This document shows positions 1 to 64,000 of a stretch of 64,000 nt of DNA, in pieces. The DNA lies in contig NZ_ML137218.1 in assembly GCF_004015795.1 (NCBI RefSeq), forward strand, positions 2,206,720 through 2,270,719. The letters are read 5' to 3'. The stretch comes from Falsirhodobacter deserti. GTDB taxonomy: Bacteria; Pseudomonadota; Alphaproteobacteria; Rhodobacterales; Rhodobacteraceae. Every line of letters begins with the position of its first letter. The first letter of the stretch is position 1. A model generated the notes under the pieces. The model was not told the DNA's origin, ran no database searches, and was given only the letters and a program-made list of their open reading frames with translations. Both the position numbers and the translations under genes were made by a program.

Positions 1-207
1 CGCGGCGCCAAAGCCGATCACCGCGGCGATGATGCCCCCCAGAATCAGCGGCAGAAGGACCGAGCGGCCCTGCGATGCCGTGTCTTTATCGGCGGGTTTC
101 GGCGGCTCTTCGGGCGTTTCCTGCGGAGGGACCGGCTGGGCCTCGGTGGCGGGGACATCCCTGACCTCGGGCTCTTGAGTCTCGGGGCGGGTGTCTTCGT
201 TTGCCAT
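1..207 (-). CDS. Mitofilin/Mic60-like inner membrane protein (N-terminal fragment)
   Basis: Partial gene: only the first 69 codons lie in the window and the frame stays open to base 1. The visible product has an acidic, proline- and glutamate-rich N-terminus of about 48 residues, followed by a hydrophobic segment (LLPLILGGIIAAVIGFGAA) typical of a single inner-membrane anchor. A membrane protein of the mitofilin (Mic60) family commonly follows hemD in Rhodobacterales, and this architecture fits. The family call rests on gene context and topology, because the conserved C-terminal domain is outside the window. It lies 37 bp downstream of hemD on the same strand, so co-transcription is likely. 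Confidence 0.55.
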   Translation of the reverse strand, partial: MANEDTRPETQEPEVRDVPATEAQPVPPQETPEEPPKPADKDTASQGRSVLLPLILGGIIAAVIGFGAA

Positions 208-244
208 GCCGTGCCTTTCGCGATGTGCTGCGTTAAAGTTGAAC

Positions 245-940
245 CTAGTTCTCAGTCGGTAAGGTCTCAAGCCTCTGCAACAGTGTGACAAGGTCGCACA
301 TCGCCTGCGCATCCGGGCGGGCAGCGGTTGCCGCCATCGCATCGTTTGGAAGAACATGCGCCACGGCATCGCTCAGGCAAGCAAAGCGCAAGGGTGCCGC
401 AGCGTCCGGCGCTTCGGCCATGAAGCGCCGGGCCGATGCGGGGGAAAAAAGCGGCACCACAATCGGGCTTGTCCCCCGAAGCGCCTGCCGCGCTTCTTCC
501 GTCAACGGCCGGGGCACCATTTCGTAAACAACAGCCTCTGCCGTGGGAATGCCGGCTTCGGTCAGGCGCCGCGCCAGATCGCCTTTGCTTTCGCGCCCGC
601 GCAGGTGCAGCAGCGGCCCCACCTCTTTGCTGGCAAGGATGGCGCGAAACAGCGCCTCGGCATCGCCCGCGGCGGATCTGGCGGCATAGCCTGCCTGCCG
701 CGCCACGGCAGCGGTCCGGTCGCCAACGCACCATGCATGGGTTGCAGGGGGGCTTCCAGCGGCCCGGACGGCCGTGGGGGATGTGAAGATCAGGCTGGAC
801 GCCGGCGGCAGATCGGCAGGCAGGATGCGCGGTTCCAGAAGGGGGGAAAGGATCACCGGCCCCTCCAGCATTGCGGCAAAGCGGGTGCTGCCTTCGGACG
901 GGCGTGTCAGCAGAACGGTCGCGAAGGATTGCGGGGGCAT
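245..940 (-). CDS. hemD: Uroporphyrinogen-III synthase
   Basis: Predicted to close and isomerise hydroxymethylbilane to uroporphyrinogen III, the branch-point step of haem, sirohaem and bacteriochlorophyll synthesis. The 231-residue product is close to the usual size and shows the two-domain HemD pattern: an N-terminal VLLTRP start, then a FTSPTAVRA segment, and a second domain with a [13 protein letters not shown] motif near residue 170. I chose the ATG at 940 because the product then begins [14 protein letters not shown], just ahead of the family fold; a longer frame to 1009 would run into tsaD. It is divergent from tsaD, with 46 bp between the starts. The sequence is weakly conserved, as is usual for HemD. 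Confidence 0.82.
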
Positions 941-986
941 AATGCGCAGGTTACATCTGCCCGAACCTTCCTTCAACCGGCATGCC

Positions 987-2066
987 ATGACTCTTACCTT
1001 TCTGGGCATCGAAAGCAGCTGCGACGATACCGCCGCCGCCGTGGTGCGCGCCGACGGAACGATCCTTTCTTCCGTGGTGGAGGGGCAGGTCGCGCTTCAT
1101 GCGGCCTTTGGCGGCGTCGTGCCCGAGATCGCCGCGCGTGCGCATGCGGAACGTCTGGATGTCTGCGTGGAACGCGCGCTGGATCAGGCGGATACCCGCC
1201 TTGCCGATCTGGACGGGATCGCCGTGACCGCAGGGCCGGGGCTGATCGGCGGCGTGCTTTCGGGGGTGATGCTGGCCAAGGGACTGGCGGCCGCAACGGG
1301 GCTGCCGCTTGTGGGTGTGAACCATCTTGCAGGCCACGCGTTGACGCCGCGGCTGACGGACGGGCTGGAGTTTCCGTATCTGATGCTCCTCATCTCGGGC
1401 GGGCATTGCCAGTTCCTGATCGCGCGGGGGCCGGAGGACTTCACCCGCCTTGGCGGATCGATCGACGATGCACCGGGGGAAGCGTTCGACAAGACGGCAA
1501 AGCTTCTGGGCCTGCCGCAGCCTGGCGGCCCCCAAGTCAGCCGTGAGGCGGAGGGCGGGGATCCCGCACGTTTCGCCCTGCCCCGCCCGCTTCTGGACCG
1601 CCCCGGCTGCGACATGAGCTTTTCTGGCCTGAAAACGGCCCTGCTGCGGGAACGTGACAAGCTGGTGGCGGCGCAAGGCGGGCTTTATCGCCAGGATCGC
1701 GCCGATCTTTGCGCCGCCTTCCAGCAGGCTGTGGCGGATGTGCTGGCCGAAAAGACCCGCCGCGCGATGGCGCTTTACATGGCCGAGGCACCCTCGCGCC
1801 CTGCCCTTGCGGTGGCGGGGGGCGTTGCGGCAAATTCGCTGATCCGGTCGCGCCTTCAGGATGTGGCGGCCGCCGCGGGGGCCGAATTCATTGCGCCGCC
1901 CTTGCGCCTTTGCACCGACAATGCCGCCATGATCGCCTTTGCAGGGATCGAGCGGTTCCGCCTTGGCGGACGCGACGGAATGGACCTGACCGCCCGCCCC
2001 CGCTGGCCGCTGGACCGTGATGCCATCCCCCTTGTCGGCGCAGGCCGCAAGGGTGCCAAAGCCTGA
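987..2066 (+). CDS. tsaD: tRNA N6-adenosine threonylcarbamoyltransferase TsaD
   Basis: Transfers the threonylcarbamoyl group to A37 of ANN-decoding tRNAs (t6A), working with TsaB, TsaE and TsaC. The 359-residue product starts [15 protein letters not shown] and carries the metal-binding NHLAGH motif with His113 and His117, the GHCQF segment, and a C-terminal [12 protein letters not shown] motif; all are Kae1/TsaD hallmarks. The ATG at 987 places the ASKHA fold at the very N-terminus. The TsaE partner is encoded in this window as a fusion at 41.7-43.1 kb. The next two small genes follow closely on the same strand. Confidence 0.96.
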
Positions 2067-2078
2067 AAGGACAAGACA

Positions 2079-2351
2079 ATGTATGCTGCCCTGATTTGCC
2101 GCGACAAACCGGATTCTCTTGATCTGCGCATGGGCAACCGCGAAGCCCATCTGGATTACGTGGCCCGCACGGGCGTGGTGGAATTTGCCGGCCCCTTCCT
2201 GAACGATGCGGGAGAGATGTGCGGATCGCTTATCATCCTGAACGTGGACAGCATGGAAGATGCCCACGCATGGGCCAAGGCGGATCCTTATGCCAAGGCA
2301 GGCCTCTTCGCGCAGGTCGAGGTGAACGCGTGGAAGAAGGTGATCGGCTGA
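2079..2351 (+). CDS. YciI-like protein
   Basis: A 90-residue protein of the YciI superfamily, a small ferredoxin-like fold. It shows the family layout: a short N-terminal strand (MYAALICRDKP), an R-x-x-H segment (NREAHLDYV), a central GPFLNDAGEMCGSLIIL stretch and a C-terminal DPYAKAGLF motif. Members are thought to be small-molecule-binding or minor enzymatic proteins, and no specific substrate can be assigned. It follows tsaD by 12 bp and its stop overlaps the start of the EVE gene (TGATG), so the three genes likely form one transcript. Confidence 0.85.
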   Translation: MYAALICRDKPDSLDLRMGNREAHLDYVARTGVVEFAGPFLNDAGEMCGSLIILNVDSMEDAHAWAKADPYAKAGLFAQVEVNAWKKVIG

Positions 2352-2764
2352 TGGCCTACTGGCTGTTCAAATCCGAACCCGATGCATGGAGCTGGGACCA
2401 GCAGGTTGCCAAGGGTGACGAGGGCGAGGAATGGGGCGGGGTCCGCAACTATCAGGCGCGCAACAACATGCGCGCGATGAAGGTGGGCGATCGCGGCTTC
2501 TTCTATCACTCGAACATCGGAAAAGAGATCGTGGGCATCGTCGAGGTGTGCCGCGAAAGCCAGCCCGACAGCACCGCCGATGATCCACGGTGGGATTGCG
2601 TGATGATCAGGGCTGTCCAGCCTGTGCCCAATCCGGTGAAGCTGGAGGATGTGAAGTCCGCACCGGAACTGGCCGATATGGTGCTGGTCAGGAACTCGCG
2701 CATGTCGGTGCAGCCGGTGCGCGATGAGGAGTGGGAGATCGTCTGCCGGATGGCGGGGCTTTAA
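2351..2764 (+). CDS. EVE domain protein
   Basis: A 137-residue single-domain EVE protein (thymocyte nuclear protein 1-like, PUA-like fold). It has the diagnostic WLFKSEPDAWSWDQ start, the GVRNYQARNNMRAMKVGD segment and the FFYHSN motif. EVE domains are related to YTH and ASCH domains and are thought to bind modified nucleotides in nucleic acid. The ATG overlaps the stop of the YciI-like gene by one base, implying translational coupling. It converges with ilvA, with only 10 bp between the two stop codons. Confidence 0.9.
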   Translation: MAYWLFKSEPDAWSWDQQVAKGDEGEEWGGVRNYQARNNMRAMKVGDRGFFYHSNIGKEIVGIVEVCRESQPDSTADDPRWDCVMIRAVQPVPNPVKLEDVKSAPELADMVLVRNSRMSVQPVRDEEWEIVCRMAGL

Positions 2765-2774
2765 CCCCGCCCCG

Positions 2775-4022
2775 TCAGATCAGGTATTCGCTCAGCAGCG
2801 CGTCCTGCGTGATGTCGCGGAAGGCAAACCCCTCTTCCTCCATCTTTGCGAAAAGGCGGGGGAAGTTCTCCGGCGACCGCGTTTCGATCCCGATCAGGAT
2901 GGAGCCGAAGTTGCGGGCGGACTTCTTCAGGTATTCGAACCGCGCAACGTCATCCTCGGGGCCCAGAAGCTGCAGGAAATCGCGCAGGGCGCCGGGCCGC
3001 TGCGGCAGGCGCAGCAGCAGGTATTTCTTCAGGCCGGTATAGCGTTGGGCACGCTCTTTCACTTCAGGCAGACGTTCGAAATCGAAGTTGCCGCCGGAAA
3101 CGACGCAAACAACCGTTTTGCCGCGGATCGCAGGGCCAAGATCCGTCAGCGCGCTGACGGGCATGGCGCCAGCCGGTTCCAGAACGACGCCCTCGATGTT
3201 CAACATCTCCACCATGGTGACGCAGATCCGATCCTCGGGCGCAAGAAGCACCTGATCGGGGAAGGCCCATGACAGCGCCCGGAAGGGTGCGTCGCCGATC
3301 CGCGCCACTGCCGCCCCGTCAACGAAACTGTCAACGGTGTCCAGCGGCATCGGGCGCCCCGCCAGAAGGGCGGCGCGAAGGCTGGCACCCCCTTGCGGTT
3401 CGACGAAGCGGAACTGCGTGTCCGGTGCCTCGGCCCGCAGATAGGTGGATACGCCCGCGGCAAGCCCGCCGCCGCCAACCGACAGCAGCACCATGTCGGG
3501 GGCGCGGCCAAGCTGGTCCAGCATTTCCACCGCGACCGAAGCCTGCCCCTCGATCACGTCGTCATCGTCGAAGGGGGCAAGGAAATGTGCGCCCTCGGCT
3601 TCGCACCACGCCTTGGCCGCTGCCAGCGTCCGGTCGAAATAATCACCGGTCAGCACAACCTCCACCCACTCCCCCCCGAAGGTGCGGGTCTTGTCGATCT
3701 TCTGCTGGGGCGTGGTGATGGGCATGAAGATCGTGCCCTTCACACCGAAGTGGCGGCAGGAATAGGCCATTCCCTGCGCGTGATTGCCCGCACTGGCGCA
3801 CACGAAGCGCGTTTGTTCGGGATGGCGTTCGCGCACCTTGCGCATGGCGTTGAAGGCACCGCGCAGCTTGAAACTGCGCACGGGGGAAAGATCCTCGCGC
3901 TTCAGCCAGATATCCGCCCCGAAACGGGCCGACAGGAAATCGTTGCGCTGAAGCGGTGTCGGCGGGAACAGGTCGCGAAGCGCGGCGGTGGCGGTGCGGG
4001 CGGCGGTGCAAAAATTGGTCAT
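2775..4022 (-). CDS. ilvA: Threonine ammonia-lyase (threonine dehydratase)
   Basis: PLP-dependent deamination of threonine to 2-oxobutanoate, the first step to isoleucine. The 415-residue product has the PLP lysine in SFKLRGAFNAM (Lys52), the ASAGNHAQG motif, a glycine loop (SVGGGGLAAG) and one C-terminal ACT-like regulatory domain from about residue 325. That is the shorter form with one rather than two such domains. I prefer the ATG at 4022; an in-frame upstream start at 4052 would add ten residues, and neither has a strong ribosome binding site. It is divergent from argG. Confidence 0.9.
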   Translation of the reverse strand: MTNFCTAARTATAALRDLFPPTPLQRNDFLSARFGADIWLKREDLSPVRSFKLRGAFNAMRKVRERHPEQTRFVCASAGNHAQGMAYSCRHFGVKGTIFMPITTPQQKIDKTRTFGGEWVEVVLTGDYFDRTLAAAKAWCEAEGAHFLAPFDDDDVIEGQASVAVEMLDQLGRAPDMVLLSVGGGGLAAGVSTYLRAEAPDTQFRFVEPQGGASLRAALLAGRPMPLDTVDSFVDGAAVARIGDAPFRALSWAFPDQVLLAPEDRICVTMVEMLNIEGVVLEPAGAMPVSALTDLGPAIRGKTVVCVVSGGNFDFERLPEVKERAQRYTGLKKYLLLRLPQRPGALRDFLQLLGPEDDVARFEYLKKSARNFGSILIGIETRSPENFPRLFAKMEEEGFAFRDITQDALLSEYLI

Positions 4023-4135
4023 GATGGGCGACACTAGGCGGGCCCGCCCCAACCGTTCAAGTGGAATCTGCGGCCTTGTTTCGCAAGCACAAAGCCTTTA
4101 TCGCGAACCAACGTTCATGTTCCCGGAGCCTGCCC

Positions 4136-5359
4136 ATGCCCGCGCCCAAGAAAGTCGTCCTTGCCTATTCCGGCGGTCTGGACACGTCCATCATCCTCAA
4201 ATGGCTGCAAACCGAGTATGGCTGCGAGGTGGTGACCTTCACCGCCGATCTGGGCCAGGGCGAGGAGCTGGAGCCTGCGCGCAAGAAGGCGGAGCTTCTG
4301 GGCATCAAGCCCGAGAACATCTTCATCGAAGACGTGCGCGAAGAGTTCGTGCGCGATTTCGTTTTCCCGATGTTCCGCGCCAATGCCCTTTATGAAGGCC
4401 TGTACCTGCTGGGGACCTCCATCGCGCGGCCGCTGATCTCCAAGCGGCTGGTGGAGATCGCGCGCGAGGTGGGCGCCGATGCCGTGGCGCATGGCGCGAC
4501 CGGCAAGGGCAACGATCAGGTCCGGTTCGAGCTGTCGGCCTATGCCCTGAACCCCGAGATCAAGGTCATCGCGCCGTGGCGCGAATGGGACCTGACCAGC
4601 CGCACCAAGCTGCTGGAGTTTGCCGAGGCGAACCAGATCCCGATCGCCAAGGACAAGCGCGGCGAAGCGCCGTTCAGCGTGGATGCGAACCTGCTGCACA
4701 CGTCCTCGGAAGGCAAGGCGCTGGAAAACCCGGCCGAGGCTGCGCCCGATTACGTTTATCAACGCACCGTGAATCCCGAGGATGCGCCCGACGCGCCCGA
4801 ATTCATCGAGGTGTCGTTCGAAAAGGGTGACGCCATCGCGATCAACGGCGAGGCGATGTCGCCGGCCACGATCCTGACCAAGCTGAACGAGCTTGGCGGC
4901 AAGCACGGCATCGGCCGTCTGGACTTCGTGGAAAACCGCTTCGTCGGGATGAAATCCCGCGGCATTTATGAAACCCCCGGCGGCACCGTGCTTCTGGAAG
5001 CGCATCGCGGGATCGAACAGATCACGCTGGATTCGGGTGCAGGCCACCTGAAGGACAGCCTGATGCCGCGTTATGCCGAGCTGATCTATAACGGGTTCTG
5101 GTTCTCGCCCGAGCGGGAGATGCTGCAGGCCCTGATCGACAAGTCGCAGGAACACGTGACGGGAACTGTACGCTTGAAGCTTTACAAGGGCCTTGCCACC
5201 TGCGTGGGCCGCTGGTCCGACCATTCGCTTTATTCCGAAGCGCATGTGACGTTCGAAGATGACGCCGGTGCTTACGACCAGAAGGACGCAGCAGGCTTCA
5301 TCCGCCTGAACGCGCTGCGTTTGAAGCTTCTGGCCACGCGCAACGCGCGGGTAAAATAA
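4136..5359 (+). CDS. argG: Argininosuccinate synthase
   Basis: Joins citrulline and aspartate with ATP hydrolysis in arginine synthesis. The 407-residue product has the N-type ATP pyrophosphatase loop AYSGGLDTS at residues 10-18, [14 protein letters not shown], and a C-terminal KLYKG segment, all typical of ArgG at normal family length. The ATG at 4136 is preceded by CCCGGAG at a suitable distance and places the P-loop where expected. Two tandem hairpins follow the stop codon, separating it from the convergent malic enzyme gene. Confidence 0.97.
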
Positions 5360-5365
5360 GAAAAG

Positions 5366-5381
5366 GCGGCCAGTTGGCCGC
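5366..5381 (+). terminator. argG: First hairpin downstream of argG
   Basis: A perfect 6-bp stem, GCGGCC, with an AGTT loop and GGCCGC, begins 6 bp after the argG stop and is followed by TTTCCCTT. It resembles a weak intrinsic terminator on the plus strand, directly upstream of a stronger second hairpin. Confidence 0.55.
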
Positions 5382-5394
5382 TTTCCCTTGGTTG

Positions 5395-5422
5395 AAAAGG
5401 GGCGTCTTGCGACGCCCCTTTT
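5395..5422. terminator. Bidirectional terminator between argG and maeB
   Basis: A 12-bp perfect stem (AAAAGGGGCGTC pairing with GACGCCCCTTTT) closes a TTGC loop. It has a T run on each strand, so it can terminate argG and the convergent malic enzyme gene, whose stop codon lies 3 bp beyond it. Confidence 0.88.
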
Positions 5423-5425
5423 TTC

Positions 5426-7684
5426 TTATTCCCCGATCTTGCAGGCCGCCATCGCCGCCATGTTCAGGATGTCGTTCACGGACGATGAGGTGGAGCAGAG
5501 CTGGATCGGCTTTTCCACGCCCGTAAGGATCGGACCGATCACGGTCGCCCCCGCCATTTCCTGCATCATCTTGACAGAGATGGAGGCGGAGTGCCGCGCG
5601 GGAACGACAAGGATGTTGGCCGGTCCGGTCAGGCGGCAGAATGGATAAGCCTTCTGCTGTGCGGGGTTCAGGGCAACGTCGACCGTCATCTCTCCGTCGA
5701 ACTCGAAATCGACGCCGCGCGCTTCCAGAACCTTCGGAGCTTCTGCCAGTTTCAGCGCCCGCTCGGACCGGGGGGAGCCGAAGGTGGAGAAGGAAACAAA
5801 GGCCACACGTGGAACAAGACCCAGATCACGGGCGACGCCTGCGGCGCGCTCTGCGATGGTGGCCAGATCCTCGGCTTCGGGCCATTCATGAACCAGCGTG
5901 TCGGCGACCAGCAGGATGCGACCATTGTGCAGCAGCGCCGTCACGCCGGCAGCACCGTCGCCGGGCTTTGCATCGAAAACGTGGTTGATCGCGTTCAGCA
6001 CATGCGCCGATTTGCGCGTGGCCCCCGTAACCAGGCCGTCGCCATGGCCATGCGCCAGCATCAGCGCTGAAAACACGTGGCGGTCACGCCCGACCAGCCG
6101 CCGGATGTCATGCGCATCGAAGCCTTGGCGTTGCAAGCGGCGATACAGGAAGTCCTTGTAGGCATCCAGATGCGGCGAGTTGGCGGCGTTCACCACCTCC
6201 AGCTCCGATACGGCATCTGCAAGGCCTGCAGCTTCCAGCTTCTCGGCCACGTCCGCCTCGCGCCCCACGACCAGCGCATGACCAAGGCCCGCGCGCTGAT
6301 AGGCGACGGCGGCGCGCAGAACGCGGGGATCGTCGCCCTCGGCGAAGATCATCCGGGCTTGCGCCGATTTCGCGCGGGCATGAACGCCCTGCAGAATGGA
6401 TGCAGTCGGGTCCATCCGCGACTTCAGCGCCAGTTCATAGGCGGCCATGTCCTCGATCGGTCGACGGGCAACGCCGGTCTTCATGCCCGCTTTCGCCACC
6501 ATCGGCGGCACCACGTGGATCAGGCGCGGGTCGAACGGGGTCGGGATGATATAGTCGCGCCCGAAGGTCAGCTCACGGCCATAAGCAATGGCCACTTCGT
6601 CCGGCACATCCTCACGGGCGAGTTTCGCAAGCGCCTCGGCGCAGGCGATCTTCATCTCGTCGTTGATGGCACGGGCGTGGATGTCCAGCGCACCGCGGAA
6701 CAGGTAGGGAAAGCCGAGGACGTTGTTCACCTGGTTCGGATAATCCGAACGCCCCGTGGCCACGATCGCATCCTCGCGCACGGCATGGGCTTCTTCGGGC
6801 GTGATCTCCGGATCGGGGTTGGCCATTGCGAAGATGACGGGGTTCGGGGCCATGGACCGCACCATGTCCTGCGTGACCGCGCCCTTGGCCGAGACGCCAA
6901 GGAAAACGTCCGCGCCGTCCATCGCCTCGGCCAGCGTGCGCAGGGGCGTGTTGGCGGCGTGGGCCGACTTCCACTGGTTCATGCCTTCCGTCCGACCGGC
7001 ATAGATCACGCCCTTGGTGTCGCACATGATGCAGTTGTCGTGCTTGGCGCCCATCGACTTCAGCAGTTCAAGGCAGGCGATGCCCGCGGCGCCCGCGCCG
7101 TTCAGCACGATCCGCACATCCTCGATCTTCTTGCCCGAGATGGACAGCGCGTTGATCAGGCCGGCGGCACAGATCACCGCCGTGCCGTGCTGGTCGTCAT
7201 GGAACACGGGGATGTCCATGATTTCCTTCAGGCGCTGTTCGATGATGAAGCATTCGGGCGCCTTGATGTCTTCAAGGTTGATGCCGCCGAAGGTGGGGCC
7301 CATCAGGGACACGGCCTTGATGATCTCGTCCGGGTCTTCGGTATCCAGTTCGATATCGATGGCGTTCACGTCGGCGAAGCGCTTGAACAGCACCGCCTTG
7401 CCTTCCATGACCGGCTTGGAGGCCAGCGCGCCAAGGTTGCCCATGCCAAGGATCGCGGTGCCGTTGGAGATGACGGCCACCATGTTGCCCTTCACGGTAT
7501 AATCATAGGCCGCTTCGGGATTATCGGCGATCGCCTGCACGGGAACCGCCACGCCGGGGGAATAGGCCAGCGACAGGTCGCGCTGCGTTGCCATAGGGGT
7601 GGAGGCGACGATGTCGTATTTTCCCGGCGTCGGTTCCAGGTGATAGGCAAGCGCCTCCTCGGGCGTGATCTTGGTCTTGGACAT
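5426..7684 (-). CDS. maeB: NADP-dependent malic enzyme with C-terminal PTA domain
   Basis: Oxidative decarboxylation of malate to pyruvate with NADP. The 752-residue product is the large MaeB form. Residues 1 to about 430 are the malic enzyme ([17 protein letters not shown] and a dinucleotide-binding [15 protein letters not shown] segment). The rest is a phosphotransacetylase-like domain, generally thought to be regulatory, ending near [15 protein letters not shown]. The ATG at 7684 has an AAGGGGAA ribosome binding site upstream; the frame continues 5' to 7735 without one. It is divergent from mutS, with 95 bp between starts. Confidence 0.95.
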
Positions 7685-7779
7685 GTCGGTTCCCCTTTCA
7701 GGCCCGTGCATATCGCCCCGCCTGCGTTGCGGCAACCGCCCACGCGTCGTATGACGGGACCCGACCCAAGGAGGACGCG

Positions 7780-10374
7780 ATGACCGAGCCCACGCCCATG
7801 ATGGCGCAATATCTGGAGATCAAGGCGCAGCACCCGGCGGCGCTTCTGTTCTACCGCATGGGCGATTTCTATGAGATGTTCTTCGACGATGCCATTTTGG
7901 CCGCCGAGGCGCTGGACATCGCGCTGACCAAGCGCGGCAAGCATCTGGGCGAGGATATCGCCATGTGCGGGGTGCCCGCCCATTCCGCCGAAGGCTATCT
8001 TCTGGGGCTGATCCGCAAGGGCTTCCGTGTGGCCATCGCCGAACAGATGGAAGATCCGGCCGAAGCCAAGAAGCGCGGGTCCAAATCCGTGGTCCGGCGC
8101 GAGGTTGTTCGGCTGGTCACCCCCGGCACCCTGACCGAGGATGCCCTGCTGGAAGCACGGCGGCACAATTTCCTTGTCGCCTATGCCCGCATCCGCGACG
8201 AGGGCGCGCTGGCGTGGACCGACATCTCCACGGGCGAATTGCGGGTGATGCCCTGCCCCCTTCCGCGCCTGCTGCCCGAGCTTGCCCGCCTTGCCCCGCG
8301 CGAGGTTCTCGTGAGCGAGACGCAGGAGGCCGATCTGGTCCCGCTTCTGGCGGACCTTGATACGGCGGTGACCCCGCTGGCCAAAGCAAGCTTCGACAGC
8401 GCCTCGGCGGAAAAGCGGCTGCGTGATCTGTGGCAGGTGGGATCGCTGGAAGCGTTCGGCATGTTCGGGCGCTGCGAGGTGGCCGCCATCGGCGCGGTGG
8501 TGGATTATCTGGACCTGACCCAGCGCGGCAAGCTGCCCCTTCTGCGCCCGCCGGTGCGGGAAACACCCGGCGCGGCCATGCAGATAGATGCCGCGACGCG
8601 GCGAAACCTTGAGATTTCGCAGGCACTGTCGGGCGGGCGGGATGGATCGCTTCTGGCGGCGATGGACAGAACGGTGACCGCGCCCGGCGCGCGGCTGCTG
8701 GAACGACGGCTTTCCGCACCTTCTTGCGATCTTGCCACCATCCATGCACGGCTGGAGGGGGTTCGCTTTCTTCTGGACGGCCGTGCGCGCGAAACCCTGC
8801 GCGATGCCTTGCGGCGCGTGCCGGATATGGACCGTGCGCTGCAACGGCTGGCACTGGATCGGGCCGGCCCGCGCGACATAGCCGCCATCCGGAACGGGCT
8901 GGAACAGGCGGGACGGATCGCCCTGCCCTTCGCCCCGCCGCATCTGTCCGATGCGCTGGAGGCGCTGGCCGGCCATGACGATCTGGTCGCACATCTGGAT
9001 CGCGCGCTGGAGGCCGAACCGCCCCTTCTGGCGCGGGACGGCGGCTTCATCGCCCCCGGCTTTGACGCGGAGCTGGATGAAACGCGCCGCCTTCGGGACG
9101 AAGGGCGCGGCGTCATCGCGCGGATGCAGGCCGAATACATCGACGCGACGGGCGTGCAGAGCCTGAAGATCAAGCACAACAACGTGCTGGGATACTTCAT
9201 CGAGGTGACCGCCACGCATGAGGCGACGCTGCGCAATGCCGGTTTCATCCATCGCCAGACCACCGCCAACCAGATCCGCTTTACGACGGTGCAGCTTTCG
9301 GAACTGGAAACGCGCATCCTGAATGCGGGCAACCATGCGCTGGAACTTGAACGGCGGCATTTCGCCTCGCTCCGAGCCGAGATCCTGCGCCATGCCGCCG
9401 CGATCGGCACCGCCGCGCGGGCGCTGGCCGTGCTGGATGTTGCCGCCGCCCTTGCCGATCTGGCCGCAGCCGAGGATTGGGTGGAGCCGAGGATCGACAA
9501 CAGCCGCGCGTTCCATGTGGAACAGGGCCGCCATCCGGTGGTGGAACGGGCGCTGCGCCGGAAAGGCGAAGCCTTCGTTGCCAATGACTGCGCCCTGACA
9601 GGTGATGCAACGCCCGCGATCTGGCTGCTGACCGGGCCGAACATGGCCGGCAAGTCGACCTTCCTGCGACAGAACGCCCTGATCGCCCTGCTAGCACAGG
9701 CGGGCAGTTTCGTTCCGGCCAGGTCGGCACATGTGGGGCTGGTCAGCCAGCTTTTCAGCCGCGTGGGGGCTGCGGACGATCTGGCCCGCGGCCGGTCCAC
9801 CTTCATGGTGGAGATGGTGGAAACGGCCGCCATCCTCAATCAGGCCGATGACCGTGCGCTGGTCATTCTGGACGAAATCGGGCGCGGCACCGCCACCTAT
9901 GACGGCTTGTCGATCGCCTGGGCCACGTTGGAACACCTGCATGACACCAACCGCTGCCGTGCCCTCTTCGCCACGCATTATCACGAGATGACGGCCCTGT
10001 CGCAAAAGCTGGCGGGGGTGGACAATGCCACCGTCAGCGTGCGCGAATGGAATGGCGACGTGATCTTCCTGCACGAAGTGAAGAAGGGCGCGGCCGACCG
10101 ATCCTATGGCGTGCAGGTTGCGCGGCTGGCAGGTCTGCCCCCTGCGGTGATCGATCGCGCCAAGGCGGTGCTGGAGGCGCTGGAGTCGGGCGATCGCGAG
10201 GGCAACCGCAAGCAGGCGCTGATCGATGATCTGCCGCTGTTCCGCGCACCGCCCCCGCCCGCACCCGCGCCCAAAGTGTCAAACGTGGAACAACGCCTGA
10301 AGGAGATCCAGCCGGACGAAATCACGCCGATGGACGCCCTGCGGCTTTTGTACGATCTGCGTGCCATGCTTTGA
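7780..10374 (+). CDS. mutS: DNA mismatch repair protein MutS
   Basis: Recognises mismatches and small loops and starts methyl-directed repair with MutL. The 864-residue product has the mismatch-reading F-x-E motif in GDFYEMF (Phe30, Glu32), the connector and lever domains, the Walker A motif GPNMAGKST near residues 619-627, the Walker B segment [10 protein letters not shown] and the FATHYHEM motif. The start at 7780 has a strong AAGGAGG ribosome binding site. A hairpin terminator follows the stop immediately. Confidence 0.98.
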
Positions 10375-10375
10375 A

Positions 10376-10398
10376 AAAGGGCGCCAGTGGCGCCCTTT
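10376..10398. terminator. Bidirectional terminator between mutS and grpE
   Basis: A 10-bp perfect stem (AAAGGGCGCC with GGCGCCCTTT) closes a 3-base AGT loop, 1 bp after the mutS stop and 5 bp before the grpE stop on the other strand. A/T tracts lie on both sides, so it probably serves both genes. Confidence 0.82.
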
Positions 10399-10403
10399 CA
10401 CGA

Positions 10404-10940
10404 TCAGGATGCGGGGGTGGAGGATACCCCCACCTGCGCCGGCCGCAGCAGGCGGTCATGGATCATGAACCCTTCCGTCATCACCTGGATGATCTGGCCC
10501 GCCACCGTGCCCGGAACCGGCGCTTCAAACATCGCCTCGTGCTGCTGCGGATCGAAGGTATCACCCACCTTGGGAGAGATTGCCTTCACGCCGTGCTTGT
10601 CCATCACGTTCAGCAATTCGCGCATGGTCAACTCCACCCCTTCGAACAGGGCGGCGGCCTGGGCGCGTTGCTCTTCGCTGGCGGCCTCAAGGGCGCGGCG
10701 CAGGTTGTCATGCACCGGCAGCAGGTCACGCGCCAGACGCGTGCCGCCATAGTTCTCGGCCTCGCGGCGGTCGCGATCGGCCCGCTTGCGGGCGTTTTCG
10801 GCATCAGCCAGCGCGCGCATGAAGCGGTCACGATATTCGTCCCGCTCTGCCCGCAGCGTTTCAAGCTCGTCCAGTTCGGGGGCGTCCGCGCTCAGGACCT
10901 CTGCAGCTTCTGCCATGTCGTCTTTATGTTCGTCCGTCAT
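10404..10940 (-). CDS. grpE: Nucleotide exchange factor GrpE
   Basis: Exchange factor that releases ADP from DnaK in the Hsp70 cycle. The 178-residue product has a charged N-terminus, a long coiled-coil (about residues 25-75, ETLRAERDEYRDRFMRALAD) and the C-terminal beta domain containing FDPQQHEAMFE and the conserved GFMIHDRLLRPAQV segment. It starts 3 bp after the hrcA stop, so the two form an hrcA-grpE operon, a common arrangement of heat-shock genes. Confidence 0.95.
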   Translation of the reverse strand: MTDEHKDDMAEAAEVLSADAPELDELETLRAERDEYRDRFMRALADAENARKRADRDRREAENYGGTRLARDLLPVHDNLRRALEAASEEQRAQAAALFEGVELTMRELLNVMDKHGVKAISPKVGDTFDPQQHEAMFEAPVPGTVAGQIIQVMTEGFMIHDRLLRPAQVGVSSTPAS

Positions 10941-10943
10941 CTT

Positions 10944-12002
10944 TCATCCTTTCCCCCGCTGCGACACGAGGCGCCCGACCAGTTGCGCGGTATAGTCCAC
11001 GATCGGCACGATGCGCCCATAGTTCAGCCGCGTCGGCCCGATGACACCCACCGCGCCAATGATCTTACGATCGGCGTTCATATAGGGAGACACCACCAGA
11101 GAGGAACCCGAAAGTGAGAAAAGCTTGTTTTCGGAACCGATAAAAATGCGCACTCCGTCGCCGGTTTCCGCAAGGTGCAGATATTCGGCGATGTCGCGCT
11201 TCATCTCCAGATCCTCGAAAAGGCTGCGGATGCGGTCCACGTCGCGCGCATCGTCTTCCAGAAGGTTCGCCTGACCGCGCACGATCAGCCGTTCCGACTG
11301 TTCGCCCGGATTCTCCCAAAGGGCAAGGCCGGCATCCACCAGCGCCTGCGCCAGCGTGTCAATTTCCTGCCGGCGGCGCGTCATGTCCTGCACGATGGTC
11401 TGGCGCAGCTCGCTCAGCGTGCGACCGCCGGCCAAGGCGTTCAGGAAGTTCGCAGCCTCGCGCATGGATGATGCCGTCTGGCCGGGCGGGGGCGCGAAAA
11501 CGCGGTTCTCGACCTGCCCGTCCGCAAAAACAAGAACCACCAGCGCCCGGTCGGCACCCAGGCTGACAAATTCGATATGGCGGATCGGGGCTTCCTGCTT
11601 GGGGGAAAGCACAAGACTGGCCCCGCGCGTGATGCCCGACAGGGTTTTGCCCACCCTGTCCAGCAGGGTCGCGACGTCGCCGTCCTCTCCGCTGGCGTCG
11701 ATGCGGTCGCGGTCCGCGTCGGAAATCTGCCCGACCTCCAGCAGCCCGTCCACGAACATCCGCAGGCCAAGCTGCGTCGGCACCCGCCCGGCCGAGATGT
11801 GCGGGCTGTCCAGCAGGCCCAGATATTCCAGATCCTGCATCACGTTGCGGACGGTGGCCGCGCTGATCTTTTCATTCATGACGCGCGTCAGCGTGCGCGA
11901 GCCAACAGGCTCGCCGCTGTCCAGATAGCCTTCGACCACGCGGCGAAACACTTCGCGCGAGCGGTCGTTCATGTCGGACAGAAGTTTCTGCGTATCGGCC
12001 AT
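10944..12002 (-). CDS. hrcA: Heat-inducible transcription repressor HrcA
   Basis: Repressor of class I heat-shock genes through the CIRCE operator. The 352-residue product has an N-terminal winged helix ([32 protein letters not shown], about residues 30-62), then [11 protein letters not shown] and the C-terminal GAF-like domain, with a final [14 protein letters not shown] motif. The ATG at 12002 matches the family start; the frame extends upstream without support. No CIRCE-like inverted repeat is visible in the 116 bp upstream, so this operon is probably not autoregulated by HrcA. Confidence 0.95.
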
Positions 12003-12118
12003 GTGCATCCATCTGCTTGGCCTTGAAAGGTAGGGCCTGCACCCCCGCAACGTCAATGCGGCTTGCATCGCAAGGCGTCGCGGCGGTATCTGACGCGCAG
12101 CAAACAAAGGAGCCTTGC

Positions 12119-12832
12119 ATGCGTCCCTCCGGCCGTCAGCTGAACCAGATGCGCGATGTGGTGATCGAACCCGGCGTCATGAAACATGCCGAAGGCTCCT
12201 GCCTGATCCGGATGGGCGACACCCATGTGCTGTGTTCGGCCACGATCGAGGATCGCCCGCCATCCTTTCTGCGCAATACCGGGCTTGGCTGGGTGACGGC
12301 GGAATACGGGATGCTGCCGCGTGCCACGACCAGCCGCAACCGGCGTGAAGCCGCGGTGGGCAAGCCTTCGGGCCGGACGCAGGAAATCCAGCGCCTGATC
12401 GGACGGGCCTTGCGCGCAGGCATCGACCGCAGCGCCTTGGGCGAACGCCAGATCGTGATCGACTGCGACGTGATCCAAGCCGATGGCGGCACGCGCTGCG
12501 CCTCCATCACCGGTGGGTGGGTTGCACTGCGCCTGGCCGTGAACAAGCTGCTGAAGGTAGGAAGCATCGTTTCCGATCCGATCATCGACCATGTGGCAGC
12601 CGTGTCCTGCGGCATCTATGCCGGTCAGCCGCTTCTGGACCTTGATTATGCCGAGGATTCGGCAGCAGGCACCGATGGCAACTTCATTCTGACCGGATCG
12701 AAGCGCCTGATCGAGGTGCAGATGTCGGCCGAAGGCGCGACCTTCGCACGGGCCGAGATGAACGAGCTGCTGGATCTGGCCGAAGCAGGCACCGATGCGC
12801 TGGTGGCCGCGCAGAAGGCGGCGCTGGCATGA
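12119..12832 (+). CDS. rph: Ribonuclease PH
   Basis: Phosphorolytic 3'-5' exoribonuclease that trims tRNA 3' ends. The 237-residue product starts [12 protein letters not shown] and contains the conserved RSSLR-like [17 protein letters not shown] segment, then [17 protein letters not shown] and DLDYAEDS, all typical of full-length RNase PH. The ATG at 12119 has an AAAGGAG ribosome binding site; the longer frame to 12017 is not supported. Its stop overlaps the rdgB start (ATGA), opening a run of five overlapping genes. Confidence 0.96.
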
Positions 12833-13437
12833 GAGCGTTCACCGGCAGCCGCATCCTTTTCGCAACGCACAACAAGGGCAAGCTGGAAGAGATGCGCGCC
12901 CTGCTGGCGCCGCATGGCATCACGGTCGAAAGCAATGATGACCACAACCTGCCCGAGCCAGAGGAAACCGAGACGACCTTTGTCGGCAATGCGCGCATCA
13001 AGGCGCATGCTGCGGCAAAGGCGACTGGCCTGCCTGCACTGGCGGATGACAGCGGCATCACCATTGATGCGCTGGACGGCGCACCCGGTGTTTACACCGC
13101 CGACTGGGCCGAAACCCCTGACGGCCGCGATTTCGTGATGGCGATGACAAAGACGTGGAACAAGCTGGAAGCAGCAAATGCCCCCTTCCCGCGCACCGCG
13201 CAGTTCAACGCCACGCTGGTTCTGGCATGGCCTGACGGGCATGACGAGGTGTTTGTCGGTCGGCTAGAGGGTCAGGTCGTCTGGCCGATGCGCGGCGCAC
13301 AGGGCCACGGATATGACCCCATCTTTCAACCGGATGGCTTCGACACCACATTGGCTGAGATGTCTGCCGAAAAGAAGAACGAAATCTCCCACCGTGCGGA
13401 TGCGTTCCGCAAGCTTGTCAAAGGATGTTTCTCGTGA
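12829..13437 (+). CDS. rdgB: XTP/dITP diphosphatase (RdgB/HAM1)
   Basis: Hydrolyses non-canonical purine triphosphates (XTP, dITP) to keep them out of DNA and RNA. The 202-residue product has the signature [14 protein letters not shown] near the N-terminus, the ADDSGI motif and the C-terminal [10 protein letters not shown] segment with GHGYDPIF upstream, matching the HAM1 family at normal length. The start overlaps the rph stop by 4 bp. Its last codons overlap a degenerate parS-like palindrome and the next start. Confidence 0.95.
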
Positions 13438-13441
13438 AACT
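13426..13441. other. Degenerate parS-like palindrome
   Basis: This site reads TGTTTCTCGTGAAACT, matching 14 of 16 positions of the ParB recognition palindrome TGTTTCACGTGAAACA. It straddles the rdgB stop and ridA start, about 1.9 kb from parB. The mismatches are at positions 7 and 16. ParB tolerates some variation, so this may be a third, weaker centromere site, but chance is possible because part of the match encodes ordinary codons. Confidence 0.4.
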
Positions 13442-13805
13442 GATCTCCTCCGGTTCGCCGTTCGAAAGCAGGATGGGTTATTCCCGTGCCGTTGTGAAAG
13501 GCGACTGGTGCTTTGTTTCCGGCACGACAGGTTATGGTGCCGATGGTGTGATGCCTGAAGGGATTGCGGATCAGGCGCGCAACTGCTTTGCCACCATCGG
13601 AAAGGCGTTGGCGGAAGGCGGCTTTGCCATGTCCGATGTGGTGCGTGTGCAATACACGGTCACGGATGCTGCGCTGGTGGATGACCTGATCCCCGCGCTT
13701 GGCGAAGTTTTTGCCGATATCCGGCCTGCTGCCACAATGGTTGTTGCCGGCCTGATCCGCCCCGAGATGCTGGTGGAGATCGAGGTTACGGCGCTGAAGG
13801 GATGA
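13434..13805 (+). CDS. RidA family protein
   Basis: A member of the RidA/YjgF/YER057c family, small trimeric proteins; the archetype deaminates reactive enamines and imines made by PLP enzymes. The 123-residue product includes SRAVVKGDWCFVSGTTG, a VVRVQYTVTD stretch and a C-terminal PAATMVVAGLIRPEMLVEIEVTA block in which the family arginine (LIRPEML) is present. I chose the GTG at 13434 because it overlaps the rdgB stop (GTGA) and has AAAGGA about 9 bases upstream. An ATG at 13425 would add three residues but abuts that ribosome binding site. It also overlaps hemW. Confidence 0.85.
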   Translation: MKLISSGSPFESRMGYSRAVVKGDWCFVSGTTGYGADGVMPEGIADQARNCFATIGKALAEGGFAMSDVVRVQYTVTDAALVDDLIPALGEVFADIRPAATMVVAGLIRPEMLVEIEVTALKG

Positions 13806-14959
13806 TCATGGAAGATTGGAGGAACGGCGGGTTCGGGCTGTACCTGCACTGGCCGTTCTGCCAGTCGAAATGCCCTTATTGCGATTTCAACAGCCATGTC
13901 GCCTCTGCGGTCGATCAGAAGCGCTGGCAGGCCGCTTATCTGGCCGAGATCGACCGTGTTGGCCGTGAAACGGAAGGACGTGTGCTGAACACGGTCTTCT
14001 TCGGTGGCGGAACGCCCTCGTTGATGGATCCGGATGTGGTGCATGCCATTCTGGACCGCGTGCGTGCCACTTGGCCCACAGCCAATGACATCGAAATCAC
14101 GCTTGAGGCCAATCCCGGATCGGTTGAGGCAGGCCGGTTTCGCGGCTATGCCCAAGCGGGCGTCAACCGGGTGTCGATGGGCGTACAGGCCCTGAATGAT
14201 ACCGATCTGCGCCGCCTTGGGCGCCTGCATTCCGTGGCCGAGGCAAGGGCGGCATTCGACATCGCCCGCGCCACGTTCGACCGCGTCAGCTTCGATCTGA
14301 TTTATGCCCGGCAGGATCAGACATTGCCACAGTGGGAGGCGGAGCTGCGCGAGGCGCTGACGATGGCGGTTGATCACCTGTCCATGTATCAACTTACGGT
14401 TGAGGACGGGACTGCTTTTGGGGATCGCCTCGCGCGCGGGGGGCTGAAAGGCTTGCCCTCGGATGATCTGGGCGCCGACATGTATGCGCTGACACAAGAG
14501 ATTTGCGAGGCCCACGGGATGCCGGCATACGAAATTTCAAATCACGCCCGTCCCGGTGCGGAAAGCAGGCATAACCGCATCTATTGGCAGGGTGGCGACT
14601 ATGCGGGCATCGGACCGGGTGCGCATGGACGGCTGACGTTGGATGGGACGCGATGGGCAACTGTTGCCCCGAGAGCGCCCGGCGCATGGCTTCATGCGGC
14701 AGAAGCCGGTCACGCAGAACTTCCGCGCGAGGCGGTTCCCGCCGGTGAACAGGCAGATGAATACCTCATCATGGGGCTTCGGTTGGTTGAGGGACTGGAT
14801 CTTCACCGACTGCAGGCCCTTTCCCCTGCCCCGCTGAACGAGAACGGTCTGCGCGACATGCTGGACCTGAAGATGGTTGAAACGGACGGTCAGCGCCTTT
14901 GGGCGACGCCACAGGGACGTGTGGTGCTGAACGCCGTTATCGCTGCCCTGGCGGCCTGA
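13802..14959 (+). CDS. hemW: HemW, radical SAM haem chaperone
   Basis: A coproporphyrinogen III oxidase-like radical SAM protein; HemW is now regarded as a haem chaperone rather than an oxidase. The 385-residue product has the Fe-S motif C-x3-C-x2-C at Cys20, Cys24 and Cys27 (FCQSKCPYCDFN), followed by FFGGGTPS and a HemN-like C-terminal domain. The CDFNSH context is typical of HemW. The start overlaps the ridA stop (ATGA); a second in-frame ATG at 13808 is possible. The stop overlaps the DUF454 start. Confidence 0.93.
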   Translation: MIMEDWRNGGFGLYLHWPFCQSKCPYCDFNSHVASAVDQKRWQAAYLAEIDRVGRETEGRVLNTVFFGGGTPSLMDPDVVHAILDRVRATWPTANDIEITLEANPGSVEAGRFRGYAQAGVNRVSMGVQALNDTDLRRLGRLHSVAEARAAFDIARATFDRVSFDLIYARQDQTLPQWEAELREALTMAVDHLSMYQLTVEDGTAFGDRLARGGLKGLPSDDLGADMYALTQEICEAHGMPAYEISNHARPGAESRHNRIYWQGGDYAGIGPGAHGRLTLDGTRWATVAPRAPGAWLHAAEAGHAELPREAVPAGEQADEYLIMGLRLVEGLDLHRLQALSPAPLNENGLRDMLDLKMVETDGQRLWATPQGRVVLNAVIAALAA

Positions 14960-15309
14960 TGCGCCTGTTGTGGGGGATTGGCGGTGGGCTGGCCCTGATC
15001 CTTGCCACGGTGGGCGCCGTTCTGCCGCTTCTGCCGACAACACCATTCCTGCTGCTTGCCGCGTTCTGCCTGTCGCGATCATCTGACCGGTGGCACCGCT
15101 GGCTTCTGAACCACGGTTGGTTGGGGCCTCCGATCCATGACTGGCGCACAAGGCGGGCCGTCAGCCGCCGCGTGAAATGGAAAGCCAGCCTGTCGATGCT
15201 GGCGGTCCTGGGGATATCCGCCCTTCTGCACGTGGACATGCGCCTGCTGGCCGTGCAGGCGCTGGTCCTGTGCGTCGTGGCCACGTTTCTATGGACTAGG
15301 CCCGAGTAG
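14959..15309 (+). CDS. YbaN family membrane protein (DUF454)
   Basis: A 116-residue inner membrane protein with an N-terminal hydrophobic hairpin (LLWGIGGGLALILATVGAVLP, then LPTTPFLLLAAFCLSRSS) and a second hydrophobic pair near the C-terminus. The LPTTPF motif and the HPWLGP-like HGWLGPPIHDW segment identify DUF454. Molecular function is unknown. The ATG overlaps the hemW stop (TGATG). Its 3' end overlaps the convergent parB gene by 14 bp, so the two genes share their last codons. Confidence 0.85.
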   Translation: MRLLWGIGGGLALILATVGAVLPLLPTTPFLLLAAFCLSRSSDRWHRWLLNHGWLGPPIHDWRTRRAVSRRVKWKASLSMLAVLGISALLHVDMRLLAVQALVLCVVATFLWTRPE

Positions 15310-16186
15310 CCGAAAGCACACGGCAGAGGTTGTCCAGATCCTCAAGCGTATTGTAGCGGATGGAAAGAACGCCGCTTTCCCCACCAGCAAGGTGGTCGAT
15401 CTGGACAGTCATCTTGAGGTGGGCACTCAGATCCGCCTCAAGCGCGCGAGTGTCAGCATCCTTGTCACTGGGCTTGCCAAGGCGGGGCTTTGCAGCACGC
15501 TCCGCAGTTCCCTTTACCAACTTCTCTGTCTCGCGGACGGAAAGTCCCTTCTCAACCACTTGCCGGGCAAGGGCAGAAGCATCCTCGCATGTGACAAGAG
15601 AACGGGCATGGCCTGCCGAAAGCGGCCCATCGCGCAGCATTTCCTGCACATCCGCCGGAAGATTAAGCAATCTCAACAAGTTAGCGATGTGCGAGCGACT
15701 TTTCGACAGCCCCTCGGCAAGCTTTTCCTGCGTATGCCCAAAACGATCCATCAATTGGCGGAACCCCATCGCTTCTTCGATAGGGTTCAGGTCCGCCCGC
15801 TGAATGTTTTCGATGATTGCAACTTCAAGCACTTCGGTATCGTCAAAATCCCGAACAACAACTGGAAGGTCGTGCAGTTGCGCCATCTGCGACGCGCGCC
15901 AGCGACGTTCCCCTGCCACGATTTCATAGGTATCCGTGCCGTCGATCGGCCGCACGATCAGGGGCTGGATCACGCCCTTCTGCCGGATGGATGCGGCAAG
16001 ATCCGCCAGCCCTTCCGGCGCGAACTCCCGTCGTGGCTGGTTCGGGTTCGGAATGATCTTTTCGACAGGAAGGGTCATGTCGGCACGGCGCGACGTCGAC
16101 TCGGTTGGTGTTTCGACGTTGATGTCGGCCATAAGCGCCGACAGACCGCGGCCCAAGCCGCGACGTTCCATCTTGCGTTCTATCAC
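15296..16186 (-). CDS. parB: Chromosome partitioning protein ParB
   Basis: CTP-dependent DNA clamp that loads at parS and drives segregation of the origin region with ParA. The 296-residue product has the N-terminal GLGRGLSALMAD segment, the CTP-binding motifs GERRWRA and IENIQRADLNPIEEA, a central helix-turn-helix (GHTQEKLAEGLSKSRSHIANLLRLL, about residues 148-172) and a C-terminal dimerisation region. Translation starts at GTG, overlapping the parA stop (GTGA), so the genes are translationally coupled. Perfect parS sites lie upstream within rsmG and mnmG. Confidence 0.96.
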   Translation of the reverse strand: MIERKMERRGLGRGLSALMADINVETPTESTSRRADMTLPVEKIIPNPNQPRREFAPEGLADLAASIRQKGVIQPLIVRPIDGTDTYEIVAGERRWRASQMAQLHDLPVVVRDFDDTEVLEVAIIENIQRADLNPIEEAMGFRQLMDRFGHTQEKLAEGLSKSRSHIANLLRLLNLPADVQEMLRDGPLSAGHARSLVTCEDASALARQVVEKGLSVRETEKLVKGTAERAAKPRLGKPSDKDADTRALEADLSAHLKMTVQIDHLAGGESGVLSIRYNTLEDLDNLCRVLSATRA

Positions 16187-16980
16187 GCGCTTTTCCTCAT
16201 CTGCTGACGATGACGTCCCAATATCTCGTTCGCAAGGGCACGATAAGCTTCGCTGCCTTTCGAACTCGTATCATATTCAAGAACCGGTACAGCGAAAGAG
16301 GGTGCCTCACTCACCCGAACATTTCGTGGGATGATGGTTGCGAAAACAAGTTCACCCAACGTTTGCCGCGCGTCGTTTTCAACAAGCTGCGACAGGTTGT
16401 TACGCTTGTCATACATCGTAAGTACGACACCTTCGATACGCAGCGTAGGGTTGGCAGTCTGACGCACTTCGCGGACCGTTAGCATCAACTGCGAAAGACC
16501 TTCCAAGGCAAAGAACTCTGCCTGCAACGGAACGAGAACTGAATCCGCAGCCACCAGCGCATTGATGGTCAGAAGGCTTAGCGACGGCGGGCAGTCGATC
16601 AGGATGTAATCATACAAATCGGCAGAAGAAGAACGGAGCGCATCGCGCAAAAGCACGCTTCTCTTCTCGTTCGCCAGAAGCTCCATATCTGCCGAAGAAA
16701 GATCAGCATTTGCGGGGCAAACGAAGAGTTTGGCAACGGACGTCTTAAGGGCTACGTCCTCAAGTGGTGTGCGCTCAAGCAGCAGATCGAAGGTCGTCAG
16801 GCTGCGTGCCCCCGGCTCGATACCAAGACCTGTTGAAGCGTTCCCCTGCGGATCCAGATCGACCAGAAGAACAGCATGCCCTTGTTCGGAAAGTGCTGCT
16901 GCAAGATTGATCGCCGTAGTGGTTTTACCCACCCCACCCTTCTGGTTCGCGATCGCAATGATCCTGGTAGCTTCAGACAT
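16183..16980 (-). CDS. parA: Chromosome partitioning ATPase ParA
   Basis: Soj/ParA-type ATPase forming the gradient that segregates ParB-parS complexes. The 265-residue product carries the deviant Walker A motif KGGVGKTT at residues 14-21, DLDPQGNAS, and a DCPPSL Walker B segment, with the short Soj-like N-terminus typical of chromosomal ParA. Its first 8 bases overlap the end of rsmG. The gene order rsmG-parA-parB is the canonical origin-proximal arrangement. Confidence 0.97.
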   Translation of the reverse strand: MSEATRIIAIANQKGGVGKTTTAINLAAALSEQGHAVLLVDLDPQGNASTGLGIEPGARSLTTFDLLLERTPLEDVALKTSVAKLFVCPANADLSSADMELLANEKRSVLLRDALRSSSADLYDYILIDCPPSLSLLTINALVAADSVLVPLQAEFFALEGLSQLMLTVREVRQTANPTLRIEGVVLTMYDKRNNLSQLVENDARQTLGELVFATIIPRNVRVSEAPSFAVPVLEYDTSSKGSEAYRALANEILGRHRQQMRKSA

Positions 16981-17584
16981 GCGAGAAGTTCCTTACCTCC
17001 ACGATGACCCCCGCCGGGTCCGTGATACTCGGGTGGATTACAGGATCGAAATGCCACGTTCTTGCAGCTTCGGCAATCTCTTCCGCATAGTTGACACCTT
17101 TCGGAAAAACGGCCTTACCATCTCCTTGGCGATGACGTGCAGCGAAACCGAGCAGATGGTCAAGCGGCGCAAGCGCACGAGCTGAGAGGATGTCGCCCCC
17201 AAGCGGCGCGACTGCTTCAATCCTTTCAGAAATGACATCGACCTTCAGATTACACAGCCGCGTCGCCTCCCGTAGGAAAGCGCATTTACGCCGATCCGAC
17301 TCCACAAGAGTGAAGCGCCTATCCGGATGCTTTTCCAGCGCGATTATTGCTATGACGATACCAGGAAAACCGCCACCACTTCCGAGATCTACCCAATGCG
17401 CGCCCTCCCCGGCCAAATCATATAGCTGGGCCGAGTCCTCGATATGTCGCTTCCAGATATCTGCTTCGGTAGTTTTTGAGATCAGGTTGATCACGCGTGT
17501 CCATTTAAGAGCAAGCTCACTGAAGCGATTCAGGCGATCGGTTGTTTCACGTGAAACATCCACTTTAGACGGCCTTCTTTTCAA
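16973..17584 (-). CDS. rsmG: 16S rRNA (guanine527-N7)-methyltransferase RsmG
   Basis: Methylates G527 of 16S rRNA in the 530 loop. The 203-residue product has the SAM-binding motif [12 protein letters not shown] (about residues 65-76) and the upstream [10 protein letters not shown] segment, as in GidB/RsmG proteins. The N-terminal residues VSRET are encoded by a perfect parS palindrome at 17543-17558, so this stretch serves both coding and centromere functions. It overlaps mnmG upstream by 20 bp and parA downstream by 8 bp. Confidence 0.95.
17543..17558. other. parS centromere site inside rsmG
   Basis: A perfect 16-bp copy of the ParB-binding palindrome TGTTTCACGTGAAACA. It lies in codons near the rsmG start, where it encodes VSRET on the minus strand, about 1.4 kb from parB. 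Sites of this kind near gidB (rsmG) are well known in bacteria with chromosomal ParAB. Confidence 0.95.
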
Positions 17585-19439
17585 GCCGACGCAGGCGCGC
17601 GATGATCAACGTCAACGCAGCAGGCGTCATTCCCTCGATCAGCTTTGCACGCGCAATGCTTCCCGGTCGCTGCCGGTCCAGCTTTGTTGCCAGCTCACCT
17701 GAAAGCCCAGGAAGCCGTAAAAACTCGAAGTCAGAAGGAATAATCAGCGACTCTTCCCGTTTGAGGTTATCAGCTTCATTCTGCTGCCGACCTGCATATT
17801 GGGCATAGACAGCGTCTGTTACAATCTGTTGCCGAAGGTCATTCGACAGCTCTGCGAATGCCGGCGCAAGATCGTCAACAATGTTCATAGGAACATCAGC
17901 TATCGCAAGCGCGGCAAGACCAGTGCGTTTGCTTCCGTCTTGGCTCACTCGAACCCCGCGGCGGATAAGCTCTGAGGGCGTCACGAGGACATTCTCGAGC
18001 GCCTGTTTCCCCCTTGCCAGATCGCGCTGCTTCACCTCAAACGCTGCTGCGCGCGCCGGATGAACAAGCCCAAGCTCGATTCCCATAGGTGTCAGACGCT
18101 GGTCCGCGTTGTCTGCGCGCAGGGACAGCCTGAATTCAGCACGGGAGGTGAACATGCGGTAGGGTTCGGTTACCCCACGTGCCGTCAGGTCAGAAATCAT
18201 AACGCCGATATAGCTGTCGGTCCTGCTGAATACAGCAGCATCGCGGCCTTGAACATGAAGGGCAGCATTCAAACCTGCAACCAGACCTTGAGCGCCGGCC
18301 TCTTCATAGCCAGTTGTCCCGTTGATCTGGCCCGCCAAATAGAGACCAGGGACAGCCTTCAGCTCGAGCGTCTCGGCCAGTTCACGCGGGTCAAAATAGT
18401 CATATTCAATCGCGTAGCCGGGCTGACTGATCTTCACGCTTTCAAGGCCGACGATCGACCGGACGTACGCCTCCTGAACGTCAGCCGGAAGCGAGGTCGA
18501 AATCCCGTTGGGATAGACAGTGTGATCATCCAGCCCTTCCGGTTCGAGGAAGATCTGGTGTGACTCCTTCTCCGCGAAACGGACAATCTTGTCTTCGATG
18601 GACGGGCAGTAACGGGGACCAACCCCTTCAATGTGCCCGCCATACATCGCTGAACGACCTAGATTCTGCCGAACGATCTCATGCGTCTGCACATTCGTAT
18701 GGGTAATCCCGCAGGAGACTTGGGGGACGGTCGGGCTGCTGGACATGAAGGACAGCATGACAGGATGATCGTCACCATCCTGGCGATCAAGCTGGGCCCA
18801 GTCGATCGTGCGCCTGTCAAGCCGAGGTGGAGTTCCGGTTTTCAGCCGTCCCCGACGCAATCCAAGATCAGCAAGCTTCTGCGCAAGCCGAACCGAGGGA
18901 CGATCCCCCATCCGGCCGCCCTTATGGCGGACGTCACCGATATGGATGATGCCGTTAAGGAAGGTGCCCGAGGTGAGAATAGCGGCAGTGCACTGAATTT
19001 GGCTTCCATCGGCCAAGATCACGCCACGAACTCTGCCTTCATTCTGAAGAAGGTCGACAACCTCCCCCTCAAGCACGTCGAGATTCCGCGTAGCTTTCAC
19101 AAGCGCTTGGACAGACTGACGATATAGTTTCCGATCCGCCTGAATCCTCGGCCCCTGAACCGCGGCCCCTTTGCGCCGGTTCAACAGGCGGTATTGAATG
19201 CCCGCGCCATCCCCTGCACGTGCCATGATGCCATCAAGTGCGTCAATCTCTCGCACAAGATGGCCCTTCCCCAACCCTCCAATGGCCGGATTGCAAGACA
19301 TGACGCCGATGTCGTTACGCGAAAGCGTAACAAGCACCGTTGCTGCACCCATACGTGCGGAGGCCGCTGCGGCCTCGACGCCTGCATGGCCACCACCGAT
19401 CACGACGACATCATAATGTTTCACGTGAAACATCCTCAT
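17565..19439 (-). CDS. mnmG: tRNA uridine 5-carboxymethylaminomethyl modification enzyme MnmG
   Basis: FAD-dependent partner of MnmE that modifies U34 of tRNAs reading split codon boxes. The 624-residue product has the FAD-binding motif [10 protein letters not shown] near residues 15-24, the [21 protein letters not shown] segment and the C-terminal [10 protein letters not shown] block, all typical of MnmG (GidA). The start codon overlaps the mnmE stop by 4 bp. The N-terminal residues FHVKH are encoded by a perfect parS site at 19417-19432. Confidence 0.97.
19417..19432. other. parS centromere site at the mnmG start
   Basis: A second perfect copy of TGTTTCACGTGAAACA, beginning a few bases after the mnmG start codon and encoding FHVKH on the minus strand. 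It lies about 1.9 kb from the rsmG copy and about 3.2 kb from the origin region. Confidence 0.95.
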
Positions 19440-20707
19440 TTGCCAATACAGAAGCTGGTGAATATCTCGCCCAGCAGATCTTCCACGTCGACCCGCCCCA
19501 CAAGCACATCAAGGTTTCGCAAGGCGTGGCGAAGATGCTCTGCTGCCACCTCAGCGCGGAAGTCTGCTTTTACCTCTTCCTGCGCTGATTCCATAGCCCT
19601 GATTGCACTCACGAGCGCCAGACGATGCCGTTCTCTCGTAATTGTGCCCGAGCCTGAACTGCGCTTCAAAAGCCGTTGCTCAATTTGCTGGACCAAGACA
19701 TCAACGCCTTGCCCCGTCAGTCCTGAAACGCCCTCCCCCACCAGGTCTGCCTTTGCCCGAACGACAATGTCGTCATCCTTCGGAGCCAGCATCAGAGGGC
19801 TTCCGTCATCCAGAAACACCCGCAGATCACATTGTGCGGCACGATCCATCGCGCGGAAGATGCCAATTTTCTCGACCCGGTCCTCCGTCTCACGAAGGCC
19901 CGCCGTGTCAAGAAGCGTCACGGCGAGACCGCTCATGTCCATGCGAACTTCGATAACGTCGCGGGTTGTTCCGGCGATATCTGAAGTGATCGCAGCTTCG
20001 CGGCCGGCCAAAGCGTTCAGAAGGGTCGATTTCCCGGCATTAGGTGCCCCGATGATTGCCACTTCAAAGCCGTCACGAATACGTTCCGCAACATGGCTCC
20101 CCTCAACCTCTTGGTTCAGGTCGCTGATCAAGTGCGTCAACAACGCGCCTACCTCTGGCGTCACATCAACGGGCACATCTTCATCAGCAAAATCGATCGT
20201 CGCCTCGATCAAGGCAGCCGCACGGATAAGGTTATGCCGCCAGCCGTCGACCTTCTGGCCAATCGCGCCCGAAAGAACCCGCAAAGCCTGACGGCGCTGA
20301 GATTCCGTTTCAGCGTCAATCAGATCCGCGAGTCCCTCAACCTGGGCCAGATCGAGACATCCGTTTTCAAGGGCGCGACGGGTAAACTCACCAGCTTCTG
20401 CCATACGCAGGCCCGACCGCGTTGAAAGCACTCGAAGCACAGCGGAAACGGTTGCGATACTTCCGTGAAGATGCAGCTCTGCCACGTCTTCACCTGTGAA
20501 GCTGGCTCCGCGGCCGAACAACAGGATCAGAGCCTCATCCAGAAGGCGATCTTCATCGTAAATCTTGCGCAAGGCCGCTTGCCGCATTGGCGGCAGCGAC
20601 CTTACGCCCAGCGATGAAACCGCCCGGTGCGCTTCGGGGCCCGAAATGCGCAGCACAGAGACCCCCGCCCGGCCGCGGGCGCTGGCAAGGGCGTAGATCG
20701 TATCCAT
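19436..20707 (-). CDS. mnmE: tRNA modification GTPase MnmE
   Basis: GTPase that works with MnmG in the U34 tRNA modification pathway. The 423-residue product has an N-terminal tetrahydrofolate-binding domain ([21 protein letters not shown]), an inserted G domain with P-loop GAPNAGKST at residues 220-228 and DTAG at 267-270, and ends in the catalytic CIGK motif with Cys420. Length and motifs are complete. It is the middle gene of rho-mnmE-mnmG, with 18 bp to the rho stop. Confidence 0.97.
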
Positions 20708-20725
20708 GCTTAACCCCTTGATATA

Positions 20726-22012
20726 TCAGGTGTTCATCGAGTCGAAGAACTCTGCGTTGGATTTCGTCTGCTTCAACTTTGAAATCAGGAACTCGACCGC
20801 ATCCGTGGTTCCCATGGGGTTGAGGATACGCCGAAGCACGAATGTCTTTTGCAGATCGGACTTGTCGACCAGAAGATCCTCTTTCCGCGTACCGGACTTG
20901 AGGATGTCCATCGCCGGGAAGACACGCTTGTCCGCTACCTTGCGGTCCAGCACGATCTCCGAGTTGCCGGTGCCTTTGAACTCTTCAAAGATTACCTCGT
21001 CCATGCGGCTGCCGGTATCGATCAGCGCCGTCGCGATGATCGTCAGCGATCCACCCTCTTCGATGTTCCGGGCGGCGCCGAAGAAGCGCTTGGGACGTTG
21101 CAGCGCGTTCGCGTCCACACCGCCCGTCAGAACCTTGCCCGAGGACGGCACGACCGTGTTGAATGCACGACCCAAGCGCGTGATCGAATCCAGCAGGATC
21201 ACGACATCGCGTTTGTGTTCCACAAGGCGCTTTGCCTTCTCGATCACCATCTCAGCCACGGCAACATGTCGGGTCGCGGGTTCGTCGAAAGTGGAGGAAA
21301 CCACTTCCCCCTTCACCGAACGCTGCATGTCCGTCACCTCTTCAGGGCGTTCATCAATCAGCAGAACGATCAGGTAGCATTCCGGATGATTCGTCTCGAT
21401 CGAATGGGCGATGTTCTGCAGAAGAACCGTCTTACCCGTCCGCGGCGGTGCAACGATCAATGCCCGCTGCCCCTTCCCGATTGGCGATACAAGGTCAATG
21501 ATTCGTGCCGAGCGATCCTTGATCGTCGGATCCTCGACCTCCATCTTCAGCCGCTCATCCGGGTAAAGCGGCGTCAGGTTGTCGAAATGGACCTTGTGGC
21601 GTGCCCGCTCCGTCGTGTCGAAGTTGATCTTCTGCACACGCGTCAGGCAGAAATACCGCTCATTCTCGCTGGGAGCCTTGATCACGCCCTCAACTGTATC
21701 GCCTGTCCGCAGCGAATACTGGCGGATCATCTCAGGGCTGACATAGATGTCGTCGGGGCCTGAAAGATAATTGGCCTCCGGAGAGCGCAAAAACCCGAAA
21801 CCGTCCTGCAGAACCTCCAGAACGCCGTCACCGCCGATTTCCCAACCTTCCTCGGCATGTTCCTTCAGAAGCTGGAACATCATCTCGCCCTTGCGCATGG
21901 AGGGCGCGTTCTCGATCTCCCACTCTTCCGCCATGGCCAGCAGGTCAGCCGGCGTTTTGGCCTTCAGGTCGGACAGGTTAAGGCGTTCGATGGTTTCGGG
22001 CGTATCGGTCAT
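20726..22012 (-). CDS. rho: Transcription termination factor Rho
   Basis: Hexameric RNA-DNA helicase for Rho-dependent termination. The 428-residue product has an N-terminal Rho domain ([20 protein letters not shown]), an RNA-binding cold-shock-like domain ([17 protein letters not shown]), the P-loop APPRTGKT at residues 188-195 and the [13 protein letters not shown] segment. The ATG at 22012 matches family starts; the frame extends to 22045 without support. The 125 bp upstream holds no recognisable gene and separates rho from hemJ. Confidence 0.97.
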
Positions 22013-22137
22013 GGAAAACAATCTTGTGGCGCGACGCCTCGTCAAAGGCTCGCAGCGGTCACGTCAAAACGGAGAAGTGCGTCAGGCCGGACGGCCCTGC
22101 TGGGTTCGCACTTAAGCACCGTGACGGCACGAGTCAA

Positions 22138-22575
22138 CTAGAACCGGACGATCACCGAAATCACGATCACCACCATCAGCAGCGTCGGCAGCTCGTTCAT
22201 CATGCGATAGGTGCGGCCCGAGAGCTTGTTTTCACCGCGTACGAAATCCTTGCGCCGTGCAGCCAGCCAGCCGTGGAACGCGCTCATCGCAAGAACGGCA
22301 GCACCCTTGGTCCAGGGCCAGATCTGCGACCAGTCCACGACGCCGGGCGTAAAGACAAGGCACAGCCCGAAGACCCATGTCGCGATCATCGCAGGATTGA
22401 TGATCGCCCGCAGCAGTCGGCGCTCCATCGTCTGGAACAGTTCCTCCGGTACGTCATTCTCGGCGTGATAAACGTAAAGCCGCGGCAGGTAAAACAGCCC
22501 GGCCATCCACGCGATGACAGAGATCACGTGAAGCGCCTTGACCCAGAGATAGGCTGAAAGAAGCAGATCGAACAT
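22138..22575 (-). CDS. hemJ: Protoporphyrinogen oxidase HemJ
   Basis: Membrane enzyme oxidising protoporphyrinogen IX to protoporphyrin IX, the form used by many alphaproteobacteria instead of HemG or HemY. The 145-residue product has four predicted membrane segments and HemJ hallmarks: the WVKALHVISVIAWMAGLFYLPRLYVYH segment with its conserved histidine, and the RRKDFVRGENKLSGRTYRMMNELPT stretch. It lies directly beside the origin, running away from it like rho and the par genes. Confidence 0.92.
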   Translation of the reverse strand: MFDLLLSAYLWVKALHVISVIAWMAGLFYLPRLYVYHAENDVPEELFQTMERRLLRAIINPAMIATWVFGLCLVFTPGVVDWSQIWPWTKGAAVLAMSAFHGWLAARRKDFVRGENKLSGRTYRMMNELPTLLMVVIVISVIVRF

Positions 22576-22983
22576 GCCCGACCCATATCTTCTTAAAGTA
22601 TTGAAAGAAAGAAGGATGATTAAGTAGTAGGCCCGGTGGATAACTGAATCCAGCTTGTTTTCCCGTGGGTTTGAGCGCAGCCCTCTGCCTGTGGAAAATT
22701 ACGGGGAATATCCGGGCGATCCGCGAGGCATTACGCTGCATTGCCCTTATTTCACTGGGGTTGATCGTGGATAACCTGATGTGGATAACTGCGGGCATAT
22801 CCTATTGATCCATGATGATTCGGAAGTTTATCAACATGAGACCGAATCACGATATCAACATGTGGATAATAACCCTTGGTCGCTTGACTCAATGCCTGAG
22901 TCGTCCCATGCCTTCCGGATGAGGAATATTTTCCCGAAGACCGTGCGCCCGATTCGACCCCGATTCCTCCACAGAGTCGCCCA
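22576..22983. other. oriC: Chromosomal replication origin (oriC) candidate
   Basis: A 408-bp gap without credible genes between divergent hemJ and maf, the largest non-coding stretch in the window. It holds two perfect DnaA boxes TGTGGATAA (22780-22788, 22861-22869) and four one-mismatch boxes (GGTGGATAA 22635-22643, TGTGGAAAA 22690-22698, CGTGGATAA 22766-22774, TTATCAACA 22828-22836). Five of the six point the same way. The stretch 22583-22630 is only about 30% GC and may be the unwinding element. Eight GANTC sites are present. Genes on both sides run away from it (rho to parB leftward, maf to dnaQ rightward), as at the Caulobacter-type origin. Confidence 0.88.
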
Positions 22984-23583
22984 ATGAGCCATCGCCTTAT
23001 TCTTGCCACATCATCCGATTCGCGTCGCCGCATTGTGGCAAGCGCGGGAGTGCAGGCAGAAGCCCTCCCCGCACGCATCGATGAGGAGGCAATCAGGCTG
23101 GCATTGGAGGCGGAAGCCGCCAAACCACGCGACATCGCCGACACGCTGGCCGAGATGAAGGCGCGCAAGATCGCCGAACGGCATCCTGATTCCATCGTGA
23201 TCGGCAGCGATCAGGTTCTGTGTTTCGAAAACAGGGTGCACGGCAAGCCTGATTCTCTGGATTCGGCCCGCCGGATGCTGCAGCAGATGCGCGGAAAAAC
23301 GCATCAGCTCATCTCGGCCGTGGTGGTTTATGAAGGGGCACGGCCGGTTTGGCGGCACGTGGATCAGGCCAGCCTGACGATGCGAACCTTCTCGGATGAC
23401 TGGCTGGAAGGTTACCTTCAGCGCAATCATGATGTGGTCTGCACCTCGGCTGGAGGCTACAGGCTGGAAGAGGAAGGCGTGCGACTGTTCTCGGATATCA
23501 AGGGTGACTGGTTCACCATCATGGGCCTTCCCCTGCTGCCGCTGCTGGTGTGGCTGACACAGAGGGGATTTATCGATGGCTGA
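22984..23583 (+). CDS. maf: Maf family nucleotide pyrophosphatase
   Basis: Maf/Ham1 superfamily enzyme predicted to hydrolyse non-canonical or modified pyrimidine nucleoside triphosphates. The 199-residue product has the ATSSDSRRRIV N-terminal motif, KARKIAERHPDSIVIGSDQV with the catalytic aspartate, and LFSDIKGDWFTIMGLPLLPLL near the C-terminus. It is the first gene to the right of the origin, as in several alphaproteobacteria. Its 3' end overlaps aroE by 8 bp. Confidence 0.93.
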   Translation: MSHRLILATSSDSRRRIVASAGVQAEALPARIDEEAIRLALEAEAAKPRDIADTLAEMKARKIAERHPDSIVIGSDQVLCFENRVHGKPDSLDSARRMLQQMRGKTHQLISAVVVYEGARPVWRHVDQASLTMRTFSDDWLEGYLQRNHDVVCTSAGGYRLEEEGVRLFSDIKGDWFTIMGLPLLPLLVWLTQRGFIDG

Positions 23584-24406
23584 CCGTATTCCGCTGGCCG
23601 GTGTCATCGGCCATCCCATCGCACACAGCCGCTCTCCACGGCTTCATGGCTTCTGGCTGCAGCGATATGGCCTTCAGGGGCACTATGTCCCCATGGATGT
23701 GGGCGGGCAGGATCTGGAACAGGTGATCCGGTCTTTGCCAAAGGCGGGTTTCGTGGGCGTTAACGTTACAATTCCGCATAAGGAGGCGATGATCAGGATC
23801 GCCGATGTCGTCACTGACCGGGCAGCCCTGATCGGCGCTGCGAACACCATTACCTTCCTGCCGGATGGCCGCATCTATGCCGATAATACGGACGGGGCAG
23901 GCTTTATCGAAAACATGTGCCAAGGCGCACCCGACTGGGATGCAAAGGCGGGGCCGGCTGCCTTGTTCGGGGCCGGCGGCGCGTCCCGCGCTGTGGTCTC
24001 TGCCCTGATCGAGGCTGGTGTGCCGGAGATACGCATCGCCAACCGTACGCGTGCCCGCGCCGAGGCGCTGCGGACGGACTTCGGCCCCCGCGTCATCGTG
24101 TATGACTGGATCCAGGCCGCGAACATGCTGGAAGATGCGATGACGGTGGTGAACACCTCCTCGCTTGGCATGACAGGTAAGGCTGCCTTCCGCGTGCCGC
24201 TGGATGCGCTGTCCCCGAAGGCGACGGTGACGGATATCGTCTATGCCCCCCTTGAAACCACTCTTCTGGCCGAAGCGCGTGCCTTGGGCTGCACCGTGGT
24301 GGACGGATTGGGCATGCTGCTGCATCAGGCCGCCCCAGGTTTCGAGCGTTGGTTCGGCCACCGCCCCGAGGTCGACGACGCAACACGCGACTTCGTCCTG
24401 GGATGA
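23576..24406 (+). CDS. aroE: Shikimate dehydrogenase (NADP)
   Basis: Reduces 3-dehydroshikimate to shikimate in aromatic amino acid synthesis. The 276-residue product has the substrate-binding GHPIAHSRSPRLHG motif, the catalytic lysine in NVTIPHKE (Lys69), NTDGAGF, the NADP-binding GAGGASRAV loop and a NRTRARAEAL segment. It overlaps maf (8 bp) and coaE (4 bp), forming a maf-aroE-coaE-dnaQ operon. aroQ, an earlier step of the same pathway, is elsewhere in this window at about 59 kb. Confidence 0.96.
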   Translation: MADRIPLAGVIGHPIAHSRSPRLHGFWLQRYGLQGHYVPMDVGGQDLEQVIRSLPKAGFVGVNVTIPHKEAMIRIADVVTDRAALIGAANTITFLPDGRIYADNTDGAGFIENMCQGAPDWDAKAGPAALFGAGGASRAVVSALIEAGVPEIRIANRTRARAEALRTDFGPRVIVYDWIQAANMLEDAMTVVNTSSLGMTGKAAFRVPLDALSPKATVTDIVYAPLETTLLAEARALGCTVVDGLGMLLHQAAPGFERWFGHRPEVDDATRDFVLG

Positions 24407-24969
24407 TCCGTCTCGGGCTCACCGGCTCCATCGGTATGGGGAAATCGACCACCGCGGCGATGTTTGCTGCCGCGGGGGTGCCTGTCTGGGATGCGGATGC
24501 CGCAGTTCACCGCCTTTACGCGCCGGGAGGGGCGGCAGTCGCCCCGCTTGCTGCAGCGTTTCCGGAAGCCGTAAGCGATCACGTGGATCGCATGGCGCTG
24601 AAAACCGTCATAGCGCGCGATCCCGCAGCCCTGGACCGGATCGAAGCCATCGTGCATCCGCTTGTTGCCGCAGATCGCGATGCCTTCCGCCCAAGCGTTC
24701 CAATGGCCGTGTTCGACATCCCGCTACTGTTTGAGAAGAGCGTTCAGATGGACCGGACACTTCTGGTCACCGCCCCGGCGGTGCTGCAGCGTGCCCGCGT
24801 TCTGTCCCGCCCCAACATGACCGAAGCGATGCTGGACACCATCCTGTCCCGCCAGATGCCGGACCGCGACAAGCGCGCCCGCGCCGACCACATCATCGAA
24901 ACGCTTGATCCCGAGGCGACCCGCTTGCAGGTCCATGCCCTCATCCGGTATCTGACGCAGCATGCGTGA
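24403..24969 (+). CDS. coaE: Dephospho-CoA kinase
   Basis: Last step of coenzyme A synthesis, phosphorylating the 3'-hydroxyl of dephospho-CoA. The 188-residue product starts [16 protein letters not shown] with the P-loop at residues 8-16 and has [11 protein letters not shown], a VHPLV motif and DIPLLFE, as in other CoaE proteins. The ATG at 24403 overlaps the aroE stop (ATGA); the upstream frame extension to 24349 lies wholly inside aroE. It overlaps dnaQ by 8 bp. Confidence 0.95.
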
Positions 24970-25645
24970 GATTGTTCTGGATACCGAAACCACTGGCCTT
25001 GATCCCTTCACCGGCGACCGGATCGTGGAGATCGGCGGCGTGGAACTGCTGAACCACATGCCCACGGGGCAAACCTATCACCAGTACATCAACCCTGAAC
25101 GCAACATGCCGACCGAAGCGTTCGAGGTGCACGGAATCTCCGAAGATTTCCTGCGTGACAAACCCGTCTTCGCACAGATCGGACGCGAGTTTCTGGATTT
25201 CGTGGGGGATGCTAAGCTGGTCATCCACAATGCCAGCTTCGACATGAAGTTCCTGAACTATGAACTGAAGCGGATGGGGCTGCCGGAACTGCCGATGGCA
25301 CAGGCGATCGACTCGCTCGCCATCGCCCGCAGGCGGTTTCCCGGTTCTCCTGCGTCGTTGGATGCCTTGTGCCGCCGGTTCGGCATCGACAACTCCTCCC
25401 GCACGAAGCACGGCGCGCTTCTGGACAGCGAGATCCTGGCCGAGGTGTATCTGGAACTGATCGGCGGCCGGCAGCCTGACCTTGTGCTGACAACCGGGCC
25501 GGTGCGCGAAACCGGCGTGCAAACCGACTGGCGTCCGCGCCCGCGTTCCGTGCCGCTGCCATCGCGCATAACGGAAGCGGAAGCCGCCGCCCATGCTGCC
25601 TTCGTGGAAAAGCTGGGCGACGGCGCGATCTGGCTGCGCCGTTAG
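24962..25645 (+). CDS. dnaQ: DNA polymerase III epsilon subunit (proofreading exonuclease)
   Basis: 3'-5' proofreading exonuclease of the replicative polymerase. The 227-residue product has the DEDDh exonuclease motifs: Exo [11 protein letters not shown] (Asp7, Glu9), Exo [15 protein letters not shown] and Exo [18 protein letters not shown] with the catalytic histidine. A C-terminal tail of about 50 residues probably binds the polymerase alpha subunit. It is the last gene of the rightward operon and overlaps the convergent secB by 4 bp. Confidence 0.95.
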
Positions 25646-26148
25646 GAAACGGCGTCGGTGGACGGTGCGTTCTGCTGGGCTGCTGCGCGGCGCTGAAGCT
25701 CGGCGCGGTACAGCGCGAGGAAGTCCACGTTGTCCACGTTCAGCGGCGGGAAGCCACCATCACGCGTCACATCGGAAATGATGCGGCGCACGAAGGGGAA
25801 CAACAGGCGCGGGCATTCGATCAGCAGGAATGGATGGATCTGGTCCTCGGCCACCCCTTCGATCTGGAACAACCCGCCATAATCCAGTTCCAGCAGGAAC
25901 AGCGTCTCGCCGCCGTTCTTGTTCTTGGACGTAACCTTGAACTTGGTGATGACCTCGTACTGGTTGGCGGCCTGGCGCTTGCGTGCATCAAGGCTCACCT
26001 GCACCTGGATATCAGGCTGGACATCGGTGCCGGACACACCCTTCTGGGCGACCATGTTCTCGAACGACATGTCGCGCACATACTGGGCCAGCGCCTGCAT
26101 CTTCACCTGTTGGGGTGCAGGTGTGGCGGTGCCGTTGCTTTCGGTCAT
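25642..26148 (-). CDS. secB: Protein-export chaperone SecB
   Basis: Tetrameric cytosolic chaperone that keeps preproteins unfolded and delivers them to SecA. The 168-residue product has VRDMSFENM, the central [16 protein letters not shown] and [10 protein letters not shown] strands, and the [26 protein letters not shown] block that is nearly invariant in SecB. The ATG at 26148 gives the normal N-terminus ([18 protein letters not shown]); the frame continues to 26250 without support. It converges with dnaQ. Confidence 0.96.
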
Positions 26149-26191
26149 GGACTTCTCCTCAGCGTCTCTGGCAACAGTTCTAGCAACAGTT

Positions 26192-26635
26192 TCAGTGCCG
26201 GGTCCACGCCGAAGGGGGGCGATGCGTTGCCTTTTCGGCGTCAAGGTCAATGAACTCGCCGTCGATCGTCGTCTCGCGCGGGGGGTGCGGGCGCACCACG
26301 CGCACCCGCGCGGCGATCCGCCGCATCACAAGATTGCGCACCTGCGGCAAAAGCAGCAGAAGGCCCAGCGTGTCGGTCAGGAAACCGGGCAGAATCAGCA
26401 GGCTGCCGGATGCCACCAGCATGGCCTTGTGGGCAAGGGGCGACAGCGGATCCGCCTGTGCCTGGAATTCGCGCATGCGCGACGGGCCACCCTGCGCACG
26501 GATCAGCGCCATGCCGCCAGCAGCGGTTCCAAGGATGATCAACAGGGTCAAACCAAGCCCGATCGCCGAACCAACGGTGACGAACAGGCTGATTTCGATC
26601 AGCGGCAGGCCGATCAGCAGGGCAAAAAGCCACAT
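26192..26635 (-). CDS. fxsA: FxsA family membrane protein
   Basis: A 147-residue inner membrane protein of the FxsA family (named for suppression of F-plasmid exclusion of phage T7; physiological role unclear). The N-terminus WLFALLIGLPLIEISLFVTVG and the following GLGLTLLIILGTAAGGMALIRAQG are diagnostic, and a third hydrophobic stretch (LLILPGFLTDTLGLLLLLP) follows. The ATG at 26635 has a clear AAAGGAG ribosome binding site. It lies upstream of secB on the same strand and is divergent from the Tim44-like gene, with 102 bp between starts. Confidence 0.9.
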   Translation of the reverse strand: MWLFALLIGLPLIEISLFVTVGSAIGLGLTLLIILGTAAGGMALIRAQGGPSRMREFQAQADPLSPLAHKAMLVASGSLLILPGFLTDTLGLLLLLPQVRNLVMRRIAARVRVVRPHPPRETTIDGEFIDLDAEKATHRPPSAWTRH

Positions 26636-26737
26636 GCAAAGGCTCCTTTCTCGGGCGTCGCAGCGGTGGACTCGGCCGCGCTCGATCCCTACATAAGCAC
26701 AACGGGGCTGATCCCAAACCCCTGACCGAGGTAACGT

Positions 26738-27403
26738 ATGAGCTCTTCGACCATGATCCAGCTTCTCGTCCTTGCGGCGATCGCAGTCTTCCTGATCCTG
26801 AAACTGCGGTCGGTTCTTGGCACGCGCACAGGATTCGAGAAGCCGCCCGTCCAGCCCGGCACCCCCGAGGTTGCAAATCAGCGCGGCGGGTTCGAGGTGA
26901 TCGAAGGCGGGCCTGATCGCGACATCACCGACCATGTGCCCGAAGGTTCGGACAGCGCAGTTGCCCTTGCCGCGATGAAGCGGGTGGAACCGTCCTTCTC
27001 TGTCACCGAGTTCCTGTCAGGCGCGCGCGGCGCTTACGAGATGATCCTGACAGCCTTTGACCGCGGGGAACTGGAGGATGTCCGCTCCTTCATTACGCCC
27101 GACGTCTTTGAGGCATTCTCGGAGGCTGTGGAGGCCCGCCGTGCGCAGGGCCTGACGGTCCAGTCCAACATCATTGGCATCCGCGAGCTTGCGGTGAACG
27201 AGGCGACCTTCTCCGAAGCCAGCAGCATCGCCGAGATCACCGTCCGCTTCATGGCCGAGATGACGACCGTGGTGAAGAACGGGGCCGGCGAAATCGTCGA
27301 AGGCAGCGAAACGGAGTTGAAACGCCAGCGCGACCTGTGGACCTTCCAGCGGGCGATGGGCGCACCCGATCCGAACTGGCGCCTCGTCGCCACAGGAGAG
27401 TGA
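26738..27403 (+). CDS. Tim44/TimA-like membrane-anchored protein
   Basis: A 221-residue protein with an N-terminal membrane anchor (MIQLLVLAAIAVFLILKL, about residues 6-23) and a C-terminal Tim44-like domain: FLSGARGAYEMILTAFDRGELEDVRSFITPDVFEAF, then NEATFSEASSIAEITVRFMAE and RDLWTFQRAMGAPDPNWRLVATGE. In alphaproteobacteria such proteins (TimA) are membrane-associated and related to mitochondrial Tim44; the bacterial role is not settled. A strong hairpin terminator follows, so it is probably its own transcription unit. Confidence 0.88.
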   Translation: MSSSTMIQLLVLAAIAVFLILKLRSVLGTRTGFEKPPVQPGTPEVANQRGGFEVIEGGPDRDITDHVPEGSDSAVALAAMKRVEPSFSVTEFLSGARGAYEMILTAFDRGELEDVRSFITPDVFEAFSEAVEARRAQGLTVQSNIIGIRELAVNEATFSEASSIAEITVRFMAEMTTVVKNGAGEIVEGSETELKRQRDLWTFQRAMGAPDPNWRLVATGE

Positions 27404-27423
27404 GCGGGCGTCTTCGCCTCTGT

Positions 27424-27447
27424 GCCGCCGGTTCGCCGGCGGCTTTT
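27424..27447 (+). terminator. Intrinsic terminator downstream of the Tim44-like gene
   Basis: An 8-bp perfect GC stem (GCCGCCGG with CCGGCGGC) closes a stable TTCG tetraloop and is followed by TTTT. It lies 20 bp after the Tim44-like stop and just before the smr start. Confidence 0.85.
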
Positions 27448-27464
27448 GCATGCCAGGGGGCATG

Positions 27465-28046
27465 ATGGCACGCCGCCGCACCTTGAGACCGGAAGAAGAG
27501 GAACTGTGGCAGGCGGTCGCAAGAACGGCCCATGCCATGCATCCTGCGCGCCGAAACCCTGCCCCCCAGCAGCCGGAACAACCGCCGGGTGCCCAGAAAG
27601 CTGACCGGCCGCCGTTGCCCGATTTCGCCATCGGAACGAAAACCGCCGGTCGTCCGCATGACATCGCGCCCACCCTGCGCGAACAGATCGCCGCCCATCC
27701 CCTGAAGATGGACGCGCGCCAGTTCGCCCGCATGTCGCGTGGCAAGCTGTCGCCCGAGGCCCGGATCGACCTGCACGGCATGACTCTGGCCGAGGCACAT
27801 CCGGAGCTTGTGCATTTCATCCTCGACAGCCACCGGCGGGGGATGCGGCTTGTGCTTGTGATCACCGGCAAGGGAAAGGTGCGGGACGAAGGCGGTCCCA
27901 TCCCCACCCGCACCGGCGTTCTGCGCCATCAGGTGCCGCAATGGCTGCGTCTGCCGCCACTTGGTCCCCTTGTCCAGCAAGTGGCCGAGGCGCATCTGAA
28001 ACACGGCGGCATGGGCGCATATTACGTTTATCTGCGCCGCCGCTAG
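27465..28046 (+). CDS. Smr domain protein
   Basis: A 193-residue protein with a basic, proline-rich N-terminal half and a C-terminal Smr (small MutS-related) domain. The domain shows the family signature: ARIDLHGMTLAEA (DLHG, about residues 106-109), then VLVITGKGK and a final HGGMGAYYVYLRRR. Smr domains have nicking endonuclease or RNA cleavage activity in several proteins; the role of this bacterial type is unknown. Three in-frame ATGs lie close together (27450, 27462, 27465). I chose 27465 because a CAGGGGG ribosome binding site ends four bases upstream. Confidence 0.85.
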   Translation: MARRRTLRPEEEELWQAVARTAHAMHPARRNPAPQQPEQPPGAQKADRPPLPDFAIGTKTAGRPHDIAPTLREQIAAHPLKMDARQFARMSRGKLSPEARIDLHGMTLAEAHPELVHFILDSHRRGMRLVLVITGKGKVRDEGGPIPTRTGVLRHQVPQWLRLPPLGPLVQQVAEAHLKHGGMGAYYVYLRRR

Positions 28047-28098
28047 GCCCTTGCCCTGCCCCTGCCGCACCGTAAACATGGCGCGGAAGGAGAGTTTC

Positions 28099-28578
28099 AT
28101 GCAGATCATCACCGCCAGCCTAGTCATCGGCGTCATCGCAACCGCCATCTTCGATCTCTGGGGTCTGCTTGTCGCGCGCCTCCGCAGGGCCGCGCCTCCG
28201 CGATGGGACCTTCCGGGCCGCTGGTTCGGGCATATGCTGCACGGGCGGTTCCGACATGATGACATGGCCGTTCCCCATCCGATCGCAGGCGAATCCGCTA
28301 TCGGCTGGATCATGCATTACGTGATCGGCGTGGTTTACGCCGCGCTGATTCCGCTGATTTGGGGAAGGAAGTGGCTGGAAGAGCCGACGCTGGCACCTGC
28401 CCTGATTGTCGGTGTCGTCACGGTGCTGGCGGGGTGGCTTGTCATGTCGCCGGGCATGGGCAACGGATTTGCCGCCAGCCGCGCCCCGAACCCTTGGACG
28501 GTTCGGGGGCTGCAGCTGGCGGCACATGTCGTGTTCGGCTTCGGCCTGTGGATCGGCGCGCTGCTTTACAGCATGTAA
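28099..28578 (+). CDS. DUF2938 family membrane protein
   Basis: A 159-residue protein with four predicted membrane segments ([56 protein letters not shown] and [17 protein letters not shown]). The pattern with [15 protein letters not shown], and the [16 protein letters not shown] loop fits DUF2938, a family of unknown function. The ATG at 28099 has a good GGAAGGAGAG ribosome binding site. Its 3' end overlaps the convergent hslU gene by 13 bp. Confidence 0.8.
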
Positions 28579-29864
28579 CGCGACACGTCGGTGCTGCGCG
28601 CCAGCGTGCCAAGGTTGGCCTCGACATAGGCGGCATCGACGGTCACGGCTTCGCCGCCCTTGTCGGGGGCGGTGAAGGAAAGCTCCTCGAACACCCGCTC
28701 GATCACCGTGTAAAGCCGCCGCGCCCCGATATTCTCGACCGAGCCGTTCACCTCGGCCGCGATGCGTGCCAGCGCCGCGATGCCGTCCTCGCTGAATGCC
28801 ACTTCCACACCTTCCGTCGCCATCAGGGCGGTGTATTGCCGTGTCAGCGCGTTGTCGGTGTCGGTCAGGATGCGCACGAAGTCATCCTCGGTCAGCGCCT
28901 GAAGTTCCACCCGGATCGGCAGGCGGCCCTGAAGTTCCGGCAGCAGGTCCGACGGTTTCGCCACATGGAACGCGCCCGAGGCGATGAACAGGATGTGGTC
29001 CGTCTTCACCGCGCCGTGCTTTGTGGAAACGGTGGTGCCTTCGATCAGCGGCAGCAGGTCGCGCTGCACGCCTTCACGCGAAACATCGCCGCTGCGGCTG
29101 TCGGTACGGGCGCAGACCTTGTCGATCTCGTCGATGAAGACGATGCCGTTCTGCTGCACGGCTTCCAGCGCGGCCGCCTTCACGGCCTCGTCGTCCAGCA
29201 GCTTGTCTGCCTCGTCGTTCATCAGGATGTCGTGGCTGTCGGCGACGGTCATCTTCTTGCGTATGGTGCGCCCGCCAAAGGCTTTGCCGAAGATGTCGCC
29301 CAGCTGCATCATGCCCGGCTGCTGGCCGGGGATGTCCATGTTGCCAAGGGGATTGGAATTGTCGCGAACCTCAAGCTCGATCACCTGATTGTCCAGATCG
29401 CCCGCCTTCAGCTTGGCGCGGAACATCTCGCGCGTTTGTTCGCGCGCATCCTTCCCGGCAACGGCTTCGATCACGCGATCTTCGGCGGCCTTGGCGGCGC
29501 GGGCCTTCACATCCTCGCGCATCCATTCGCGCGTCTCGATCATGGCGGCATCCACCAGATCGCGGATGATGCTTTCCACGTCGCGCCCGACATATCCGAC
29601 TTCGGTGAATTTCGTTGCTTCCACCTTCAGGAAGGGCGCGCGGGCAAGCTTTGCGAGACGGCGGCTGATCTCGGTCTTGCCGACACCGGTCGGGCCGATC
29701 ATCAGGATGTTCTTGGGGTATACCTCGTCGCGCAGGTCGTCGCCCAGTTGCTTGCGCCGCCAGCGATTGCGCAGCGCCACGGCCACGGCCCGTTTCGCAC
29801 TGGACTGGCCGATGATGAAACGGTCCAGTTCGCTAACGATCTCTCTCGGGGTCAGGTCTGTCAT
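28566..29864 (-). CDS. hslU: HslU ATPase subunit of the HslVU protease
   Basis: AAA+ unfoldase that feeds substrates to HslV. The 432-residue product has [16 protein letters not shown], Walker A GPTGVGKT at residues 57-64, the [15 protein letters not shown] pore segment, Walker B FIDEIDK and the [15 protein letters not shown] sensor-2 block. It ends RYML, where many HslU proteins end in a similar short hydrophobic tail that docks on HslV. An AAGGAG ribosome binding site supports the ATG at 29864. hslV lies 563 bp upstream on the same strand, separated by an opposite-strand gene. Confidence 0.97.
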
Positions 29865-29940
29865 CGGGTCTCCTTCAGGCAGCGCGCGGAACAATGGGCG
29901 CGCCCCTTTCGTTGTCTGGGAAATAAACGGAGGATGCGTC

Positions 29941-30423
29941 ATGCCGACACCGGCAGAACTTGAAAAGAAACTGTGGAAGGCGCTGCAGGATCACGCGACG
30001 GTTTTTCTGGGCCTGTCCAATGCAGAACACGGCCATGCCCGTCCGATGACCTTCATTGCCGATGGCGATCACGGCCCGCTTTATGTCTTCACCACCAAGG
30101 ATAACGACATGGTGGAACGGGCGCATGCCGGCAGCGCGGCCTTTGCCCATTACGTGTCCAAGGGGCATGACCTTTGGGCCTGCATCCACGGCAACATTTC
30201 CATCACCGCGGATCGGGCCGTCATCGACCGCCTTTGGAACAGCCACGTCGCCGCATGGTACAGCGGCAAGGACGACCCGAAGATGGCCGTGATCCGGTTC
30301 GATGCTGACCATGCCGAGGTGTGGGAAGACAGTTCCAGCGCCCTTGCCGGGATCAAGCTGGCGCTTGGCCTGTCCGATCCCAAGAAGGACGCGCAGGGCA
30401 AGAAGGCCACCGTCCAGATGTAG
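29941..30423 (+). CDS. Pyridoxamine 5'-phosphate oxidase-like flavin-binding protein
   Basis: A 160-residue split-barrel protein of the general stress protein 26-like branch of the pyridoxamine phosphate oxidase superfamily. Visible features are the N-terminal helix ([13 protein letters not shown]), the [25 protein letters not shown] strand pair, a [24 protein letters not shown] block and a basic tail. Such proteins bind FMN or F420-type cofactors; no substrate can be assigned. The ATG at 29941 has GGAGGA upstream. It sits on the plus strand between hslV and hslU, antisense to the expected hslVU transcript. Confidence 0.8.
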
Positions 30424-30427
30424 GCCT

Positions 30428-30988
30428 TCAGCCGCGGGCAATACGTTCCACCGTCAGCTTGCCGTTGGTGTAAACGCAGATTTCCGCGGCAATGGCCATG
30501 GCCTTCCGGGCGATATCCTCGGCCGGAAGGCCGGTTTCCATCAGGCCGCGCGCTGCCGCCAGCGCGAAGTTTCCACCCGAGCCGATCGCGGCGACGTCAT
30601 GCTCCGGCTCCAGCACATCGCCTGCGCCGGTGATGACCAGAAGATCGGTGCCGTCGGTCACGATCAGCATCGCTTCCAGTTTCTGCAGATACTTGTCGGT
30701 CCGCCAGTCCTTGGCCAGTTCCACGCTGGCGCGGGCCAGCTGGCCCGGAAAGGCCTCCAGCTTCGTTTCCAGCCGTTCCAGCAGGGTGAAGGCATCCGCG
30801 GTCGATCCCGCAAATCCCGCGATCACTTCGCGCCCGCCGGGGGACAAGCGGCGCACCTTGCGGGCTGTTCCCTTGATGACGGTCTGCCCAAGGCTCACCT
30901 GTCCGTCGCCTGCGATCACCACCTCGTCTCCGCGCCGCACGCCGATGATGGTGGTGCCGTGCCAGCCGGGAAATTGGTTGTCCGCCAT
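30428..30988 (-). CDS. hslV: HslV protease subunit
   Basis: Threonine peptidase of the HslVU complex, proteasome beta-subunit fold. The 186-residue product has the catalytic [11 protein letters not shown] segment, [30 protein letters not shown] and [16 protein letters not shown]. An 11-residue leader ([11 protein letters not shown]) precedes the catalytic threonine at residue 12, so processing beyond initiator methionine removal is expected; alphaproteobacterial HslV often has such a leader. A candidate promoter lies at 31014-31041. Confidence 0.96.
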
Positions 30989-31013
30989 GGGATCTCCTTT
31001 TCTTGCGGCCTGT

Positions 31014-31041
31014 ATATGGCCGTGCGCAGCATCAGCCTCAA
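31014..31041 (-). promoter_or_regulatory. hslV: Candidate hslV promoter
   Basis: On the minus strand, TTGAGG (31041-31036) and CCATAT (31019-31014) are separated by 16 bp, about 25 bp upstream of the hslV start. The C-rich upstream side of the -10 (GGCCATATA) resembles heat-shock sigma factor (RpoH) promoters as well as housekeeping ones. This rests on sequence similarity only. Confidence 0.35.
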
Positions 31042-31108
31042 CCCCGCCGCAGCAGGTGCGGAAGCCACAGGTCAGCGATGTGCGGGATTGTGCCGCCGGT
31101 GCGGCTGG

Positions 31109-31132
31109 AAAAAGGGGCGCCCGAAGGCGCCC
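31109..31132 (-). terminator. trxA: Intrinsic terminator downstream of trxA
   Basis: On the minus strand, a 7-bp stem GGGCGCC with GGCGCCC closes a 4-base loop and is followed by a C and a run of five T. It lies 8 bp beyond the trxA stop codon and separates trxA from hslV. Confidence 0.8.
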
Positions 31133-31139
31133 GCTGCGA

Positions 31140-31460
31140 TCAGATCGCGCTTTGGATCCAGTTGGCAAGCGCGGCCTTGGGGGCGGCACCGATCTTGTTG
31201 GACACGACTTCGCCGCCCTTGAACATGAACAGGGCCGGGATCCCGCGAACGCCCAGCTGGGCCGGGCTGGCGGGGTTCTCGTCCACGTTGACCTTCACGA
31301 TCTTCACCTTGCCTTCGTATTCGGCCGAAAGCTCTTCCAGGGCCGGACCGATCTGACGGCAGGGACCGCACCATTCGGCCCAGAAATCCACGATCACGGG
31401 AATATCCGATTGACGGACTTCGGCATCGAAAGTGGCATCGGTAACGGGAACGGTGGCCAT
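31140..31460 (-). CDS. trxA: Thioredoxin
   Basis: Small disulfide oxidoreductase of the cytosol. The 106-residue product has the active site WCGPC at residues 30-34 and the downstream [29 protein letters not shown] with the cis-proline, matching TrxA at full length. The long frame upstream to 31802 overlaps rfbC and is not coding. In related genomes trxA commonly lies directly beside addA; here a rhamnose operon intervenes. Confidence 0.97.
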
Positions 31461-31474
31461 CGGGGCAACTCCTA

Positions 31475-31517
31475 TCTGATTGGCATCAGACGTAGGCACC
31501 GCACCATTTGCCGTCAA
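31475..31517 (-). promoter_or_regulatory. trxA: Candidate trxA promoter with overlapping inverted repeat
   Basis: On the minus strand, TTGACG (31517-31512) and TACGTC (31494-31489) are separated by 17 bp. An inverted repeat TCTGAT-TGGC-ATCAGA (31475-31490) overlaps the -10 and the expected transcription start, where it could be an operator or form a leader hairpin. The -35 is good and the -10 is weak. Confidence 0.35.
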
Positions 31518-31584
31518 GGACCGGCATTTTGCTTGCATGATGAAGGTCGAAAGGCCATCCCTTGGTGCAACGAGAGGATGGTGC

Positions 31585-32151
31585 ATGCAGATCGAGACAA
31601 CAACCCTTGAGGGTGTTCTTCTTCTGACCCCTCGCCGGTTCGGCGATGCGCGGGGTTTCTTTTCCGAAAGCTGGAACCGGCGGACGCTGCAACAGGCGGG
31701 GGTGGAGCTGCCGGACTTCGTGCAGGACAACCATTCCATGTCGGCCAAGGCGGGCACCGTGCGCGGTCTGCACTTCCAGTCGCCGCCCCATGCGCAGGGC
31801 AAGCTGGTGCGCTGCGGGCGCGGCGCGCTGTTCGACGTGGCGGTGGATGTGCGGCGCGGCAGCCCGACCTATGGCCAGTGGACGGGCGCGGAGCTGAGCT
31901 TCGAGAACGGCAAGCAGCTTTGGATTCCCGCAGGCTTCCTGCACGGCTTCGTCACGCTGACGGACGATACCGAGATCGTTTATAAATGTACCGACCACTA
32001 TGCGCCCGAATGCGATGGCGCGGTGCGTTGGGACAGCGCGGGCATCGACTGGCCGCTGCCTCAGGGCGTGACGCCCGTATTGTCCGACAAGGATGCCGCC
32101 GCGCAAGTGCTGGCAGATTTTGAATCTCCCTTCTCGATGGAGCATGCATGA
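31585..32151 (+). CDS. rfbC: dTDP-4-dehydrorhamnose 3,5-epimerase
   Basis: Third enzyme of dTDP-L-rhamnose synthesis, epimerising C3 and C5 of dTDP-4-keto-6-deoxyglucose. The 188-residue product has the RmlC cupin motifs: [41 protein letters not shown] with the catalytic His63, and [13 protein letters not shown]. The ATG at 31585 follows GAGAGGA. It is the first gene of an operon in which all four genes overlap by 4 bp (order rfbC-B-D-A). Confidence 0.96.
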
Positions 32152-33188
32152 AACTCCTGATTACCGGCGGGGCCGGCTTTATCGGCTCGGCCGTGGTGCG
32201 CCAGGCAATCCGCGACGGCCACTCGGTCGTGAACCTTGACGCGCTGACCTATGCCGCCTGCCTTGATAACGTGGCCGAGGCAGCGGAAAGCCCGAACTAT
32301 GCGTTCGAGCATGCCGATATCCGCGACCGTGCCGCGCTGGACCGGATCTTCGCGCAGCACAAGCCGGACGCGGTGATGCACCTTGCCGCTGAAAGCCATG
32401 TGGACCGGTCCATCGACGGGCCGGGCGATTTCGTGCAAACCAATGTCATCGGCACCTTCAACATGCTGGAAGCGGCCCGCGCCTATTGGACGCAGCAGGG
32501 CAAGCCGGACACATTCCGTTTCCACCACATCTCCACCGACGAAGTCTTCGGAAGTCTTGGCGAGACGGGCCAATTCACCGAAGAAACGCCATATGCGCCG
32601 AACTCTCCCTATTCGGCGTCAAAGGCGGGATCGGATCACCTGGTGCGGGCATGGCATGAAACCTACGGCCTGCCGGTGGTGATGACCAACTGCTCCAACA
32701 ACTATGGCCCTTACCACTTCCCCGACAAGTTGATCCCCGTCGTCATCCTGAAGGCCTTGGCGGCTGAGCCGATCCCCGTTTATGGCAAGGGCGAAAACGT
32801 GCGCGACTGGCTGTATGTGGAGGATCATGCCGACGCGCTGCTGACCGTGGTCCAGAAGGGCCAGCTTGGCCGCAGCTACAACATCGGCGGCGAGAACGAG
32901 GCGAAGAACATCGACATCGTCCGCACCATCTGCGCCATCCTTGATGAAAAACGTCCCAAGAACGCCCCCTATGCCGACCAGATCACCTTCGTGACCGACC
33001 GGCCGGGCCACGACCTGCGCTATGCCATCGATCCGACCCGCATCAGCACGGAACTGGGCTGGCGCCCGTCCGTCACGCTGGAACAGGGGCTGGAAAAGAC
33101 CGTGGACTGGTATCTGGCGAACGAGGCCTGGTGGCGTCCGCTTCAGGAACGTCAGGGCGTGGGCCAGCGCCTGGGGGTCAAGGCATGA
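32148..33188 (+). CDS. rfbB: dTDP-glucose 4,6-dehydratase
   Basis: Second enzyme of dTDP-L-rhamnose synthesis (RmlB). The 346-residue extended short-chain dehydrogenase has GGAGFIGS at residues 7-14, [14 protein letters not shown], the catalytic STDEVFG (Thr130, Asp131, Glu132) and Y155SASK159, then [17 protein letters not shown]. These are complete RmlB hallmarks. ATGA overlaps link it to rfbC and rfbD. Confidence 0.97.
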
Positions 33189-34036
33189 AGATCCTCGTCT
33201 TCGGACAAACGGGTCAGGTCGCGCGGGAACTGGCGCGGCGTTTGCCAGATGCCACCTTCCTGTCGCGCGATCAGGCCGATCTTGCCGATCCCGAAGCCTG
33301 CGCCGCCGCAATCCGGAACAGCGATGCAAAGGCATTGATCAACGCTGCCGCATGGACGGCGGTGGACAAGGCCGAGGCCGAAGAAGATGCCGCCACGGTC
33401 ATCAACGGCGATGCCCCTGCGGCCATGGCGAAGGTCTGCGCGGCAAAAGGCATCCCCTTTGTCCACATTTCCACCGACTATGTCTTCGATGGCAGCGGGA
33501 CGATGCCTTGGAAGCCGGATGATGAAACCGCGCCCATCGGCGCCTATGGCCGGTCCAAGCTGGCGGGCGAACGGGGCGTGCAGGCCGCGGCAGGCACCCA
33601 TGCGATCCTGCGCACCTCGTGGGTGTTTTCCGCCCATGGCAACAACTTCGTCAAGACGATGCTGCGACTGGGTGCCGAACGCGAAAAGCTGACCGTCGTG
33701 GCAGACCAGATCGGCGGGCCCACCGCCGCCGCCGATATCGCCGCCACCTGCATCGCCATGGCAGAGGGGCTGGCCGAGGATCCGGGAAAAACCGGCATCT
33801 ACCACCTGTCTGGCGCGCCCGACGTAAGCTGGGCCGATTTCGCGCGCGAGATATTCACCCGTGCCGATCTTGGCGCGGTGGTGGAGGATATCCCCTCCTC
33901 CGCCTATCCCACGCCGGCAAAGCGGCCTGAGAATTCACGAATGGAATGCGGCACCCTTGCCGCCTTCGGCCTGACGCGCCCCGATTGGCGTGTCGGCCTG
34001 CAAGATGTGCTGGACGAGTTGGGAGCGGTGAAATGA
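33185..34036 (+). CDS. rfbD: dTDP-4-dehydrorhamnose reductase
   Basis: Final enzyme of the pathway (RmlD), reducing the 4-keto group with NAD(P)H. The 283-residue product starts [20 protein letters not shown] with the nucleotide-binding GQTGQVA at residues 7-13, and has [18 protein letters not shown], the YGRSK active-site motif and a C-terminal RPENSRM segment. The longer frame to 33131 lies inside rfbB. It overlaps rfbA by 4 bp. Confidence 0.96.
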
Positions 34037-34905
34037 CGACACGCAAGGGTATCATTCTGGCAGGCGGCTCGGGCACGCGGCTTTATCCCATCACCATGGG
34101 CGTGTCCAAGCAGCTGCTGCCGCTTTATGACAAGCCGATGATCTATTACCCGCTGTCGGTGCTGATGCTGACCGGCATCCGCGAGATTGCGATCATCACG
34201 ACGCCCCAGGATCAGGACCAGTTCCAGCGCCTGATGGGCGATGGCAGCCAATGGGGGATCGAGATCACGTGGCTGGTCCAGCCTTCCCCCGACGGGCTGG
34301 CGCAAGCCTATCTGATCGCCGAAGAATTCCTGGCAGGCGCGCCTTCGGCAATGGTTCTGGGAGACAACATCTTCTTCGGCCACGGCCTGCCGAACCTTCT
34401 GCGGGCGGCGGATGCGCAGGCCACGGGCGGGACCGTCTTCGGCTATCATGTTGCCGATCCCGAACGGTATGGCGTGGTGGCCTTCGATGAAACCGGCCGC
34501 GTCAGCACGATCATCGAAAAGCCGGACGTGCCGCCGTCAAACTATGCCGTCACGGGGCTTTACTTCCTTGACGGCTCGGCCCCGGAACGCGCGGGCCGGG
34601 TTGAACCTTCGGCACGCGGAGAGTTGGAGATCACCTCCCTGCTGGAGATGTATCTGGAAGATGGCGCACTGACGGTGCAGCAGATGGGCCGCGGTTATGC
34701 TTGGCTGGACACCGGCACCCATGCCAGCCTTCTGGATGCCGGCAACTTCGTGCGCACGCTGGAGGAGCGTCAGGGCCTGCAAACCGGCAGCCCGGACGAG
34801 ATCGCCTATCAGCAGGGCTGGATCGACGAGCATCAGCTTGCCGACCGCATCCGCCTGTTCCGCAAGACCAACTATGGCAAGGCGCTTCAGGACCTGCTGC
34901 GCTGA
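34033..34905 (+). CDS. rfbA: Glucose-1-phosphate thymidylyltransferase
   Basis: First enzyme of dTDP-L-rhamnose synthesis (RmlA), making dTDP-glucose. The 290-residue product has the nucleotidyltransferase signature GGSGTRLYP at residues 11-19, the SKQLLPLYDKPMIYYPLSVLML block, LGDNIFFGHGL and AWLDTGTHASLLDA, all RmlA-specific. The pathway is thus complete in four genes. Its 3' end overlaps the convergent addA by 19 bp. No glycosyltransferase lies nearby, so the acceptor polysaccharide is unknown. Confidence 0.97.
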   Translation: MTTRKGIILAGGSGTRLYPITMGVSKQLLPLYDKPMIYYPLSVLMLTGIREIAIITTPQDQDQFQRLMGDGSQWGIEITWLVQPSPDGLAQAYLIAEEFLAGAPSAMVLGDNIFFGHGLPNLLRAADAQATGGTVFGYHVADPERYGVVAFDETGRVSTIIEKPDVPPSNYAVTGLYFLDGSAPERAGRVEPSARGELEITSLLEMYLEDGALTVQQMGRGYAWLDTGTHASLLDAGNFVRTLEERQGLQTGSPDEIAYQQGWIDEHQLADRIRLFRKTNYGKALQDLLR

Positions 34906-37900
34906 AGCGCTTCGGCGATGGCTTTTGGCGGCAGCGGCATCAAGGTGCCGCCCCGCGTCCAAAGGATCGCCGTTTCCACCCGCCGGTCGGTCCAGACCTG
35001 CGCCAGCGCATGGGCATAAGCGCCCATCTGGCGCAGGATACCTTCGGGCACCTGTCCGGCATCGGCCGGCACCGTCATGTTCGACTTGAAGTCGATGGCC
35101 AGCACCCGATCATCACGCACGATCAGCCGGTCGATGGTGCCGTAAAGCCGCTCTCCGAACAGATCGGCGGTGATGGGCACCTCTGCCAGCGTATCGGGCG
35201 CGAAGATGGCCGGATGGGCGGCGATGACCGCCTGCGCCTCGGCCAGAAGGTCGGGATCGTCCGGCACCAGGTGGGCAGCAAGGGCGGCGGGATCGTCAGC
35301 CTGCGGCAGATGTTCCAGAAGCAGGTGCAGACGGGTTCCGCGCAACTTGGCGGCCTCCTCCTCCTGCCCCTCTCCCGCAAGAGCCTTCGCCCCGCCAAGG
35401 TTTGACGGCGAAAGAAGCACGGGATCATGGACGGGATCTGCCGCATGGCGCAGCGTCCAGTCAGGCAGCGTTGTGCGAACCGCGGCAGGTGCAGCTTCCG
35501 CGGGCCTTGGTTCGGGCCAAGTGCCGTCTTCCAGCAGAAGCCCGCCCTGATACTCCACGGCACCGGCCCGTTCCATTCCCTGCCGGATCAGGTTGAACCA
35601 GTTGCCTTCCTGTTTCACATCGCCCGCTGCGGCCGCAATCAGCCAGCACTGGGCGCGCGTCAGGGCCACATAAAGCAGCCGCAACGATTCCGCCTCCCTC
35701 GCGGCCTTGCGCGAAGCGAGTGCATCGGCCATGGCGGCCGGCGCCTCGGCCTGCGCGACTTTCCAAAGTGTGCCGCCTTCCACGGCCACCAGATCGTCCC
35801 GATCCTGTGCGCGGTGATCGGCAATGTCGGGCAGGATGACGATGGGCGCCTCCAGCCCCTTTGCGCCATGCACGGTCATCACGCGGATCATGCGGCCCGC
35901 GCTGTCCATGCGGCGCTTCACCTCCACCTCGTCGGTGGTCAGCCATGACAGGAACCCCGTCAGGCTGGGCACGTCCGTCCGTTCATAGGCCAGCGCCTGC
36001 GACAGCAACTCGTCGATGCCGTCCTCGGCCTCGGTGCCAAGGCGGGCCAGCAGGCGGCGGCGTCCGTCATGGCGTGTCAGAACCCGTTCGATCAGGTCGT
36101 AAGGGCGCAGGAAATCCGAAGTGTTGCGCAGATCGCGCAGGATGCGGGTGGCTTCCGTTTCCTCGTGCCGCAGGGCCGCCCAAAGATAGCCGTCGCGCGG
36201 CTGGGCCAAGCGGTAAAGCTGGTCCTCGCTCCACCCGAAGAGGGGAGAGCGCAGAACGGCTGCCAGCGACAGGTCATCCTCGGGCGTGGACAGGAAGGAC
36301 AGCAGCGCCGTCAGATCGCGCACCGCAAGCTCTGCGCCCAGCTTCAGCCGGTCCGCGCCTGCGATGGGCAGGCCCGCAACCTTGCAGGCCCGGATCAATG
36401 GGTTGAACACGCCGCCCCGCCCGCGCACCAGGATCAGGAAATCCCCCGCATGGCAGGGACGGAAGCCGCGCCCGTCAGGAATCTGCACGCCTTTGCGGAT
36501 CATCTCGCCGATGCGATCGGCGATCCGGGTTGCCAGCCGCGCATGGTGATGTTCGTCCGAAATCAGGTCGACCGGGCTGGACCAGTCCTCGTCCTCCGGT
36601 GTTTCGGAAGGTTCGACCACCGGCCAAAGCTCTGCCCGGCCCGGCATGTCGCGGAAGGCGATATGACGCATCGCGCCGCCAAGCGCTTCGGGCGGGGTAT
36701 CATCGAATGTTCGGTCCACAAGCCGCAGAACCGTGGCAGACGACCGGAAGGAATGTTCCAGCTGCAGATCCTGCAGGCCCTGCCGCGCTTCGGCCAGGCG
36801 TTCGGCGAAATGAAGCTTCATGCGGTCAAACGCCGCGACATCCGCCCCTTGGAACGAATAGATCGACTGCTTCTTGTCACCCACCACGAAGATGGTCCGT
36901 TCCACGTCCCGCGCGCCCATCCCCGAGGAGAATTCCTGCGCCAGAAGCTCGATCACGCGCCATTGTTCGGGCGAGGTGTCCTGCGCTTCATCGACAAGGA
37001 TGTGGTCGATGCCGCCATCCAGCCTGAACAGCACCCATTGCGCCACCGAAGGGTCCGTCAGCAGATGCACAGTCCGGCGGATCAGGTCATCGAAGTCCAG
37101 CCAGCCGCGTGCGGCCTTGCGCTTGTCGTATTCGGGCAGGAACACGGCGGCAAAGGCGTGCAGGGCGCAGCTTCTTTCCGCCGCCCGCAGGGCAAGGCGC
37201 TGGAGGCGCGCCTCCTCCACCCGCCGCATCAGGTCTTCCAGACGGTCCAGAAGGGGGCCAAGCGCGGCACGCGTCGCCTTGGTGGGAAAGCTGCCGATCT
37301 TGGCGGTGAACGGCTCCTTCGCGCCGGAGCCCGTCAGCAGCACATCTTCCAGCGCGGCAAGGCCGGCCATGTCGGGTGCGATGCGAAGTTTCGGCGCGTT
37401 CCTGACATCGGTGGCGCTGCCTGCAGCCATGATGTCGGCCACCTGCGCCAGCCACTCCGCCTCCCCTCCAAGGAAAACGCGGGAAAGAAGGATGTCGGCA
37501 TCCATCCCTTCGGCCAGCCCGCAGGCGGTACGGATCTGCGCCTCGGTCATGGGCGGCACAAGCCCGTCGCGCTGGCTGGCGATCTGGGCGGAAAGATCGG
37601 CGAAATCGGTTCCCGTGAAGGCGCGGGCCAGCGTTTCCACCGCATCGGGGGCAAGGCGGTCAGCCATCTCCTCGATGATGTCCTCGCGCAGAAGGGCGGC
37701 GGCGCGGTCGTCCATTTCGGTGAAGCTGGGCGAAACGCCCGCCTCCAGCGGAAAGCGCCGCAGCAGCGTCGCGCAGAACGAGTGGATCGTCTGGATCCGC
37801 AGCCCGCCGGGCGTTTCGATAGCGCGCGCGAACAACCGACGCGCCTTGGCCAGCGTGTCGGGGGCCATCGCCCCCACGCCAAGCTGCGACAGCGCCTCGG

Positions 37901-38150
37901 TCAGGGCGGCATCTTCCAGCATCGCCCATTCGCCAAGGCGGCGGAACAGGCGGTTCTGCATCTCGGTCGCGGCGGCCTTGGTATAGGTCAGGCACAGGAT
38001 GCGCTGGGGGGACACGTCGGCCAGCAGCAGCCGCGCCACGCGATCGGTCAGCACGCGCGTCTTGCCGGAGCCCGCATTGGCCGAGAGCCAAGTGGAGGCA
38101 TCGGGCCGCGCGGCCGTCACCTGCCGAAGGGTGGCGTCGTCCATCTTCAT
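34887..38150 (-). CDS. addA: Double-strand break repair helicase-nuclease AddA
   Basis: Helicase and nuclease subunit of the AddAB recombination enzyme, the RecBCD counterpart in alphaproteobacteria. The 1087-residue product has the UvrD-type Walker A ANAGSGKT at residues 24-31, LTYTKAAATEMQNRL, the DEAQDTSPEQW motif II, FVVGDKKQSIYSFQGADV and VMTVHGAKGLEAPIV. A C-terminal PD-(D/E)xK nuclease is visible as TIDRLIVRDDRVLAIDFKSN. The ATG at 38150 overlaps the addB stop (ATGA). Confidence 0.95.
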   Translation of the reverse strand: MKMDDATLRQVTAARPDASTWLSANAGSGKTRVLTDRVARLLLADVSPQRILCLTYTKAAATEMQNRLFRRLGEWAMLEDAALTEALSQLGVGAMAPDTLAKARRLFARAIETPGGLRIQTIHSFCATLLRRFPLEAGVSPSFTEMDDRAAALLREDIIEEMADRLAPDAVETLARAFTGTDFADLSAQIASQRDGLVPPMTEAQIRTACGLAEGMDADILLSRVFLGGEAEWLAQVADIMAAGSATDVRNAPKLRIAPDMAGLAALEDVLLTGSGAKEPFTAKIGSFPTKATRAALGPLLDRLEDLMRRVEEARLQRLALRAAERSCALHAFAAVFLPEYDKRKAARGWLDFDDLIRRTVHLLTDPSVAQWVLFRLDGGIDHILVDEAQDTSPEQWRVIELLAQEFSSGMGARDVERTIFVVGDKKQSIYSFQGADVAAFDRMKLHFAERLAEARQGLQDLQLEHSFRSSATVLRLVDRTFDDTPPEALGGAMRHIAFRDMPGRAELWPVVEPSETPEDEDWSSPVDLISDEHHHARLATRIADRIGEMIRKGVQIPDGRGFRPCHAGDFLILVRGRGGVFNPLIRACKVAGLPIAGADRLKLGAELAVRDLTALLSFLSTPEDDLSLAAVLRSPLFGWSEDQLYRLAQPRDGYLWAALRHEETEATRILRDLRNTSDFLRPYDLIERVLTRHDGRRRLLARLGTEAEDGIDELLSQALAYERTDVPSLTGFLSWLTTDEVEVKRRMDSAGRMIRVMTVHGAKGLEAPIVILPDIADHRAQDRDDLVAVEGGTLWKVAQAEAPAAMADALASRKAAREAESLRLLYVALTRAQCWLIAAAAGDVKQEGNWFNLIRQGMERAGAVEYQGGLLLEDGTWPEPRPAEAAPAAVRTTLPDWTLRHAADPVHDPVLLSPSNLGGAKALAGEGQEEEAAKLRGTRLHLLLEHLPQADDPAALAAHLVPDDPDLLAEAQAVIAAHPAIFAPDTLAEVPITADLFGERLYGTIDRLIVRDDRVLAIDFKSNMTVPADAGQVPEGILRQMGAYAHALAQVWTDRRVETAILWTRGGTLMPLPPKAIAEALQRSRS

Positions 38151-41035
38151 CCCACATCCTCCGGTACGGAAGGATCCTGCATTTCCCATTCCCCGAACCG
38201 CGCAAGGTGATCGTAATCGCCCGCCATCCGATCCTCGAACACGGCGCGGCGGGCGGAATAGCCCTGACCCCGGTTCATGTACTGCCCGACCAGCGCATGA
38301 AGCTGTTCCCAGACCTGCCCCAGAATCTGCTCCGTGATTTCGGTCGCCTCTATCTTCGGTTTCGTTCCCAACCCGATATAGCTGACGCGGGAAACCGGTG
38401 TCGGCCCCAGCGCCTTGAAGCCGCCGCGTTCGGCCATAGCCGCTTCAAGCAGCAGTTGCTTTTCGAAGGCGGCCTGCTGTTTTTGCGTGGGCGGGGTTCC
38501 GGTCTTGTAATCCACGATGTGCAGCGTGCCGTCGGGCAGCCGGTCGATCCGGTCGGGGCGGGCCGTCAGGCGGAAATCCAGCGGCTCCACCGGAACGCCG
38601 CCGGATTCTTCCAGCCATACAGGCTCGGCATCCGAGGATCGCTCCAGCGCAAGGAAGAACTCGGCCGCGCGTTCCATCCGCGCCAGCCACAGGGCCCGGG
38701 CTGCGGGCCACGGCACATCCTCGGCCAGCACCTGCGCGGCGGTGGCCATCAGGCGTGCATGGGTCGGGTCGCCCCCGTCGCGCACAAAGGTTTCCAGAAT
38801 GCGGTGCAGGACCGACCCGCGCAGCCGGGCATCCGGCGTTTGCCGCAGCGGATCAAGCGGCTTCAGCCGCAGCACATGGCGGGCATAGATGGCATAAGGA
38901 TCGCGGATCAGCGTGCGGATGCCGGTCACGGCCAGCTGGCGCGGACGGACCTCCACCGGCGGGCGCGGTGCGGGGCGCTTTGCCAGCGGCACCGGATCGC
39001 CCGGCGCTTCCAGCTGTGCGGCCAGATCCAGCCATGCGCGACCCTTTGTGCGCATCTCGGCCAGGGCGGCGGGGCCGTTCTGCGCCGGAAGGCCCTCCAT
39101 AAGGTTCTGAAGGCGGTTCAGCCAGCGCGAGGGCACTGTCTCCGCCTCGGCATCGCGGGTGGCGCGGGACAGCACCACCTCGGGCAAGGCAACCGCCTGC
39201 TGGTAATCGTGCGAGGACAGACCGATCTGCCGTTCCGGCAGCAGCAGCCCCGCCTGAAGCCGCATCTGCCGGTTCAGCCACGGGTCCGGATCGGGCAAGG
39301 CAGGCCAGATGCCATCGTTCAGCCCGCCAAGGATCACAAGGTCGGCGCCCTGCACCCGTGCCTCCAGCGTGCCCCAGATCATGATGCGCGGATGGGCGGC
39401 AACCGTTTCGCGAACCTCACCGCGCGACAGCACGCTGTCGAACAGTTCGGCATAGTCGGCGGGCCCCATCTCTCCGCCATGCTCCGCCTCGGCGCGCAGA
39501 TCGCCGATGACGCGCAGGGCGGCTTCCCCTGCGGCGCCATCCCAAAGGCTGCCGCTTCCATCCGATCCGGGCCCTGCAGCCAGCCGCTCGGCCACGGCAA
39601 GGTGATGTTCCAGATGCGCGGCAAGGCTGCGGGTGCCCACCATCTCCAGCCCGTCAAGCGTTCGGCCGATCCATGCCGCCCACTCTGTCACGCCATCGGC
39701 GGGGCGGGCTTCGGCCCAGGCCACCAGATCCTCCGAGGTGGGGAAGGGCGGGCCGTTGCGGCGCAGATGCAGTTCCAGATCCCGCGTCCAGCGCAGGTGG
39801 TTACCGCGGTCCGCCCCCGTGGCCGCCAAGGGATGCTTCAGCAGCGTCAGCAGTGCCTCGGGCGTGAGGCGGCGGCCCGGAAGATGGGCAAGGTGGCGGA
39901 ACAGGCGGCCTGCGGCCGTTTGCTGAAGCGGTTCCCCCGCGGAATCGTCGGGTATGATGCCCCAACGGTCCAGCGCCGCCGCCACCATCCGCGTCAGCCC
40001 CCGATCCGGAGAGATGAGGGCCGCGCGCTGCCCATCCTCGGCCGCCTTGCGCAGGATCAGCGCGATCGCCTGCGCTTCCAAGCGGGGGCGCGGCGCCTCG
40101 ATCAGTGTCATGCCCTCTGACGCCTTGCGCAGGCAGCCAATGTGCCGCCCTTCCGAAAGCCACTGATCCGTCACCGGCGCGGGCCGCAGCGAAAGAGAGA
40201 TCAGCCGGTTGCGCACCGGCGCAACCGGCGCGTCATCGGTCCAGTCGGTTACATCCGCAGGCGTCAGGTCCAGATCGCGCAGCAGGCGGTGGAACCGGTA
40301 CTGGGGATGATCCTCGGCGGTCAGTGCATCGGTCAGGCTGTCCCAGACCGGCAGGGGCAGGTCGCGGTCAAAGCCCGGCAGCACCAGCGCCCCCTGTTCC
40401 AGTTGCGCCACGCCCCGCATGAACAAAGCCGTGGCACCGCGCGATCCGGTGGAACCGGCGATGATCACCGGCCCGTCCGGCGGAACCGCCTGCCAGCGGG
40501 CCACCAGCGCCACCGCGGCAAGGCGCAGGCGGCGGTCTGCACTTGGCTGTTCGGCGAAAATGGGGGCGACGATGGAGAGGAAAGCCTGCGTCCGCGCCCA
40601 GTGGGCCGAGTGGTGCGAGACATCCAGCGCGGCCAGCGCCTCCGGCGGGACATCCTCCTGTCCCATCTCTCCCAGAAGGGTGGCGAGGCTGTCGGCCAGA
40701 TCGAAGGTGGCGGCGCGGGGGGCAAGGTCGGGCTGGGCCTTCAGCAGTGCCGTGATCAGCCGGGCCAGTTCCAGCCGCAGGCGCAGGGGCGGGATCGCAT
40801 CGGGCAGGTCGGGCACAAGGGCGGGCAAATCACCCAGCAGGTGGATGCGGGGCAGAAGGCGCGCCCCCCTTGCCGTCAGGATATCCACCACCCGCCGCCG
40901 CATCCGCGCGGTGTTCAGGAACAGGCGAACCTTCGCCATCGCCTCGGGGGGCTGGCCTTCCATGCGGGCCAGAAGCCCCCTTACCAGCGCGGACGGGAAA
41001 TCGACGCCCAGCGGAACGGCGGAAACCTCAGCCAT
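38147..41035 (-). CDS. addB: Double-strand break repair protein AddB
   Basis: Second subunit of AddAB, with an inactivated helicase fold and a C-terminal nuclease domain. The 962-residue product lacks a Walker A motif. Its nuclease motifs are visible near the C-terminus: GSVLHRILETFV, then ARPDRIDRLPDGTLHIVDYKTG. Only one cysteine remains in the whole protein, so the four-cysteine iron-sulphur clamp of Bacillus AddB cannot form. The ATG at 41035 is family-like and overlaps the nucleotidyltransferase gene by 8 bp. Confidence 0.93.
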   Translation of the reverse strand: MAEVSAVPLGVDFPSALVRGLLARMEGQPPEAMAKVRLFLNTARMRRRVVDILTARGARLLPRIHLLGDLPALVPDLPDAIPPLRLRLELARLITALLKAQPDLAPRAATFDLADSLATLLGEMGQEDVPPEALAALDVSHHSAHWARTQAFLSIVAPIFAEQPSADRRLRLAAVALVARWQAVPPDGPVIIAGSTGSRGATALFMRGVAQLEQGALVLPGFDRDLPLPVWDSLTDALTAEDHPQYRFHRLLRDLDLTPADVTDWTDDAPVAPVRNRLISLSLRPAPVTDQWLSEGRHIGCLRKASEGMTLIEAPRPRLEAQAIALILRKAAEDGQRAALISPDRGLTRMVAAALDRWGIIPDDSAGEPLQQTAAGRLFRHLAHLPGRRLTPEALLTLLKHPLAATGADRGNHLRWTRDLELHLRRNGPPFPTSEDLVAWAEARPADGVTEWAAWIGRTLDGLEMVGTRSLAAHLEHHLAVAERLAAGPGSDGSGSLWDGAAGEAALRVIGDLRAEAEHGGEMGPADYAELFDSVLSRGEVRETVAAHPRIMIWGTLEARVQGADLVILGGLNDGIWPALPDPDPWLNRQMRLQAGLLLPERQIGLSSHDYQQAVALPEVVLSRATRDAEAETVPSRWLNRLQNLMEGLPAQNGPAALAEMRTKGRAWLDLAAQLEAPGDPVPLAKRPAPRPPVEVRPRQLAVTGIRTLIRDPYAIYARHVLRLKPLDPLRQTPDARLRGSVLHRILETFVRDGGDPTHARLMATAAQVLAEDVPWPAARALWLARMERAAEFFLALERSSDAEPVWLEESGGVPVEPLDFRLTARPDRIDRLPDGTLHIVDYKTGTPPTQKQQAAFEKQLLLEAAMAERGGFKALGPTPVSRVSYIGLGTKPKIEATEITEQILGQVWEQLHALVGQYMNRGQGYSARRAVFEDRMAGDYDHLARFGEWEMQDPSVPEDVG

Positions 41036-41687
41036 GAAGCAGCGCCTCGGCCATGGGGATGCTTTCGGGCCGTCCCACGTCGCACCAGCCGCCATCATGC
41101 ACGATGCCGTGCAGGCGGCCTTCCCCGATCATCCGGTCCCACAGAACGTTCAGCGAAAAGGCGCGCTGGGCGATGCCGTTCAGCCCGCCCGGCTTCAGGA
41201 TCTGCGCGCCAAGATAGGCGTGGTCCCCGCCCCGCGCCAAAGGCACCCCAAGGTGGAAATCCCCCGAGCCGCGATAGCCGGTGGCCCGGCTGGCCGGCAG
41301 CAGCAGCAGCAGCGCATCCATGCGCTCCGGATCCCATGCATTCATCAGCTGGGTCAGCGGGTTCACCCCCGTCCAGACCGCATCGGTGTTCAGCGTCATC
41401 ACCGGCCCTTCGCCCAACAGGGGCAGTGCGGCCCGAAGGCCGCCGCCGGTTTCCAGAAGGTCGGGTTCATGGCTGACGGCGATGTCGGGCGGCAGGTAAG
41501 CGGTGATCCGGTCCGGAAGATAGTGGGTGTTGACGACGATGCGCCTCACCCCAGCATCACGCGCGACGGACAGCGCGTGATCGATCAGCGGGCGGCCTGC
41601 CACGTTGATCATGGGTTTCGGGCAATCCGCGGTCAACGCGCCCATGCGGGTGCCCAGACCGGCGGCAAACAGCATCAGGGGCGGCAT
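41028..41687 (-). CDS. murU: MurU-like sugar-1-phosphate nucleotidyltransferase
   Basis: A 219-residue nucleotidyltransferase with the signature LFAAGLGTRMGALTADCPKPM, RPLIDHALS, EPDLLETGGGLRAALPLLG and LNTDAVWTG. This form is typical of MurU (N-acetylmuramate-1-phosphate uridylyltransferase) and close mannose-1-phosphate guanylyltransferases. Its neighbour upstream contains an AmgK-like kinase domain, and AmgK plus MurU make UDP-MurNAc in the peptidoglycan recycling route described in Pseudomonas putida. The substrate is therefore inferred from context. It overlaps genes at both ends. Confidence 0.82.
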   Translation of the reverse strand: MPPLMLFAAGLGTRMGALTADCPKPMINVAGRPLIDHALSVARDAGVRRIVVNTHYLPDRITAYLPPDIAVSHEPDLLETGGGLRAALPLLGEGPVMTLNTDAVWTGVNPLTQLMNAWDPERMDALLLLLPASRATGYRGSGDFHLGVPLARGGDHAYLGAQILKPGGLNGIAQRAFSLNVLWDRMIGEGRLHGIVHDGGWCDVGRPESIPMAEALLHG

Positions 41688-43075
41688 TGGGCGATCCTGT
41701 CCAGAATGTCGGCCGACGGGGCGGGAAGATCCAGCACCGCGGCAAGTTCGGCCAGCGCGGGATGCGCCATGTTGCGGCGCAAATGGCCCCAGACGCGTGG
41801 GATCAGTGGCAGATAGGCAGGCTTGCCCAACGCCACCAGCCGCGAAAACACGCCAAGGATGCGCAGGCTGCGCTGGGCACCCAGAACGGCATATTCGGCG
41901 CGGAACGTGTTCGAGGGGTCGAAGCGGTGGATCATCGCCTCCTCGGTTGCCAGATTCACGTCGCGGCGCGGGTCCTGCAAAAGCGATACGAGGTCGTATC
42001 CCCGCTGTCCCATCTGCGCCAGCTGGAAATCCAGCAGGCCGACGCGTGCCTCCTCCTTCCGCTGCGGCAGCCACAGCAGGTTGGGCGAATGGTAGTCGCG
42101 CAGGATGATCACGCGCGGGCCGTCGGCATGTGCCACGATCGCACGATGCAGCGCAGCGACGGCCGCAGTCGCATCGCCCGCCTGCCCCGTGGCGCAGCGT
42201 TGGTACCAGTCGAATGCGATCCCAGCTGCCTCTGCCCAGTCCTGCGCGGAAAGATCCGGCAGGCCTTCGGGCGCAGGTGCTGCTTGCAGTCGGGTCAGCA
42301 CATCGGTCGCGGCGGCGTAAAGCTCTGCCTCCTGCTTGGGGCTTTCGGCCAGAAGGCGGGTGTAAAGGTCATCGCCAAGGTCCTCCAGCAGAAGGAAACC
42401 CCGTGGAAGATCCTCTGCGAAGATGCGGGGGGCCGACAGTCCAAGCCCCAGCAGGTGGCGTGCGATATCGGCGAAATCGCCTGCATCATCGCCATTGCGC
42501 GGCGGGGCATCCATCAGAATGGCCGTGTCATCCCCCCGCCGCAGCCGCTTATAGCTACGGGCCGAGGCATCGCCTGCCAGTGCTTCCCGATCCGCTTCGG
42601 CCCACCCTGCGGCCTGCAGCATGGCTTCGGCCTGCCGGGCGCGCAGCCGCGCGATCAGCGGTGCCGGACCGTCCAGCCGCGCCAGCCGCCCCTCGCCCTC
42701 CACCTCCAGTGCGATTCGCAGGGCGTCGGGCGGTGCAAGGTCGCCCAAGCGGTCGGGCCATTCGATCAGGCAGATCGCTTCCTGCATGGCGGCATCAAGG
42801 CCAAGCTCGATCACCTCGTCGGGGTGGGACAGGCGGTAAAGGTCGGCATGCCAGATCTCAGGCTGCCCGTCATAGGTCTGCACCAGTGTGAAGGTGGGCG
42901 AGGGGATGTCCCGTTCCCCCGTGTGGGCATGGATCAGGGCGCGCGCCAGGTGCGTCTTGCCCATCCCGATGCCGCCGGAAAGCAGCACCGTATCGCCCGC
43001 GCGAAGGATGGCAGCCAGATCGGTGCCAAGGCGGGCAGTTGCGTCATCGTCAGAAAGGGGCAGGATCAGCGTCAT
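41675..43075 (-). CDS. tsaE: TsaE-AmgK fusion (t6A ATPase with anomeric sugar kinase)
   Basis: A 466-residue fusion. Residues 1 to about 145 are TsaE (YjeE), the ATPase needed for tRNA threonylcarbamoylation: Walker A SGGIGMGKTHLARAL near residues 33-47, then SPTFTLVQTY and HADLYRL. Residues from about 150 are an aminoglycoside phosphotransferase-type kinase like AmgK: AGDASARSYKRL, LLLEDLGDDLY, ILRDYHSPNLLWLP (Brenner motif) and VGLLDFQLAQMG. The kinase half probably phosphorylates MurNAc and GlcNAc. Two unrelated pathways are thus joined on one chain. The gene overlaps the MurU-like gene by 13 bp. Confidence 0.92.
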   Translation of the reverse strand: MTLILPLSDDDATARLGTDLAAILRAGDTVLLSGGIGMGKTHLARALIHAHTGERDIPSPTFTLVQTYDGQPEIWHADLYRLSHPDEVIELGLDAAMQEAICLIEWPDRLGDLAPPDALRIALEVEGEGRLARLDGPAPLIARLRARQAEAMLQAAGWAEADREALAGDASARSYKRLRRGDDTAILMDAPPRNGDDAGDFADIARHLLGLGLSAPRIFAEDLPRGFLLLEDLGDDLYTRLLAESPKQEAELYAAATDVLTRLQAAPAPEGLPDLSAQDWAEAAGIAFDWYQRCATGQAGDATAAVAALHRAIVAHADGPRVIILRDYHSPNLLWLPQRKEEARVGLLDFQLAQMGQRGYDLVSLLQDPRRDVNLATEEAMIHRFDPSNTFRAEYAVLGAQRSLRILGVFSRLVALGKPAYLPLIPRVWGHLRRNMAHPALAELAAVLDLPAPSADILDRIAQCRP

Positions 43076-43133
43076 CGGCGCGAAGATGGCGGGGCGAGGG
43101 GGCGGACGCAAGGGGCATCGGCGGTGCAGGCGG

Positions 43134-44591
43134 TTATCCCACGCGCACCACCAGCGGCGCTGCTACCTGCGGCCGGAAGCCGATCAGCGTGGCGCCGCCC
43201 GCCAGCCCCGCGTAACGGCATTCGATCCAGCGCCCGTCATTCAGCCGCACGCCGCCTTCCCCTCCGCTGCGCGTGCGGGGGCCAAGGGTGGCAGCAAATG
43301 CCTCGATCTCGGCCCAAAGGGTCGAAGGGGCACTGGCGGCGCGCCATTCTGCGCAAAGGCTGGCAAGGTTCGCCTCGTCCAGCCGGCCGCCGGGATCTTC
43401 GTTCCACAGCCGTGCATAGGCGGAGTTCGAGATGACGAGCGTGCCCGAGGGAGAGAAAACGGCCACCGCCTCTTCCATCGCATCGATAACTGCCTGCCCC
43501 AGTTCCAGGTCGGCGCGGTACCGGCGGGTACGGGTTATTTCGCTGGAGATATCTTCGAACAACAGCGCCATCGCGCCGTCGGGATGGGGGCGGCCCACCA
43601 CGCGCCATGTCTGGCCTGTCGGCAAGCTCCATGTTTCTTCGAACCGGCCGTGGCTTGCCGCCTCCTCCAGCCCGATCATTCGCCGGCGCCAGCTGCTGTA
43701 ATCCTTGGGTTCTGGGATCAGGCTGCGTTCGCGCAGCGCGTCAAGAAAGGAATAAAGCGAGAGCTTGGACGAAAGCAGGTCCGGCGGCAGGCCCGTCAGG
43801 TCCAGAAGGGCGGGATTGAAGATCTGCAGGTGGCGCTGCCGGTCGAAGATGGCAAGGCCGGTGGGCAGGTCGGCGAAGGTACGGGCAAGCGTTTGACGAA
43901 ACTCGGTCAGTTGCGCTTCGGCTTTCTTTGCGCGGGTCAGGGGCCAGGCCGCTCCGGTACGGCCGTTCCGCTGCACGGCAAGCCAGCCGCCGGAAAGCTC
44001 CACCTCATCGTCCTTGGGGAACAGACGTGGCAAGGGCCATGAGGGGGTGTCGGGTGCGGCCGCCTGCACATAGGCGGCATTGGCCCAGATCACCTCTCCG
44101 CCCGGGGTTTCCTGCCACAGCGGCACCGGAGCTTCGGCCACGATCCGGCGCAGGCGGGCCAGTTCCGTGGCCTGCGCCGTTTGGGTTGGGCCGTCCCCTG
44201 CAGGGCCTTCGCCGTCGAGCGCGATGCGGGTGATGCCGCCCGAAAGTTCTGCATGCAGGATGATCCCGTTCTGCCCGGAAAGGCGCAGATGGCCCGTCCG
44301 CTCAAGCCGGTCCAGCCCTTCGGCCACATCGGGAAACTGGCCTGCAAGATAGGAAAGAAGGCGCGCGCGCAGGTGATCGCCTTCGGCCCGCAGGGCCGTC
44401 AGCAGGCTGCGCGCACCCGCGTTGGCATCGATCAGCCGGTCCCCGTCGAACAGGAAGACGGTTGTGCTGTCCCGCACTTGTGCAGGTGCGGGCTGGCGGC
44501 GCAGAAGCTGCCGCATGACATAACCTGCGGTGCAGGCAAGAAGCGCAACGGCTTCAGCCCGCATCAGGTCGATCCAGCCGATGGTCTGCAT
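43134..44591 (-). CDS. PAS-domain sensory protein without kinase domain
   Basis: A 485-residue protein with an N-terminal hydrophobic segment (AEAVALLACTAGYVM), a weak first PAS-like region (STTVFLFDGDRLIDANAGARSLL) and at least three further PAS-like regions, seen as VPLWQETPGGEVIWANAAYV, LPTGLAIFDRQRHLQIFNPALL and EEAVAVFSPSGTLVISNSAYARLW. No histidine kinase, GGDEF or EAL domain follows, so output must go through another protein. It lies between regB and the TsaE-AmgK fusion in the same orientation, a position where PAS proteins occur in related genomes. Signal and partner are unknown. Confidence 0.78.
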   Translation of the reverse strand: MQTIGWIDLMRAEAVALLACTAGYVMRQLLRRQPAPAQVRDSTTVFLFDGDRLIDANAGARSLLTALRAEGDHLRARLLSYLAGQFPDVAEGLDRLERTGHLRLSGQNGIILHAELSGGITRIALDGEGPAGDGPTQTAQATELARLRRIVAEAPVPLWQETPGGEVIWANAAYVQAAAPDTPSWPLPRLFPKDDEVELSGGWLAVQRNGRTGAAWPLTRAKKAEAQLTEFRQTLARTFADLPTGLAIFDRQRHLQIFNPALLDLTGLPPDLLSSKLSLYSFLDALRERSLIPEPKDYSSWRRRMIGLEEAASHGRFEETWSLPTGQTWRVVGRPHPDGAMALLFEDISSEITRTRRYRADLELGQAVIDAMEEAVAVFSPSGTLVISNSAYARLWNEDPGGRLDEANLASLCAEWRAASAPSTLWAEIEAFAATLGPRTRSGGEGGVRLNDGRWIECRYAGLAGGATLIGFRPQVAAPLVVRVG

Positions 44592-44660
44592 GTTCCGGCC
44601 CCCAGCTTGTATGGGCAAAGCTTTGTTCTTATCGGTTAACAGGACGTTAAAGCCCCGTTC

Positions 44661-46037
44661 TCAAAGGTCAATTAGGCGGTTCTGTTGCAGCGGGCCGTCA
44701 TTGGGGGTGAGGGCGCTGCGCGGCCATGCCACCTCCACCACCGCGCCCGAGCGGGAGGCGCGTTCTTCGGGATTGAGAAACGGATCGGACCCGTTGGCGA
44801 AGGCAAGGGTCGCCCCAGTTCGCTCCAGAAGCGTTTTGGCGATAAAGAGGCCAAGGCCCATGCCGTCATATTCGGGCCGCACCACATCCTGCGGCTGGCG
44901 GCGGGACCGGACGAACGGCTCCCCTATCCGGCCAAGGATCTGCGGCGAAAAGCCGGTCCCGTCATCCGAAACGCGCACCAGGATGCGCGTATCGCTCCAC
45001 CTCGCGTCGATCCAGACGGTGGTTTCGGCAAAATCCACGGCGTTCTGGACAAGGTTGCGGAGGCCGTGGATCACCTCGGGGCGGCGCAGGATGGTAGGAA
45101 TGCGGGCATCGGTGTCTGCCTGTTCTGGACGGGCCGAAAGCTCCACCATTTTGCCGCGGCCCATATGCGGTTCGGCGGCCTCGCGCAGAACGGTGGTCAG
45201 CGGGGCCTGGCGCATATGGCTGTCATCCTTGCCGGCGCGGCCCATGGATCGCAGGATGTCGCGGCAGCGGTCTGCCTGTTCGCGGATAAGGGCGGCATCC
45301 TCGTAAAGGTCGGGGTTATCGGCAAGCTCCTCCATCAACTCGGCGCTGACAAGCTTGATGGTGGCCAGCGGAGTTCCCAGTTCATGCGCCGCCGCGGCCA
45401 CGACCCCGCCCAGATCGGTCAGCTTCTGTTCGCGCGCCAAGGCCATCTGCGTGGCCAGCAGCGCCTTGGATGTCGTTCGGATCTCGGTCGAAACGCGGCG
45501 TGCATAGACCGAGGTAAAGCCAATGCCAATCACCATCGACAGCCAGAAGCCGAAGCGGAACAGGCCGGGTGTCTGAAGCAGGGTATTGTCCGAAAGCTCC
45601 ATCGGCAGATGCCAAAGCGTAACAAAACTGACCCACGCAGTGGCGCACAGCGCCAGCACGATGGTGGTGCCAAGGCTGAGGGCCGAAGCCGCGATCACCA
45701 CCGGCGCAAGGATCAAAAGCACGAAAGGGTTGGACAGCCCGCCCGTCAGGAACACCAGCACCGAAAGCTGCGACATGTCGAACAACAGCGTCAGCAAGGC
45801 CTCGGCCTCGGTCAGAAGCCGGTTGCCGCGGCTGGCCCACACGAAGGCGAAATTGGCGAAGATTGCCACTGCTACCACGCTGTAGCACGCCGCCAGCGGC
45901 AGGTGCACGTCCAGCCAGCGATAACAAACGGTGATGGCCACAAGCTGCCCGAAGATCGAGATCCAGCGCAGGTTCACAAGGGTTCGCAGCCGCAGCCAGT
46001 CGCCGCGCGGCATCATGGGTCGGGAAACTCCTGGCAT
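44661..46037 (-). CDS. regB: Redox sensor histidine kinase RegB/PrrB
   Basis: Membrane kinase that senses quinone and redox state and phosphorylates RegA, controlling photosynthesis, respiration and nitrogen or carbon fixation genes in Rhodobacter relatives. The 458-residue product has six predicted membrane segments, the quinone-binding GGLSNPF loop (residues 99-105), the H-box AAHELGTPLATI with His218, the redox-active Cys258 in REQADRCRDIL, and an HATPase domain (NLVQNAVDFA, GMGLGLFIAKTLL). Starts at 46037 or 46016 are both possible. It is divergent from regA, with 130 bp between. Confidence 0.96.
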   Translation of the reverse strand: MPGVSRPMMPRGDWLRLRTLVNLRWISIFGQLVAITVCYRWLDVHLPLAACYSVVAVAIFANFAFVWASRGNRLLTEAEALLTLLFDMSQLSVLVFLTGGLSNPFVLLILAPVVIAASALSLGTTIVLALCATAWVSFVTLWHLPMELSDNTLLQTPGLFRFGFWLSMVIGIGFTSVYARRVSTEIRTTSKALLATQMALAREQKLTDLGGVVAAAAHELGTPLATIKLVSAELMEELADNPDLYEDAALIREQADRCRDILRSMGRAGKDDSHMRQAPLTTVLREAAEPHMGRGKMVELSARPEQADTDARIPTILRRPEVIHGLRNLVQNAVDFAETTVWIDARWSDTRILVRVSDDGTGFSPQILGRIGEPFVRSRRQPQDVVRPEYDGMGLGLFIAKTLLERTGATLAFANGSDPFLNPEERASRSGAVVEVAWPRSALTPNDGPLQQNRLIDL

Positions 46038-46167
46038 CGCGTCCTGTCCATCTGCGAGGTTTCGCTTCCCTAGCTGCCGGGTTTTCCCGGATCAATGCAA
46101 GCGGCGGTAATTTGACGGGGGGCGCGCGATCTTCTAACCCTTTCCGATATCTTCAGGAGACCCCGTA

Positions 46168-46722
46168 ATGACGGAAGAGCTGCACCCGGACCTCGGTCCC
46201 GACCGGACGCTGCTGCTGGTCGATGACGACGAGCCGTTTGTGAAGCGCCTTGCAAAAGCGATGGAAAAGCGCGGATTTCAGCCTGTCACCGCTGACAGCG
46301 TGGCTGCCGGCCGTGCCTTGGCCGAGGAGGCGCCCCCCGCCTATGCCGTGGTGGACCTTCGGCTGGAGGACGGAAATGGGCTGGATGTGGTGGAAGTGCT
46401 GCGCGAGCGTCGCCCCGATTGCCGCATCGTCGTGCTGACGGGATATGGCGCGATTGCCACTGCCGTGGCTGCCGTAAAAATTGGCGCGACGGATTATCTT
46501 TCAAAGCCTGCGGATGCCAATGAACTGACACATGCGCTTCTGGCAAAAGGAGAGGCGTTTCCGGGGCCGCCGGAAAATCCCATGTCGGCCGATCGGGTTC
46601 GTTGGGAACATATCCAGCGGGTCTACGAAATGTGCGACCGCAATGTTTCGGAAACCGCGCGGCGGCTTAATATGCACCGGCGGACGCTTCAGCGGATACT
46701 TGCCAAGCGAAGCCCAAGATAG
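46168..46722 (+). CDS. regA: Redox response regulator RegA/PrrA
   Basis: DNA-binding regulator phosphorylated by RegB. The 184-residue product has a receiver domain with the acidic pair at LLLVDDDEPF, phosphoacceptor Asp63 in VVDLRLEDGNG and Lys at YLSKPAD. A short proline linker precedes the C-terminal Fis-like helix-turn-helix (NVSETARRLNMHRRTLQRIL), a stretch that is almost invariant in the RegA family. It starts after AGGAG. The senC (prrC) gene that often separates regB and regA is absent here. Confidence 0.97.
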   Translation: MTEELHPDLGPDRTLLLVDDDEPFVKRLAKAMEKRGFQPVTADSVAAGRALAEEAPPAYAVVDLRLEDGNGLDVVEVLRERRPDCRIVVLTGYGAIATAVAAVKIGATDYLSKPADANELTHALLAKGEAFPGPPENPMSADRVRWEHIQRVYEMCDRNVSETARRLNMHRRTLQRILAKRSPR

Positions 46723-46810
46723 CGCCTTCGATTATTAACGTATTGTGATGTTCGCAAATGGGTTTATTTTCATTGCAGGGCAAGAACGATAACATCCCGA
46801 AGGAATCAGC

Positions 46811-47119
46811 ATGGATATCGATGCACTTTCGCTTAAAGAACTGAAGGATTTGCGGGCGCAGGTCGATCGGGCAATCAACTCGTTCGAGGATCGCCGCAAG
46901 CGTGAAGCTGTGGCTCGGCTTGAAGCGGAAGCGCGTGAACTGGGCTTTACGCTGCAGGATCTGGTCGATGCCGCGAATTCCAAAAAGCGCGCCCCGGCCG
47001 CGCCCAAATATGCCAATCCCGAAAATCCGTCCGATACGTGGTCCGGCCGTGGCCGCAAGCCGCGCTGGTTTACCGAAGCTGTGGCCGCCGGCCGTTCGCC
47101 TGAAGATATGGCCGTCTGA
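46811..47119 (+). CDS. hvrA: H-NS family nucleoid protein HvrA
   Basis: A 102-residue H-NS-type protein. The N-terminal half is a helical oligomerisation region (LSLKELKDLRAQVDRAINSFEDRRKREAVARLEAEA), and the C-terminus carries the minor-groove-binding core TWSGRGRKPRWF. HvrA of Rhodobacter capsulatus activates photosynthesis genes in low light and lies next to regA, and this context is the same. The 88 bp upstream are AT-rich and probably hold its promoter. The symbol is assigned from homology plus position. Confidence 0.9.
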   Translation: MDIDALSLKELKDLRAQVDRAINSFEDRRKREAVARLEAEARELGFTLQDLVDAANSKKRAPAAPKYANPENPSDTWSGRGRKPRWFTEAVAAGRSPEDMAV

Positions 47120-47698
47120 TCACGTCAGAAGCTGGTGATGGCGCGCCACAAAGTCGCGGCGCGTTTCCACCGGCGGACGCAAGACAAGGTCCAGCCCTTC
47201 AGTTAATTCGGGGGGCGGGGCCTTGCCGAAAAACCTTGTCGCCTCACTTTCCGAAAATCCTGCAATCCGCACTGCCTCCATTCGGGCAGATATGCGGTCT
47301 GCCTGCTTGATCCGCTTTTTCAGCGCCATCGGCAGTTTTGGCGGCAGGCCGAAACGCAGGTGGATCGCCGCTGTAAGACGGGCATCCAGATCGGCATAGG
47401 CAGGACCGATCGCGGCTTTTACGGGGCTAATCATGTCGCCGATGACATATTCCGGCGCATCGTGCAGCAATGCCGCAAGCCGGTCCGGCAGTGACGCTTT
47501 CGGTTCAAGCCGGGAAAAGATACGTTCCACCAGTAGGGAGTGTTCGGCCACGGAATAGGGCCAGTCACCCAAGGTTTGCCCATTCCAGCGCGCCACGAAC
47601 GCAAGGCCATGGGCAATATCCCCGATCTCGATATCGACGGGGGTCGGGTCCAGAAGATCAAGCCTGCGGCCAGAAAGCATGCGTTGCCATGCGCGCAT
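47120..47698 (-). CDS. HD family hydrolase (YfbR-like)
   Basis: A 192-residue HD-domain protein of the YfbR/5'-deoxynucleotidase type. The metal ligands are visible in YSVAEHSLLVERI, ALLHDAPEYVIGDMISPVK and KQADRISARMEAVRI. Related enzymes dephosphorylate deoxynucleoside monophosphates, but the exact substrate cannot be set from sequence. The ATG at 47698 has AAGGGA about 8 bases upstream; an earlier ATG at 47707 sits too close to that site. The much longer upstream frame is not coding. It converges with hvrA, with no gap. Confidence 0.83.
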   Translation of the reverse strand: MRAWQRMLSGRRLDLLDPTPVDIEIGDIAHGLAFVARWNGQTLGDWPYSVAEHSLLVERIFSRLEPKASLPDRLAALLHDAPEYVIGDMISPVKAAIGPAYADLDARLTAAIHLRFGLPPKLPMALKKRIKQADRISARMEAVRIAGFSESEATRFFGKAPPPELTEGLDLVLRPPVETRRDFVARHHQLLT

Positions 47699-47899
47699 CA
47701 GAAACATCCCTTGCTTGCAACGCCCCAATAACGAGTCCGCGTCTTTCTGGCGAGGCTTGAATGATCGGCCATTTCGCGTTTTGCCCTTTGGTCCTGCTGA
47801 TTTTTCGGGTGCCATCCCAATGCGCGATCTTGGGGGAAAACCGGCAAGGTGGAACATTACTCGCCCGTTTCCGTTATGCATGGAAAGGAGGGACCGATC

Positions 47900-48304
47900 A
47901 TGTTCCGCAAGATGACCAGCCGTCTGGCCCTGGCAGGGGCCGCCCTGACAATTGCCGCGCTGCCGGTCTCGGCAGCGATGCCGCCGCAGGGTGACCGCGT
48001 CGATCTGGCCTATTACGACAGCATCACGCGTACCGGAAACGATCAGCTTCCGACCGATCCCTACTGCGCCGAACCCAGCACCCTTGCTGCGGATCTGGGC
48101 GAAGCCTATGGCGAGGATCTGGTGCTGAGTGCCAAGCGCGACAATGGTCGGCAGTTCGATGTCTGGGCATCGGATGCGGCCGGAACATGGACGGTCAGCT
48201 ATACACGGCCCGACGGGATTTCCTGCGTCATCGGTTCGGGCACCGGATGGGATCGCGGCGAAAGCGCATCCGCCCGTCTGGAAGAGGTTGGCCTGCGCCG
48301 CTGA
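47900..48304 (+). CDS. Small secreted protein of unknown function
   Basis: A 134-residue product with a clear signal peptide (basic FRKMTSR, hydrophobic [17 protein letters not shown], cleavage expected after the final SA). The mature part is about 110 residues, acidic, with two cysteines (DPYCAEPS and GISCVIGSG) that could form one disulfide in the periplasm. The C-terminal [24 protein letters not shown] is reminiscent of small conserved alphaproteobacterial exported proteins, but I do not recognise a named family. The start at 47900 has a strong AAAGGAGGG ribosome binding site. ahcY follows 59 bp downstream. Confidence 0.7.
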
Positions 48305-48363
48305 TTGCCCCCTTGGGCAGCGGGTGGTATGTCTTGCCGCGACTGAAAACAACGGAACCTCTC

Positions 48364-49752
48364 ATGCCCGATTACATCGTCAAGGACATCGCCCTCGCCG
48401 GGTATGGTCGCAAAGAACTGACCATCGCCGAAACCGAAATGCCGGGGCTGATGTCGCTTCGCGAGGAGTATGGCCAGGCAAAGCCGCTGGCCGGCGCCCG
48501 CATCGCCGGCAGCTTGCACATGACGATCCAGACCGGTGTGCTGATCGAAACGTTGGTCGCCCTCGGCGCAGAGGTTCGCTGGGCCTCGTGCAACATCTTT
48601 TCCACGCAGGATCACGCGGCGGCGGCCATTGCCGAGGCAGGCATCCCCGTGTTCGCCATCAAGGGTGAAACGCTGGAAGAATACTGGTCCTATACCGACC
48701 GGATCTTCCAGTTCGAGGATGGCGCGAACCTGATCCTCGACGATGGTGGCGATGCCACGATGTACATCCTGATGGGCGCGCGCGTCGAAGCCGGCGAAAC
48801 CGGGCTGATCGACACCCCCACCAGCGAGGAAGAGGTTGCCCTGTTTGCCCAGATCCGCAAGCGGCTGGAGGCAAGCCCGGGCTGGTTCACCAAGCAGCGC
48901 GACATGCTGAAGGGCGTGTCCGAGGAAACGACCACGGGCGTTCACCGTCTTTACGATCTGCACAAGAAGGGCCAGCTGCCCTTCCCAGCCATCAACGTGA
49001 ACGACAGCGTCACCAAGTCGAAATTCGACAACAAGTATGGCTGCAAGGAATCGCTGGTGGACGGCATCCGCCGGGCCACCGACGTGATGATGGCGGGCAA
49101 GGTCGCCGTTGTCTGCGGTTACGGGGATGTCGGCAAGGGTTGCGCCGCCAGCCTTCAGGGCGCTGGCGCCCGCGTGAAGGTTACGGAAGTCGACCCGATC
49201 TGCGCATTGCAAGCTGCGATGGACGGCTTCGAGGTGACGCTGCTGGAAGACGAGGTGGGCACCGCCGACATCTTCATCACCACCACCGGCAACAAGGACG
49301 TGATCCGCATCGAGCATATGCGCGAGATGAAGGACATGGCCATCGTCGGCAACATCGGCCATTTCGACAACGAGATCCAGGTTGCCAGCCTGAAGAACCA
49401 CAAGTGGACGAACATCAAGGAACAGGTGGACATGATCGAGATGCCCTCGGGCAATCGCATCATCCTGCTGTCCGAAGGCCGTCTGCTGAACCTTGGCAAT
49501 GCCACGGGCCATCCGTCCTTCGTGATGTCGGCCTCGTTCACCAACCAGACGCTTGCGCAGATCGAGCTTTGGACCAAGGGCGACGAATACCAGCCGGGCG
49601 TCTATATCCTGCCCAAGTCACTGGATGAAAAGGTCGCGCGCCTGCATTTGGCCAAGATCGGCGTGAAGCTTTCGAAGCTGAGCAAGGAACAGGCCGATTA
49701 CATCGGGGTCACGGTGGAGGGGCCGTTCAAACCTGAACACTATCGTTACTGA
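48364..49752 (+). CDS. ahcY: Adenosylhomocysteinase
   Basis: Hydrolyses S-adenosylhomocysteine to homocysteine and adenosine, relieving inhibition of methyltransferases. The 462-residue product has [42 protein letters not shown], the NAD-binding [15 protein letters not shown] loop, and the C-terminal HYRY ending, all AhcY hallmarks. The ATG at 48364 gives the family N-terminus. In Rhodobacter capsulatus ahcY also belongs to the reg-hvr region, downstream of hvrB; no hvrB is present here. I saw no SAH riboswitch in the short leader. Confidence 0.97.
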
Positions 49753-49755
49753 CAG

Positions 49756-49775
49756 CTGTTTTCGTTGAAAAACAG
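49756..49775 (+). terminator. ahcY: Hairpin downstream of ahcY
   Basis: A 7-bp AT-rich stem (CTGTTTT with AAAACAG) closes a 6-base loop, starting 4 bp after the ahcY stop. It lacks a T run, so termination is uncertain. Confidence 0.35.
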
Positions 49776-49820
49776 TCACTTCCTACCTATGTCAGCGGCA
49801 TGTCAGAGCGGGAAGAGCAT

Positions 49821-52031
49821 ATGACGGCCACTGGCTCGACACCCGCCGCGCCTTCGACCATCGATTGTGCGGCGGAACCGATCCGTATTCCCGGATCAAT
49901 CCAGCCCCATGGGGTGCTGGTGGTTCTGGATCCGGCGACTCATACGATCATCCAATCCAGTGCAAATGCCGGTGCCATCCTGTCACGGCGGGATGGCCCA
50001 TTGGCAAAGGCACTGGTGGAATGTGGCGATGAGGTCGCATCCGATCTTGAGCAGGACCTGCCCTTTGACGATGCAGTAACCCTTCGCACCCTGTCCATCG
50101 CAGGCCGGCTTTGGACGGTGACTGCCCATCGCAACGACCGCGCCCTGATCGTGGAGTTCGAGGACACGGAAGAGGACAGCCGCACGCTGGATGTGCTTTA
50201 TCCCCGCATCCGGCGTGGCATCGCACAGATGCAGTCCATGCGCGGCGTGGAGGATCTTGCCCAGACCGTGGCCAAAGAGGTGCGGGCGCTGACGGGGTTC
50301 GACCGCGCGCTTGTTTACCGGTTCGATGCTGACTGGAACGGCACGGTAATTGCCGAAGACCGCAACGACGCACTGCCGTCTTATCTGGACCTGCGGTTTC
50401 CGGCATCCGACATTCCCGCACAGGCGCGGGAGCTTTACCGCCTGAACCGGCTGCGGCTGATTCCCGATGCCGATTATACCCCTGTTCCTATTGAACCTGC
50501 AGATGAACTGGACCTCGGCTTTTCTGTGCTGCGTGCGGTGTCGCCGGTTCATCAGGAATACAGGCGCAACATGGGCACGCGGTCTTCCATGTCGATCTCT
50601 ATCGTGGAGGATGGCCAGCTTTGGTGATTGATTTCCTGCCACTCTGCCGGCCCGCACAGGGTGCCGCCGCATGTCCGCAATGCCTGCGACTTCATCGCCC
50701 AGATCATGGCGATGATGATTGGCGCGCGAACCCGCAGCGCCGAAACCGCGGAACGCATGATGCGCCACCGGATCGAAACGCACCTTCTGGCGCGGATGGC
50801 GGCCGAAGCGCGGTTCATTGACGGCCTGAGTCGAAATCCCGACGATACGCTTGCTTTGGTGGATGCGAACGGCGCCGCCGTTATCATCGAGGGAACCTGC
50901 ACCCTGCTTGGCAACACCCCGACCGAAAGCCAGGTGCTTCGGCTGGCTGAATGGCTGGAGGCACGGGACCATCACGAAATTCCCTTCCATACGGAAAACC
51001 TGCCGGGCGTCTTCCCCGAGGCGGAGGCATATTCCAGTGTGGCGAGCGGCCTTCTGGCTATGTCGATATCTCAGCTTCATCCGTCCTATGTGCTGTGGTT
51101 TCGACCTGAGGTGGTCGAGACTGTCACCTGGGGCGGCGATCCCACGAAGACCATGCATGGCGGGCGCATCAACCCGCGCAAATCCTTCGAAGATTGGCGC
51201 GAACAGGTTCGTGGACATTCTGTGCCGTGGACGCCTGCCGCGCTGGAAACCGTCCGCTCGCTGAGCAATGCCATCACCGGCATCGTGCTGCGCAAGGCCG
51301 AGGAAATGGCCGCGCTGACCGAAGAGCTTCGCCGCTCCAACCGGGAGCTGGAGGCTTTTTCCTATTCGGTGAGTCACGATCTTCGCGCCCCGTTCCGCCA
51401 CATCGTCGGCTATGCCGAGTTGCTGAAGGAAGAAACGGATACGAGCAATCCGCTTGCCCGCCGCTATCTGGATACGATCATCGAAAGCGCGTTCTCGGCC
51501 GGCCGGCTGGTCGATGACCTGCTGAACTTTTCGTAGATGGGCCGCGCCACCCTGACCCCCATCCCCGTGGACATGAACCGGCTGATCGCCGAGGTGCGGC
51601 GGATGCTTTCCACCGGAATGCGCGATCGCAACATCGAATGGGACGTGGCGGAACTGCCGCGCGGATTCGGCGATCCTTCGTTCCTGCGCGCGGTCTGGCA
51701 GAACCTTCTGTCCAACGCGATCAAGTATACGCGCGACCGCGACCCCGCCCGGATCGTCATCGGCGGGTACGAGGGAGAGGGTGAGACGATCTGGTTCGTG
51801 AAGGATAACGGTGTCGGTTTTGACATGGCATATGTCGACAAGCTGTTCGGCGTGTTCCAGCGGCTGCACCGTATGGAGGATTACGAGGGCAGCGGGATTG
51901 GCCTTGCGAATGTGCGCCGCATCGTCGAACGTCACGGCGGACGCGCCTGGGCCGAGGGGGCACCCGAGGAGGGTGCCACATTCACGTTTTCGTTGCCCCG
52001 CCAAGTGAAGGAGCAGACATGGCGACGTTGA
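49821..52031 (+). pseudogene. bphP: Bacteriophytochrome histidine kinase with two in-frame stop codons
   Basis: Red/far-red biliverdin photoreceptor kinase, read in one frame over 737 codons but broken twice. The PAS domain has the bilin-binding Cys16 (TIDCAAEPIRIPGSIQPHG). The GAF domain has RFPASDIPAQARELYR. A TGA at 50625-50627 stands where the conserved glycine of LWGLI is expected. The frame then continues through the PHY domain (RINPRKSFEDW) and the H-box (SYSVSHDLRAPFRHIVGYAE). A TAG at 51534-51536 falls between NFS and MGR, before the HATPase domain (NLLSNAIKYT, GSGIGLANV). I chose the ATG at 49821 for its GGAAGAG site. The final 13 bp overlap the response regulator gene. Sequencing error or readthrough cannot be excluded. 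Confidence 0.85.
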
Positions 52032-52492
52032 AGCCGATCCTCCTGGTGGAGGATAACCCCAAGGATCTGGAACTGACACTGACGGCGCTGGAACGCAGCC
52101 AGCTGGCCAACGAGGTGATCGTGGCCCGCGACGGTGCCGAGGCGCTGGATTGGCTGAACTACAGTGGCCCGCACAAGGAACGCTTCGAAGCCGATCCTGC
52201 GGTGGTGCTGCTGGATCTGAAGCTGCCCAAGGTGGACGGCCTTCAGGTGCTGGAGCATATCAAGAAGACCGACGTATTGCGCCATATTCCGGTGGTTATG
52301 CTGACAGCCTCCAAGGAGGAACGGGACCTGGTTCGCAGTTATGAGCTTGGCGTGAACGCCTTTGTCGTGAAGCCGGTGGATTTTCGTGAATTTTTCAAGG
52401 CCATTCAGGAGGTCGGCATGTTCTGGGCCATCCTGAACGAGCCGCACCCCCCGCGCCCCCGAGGGGAGCCGATGAAGGTGTCCAAAGCGTGA
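52019..52492 (+). CDS. Single-domain response regulator of the bacteriophytochrome operon
   Basis: A 157-residue CheY-like receiver of the type that accompanies bacteriophytochromes (BphR or Rcp1-like). Visible features are PILLVEDNPKDLELT with the acidic pair, the phosphoacceptor in VVLLDLKLPKVDGLQVL, the LTASKEERD switch region and the VVKPVDFREFF lysine. A short proline-rich tail follows, with no DNA-binding domain. It overlaps the end of the phytochrome frame by 13 bp and the next kinase gene by 4 bp (GTGA), so the three were one operon. The gene is intact. Confidence 0.92.
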   Translation: MATLKPILLVEDNPKDLELTLTALERSQLANEVIVARDGAEALDWLNYSGPHKERFEADPAVVLLDLKLPKVDGLQVLEHIKKTDVLRHIPVVMLTASKEERDLVRSYELGVNAFVVKPVDFREFFKAIQEVGMFWAILNEPHPPRPRGEPMKVSKA

Positions 52493-53829
52493 AAGACGTC
52501 CTGCAGGTCCGACCGATCCAGATCCTTCTGCTGGAGGATAGCGAACTTGATGCGGACCTTGTGGTTGCGCATCTGCAACGCGCGGGGATCGAACATGATG
52601 TGGCGCGGGTCTGGACGCGTGAAGATTTCACCGCTGCCCTGCAGGACGAGCCCGACCTGATCCTCGCCGATCACACGCTGCCCGCCTTTGACGGAATGAG
52701 CGCGCTGGACATCGCGCAGGACATCTGCCCGCGCATCCCGTTCGTGTTCGTTTCGGCCACTTTGGGCGAGGAAATCGCAGTTGAGGCGATGAAGCGGGGG
52801 GCGACGGATTATGTCATCAAGTCGCGGCTGACCCGCCTGCCCGGCTGCGTGATCCGCGCCTTGGCCGAGGCGCGGGAGCGGAAGGCCCGGCTGGATGCGG
52901 AGGAAGCCCTGCTTTCCAGCCGCCGCCGGCTGGATGCCGCGCTGGACATCGCCAGGCTTGGCACCTTCGAATGGCGGTCCGACACCGACCAGCTTCTGAT
53001 GGACGAGCGCGCCTGCGAGATCATCCTTGGCCGGCAGGAACGCATGGCGGATCTTCTGGCGCTGATCCACGAGATGGAGCAGCCCTCCATGCACGAGGCA
53101 CTGAACTGCATCGCCCGCGAAGGCGGCAAGCTGGAGCGGGAAATCACCCTTCGCTCGGCCGAGGGGGAGATGCGCAACGTGATGCTGATCTGCGACCATG
53201 CGACCGGGACCAGCGCCTATGGCATCCTGTTCGATGTCACGGAACGCCGCGCGGCCGAACGCCAGCAGCTTCTGATCATGCGGGAGCTGCATCACCGGGT
53301 GAAGAACTCTCTTGCGTCGGTGCAATCCATCATCAACTTCACGCTGCGCACGTCGGAAACGAAGGAGGAGTTCGCCTTCTCCATCCGCCGGCGCATCCGG
53401 TCGCTGGCCACAAGCCACACGCTTCTGACTGACAGCGACTGGTCGGGTATCCATCTGCGCGCCATCGTCATGAGCGAGCTTCAGCCCTATGATCCGCGCC
53501 GCGTGAGGCTGGATGGGCCGGACCTTCAGCTTCCTGCCGAAATGGCCCTGTCATTCGCCCTTGCCGTGCACGAGATGACGACAAATGCCGCGAAATACGG
53601 CGCGCTTTCGGTGCCCGGCGGCAAGGTCTGCATCGAATGGGATCTGGCCGACAAGAAGCTGTCCTTCAATTGGCGGGAAAGCGGCGGGCCACTGGTGCAC
53701 CCGCCCGTCCGGCGTGGATTCGGCTCGATTCTTCTGGAACAGGCGCTGGGCCAGCAGATCGATGGAAATGTGCGGCAGGACTTTCATCCGGACGGCTTGC
53801 GGATCGAAATCATCGCCCCGCTTGACTGA
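52489..53829 (+). CDS. REC-PAS-HWE hybrid sensor histidine kinase
   Basis: A 446-residue cytosolic kinase with no membrane segments. Residues about 10-130 are a receiver domain (ILLLEDSELDADLV, DLILADHTLPAFDGM, YVIKSRL). About 150-255 is a PAS domain (ALDIARLGTFEWRSDTDQLL). The rest is an HWE-family kinase: phosphoacceptor segment RELHHRVKNSLASVQSIINF with His268, ALAVHEMTTNAAKYGAL, and the W-x-E motif in NWRESGGP. HWE kinases often feed the general stress response or light signalling. Translation starts at GTG, coupled to the response regulator. A strong terminator follows. Confidence 0.92.
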   Translation: MKDVLQVRPIQILLLEDSELDADLVVAHLQRAGIEHDVARVWTREDFTAALQDEPDLILADHTLPAFDGMSALDIAQDICPRIPFVFVSATLGEEIAVEAMKRGATDYVIKSRLTRLPGCVIRALAEARERKARLDAEEALLSSRRRLDAALDIARLGTFEWRSDTDQLLMDERACEIILGRQERMADLLALIHEMEQPSMHEALNCIAREGGKLEREITLRSAEGEMRNVMLICDHATGTSAYGILFDVTERRAAERQQLLIMRELHHRVKNSLASVQSIINFTLRTSETKEEFAFSIRRRIRSLATSHTLLTDSDWSGIHLRAIVMSELQPYDPRRVRLDGPDLQLPAEMALSFALAVHEMTTNAAKYGALSVPGGKVCIEWDLADKKLSFNWRESGGPLVHPPVRRGFGSILLEQALGQQIDGNVRQDFHPDGLRIEIIAPLD

Positions 53830-53839
53830 CATCCCCACG

Positions 53840-53867
53840 AAAAAGGCGCCCCGCGGGGCGCCTTTTT
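53840..53867. terminator. Bidirectional terminator between the HWE kinase and RND permease genes
   Basis: A 13-bp perfect palindromic stem (AAAAAGGCGCCCC with GGGGCGCCTTTTT) has T runs on both strands. It lies 10 bp after the kinase stop and 3 bp from the permease stop, so it terminates both operons. Confidence 0.93.
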
Positions 53868-53870
53868 GTT

Positions 53871-56800
53871 TCAGGCATGGGCCTGCTTCGGCTGACCATC
53901 ATCGTCGTCATCATGATGGTGCCGCGTCGGATCGTGATCCTTGCCCCGCAGCTTCAGCACCAGCCCCAGCACGAAAACGAAGAACACCGGCACGAAGAAG
54001 ATCGCAAGGATGGTCGCGGTGATCATGCCGCCGATGACGCCTGTGCCGATCGCGTTCTGGCTTGCCGCCGAAGCGCCCGTTGCGATGGCCAGCGGCACCA
54101 CGCCCAGCGTGAATGCCATCGAGGTCATCAGGATCGGGCGGAAGCGCAGCTTGGCCGCTTCCACCGCCGCGTCGATCAGGCTGTAGCCTTCGGCGCGCAG
54201 GTCCTTGGCAAATTCTACGATCAGGATGGCATTCTTGGCCGACAGGCCGATGATCGCGATCAGGCCCACCTTGAAATAGATGTCGTTGGGCATGTCGCGC
54301 AGCATAACGGCAGCGATACAGCCGATGACGCCCAGCGGCGTGACAAGCATCACCGCAAGCGGGATCGACCAGCTTTCGTAAAGCCCGGCCAGAAGCAGGA
54401 ACACGAACAGGATCGACATGCCGAACAGCAGGACCATCGTGTTCCCCGAGGAGATTTCCTCGGCTGTCTGGCCCGTCCATTCATATGCGAAACCCTGATC
54501 AAGATCCCCTGCCAGCTGTTCCATCGTGGCGATGGCTTCGCCCGAGGAAACGCCTGGCGCAGCCTGACCCGAAATCCGGACCGAAGGGTAGCCGTTATAG
54601 CCGACGACCTGGCTTGGCCCCACTTCCCATTCCACCGTCGCGAAGGACGAGAAGGGGACCATCCCGCCATTGGTGTTGCGGACGGTGAGGTCGAGGATGT
54701 CCTCTGCCTGCATCCGGCTTTCCTCGCGTGCCTGCACGATCACGCGCTGCTGCCGGCCGCCGTTAGGGAAATCGTTCACATAGGCGGAGCCGAGGTTGGA
54801 GGTGATGGTGCGGTTGATATCGGCGAAGGTCACGCCGAAGGTCTGCGCCTTGTCACGATCGATGGTTACGGTGACCTGCGCCGCTGCCGGAAGCCCCTCG
54901 ACCCGCAGGCCGACGACCTTGCCCGATTGCTGGGCCTGACCCATCAGCTGCTGCGCCGCCGCCTGAAGCGCATCCTGCCCGTTTCTGCCGCGATCCTCCA
55001 GCCGGAAGGAAAAGCCGCCGGTGGCGCCGAAGCCGGGGATCGGCGGGGGCGAAAGGGCGAAGGCCTGCGCGTCCTTCAGCCCGAACAGCTGCCCGTTCGC
55101 GGCGGCGGCGATGTCCTGCGCGGACTGGTCACGCTCTTCCCAGTCCTTGAAGGTCGTGAACATCAGGCCCGCGTTGGAACCCTGCCCCGAGAACGAGAAG
55201 CCGCGGATCGCGACAGTGTTCGTCACATCCTCGTTCGACAGGTACACCTGTTCGACCTGCCGAAGCACGGCATCGGTCCGCTGAGAGCTGGCGGTGGCCG
55301 GCGTCTGGATGTCGGTCAGGATGAAGCCTTGATCCTCGTTGGGAAGAAAGTCGGTGGGCAGCCGCATGAAGCCGAAGGCCGTCGCGGCAACGATCAGGAC
55401 ATAGAACGCCATCATCACCAGCGAACGGCGCGTGACAAAGCGCACACCCCGGGCATAGCGTTCGGTTCCCGCGTCGAAGCGGCGGTTGAACCAGCCAAAG
55501 AAGCCCTTCTTCTCGTGATGGCCCTTGATGGGCTTGAGGAAGGTTGCGCAAAGCGCGGGCGTCAGCGACAGCGCAAGGAAGGCCGAGAAGAGGATCGAGG
55601 TCACCATCGTCAGCGAGAACTGGCGATAGATGATGCCGGTTGATCCGGGGAAGAAGGCCATCGGGATGAACACCGCCGTCAGCACCAGCGTGATGCCGAT
55701 GATGGCGCCCTGGATCTGGCCCATCGCCTTCTTGGTGGCCGCCTTGGGGGAAAGCCCCTCATGCGCCATGATGCGTTCGACGTTCTCGATCACGACGATG
55801 GCGTCATCGACAAGGATGCCAATGGCCAGCACCATCGCGAACATGGTCAGCACGTTGATGGAAAGGCCCAGCACCAGCATCACGGCCAGCGTTCCCGCCA
55901 GCGCGATGGGCACCACGATGGTCGGGATCAGCGTGTAGCGGATGTTCTGAAGGAACAGCAGCATCACGAGGAACACGAGGATGACGGCCTCCACCAGCGT
56001 GTGCAGCACCTTTTCAATCGATGCGGCCACGAAGGGCGTGGTGTCATAGGGGATGGAGTATTCCACGCCTTCAGGGAAAAACCGCTCAAGCTCTTCCATC
56101 TTGGCCCGGATCGCCTCGGATGTTGCAAGCGCGTTGCCCGTTGCCGAAAGCTGCACGCCAAGGGCGGCAGCAGGCTGGGCGTTCAGGCGGGATTCGAAGT
56201 TGTAGGTGTCTGCCCCCACCTCGACCCGTGCCACATCCGAAAGGCGCACGGTGGAGCCGTCGGGATTGGCGCGCAGCACGATGCTGCTGAACTCTTCGGC
56301 TGAGGACAGCTGCCCCTTCACCAGAACGGTTGCGGTAAGCTGCTGGGTGATCGGGTTGGGCGCGGCACCGATCTGGCCCGCGGCAACCTGCGCGTTCTGC
56401 GCCTCGATCGCGCTGATGACGTCGGTAGGAGACAGGTTGTAACCGGTCAGCTTGTCCGGATCGATCCAGACGCGCATCGCCTCTTCCGAGGCGAAGACCT
56501 GCGCGCGGCCCACGCCGGGGGTGCGCTGGATCTCGTTCACGACGTTGCGGTTGATGTAATCGCCAAGCGCGACATCGCTCATCGATCCGTCCGTGGAGGT
56601 GAGCGCGACCACCATGAGGAAGCCCTGGCTTGCCTCTTCGACAACGACACCCTGGTTCGTCACCGTGGCGGGCAGCACGGGTTCCACCCGCGCGACGGCA
56701 TTCTGCACATCCACCTGCGCCTGGCTGACATCGGTTTCAGGCGAGAATGTCGCCGTGATCGAAATCGCGCCGGAACTGTCGGAGGTGGATTCGAAATACT

Positions 56801-57026
56801 GGATGCCTTCGACGCTGTTCAGCTCCTGCTCGATCGGCTGGGCAACGGCGACGTACATCTCCTCGGGGGAGGAGCCGGTATAGACCGCGGTGATAGAGAT
56901 CTGGGGCGGGGCCACCTGCGGGTATTGTGCCACCGGCAGGCTTTGCAGGCCCAGAAAGCCCGCGATCACGATGAAGATTGAAACGACCCATGCAAGAACG
57001 GGCCGTACGATGAAGAATTGTGCCAT
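53871..57026 (-). CDS. RND multidrug efflux permease (AcrB/MexB type)
   Basis: Inner-membrane proton antiporter of the HAE1 family. The 1051-residue product starts MAQFFIVRPVLAWVVSIFIVIAG, as AcrB-type pumps do, and has twelve expected membrane segments. The proton relay is intact, with the aspartate pair in AIGILVDDAIVVIENVERIM and the lysine in IGLSAKNAILIVEFAKDL. Large periplasmic loops follow segments 1 and 7, and the tail is His/Asp-rich (HHHDDDDDGQ). It follows the adaptor gene by 11 bp. No outer-membrane channel gene is adjacent. Confidence 0.95.
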   Translation of the reverse strand: MAQFFIVRPVLAWVVSIFIVIAGFLGLQSLPVAQYPQVAPPQISITAVYTGSSPEEMYVAVAQPIEQELNSVEGIQYFESTSDSSGAISITATFSPETDVSQAQVDVQNAVARVEPVLPATVTNQGVVVEEASQGFLMVVALTSTDGSMSDVALGDYINRNVVNEIQRTPGVGRAQVFASEEAMRVWIDPDKLTGYNLSPTDVISAIEAQNAQVAAGQIGAAPNPITQQLTATVLVKGQLSSAEEFSSIVLRANPDGSTVRLSDVARVEVGADTYNFESRLNAQPAAALGVQLSATGNALATSEAIRAKMEELERFFPEGVEYSIPYDTTPFVAASIEKVLHTLVEAVILVFLVMLLFLQNIRYTLIPTIVVPIALAGTLAVMLVLGLSINVLTMFAMVLAIGILVDDAIVVIENVERIMAHEGLSPKAATKKAMGQIQGAIIGITLVLTAVFIPMAFFPGSTGIIYRQFSLTMVTSILFSAFLALSLTPALCATFLKPIKGHHEKKGFFGWFNRRFDAGTERYARGVRFVTRRSLVMMAFYVLIVAATAFGFMRLPTDFLPNEDQGFILTDIQTPATASSQRTDAVLRQVEQVYLSNEDVTNTVAIRGFSFSGQGSNAGLMFTTFKDWEERDQSAQDIAAAANGQLFGLKDAQAFALSPPPIPGFGATGGFSFRLEDRGRNGQDALQAAAQQLMGQAQQSGKVVGLRVEGLPAAAQVTVTIDRDKAQTFGVTFADINRTITSNLGSAYVNDFPNGGRQQRVIVQAREESRMQAEDILDLTVRNTNGGMVPFSSFATVEWEVGPSQVVGYNGYPSVRISGQAAPGVSSGEAIATMEQLAGDLDQGFAYEWTGQTAEEISSGNTMVLLFGMSILFVFLLLAGLYESWSIPLAVMLVTPLGVIGCIAAVMLRDMPNDIYFKVGLIAIIGLSAKNAILIVEFAKDLRAEGYSLIDAAVEAAKLRFRPILMTSMAFTLGVVPLAIATGASAASQNAIGTGVIGGMITATILAIFFVPVFFVFVLGLVLKLRGKDHDPTRHHHDDDDDGQPKQAHA

Positions 57027-57037
57027 GCCGATCTGCC

Positions 57038-58234
57038 TCAGTTGGCCGGTTGCTGGCCGGGTGCCTGTTCGCCGCCCTCGCCTGCGGGGGCAGGTTGCTC
57101 CTCGCGGGTCTGCGCTGCGGGTTCATAGGGGCTGGGTTGCACCTGTGCGTCGGGCGAAAGCTTCTGTGCGCCCTCGACCACCACGCGGTCGCCCGGCTGC
57201 AGGCCCTCGGTCACCGTCCAGCGGTTGCCGATGGAGGAGCCGAGCGTGATGGGGCGCATCTGCACCTTGTCGCCTTCGCCGATGACGTAAACGCTGGTAT
57301 CGCCTTCCTTGTTACGCTGCACGGCCATCTGCGGAACGGCAAGGGCGTGCTCGCGTACCGCCTGTTCGATGCGGACGCGCACATAAAGGCCGGGAAGAAG
57401 GTATCCATCGGGGTTCGGCACCTCGGCCCGGAGCGTCACCTGTCCGGTCGACTGGTCCACCGTGGCTTCGGAAAACAGCAGCTTGCCCGGATGATCGTAC
57501 ATCGTGCCGTCATCATAGAAGATCTGGACGCGTGCCTCTCCGGGTGCGGCGGCGACGAGTTGGCCCGCTTCCATCGCGCGGCGCAGCATCAGCACCTGCG
57601 ACGAGGATTGGGTGAAGTCGGCATAAACCGGATCAAGCTGCTGGATCGTGGCCATCACATCGGTCTGGGCTGCAACCAGTGCGCCTTCGGTGATGGTGGC
57701 ACGGCCGATCACGCCGGTGATGGGCGCGCGCACCTCCGTGTAATCAAGGTTCAGTTGCGCTTCCTGCAACTGTGCCTGCGCCACGGCCACATCGGCATCG
57801 GCCTGTGCGAGCGCACTGACCGCCTTGTCGAAGGCCGAACCCGAGGAGGCGTTGCGTTCACGCAGTTCCTGCTGGCGATCGGCTTCGTTCTGGGCGTTCT
57901 GCTGCGCGGCGCGGGCACGGGCAAGAGTGCCTTCGGCGCTGGCGACCTGTACGCGATATTGCGCCGGGTCGATACGGTACAAAACATCGCCCGCCTGAAC
58001 GAGGCTGCCCTGTTCGAACACGCGTTCCAGCACGATGCCGCCCACGCGGGGGCGAACCTCGGCGGTGCGCGTGGCCGAGATGCGGCCGGGAAGCTCGTTC
58101 ACGATGGGCAGCGCTTCGGGCTTCACCTCAATGAAGCTGACAGGTATTGGCGGCATCTCCCCCCCGCCCTGGCCCTGGGCCAGAAGCGGCGAGGAGATAA
58201 GCGCGGCCAACGCAGCGATGAGAAGACGTTTCAT
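57038..58234 (-). CDS. RND efflux periplasmic adaptor subunit
   Basis: Membrane fusion protein linking the RND pump to an outer-membrane channel. The 398-residue product has a signal peptide (MKRLLIAALAALISSPLLAQG) without a lipobox cysteine, so it is probably not lipidated. The lipoyl/barrel halves (GRISATRTAEVRPRVGGIVLERVFEQGSLVQAGDVLYRIDP and LDYTEVRAPITGVIGRATITEGALV) flank a coiled-coil hairpin rich in Ala, Gln and Glu. It follows the TetR gene by 29 bp, so regulator, adaptor and pump form one operon. Confidence 0.94.
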   Translation of the reverse strand: MKRLLIAALAALISSPLLAQGQGGGEMPPIPVSFIEVKPEALPIVNELPGRISATRTAEVRPRVGGIVLERVFEQGSLVQAGDVLYRIDPAQYRVQVASAEGTLARARAAQQNAQNEADRQQELRERNASSGSAFDKAVSALAQADADVAVAQAQLQEAQLNLDYTEVRAPITGVIGRATITEGALVAAQTDVMATIQQLDPVYADFTQSSSQVLMLRRAMEAGQLVAAAPGEARVQIFYDDGTMYDHPGKLLFSEATVDQSTGQVTLRAEVPNPDGYLLPGLYVRVRIEQAVREHALAVPQMAVQRNKEGDTSVYVIGEGDKVQMRPITLGSSIGNRWTVTEGLQPGDRVVVEGAQKLSPDAQVQPSPYEPAAQTREEQPAPAGEGGEQAPGQQPAN

Positions 58235-58263
58235 GATGAACCTGTGGAAAAGGGGGAGGAAGA

Positions 58264-58824
58264 TCAGGTTGCGGTGGAAGGTGGCGACAACAGCGAAGCG
58301 ATGTCAGCCAGAAGTTCCCGACGTTCATCGGGGGGGAAGGCATAGAAACCAAGATATTCAAGTGACATGATGCCATGAAGCGCCGCCCATGCCAGCCGGC
58401 TGCGGCGGGGGTCCTTCGCTTCGTGGATGATGCGGTCAAGATCGTCGGCGAAGGCCGTGCCCATCATCTCGCGGCAGGTGCTGTTGTTGCCAAGGCTGGC
58501 TGTGATGGCCATTGCGCAGGCGATATCCTCGTCAGAAGGACGGGTGCTGCAATGGTCGATCATCCCGCGCATCAGCGCATCGGGCTGGCCTTGGTGGCGG
58601 CTGGCGGCTGAGGCAAGATCGGCTTTCTTCTGATCCAGCCGCTGACGGATGAATGCCGCCAGAAGCTGTTCCTTGGACGCGAAATCGTAAACCACGCTGG
58701 ACTTGCTGATTCCAGCCTGACGCGCGACGGCATCGATGCTGAGGCCGGCCACCCCGTGCTGCCGCACGACGGCTTCGATCGCCTCCATCGTCACGTTCCG
58801 GTCGATCGTGCGCTTGCGTCCCAA
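58264..58824 (-). CDS. TetR family transcriptional regulator of the RND operon
   Basis: A 186-residue repressor with an N-terminal TetR helix-turn-helix (GLSIDAVARQAGISKSSVVYDFASKEQLLAAFIRQRL, about residues 27-63) and a variable ligand-binding domain with a DUF-like TetR_C core. I chose the TTG at 58824 because the product then starts at LGRKRTIDR, the usual TetR N-terminus; the frame extends to a TTG at 58854. A CTTGT-N10-ACAAG inverted repeat lies directly upstream at 58836-58855 and could be its own operator. It likely represses itself and the downstream efflux genes. Confidence 0.87.
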   Translation of the reverse strand: MGRKRTIDRNVTMEAIEAVVRQHGVAGLSIDAVARQAGISKSSVVYDFASKEQLLAAFIRQRLDQKKADLASAASRHQGQPDALMRGMIDHCSTRPSDEDIACAMAITASLGNNSTCREMMGTAFADDLDRIIHEAKDPRRSRLAWAALHGIMSLEYLGFYAFPPDERRELLADIASLLSPPSTAT

Positions 58825-58835
58825 TCCGCCACCAT

Positions 58836-58855
58836 CTTGTAAATAGAAACACAAG
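58836..58855. promoter_or_regulatory. Candidate TetR operator
   Basis: An inverted repeat with 5-bp arms (CTTGT at 58836-58840 and ACAAG at 58851-58855) flanks an AT-rich 10-bp centre, 11 bp upstream of the TTG start at 58824. Its position suits autoregulation, but the arms are short. Confidence 0.3.
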
Positions 58856-58944
58856 CGTTCGGATATTCCGCATCCCCTGAACGGTCAAGCGAATTTCCGC
58901 CCAATCGTTCAGGAATCGGGCGGAGGGCATAAGCTGCTGCGGGC

Positions 58945-59379
58945 TCAGGCAGAAATCAGGCGGTGCAGCCTTTGCAGTGCCAGTTCATACCCTTGCGTGC
59001 CAAAGCCCGCGATGACGCCATTGGCCCGGGCGGCGAGGAACGAATGATGCCGGAAGCCTTCGCGGGCATGGGTGTTGGAGATGTGAAGCTCGATCACCGG
59101 GCCGTCGAACGCATTCAGCGCATCCAGAATCGCGACAGAGGTGTGGGTATAGGCGCCCGCATTGATCAGGATGCCCCGCGCCGCATCCCGCGCCTCGTGG
59201 ATCCAGTCGACAAGCTGCCCTTCGTGGTTCGATTGCAGGAATCGCAGCGTCAGCCCCAGATCGCGCGCCACATCGGTGCAGCGCGCTTCCACGTCGGCCA
59301 GCGTTTCATGCCCATAAATTTCAGGTTGCCGCTTGCCCAGCAGGTTCAGGTTCGGCCCGTTCAGAACAAAGATCGTCAT
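58945..59379 (-). CDS. aroQ: 3-dehydroquinate dehydratase, type II
   Basis: Converts 3-dehydroquinate to 3-dehydroshikimate, the step before AroE. The 144-residue product has the type II signature [19 protein letters not shown] with the catalytic tyrosine near residue 22, [34 protein letters not shown] and [17 protein letters not shown]. The start overlaps the otsA stop (ATGA), an unusual pairing with trehalose genes that suggests co-transcription. Confidence 0.96.
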
Positions 59380-60812
59380 TCAGTGCTTCCGGTTTGTGGC
59401 GGGGCCGACCGTTCCAGCGCCGCCAGATAAGAAGTGCACCATGTCTGGATGTCGTTGACCAGCAGATAGTCCATCATGTCGCGCCAGCGGCTGCGGCGTT
59501 CCTCCAGCGTCATGCTCAGCGCCCATTCGATGGCGCGGGCGGTCTGCTCGCTGTCATAAGGGTTGCACAGCACCGCGCCTTTCAGTTCGCGCGCCGCACC
59601 GGCGAAACGCGACAGGACCAGAACGCCGGGATCGTCCGGATCCTGCGCGGCGACGTATTCCTTGGCCACAAGGTTCATCCCGTCACGCAGCGGCGTGACC
59701 AGCCCCACACGCGCCTCGCGGTACAGGCCGGCCAGCGAATTGCGATCCACCGACTGGTTGATATAGCGGATGGGCGTCCAGTCGATGCGGCCCATCACCC
59801 CATTTACGTGACCGGCCAGCGATTCCACCTCGGCCTGCATGTCGCGGTATTCAGGAACATCCGATCGCGACGGCGGGGCCACCTGAAGCAGCGTCACATT
59901 GCCCACCCGATCCGGGTTCAGCTCCAGGAACCGTTCAAACGCCATGATTCTGTTCGGGATGCCCTTGGAATAATCCAGCCGGTCCACCCCGATGATCAGA
60001 TCGCGCCCGCCCATCGACCGGCGCATGTCAAGCACCGTGTCAGTGTCGGTAGACGCGGCGGCAAGGGCGGCGAAATCCGCCGTTTCGATCCCGATGCCGA
60101 AGGTCTGGGCATGAAAGGTGCGCCCGTAGGCGGACAGCTTCGCGCGAGAGGGATCCTCTTTCGCGGTGGGGCTGTCGGCGGTCCGGTCCCCCACCCCTTC
60201 GCGGATCAGGCACGAGATGTAGTTGTCCATGTCGTGATCGGTCTGGAAGCCCACAAGGTCATAGGCCGACAGCGATTTCAGGATCTGGTCATAGATCGGG
60301 GTGGCGAACAGGATATCGGCCGGCGGCCACGGAATATGCAGGAAAAAGCCGATGCGGTTCTGCACGCCGCGGCGGCGCAATTCGTCGGCCAGCGGGATCA
60401 GGTGGTAATCGTGGATCCAGATGATGTCATCGGGTTCGATCAGGGGCATCAGGCGGTCGGCGAACATGCGGTTCACGCGGAAATAGCCGTCCTTGTCGCG
60501 CCGCGAATATTCGGCCAGATCGATGCGGCAATGGAACAGCGGCCACAGCACCCGGTTGGCAAAGCCGCTGTAATATTCATCCACGTCGCGTTCCGACAGG
60601 TCGGTCAGCACATATTCGATCGCCCCGTTGCGGCTATGTTCGACGGGACCGGGGGTCCCGTTGTCCTCCACCGAGCGGCCGGACCAGCCGAACCAGATGC
60701 CGCCGCTTTCCTGAAGCGCGGCATGCACCGCCACGGCAAGGCCTCCTGCAGGCATGTTGCCGTCCTTGTCGGGCACGGGAACCCGGTTCGATACGACGAT
60801 CAGGCGACCCAT
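59376..60812 (-). CDS. otsA: Alpha,alpha-trehalose-phosphate synthase (OtsA)
   Basis: Makes trehalose 6-phosphate from UDP-glucose and glucose 6-phosphate. The 478-residue GT20 enzyme has VSNRVPVP, the [11 protein letters not shown] loop, [48 protein letters not shown] and [20 protein letters not shown]. All substrate-binding motifs are present. It overlaps otsB by 13 bp upstream and aroQ by 4 bp downstream. Trehalose serves as a compatible solute under osmotic or drought stress. Confidence 0.97.
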
Positions 60813-61546
60813 TGGGAAATCCTTTGCAGACTGGCGCGCAGCGCGGCAGGCGATGGCAGATGCGCGTGCGCGGCTGTGGGTTCGGACGGATCGGCAATCC
60901 GGATGGACAGGCCGCCCGCGGCATTGGCGACGGGGAACATCGTCTCGTCGGTGACATCATCGCCGATTGTAACAGGGATGCGCCCGGCAAAGGGCGGCTC
61001 GGCCAGGAAGGCCGAAACCGCGCCGCCCTTTGTTGCGCCGGCAGGGCGCAGTTCGATCACCTTCTTGCCGAACTGAAGCTCCCACCCTTCTCCGACCTCG
61101 GCAGCCAGAGATTGCATGGCCGCGCGGGCCTCGGCCTCGCGGTGGGGCACCTGGCGATAATGCAGGGCGATGGCGATGCCCTTGTCCTCCACCAGCATGC
61201 CGGTGCCTTCGAAGCGGGCAAGGCGGCTGCGGGCGGTTTCTATGCCGGGGGGCACGGGCACCTCCACCACCTGCCCGTCGGCGCGGCGGCGCTGGAATCC
61301 GTGCAGGCCTGCCAGAGGGAAACGCTCGGGGGCGAAGGTGGCATCAACCCAGTCCGCCTTCCGGCCCGTAACCAGGGCCAGCGCGCCGCCCATCCGGTCG
61401 GACAGGCGGGCCAGCATGGCCGGAAGGCCATCGGGCACGGTGATGCCTTCGGGCGTGTCGGCCAGATCGATCAGGCAACCGTCAATGTCAAGGAAAAGCG
61501 CGTAATCGCGGGGTGCGTCATGCAGCGGTGCAAGTGGGTCGGTCAT
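60800..61546 (-). CDS. otsB: Trehalose-6-phosphate phosphatase (OtsB)
   Basis: HAD-family phosphatase releasing trehalose. The 248-residue product has HAD motif I as LFLDIDGCLIDLADTP, motif II within ALVTGRK, KKVIELRPAGATKGGAV, and motif IV IGDDVTDETMF. I chose the ATG at 61546 (MTDPLAPLHD); another ATG at 61555 would add three residues. It precedes otsA with a 13-bp overlap. It is divergent from the SDR gene, with 117 bp between starts. Confidence 0.94.
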   Translation of the reverse strand: MTDPLAPLHDAPRDYALFLDIDGCLIDLADTPEGITVPDGLPAMLARLSDRMGGALALVTGRKADWVDATFAPERFPLAGLHGFQRRRADGQVVEVPVPPGIETARSRLARFEGTGMLVEDKGIAIALHYRQVPHREAEARAAMQSLAAEVGEGWELQFGKKVIELRPAGATKGGAVSAFLAEPPFAGRIPVTIGDDVTDETMFPVANAAGGLSIRIADPSEPTAAHAHLPSPAALRASLQRISQWVA

Positions 61547-61663
61547 TGGATGCAAACATGTTGTTGTGCCCCTTTATCTGGTTCGCCTTCCTGTGAATTC
61601 CACAGCGGGGAACAATGCGGCCCCCCAAGCGCTGATGCGGCGATACCTGTTGAGGAGGGTCAC

Positions 61664-62464
61664 ATGGATCGCGACGCACCTGCGGATTTCACGCCGCGTT
61701 TTGCCGGAACCGGCCGGCTGAAGGACAAGGTCTGCTTCATCTCGGGTTCGTCCTCGGGCATTGGGCGGGCGGTGGCGCGGCTTTATGCGCGTGAAGGGGC
61801 GAAGGTCGTCATCACCTATCACAGCGACAGCGCCGAGGGCGACGAGGTGGCGGCCGAACTGCAACGCGAAGAAGCCGCAGAGGTGCTGGCCCTGCAGCTG
61901 GACGCCACGGAGGAGAAATCCTGCCACGACGCCATCGCCCGCACGGTCGAACATTTCGGTCGGCTGGACGTGCTGGTCTGCAATGCCGGCATCCAGCAAT
62001 CGGAACCCGATTTCGCCAAGGTGGAATCGGACTGGATCGAGAAGATCTTCCGCACCAACGTCTTCGGCTATATGTGGCTGGCGCAGGCGGCGCTGCCGCA
62101 TCTGCGTGAGGGGTCGGCGATGGTGTTCACCACGTCCGTCAATGCCTATCGCGGGCACAAGTACCTGATCGATTATTCTGCCACCAAGGGGGCGGAGCTG
62201 GGCTTTCTCCGGGCACTGGCCGCCAGCCTTGCCGACAAGGGCATCCGCGGGAATGGCGTTGCCCCCGGCCCGATCTGGACGCCCCTGATCGGTGAAACCA
62301 TGCCCGAGGAGGATGTGGAGAGCTTCGGATCCGACGTTCCCATGAAGCGCCCCGGCCAGCCGAACGAGGTTGCGCCCGCCTATCTGTTCCTCGCCTGCGA
62401 CGACAGCAGCTACATGACGGGGCAGGTTCTGCATCCCAACGGCGGTATTCCGGTCAACGGCTGA
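61664..62464 (+). CDS. Short-chain dehydrogenase/reductase
   Basis: A 266-residue classical SDR with a 20-residue N-terminal extension (DRDAPADFTPRFAGTGRLKDK). The cofactor loop is SGSSSGIGRA, NAG is present in VCNAGIQQSE, and the catalytic residues are Ser in TTSVNAYRG and Tyr/Lys in DYSATKG. The C-terminus HPNGGIPVNG is typical of glucose or aldehyde dehydrogenase-like SDRs found in stress loci. The substrate is unknown. GAGGAGGG supports the ATG. It is followed by treZ after 58 bp. Confidence 0.88.
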   Translation: MDRDAPADFTPRFAGTGRLKDKVCFISGSSSGIGRAVARLYAREGAKVVITYHSDSAEGDEVAAELQREEAAEVLALQLDATEEKSCHDAIARTVEHFGRLDVLVCNAGIQQSEPDFAKVESDWIEKIFRTNVFGYMWLAQAALPHLREGSAMVFTTSVNAYRGHKYLIDYSATKGAELGFLRALAASLADKGIRGNGVAPGPIWTPLIGETMPEEDVESFGSDVPMKRPGQPNEVAPAYLFLACDDSSYMTGQVLHPNGGIPVNG

Positions 62465-62522
62465 TGATGCGGGAACCTTACGCGCCTTGGCTGCTTGTGG
62501 GTCAGGCAGGTCGGAGGCGCGT

Positions 62523-64000
62523 ATGGACAGAAAGTTCGAATGGGGTGCGGAACAGGTGGCACCGGGACGGTGGAGCTTCGCGCTCTGGTCTCCCGATGCG
62601 GAAAAGGTCGAGGCCGAGGTGGACGGCCGCCGCGTGGCGATGCCCGCAGGCCCCGATGGTTGGCATATCGGCGAAGCCGAGGCGAAGGCGGGTGACACCT
62701 ACCGCCTGATCGTGGACGGGCGCGCGATTCCCGATCCCGCCTCGCGCGCGCAGGCGGGGGATGTTCATGCCGCTTCGGTTCTTGTGGATCCGTCCTTCGA
62801 TTTTTCGCCATGGGACGGTCGCCCATGGGAAGAATCCGTCATATTCGAACTTCACATCGGCCTGTTTACCCCGGAAGGCACCTTTGCCAGCGCTGCAAAG
62901 CGCCTGCCGGATCTGGCCGCGCTGGGCGTGACCGTGATCGAGGTGATGCCCGTGGGCCAGTTCCCCGGATCCCGGGGCTGGGGCTATGACGGGGTGCTGC
63001 CTTGGGCACCGCATCCGTCCTATGGCACGCCCGAGGACTTTCGCGCCTTTGTCGATGCCGCACATCAGGCGGGGATCAGCGTGATCCTTGATGTCGTTTA
63101 CAACCATTTCGGGCCAGATGGGGCGTGGATCGGGCAGGTCACCCCGTCATTCTTCGACCCCGAGATCAAGACGCCGTGGGGCGCGGCCATTGCCTTCGAC
63201 CAGCCTGCCGTGCGCCGCTTTTTCATCGGCAACGCGTTGCACTGGCTGCAAGAGTATAACCTTGATGGTTTCCGCTTCGACGCTGTGGATCAGATCAGGG
63301 ATAAAATCGAACCGGAGTTCCTGGTGGAGCTTGCACAGGCCATTCGGGGCGGCGGTTTCGACCGCCCGATCCACCTGACAACCGAGGACAATCGCAACAT
63401 CATCAGACTGCATGATCCCGATGCAGGCCTTTATGATGGTGAATGGAATGACGATTATCACCATTGCATCCATGTCCTGCTGACCGGCGAGACCTACGAT
63501 TATTATGCTAGCTTCGGCCCCTCGCCTTTCGACGATCTGTGCCTTTCGCTGGAATGTGGATATGTGGAACAAGGCCAGCCGCGCCCGCCGCAAAAGACGG
63601 GTCGGGGCGAACGATCCTGCGATCTGCCATGGCATGCCTTCGTCAATTTCAACCAGAACCATGATCAGACCGGCAACCGTGCCAAGGGGGAGCGTTTGCT
63701 GGCGCTGGCCGATCCGGACGCGGTGAAGGTGGTGCATGCGCTGCTGCTGCTTGGCCCCTTCATCCCGCTGATCTTCATGGGCGAGGAATCGGGCGAAACG
63801 GCCCCCTTCCAGTTCTTCGCCGACTTCGAAGGGGAACTTGCCGAAGCCACGCGCAAGGGCCGGTATGCGGAGTTTCCGGGCGTAAAGGAGTTTCCGGATC
63901 CCATTTCGAAGGACACGTAGGAAACCTGCCGTCCTTATCGGCACGAAGGGCCCGAAGCAGACGTGTGGCGCACCCTGACCCGCCAGCTGCTGGCCTTCCG
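62523..64000 (+). pseudogene. treZ: Malto-oligosyltrehalose trehalohydrolase (TreZ), interrupted by in-frame TAG, partial
   Basis: GH13 enzyme that releases trehalose from maltooligosyl trehalose made by TreY. From the ATG at 62523 (GGAGG upstream) the frame has the N-terminal carbohydrate-binding domain, then SVIFELHIGLFTPEGTF, WGYDGVLPWAPHPSYGTP, DVVYNHFGPDG, nucleophile GFRFDAVD, acid TTEDNR and NQNHDQTGNRAKGERL. A TAG at 63918-63920 follows PDPISKDT, about 465 residues in. The same frame continues (ETCRPYRHEG, LTRQLLAF) to the window edge with family-like sequence. The catalytic domain is complete but the C-terminal domain would be lost. The rest of the gene is outside the window. Confidence 0.82.

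Follow-up and report, generated by a model that had tools for sequence, protein, structure and literature searches.

A predicted DnaA-dependent replication origin between hemJ and maf of Falsirhodobacter deserti, and a possible DnaA-trio variant in Alphaproteobacteria

Introduction

The origins of Caulobacter crescentus (Cori) and Rickettsia share a locus of the order hemE-Cori-COG1806 (PMC1914354). In Rhodobacteraceae, oriCs of 101 strains have been predicted with Ori-Finder on the basis of DnaA boxes, a local GC minimum, and nearness to parAB and to the GC-disparity minimum (PMC6699656). A more detailed picture of origin opening comes from Bacillus. In the Bacillus complex, the middle A of a DnaA-trio contacts Asn187, while the G contacts Arg202 and Glu228; replacement of the middle A by T or G impaired opening by Bacillus DnaA (PMC10721633). 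Elements of the basal unwinding system (BUS) were found in 1755 of 2070 predicted origins, and the authors of that survey suspected deviant trios without a middle adenine (PMC8287927). Given this coverage, parts of the module described below may already be in the tables of the survey.

The DNA analysed here, referred to as the window, is a stretch of 64,000 nucleotides (C1:2206720-2270719; contig C1, 2,292,967 bp; genome, 2.98 Mb). Its gap between hemJ and maf, located at 2229.3-2229.7 kb of C1, is in our opinion the DnaA-dependent replication origin (oriC) of the main chromosome, with a probability of about 0.95; we infer this function from the elements of the gap, their conservation, and its position.

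Position and history of the locus

Leftward of the gap the genes run hemJ, rho, mnmE, mnmG, rsmG, parA, parB, and rightward maf, aroE, coaE, dnaQ. The features of the neighbourhood are as follows.

22576..22983, no strand: predicted oriC gap between hemJ and maf, 408 bp (conserved gap, boxes, skew)
22138..22575, minus strand: hemJ, left flank (TIGR00701 above cut-off)
22984..23583, plus strand: maf, right flank (PF02545 above cut-off)
23576..25645, plus strand: aroE, coaE and dnaQ, right of maf
15296..16980, minus strand: parB and parA (Pfam domains)
17543..17558, no strand: parS TGTTTCACGTGAAACA, perfect 16-bp palindrome, about 5.0 kb from the gap
19417..19432, no strand: parS TGTTTCACGTGAAACA, perfect 16-bp palindrome, about 3.1 kb from the gap

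As an earlier note on this DNA had stated, the flanking genes diverge from the gap, and parAB and parS lie within 8 kb of it. A third, degenerate parS-like site with two mismatches is present at 13426-13441. The further claim of that note, that no other non-coding gap exceeds 300 bp, is plausible, though the crude gene finder left further gaps of that size, one of which is occupied by rsmG, and among 10 ORFs tested from these gaps six matched Pfam above the family cut-off and one just below it, with no Pfam match for the ORFs at 26250-26696, 29875-30441 and 46735-47058.

Relatives were collected by a hemJ alignment, which led to 80 loci, the best 80 of 584 confirmed. We take these loci to be Rhodobacterales from their titles, three of which read just Alphaproteobacteria or Pseudomonadota; “family” denotes the 80 loci plus genomes marked as belonging to the same family. 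In a second set of relatives, hemJ was present in 36 of 41; 30 loci were taken and yielded 17 usable gaps. In 77 of these best 80 of 584 loci, hemJ and maf lie next to each other and diverge, and the gap between them measures 377-455 bp in 74. The remaining six are L099 (cut at a contig end), L134 and L138, which gave no hemJ-maf pair, and L093, L112 and L130, in which the gap is long. Within the gap, hemE is retained in L093 and L112, and L130 has the order hemJ-hemE-gap-PF03618 gene-maf. The PF03618 gene, which we take to be COG1806/DUF299, is also retained, without hemE, in the family members L063 and L068; for the hemE and PF03618 calls, one protein of each kind was confirmed by Pfam. Of 30 hemE loci taken from the class outside the family, 28 have hemE and a PF03618-type gene facing each other over a distance of 373-724 bp, and the other two, L269 and L272, have no PF03618-type neighbour; these 30 are the top scorers among 98 matching genomes rather than a random draw. 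The gap lies in a conserved cluster, rho-hemJ-(hemE)-gap-(COG1806-type)-maf.

Linked through L130, L093/L112, L063/L068 and the 28 class loci, the window gap occupies by gene order the same place as Cori and the Rickettsia origin (PMC1914354), with which it shares DnaA boxes and an AT-rich segment. Unlike Cori, it has no exact TTAA-N7-TTAA CtrA site (a pattern likewise absent from 17 of 17 family gaps tested, and found in 2 of 28 class gaps); its matches to an IHF consensus all have one mismatch, hemE has moved to C1:227664, and the PF03618 (COG1806-type) gene has no match in this genome. The label “Caulobacter-type origin” beside maf-aroE-coaE-dnaQ, used in the earlier note, therefore holds for the locus, with the qualification that one classical neighbour is relocated and the other not found, and does not extend to regulation. 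The simplest reading of the window arrangement would be the Caulobacter/Rickettsia origin locus after losing both flanking genes, which suggests that an alphaproteobacterial origin outlived the loss of both of its classical neighbours. The window shares the criteria applied to the 101 Rhodobacteraceae strains; the accessible text of that study describes neither an unwinding module nor a history of the flanking genes (PMC6699656).

Next to hemJ, L138 (Paracoccus halophilus) lacks any match to maf, aroE or dnaQ, and L134 (a Paracoccus MAG) has aroE and dnaQ there with no maf match. The origin locus may have been rearranged in both.

DnaA boxes and the AT-rich segment

The gap contains six DnaA boxes and an AT-rich segment.

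22635..22643, minus strand: DnaA box TTATCCACC, one mismatch; anchor of the unwinding module
22690..22698, minus strand: DnaA box TTTTCCACA, one mismatch
22766..22774, minus strand: DnaA box TTATCCACG, one mismatch
22780..22788, minus strand: DnaA box TTATCCACA, perfect
22828..22836, plus strand: DnaA box TTATCAACA, one mismatch
22861..22869, minus strand: DnaA box TTATCCACA, perfect
22583..22630, no strand: AT-rich segment, presumed first-melting site, 29.2% GC

The box count agrees with the two perfect and four one-mismatch boxes, five in one orientation, reported earlier, as does the GC content with the estimate of about 30% at 22583-22630. With 14 G+C of 48, this segment ties with 46727-46774 as the lowest-GC 48-mer of the window; the latter just precedes a plus-strand ORF (46812-47120) that by eye resembles an H-NS family nucleoid protein.

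Exact matches to TTATNCACA in the 64 kb are just the two perfect TTATCCACA boxes, compared with 0.27 expected, and two exact boxes per 64 kb were reached by 3 of 100 shuffles. Boxes with at most one mismatch occur in the window in a chance number (14, with 12.95 expected); six of them crowd into 235 bp (22635-22869), five on the minus strand. Genome-wide there are 15 exact boxes, and the pair in the gap alone has another within 3 kb. Across the 91 orthologous family gaps, the window's included, the mean number of boxes with one mismatch or none is 3.36 per gap versus 0.34 in shuffles, a contrast that, like the z-scores given below, is overstated because the gaps are related and some are nearly identical; 83 of the 91 have at least two boxes, and one has none. 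By the window and 91-gap counts, the clustering of boxes at the gap exceeds chance.

A conserved, putative unwinding module

When the gaps were aligned, a block beside hemJ stood out, in which an A tract rich in purines is followed by GATGATGATGTAGG, a few bases of GC spacer, and a DnaA box. The earlier note, correct in the oriC features that it gave, had missed both this element and the GANTC cluster described below. In the window, the block reads AAG TAG TAG, GCCC, GGTGGATAA (22622-22643).

22604..22664, plus strand: predicted unwinding module, conserved, made up of A-rich tract, triplets and box; 36 bits with model R1 (E 1.3e-8 in the genome)
22622..22630, plus strand: three DnaA-trios AAG TAG TAG (3'-GAT GAT GAA-5'), spacer 4
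22631..22634, plus strand: GC spacer GCCC between trios and box, from the sequence

The window thus shares with the BUS of Bacillus subtilis a co-oriented box, a 4-bp GC spacer, and AAG TAG TAG on the expected strand (PMC8287927, PMC6669920, PMC10721633). It has no tandem second box at 22635, where the adjoining 9-mers differ at 6 to 9 of 9 positions (published limit, 4); the tandem is the commonest arrangement (57%) and is not obligatory (PMC8287927). Among the titles listed in a literature search on DnaA-trios in Alphaproteobacteria and Caulobacter, none concerned an alphaproteobacterial trio module, most subscription journals and all supplementary tables lying beyond its reach. Six regions adjoining dnaA, five from Bacillota and one from an actinomycete, served as controls, all from records filed as plasmids; TAG/TAA trios before a GC spacer and boxes were recognized by eye in four, and L294 and L295 have no canonical trios.

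Three analyses address the conservation of the block. First, the best match to a block matrix is on the same strand in 89 of the 91 gaps, and 81 exceed the 95th percentile of shuffles, an in-sample result as the matrix was scored on its own training sequences. Second, R1, a sequence-only model of the block trained on relatives including the window, found 60 of 72 loci and has one strong match in the genome, at 36 bits, followed by one at 15.5 bits (150 of 326 candidates scored); unfiltered, its next best match in the window has 4.6 bits. Because the window belongs to the training set of R1, the search was repeated with a matrix of 63 sequences excluding its genus, which scored 35.4 at 22599 and 14.8 at the next independent site in 933 kb of own DNA. 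The strongest module match of the genome sits in the gap by the genus-free matrix as well.

Third, R1 was applied across the class; with an E threshold of 0.01 it hit 26 of 142 genomes. Among 18 R1 loci taken from outside the family, 8 lie between hemE and a COG1806-type gene or maf, and 10 lie elsewhere. In 24 of the 28 class hemE loci, the best unfiltered match falls in the gap and has the polarity seen in the window, an outcome expected at about 6% per locus if matches were placed at random. These class matches are often weak (E 2e-8 to 0.3), those of L255, L263, L271 and L278 cover the box half only, and L250, L251, L261 and L274 have no match. Since many matches are weak or limited to the box half, and boxes are expected in the gap anyway, it is the shared polarity and the strong cases that carry the argument for the module.

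The formal BUS rule proved less useful. The window has all of its parts, i.e., a DnaA box, a spacer of 0-16 bp, and three or more NAN trios on the proper strand, and so do 57 of the 91 gaps versus 14.35 in shuffles. Nevertheless, the rule alone is non-discriminating here, since an NTN control gave 69 and the other side of the box gave 43. It was therefore dropped as evidence over the 91 gaps and replaced by the alignment model and phase tests.

Strand composition and alternative readings

GC skew and KOPS were evaluated on sampled stretches of C1, about a third of the genome. No similarity was found between the first 15 kb and the last 13 kb of C1, and its circularity is therefore an assumption. 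A TPP riboswitch lies near the C1 end (L024 4893-4988).

In the sampled stretches of this 2293-kb contig, cumulative GC skew drops from 2100 kb to about 2190 kb, stays low until about 2250 kb, and then climbs, with dips, past the contig end to 135 kb. The minimum is thus a plateau at about 2190-2250 kb that spans the gap; a minimum elsewhere on the chromosome, named in the earlier note as evidence against an origin here, was not found. A two-point fit places the best origin bin at 2190 kb, 39 kb left of the gap, with a score of 10562, and an origin at the gap scores 10462, within 1% of the best. The fitted terminus is at 1080-1090 kb, where 1082.9 kb is expected opposite the gap if C1 is a closed chromosome. 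The KOPS-type marker GGGNAGGG agrees on the terminus and puts the origin at 2290/0 kb. Between the gap and the contig end, where plus-strand sites would be expected, 3 are on the plus strand and 10 on the minus strand, and polarity switches about 60 kb right of the gap, near the contig end. This was counted against the origin reading. As KOPS polarity is strong overall and its switch lies about 60 kb off the gap, the marker is a good guide to the terminus and a rough one to the origin, and it was rejected as an origin locator.

In a relative of the same genus (G003), the orthologous gap is the best KOPS point (56/56) and near-best by GC skew (5163 of 5259). In a single-contig relative (G009), it fits more poorly (GC skew 6127 of 6827, KOPS 48/52), its best origin bins falling at 370-540 kb for GC skew and 3070-3240 kb for KOPS, with the gap at 3478 kb. 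Like the 39-kb offset of the best skew bin, this poorer fit and the lack of a second box adjoining that at 22635 count against the origin reading. A search for a dif site with an E. coli-like pattern gave four three-mismatch matches versus three for a backwards control, i.e., no signal.

The KOPS switch, together with a TTGAC-like block seen by eye before maf in the gap alignment, could speak for an alternative in which the gap is merely the divergent hemJ/maf promoter region, with DnaA acting as a transcription regulator, and the origin lies elsewhere, perhaps near the switch at the contig end. We regard this as very unlikely. GC skew is already rising from about 2250 kb, the strongest module match of the genome is in the gap, and boxes and module are kept beside differing flanking genes, which promoter function alone does not predict. 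Even less probable is that replication starts beside dnaA, which lies at about 2015.7 kb of C1. In many bacteria dnaA adjoins oriC; here, 214 kb from the gap, the 3486 bp around dnaA contain no box with at most one mismatch, and sampled skew is not permanently positive from there. Equally improbable is the idea that the gap is a former origin superseded by another; no observation favours it, and against it stand the module conserved at the gap and a skew plateau that fits this place.

Two side observations may be added. Between 2229 and 2282 kb of C1, GGGNAGGG sites are mostly on the minus strand (10/13) over about 50 kb right of the predicted origin, though GC skew turns positive at about 2250 kb; this could reflect an inversion of long ago or selection that is weak close to the origin. 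Apart from dnaA, five equal-scoring weak DnaA-domain family matches occur in 262-aa frames (C1:888527, 1481253, 1861890, 2090564 and C5:6214), which we would guess to be the IstB-type helper ATPase of one insertion sequence.

Proposed course of initiation

With the gap as oriC, the elements described above suggest how initiation may proceed. DnaA would bind the five co-oriented boxes, presumably most tightly the perfect pair at 22780 and 22861, and would then pass to the box at 22635, the starting point of a DnaA-ATP filament that could extend leftwards onto the plus strand of the trios at 22622-22630 and, by stretching this strand, open the AT-rich tract at 22583-22630 for helicase loading. 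After firing, forks are expected to run left through hemJ-rho-parAB and right through maf-dnaQ, and ParB on the two parS sites would segregate the new origins. The proposal locates an origin to the base pair in a group for which predictions commonly stop at the level of a region.

A possible variant of the DnaA-trio

The locus is an ordinary, classical place for the group. The interesting part is a possible variant of the trio, which hints that related bacteria use a slightly different opening signal. In the first 160 nt of the 28 class gaps, the longest run of G at every third base averages 5.5 versus 3.4 in shuffles, and the corresponding run of A 3.25 versus 3.26. Runs of G of at least 5 occur in 21 of the 28, compared with 13% of shuffles and with 6 of 28 on the maf side. 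A DnaA box with at most two mismatches lies within 30 nt downstream of 11 of the 21 runs; among the remaining ones are stretches of GC-rich DNA outside the module. For the family, the 91 gaps give a G run of 4.38 versus 3.21, and the A run is also raised, 5.57 versus 3.77, which is owed at least partly to the A-rich tract.

When the phase is anchored on the first box, G is phased with z of about 13-15 in 90 family gaps and about 5 in 23 others. T is phased less (z 2.6-6.4). For A, phasing is weak in the family (z 4) and absent from the 23 others (z about -1); all of these z-scores ignore kinship. In the runs preceding boxes, the canonical middle position is A in 35 of 132 triplets in the family and 16 of 55 in the others. 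The commonest triplet in the class gaps, GTA, corresponds to the canonical TAG trio after a shift of frame.

DnaA residues were read by alignment to the sequence of the Bacillus complex (8BTG), for a set that includes 11 DnaAs taken from 40 listed of 53 matching records. The DnaA of this genome has Tyr, Lys and Glu at Bacillus positions 187, 202 and 228. Position 187 is aromatic in all six readable of seven alphaproteobacterial DnaAs (three Tyr, two Trp, one Phe), Asn in four Gram-positive DnaAs, and Gln in two gammaproteobacterial DnaAs. Wherever readable, position 202 is Arg or Lys, and position 228 is Glu. Compared with the Bacillus BUS, then, G recurs every third base outside the family and A does not, and residue 187 is aromatic rather than Asn; the association of residue and trio is a correlation from a small sample.

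We therefore put forward, tentatively and with the odds somewhat against it, that the class Alphaproteobacteria uses a DnaA-trio variant with G at every third base (GAT, GTA, GTT, GTG) and no fixed middle adenine. Such a variant would be read by a DnaA that keeps the guanine-contacting Lys/Glu (202/228) and has an aromatic Tyr, Trp or Phe in place of Asn187, code and reader having changed together. Our estimate was lowered slightly because only 11 of the 21 G runs are linked to a box, GTA is a reframed TAG, and A runs are raised in the family. The window itself carries canonical trios (two TAG, one AAG), so that any such variant would characterize the class more than this particular origin. 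The module is a concrete candidate for the deviant trios suspected in the BUS survey, with a matching change in DnaA, and this combination makes the question directly testable.

GANTC sites

A further element of the gap is a cluster of GANTC.

22646..22978, no strand: eight GANTC sites (22646, 22817, 22844, 22886, 22898, 22951, 22962, 22974)

Eight sites in 408 bp compare with 0.52 expected at the window rate, with 2.36 in gap shuffles (p 0.002), and with no more than six in any 408-bp span of 869 kb of other own stretches. When the 256 patterns of the same form are ranked in the window gap, GANTC comes second, after TANTA (two copies). In the genus, 41 sites occur in 7 gaps, with 16 for the next of 24 same-letter pentamers; single-gap shuffle p values are 0.002, 0.001, 0.006 and 0.029 in four gaps and 0.08-0.19 in three. 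The three sites before maf (22951-22978), spaced by 11 and 12 bp (about one helical turn), are kept in four of seven genus members, including L049, L050 and L051. As a general feature of the family, the cluster was rejected: the mean is 1.86 per gap versus 1.81 shuffled, and 31 of 91 gaps have none.

GANTC is the target of CcrM, and the genome encodes GcrA and a RAMA-domain protein, the latter taken for CcrM. GANTC sites in the C. crescentus origin have been reported (PMC3973325); in Caulobacter, CcrM is not required for initiation, and its overexpression disturbs chromosome content (PMC6090056, a review). Counts in origin gaps are uneven, ranging from 0 to 11 between lineages (L109, L082, L084, L056; class L252, L274, L251), as if the sites had been gained or purged in different lines.
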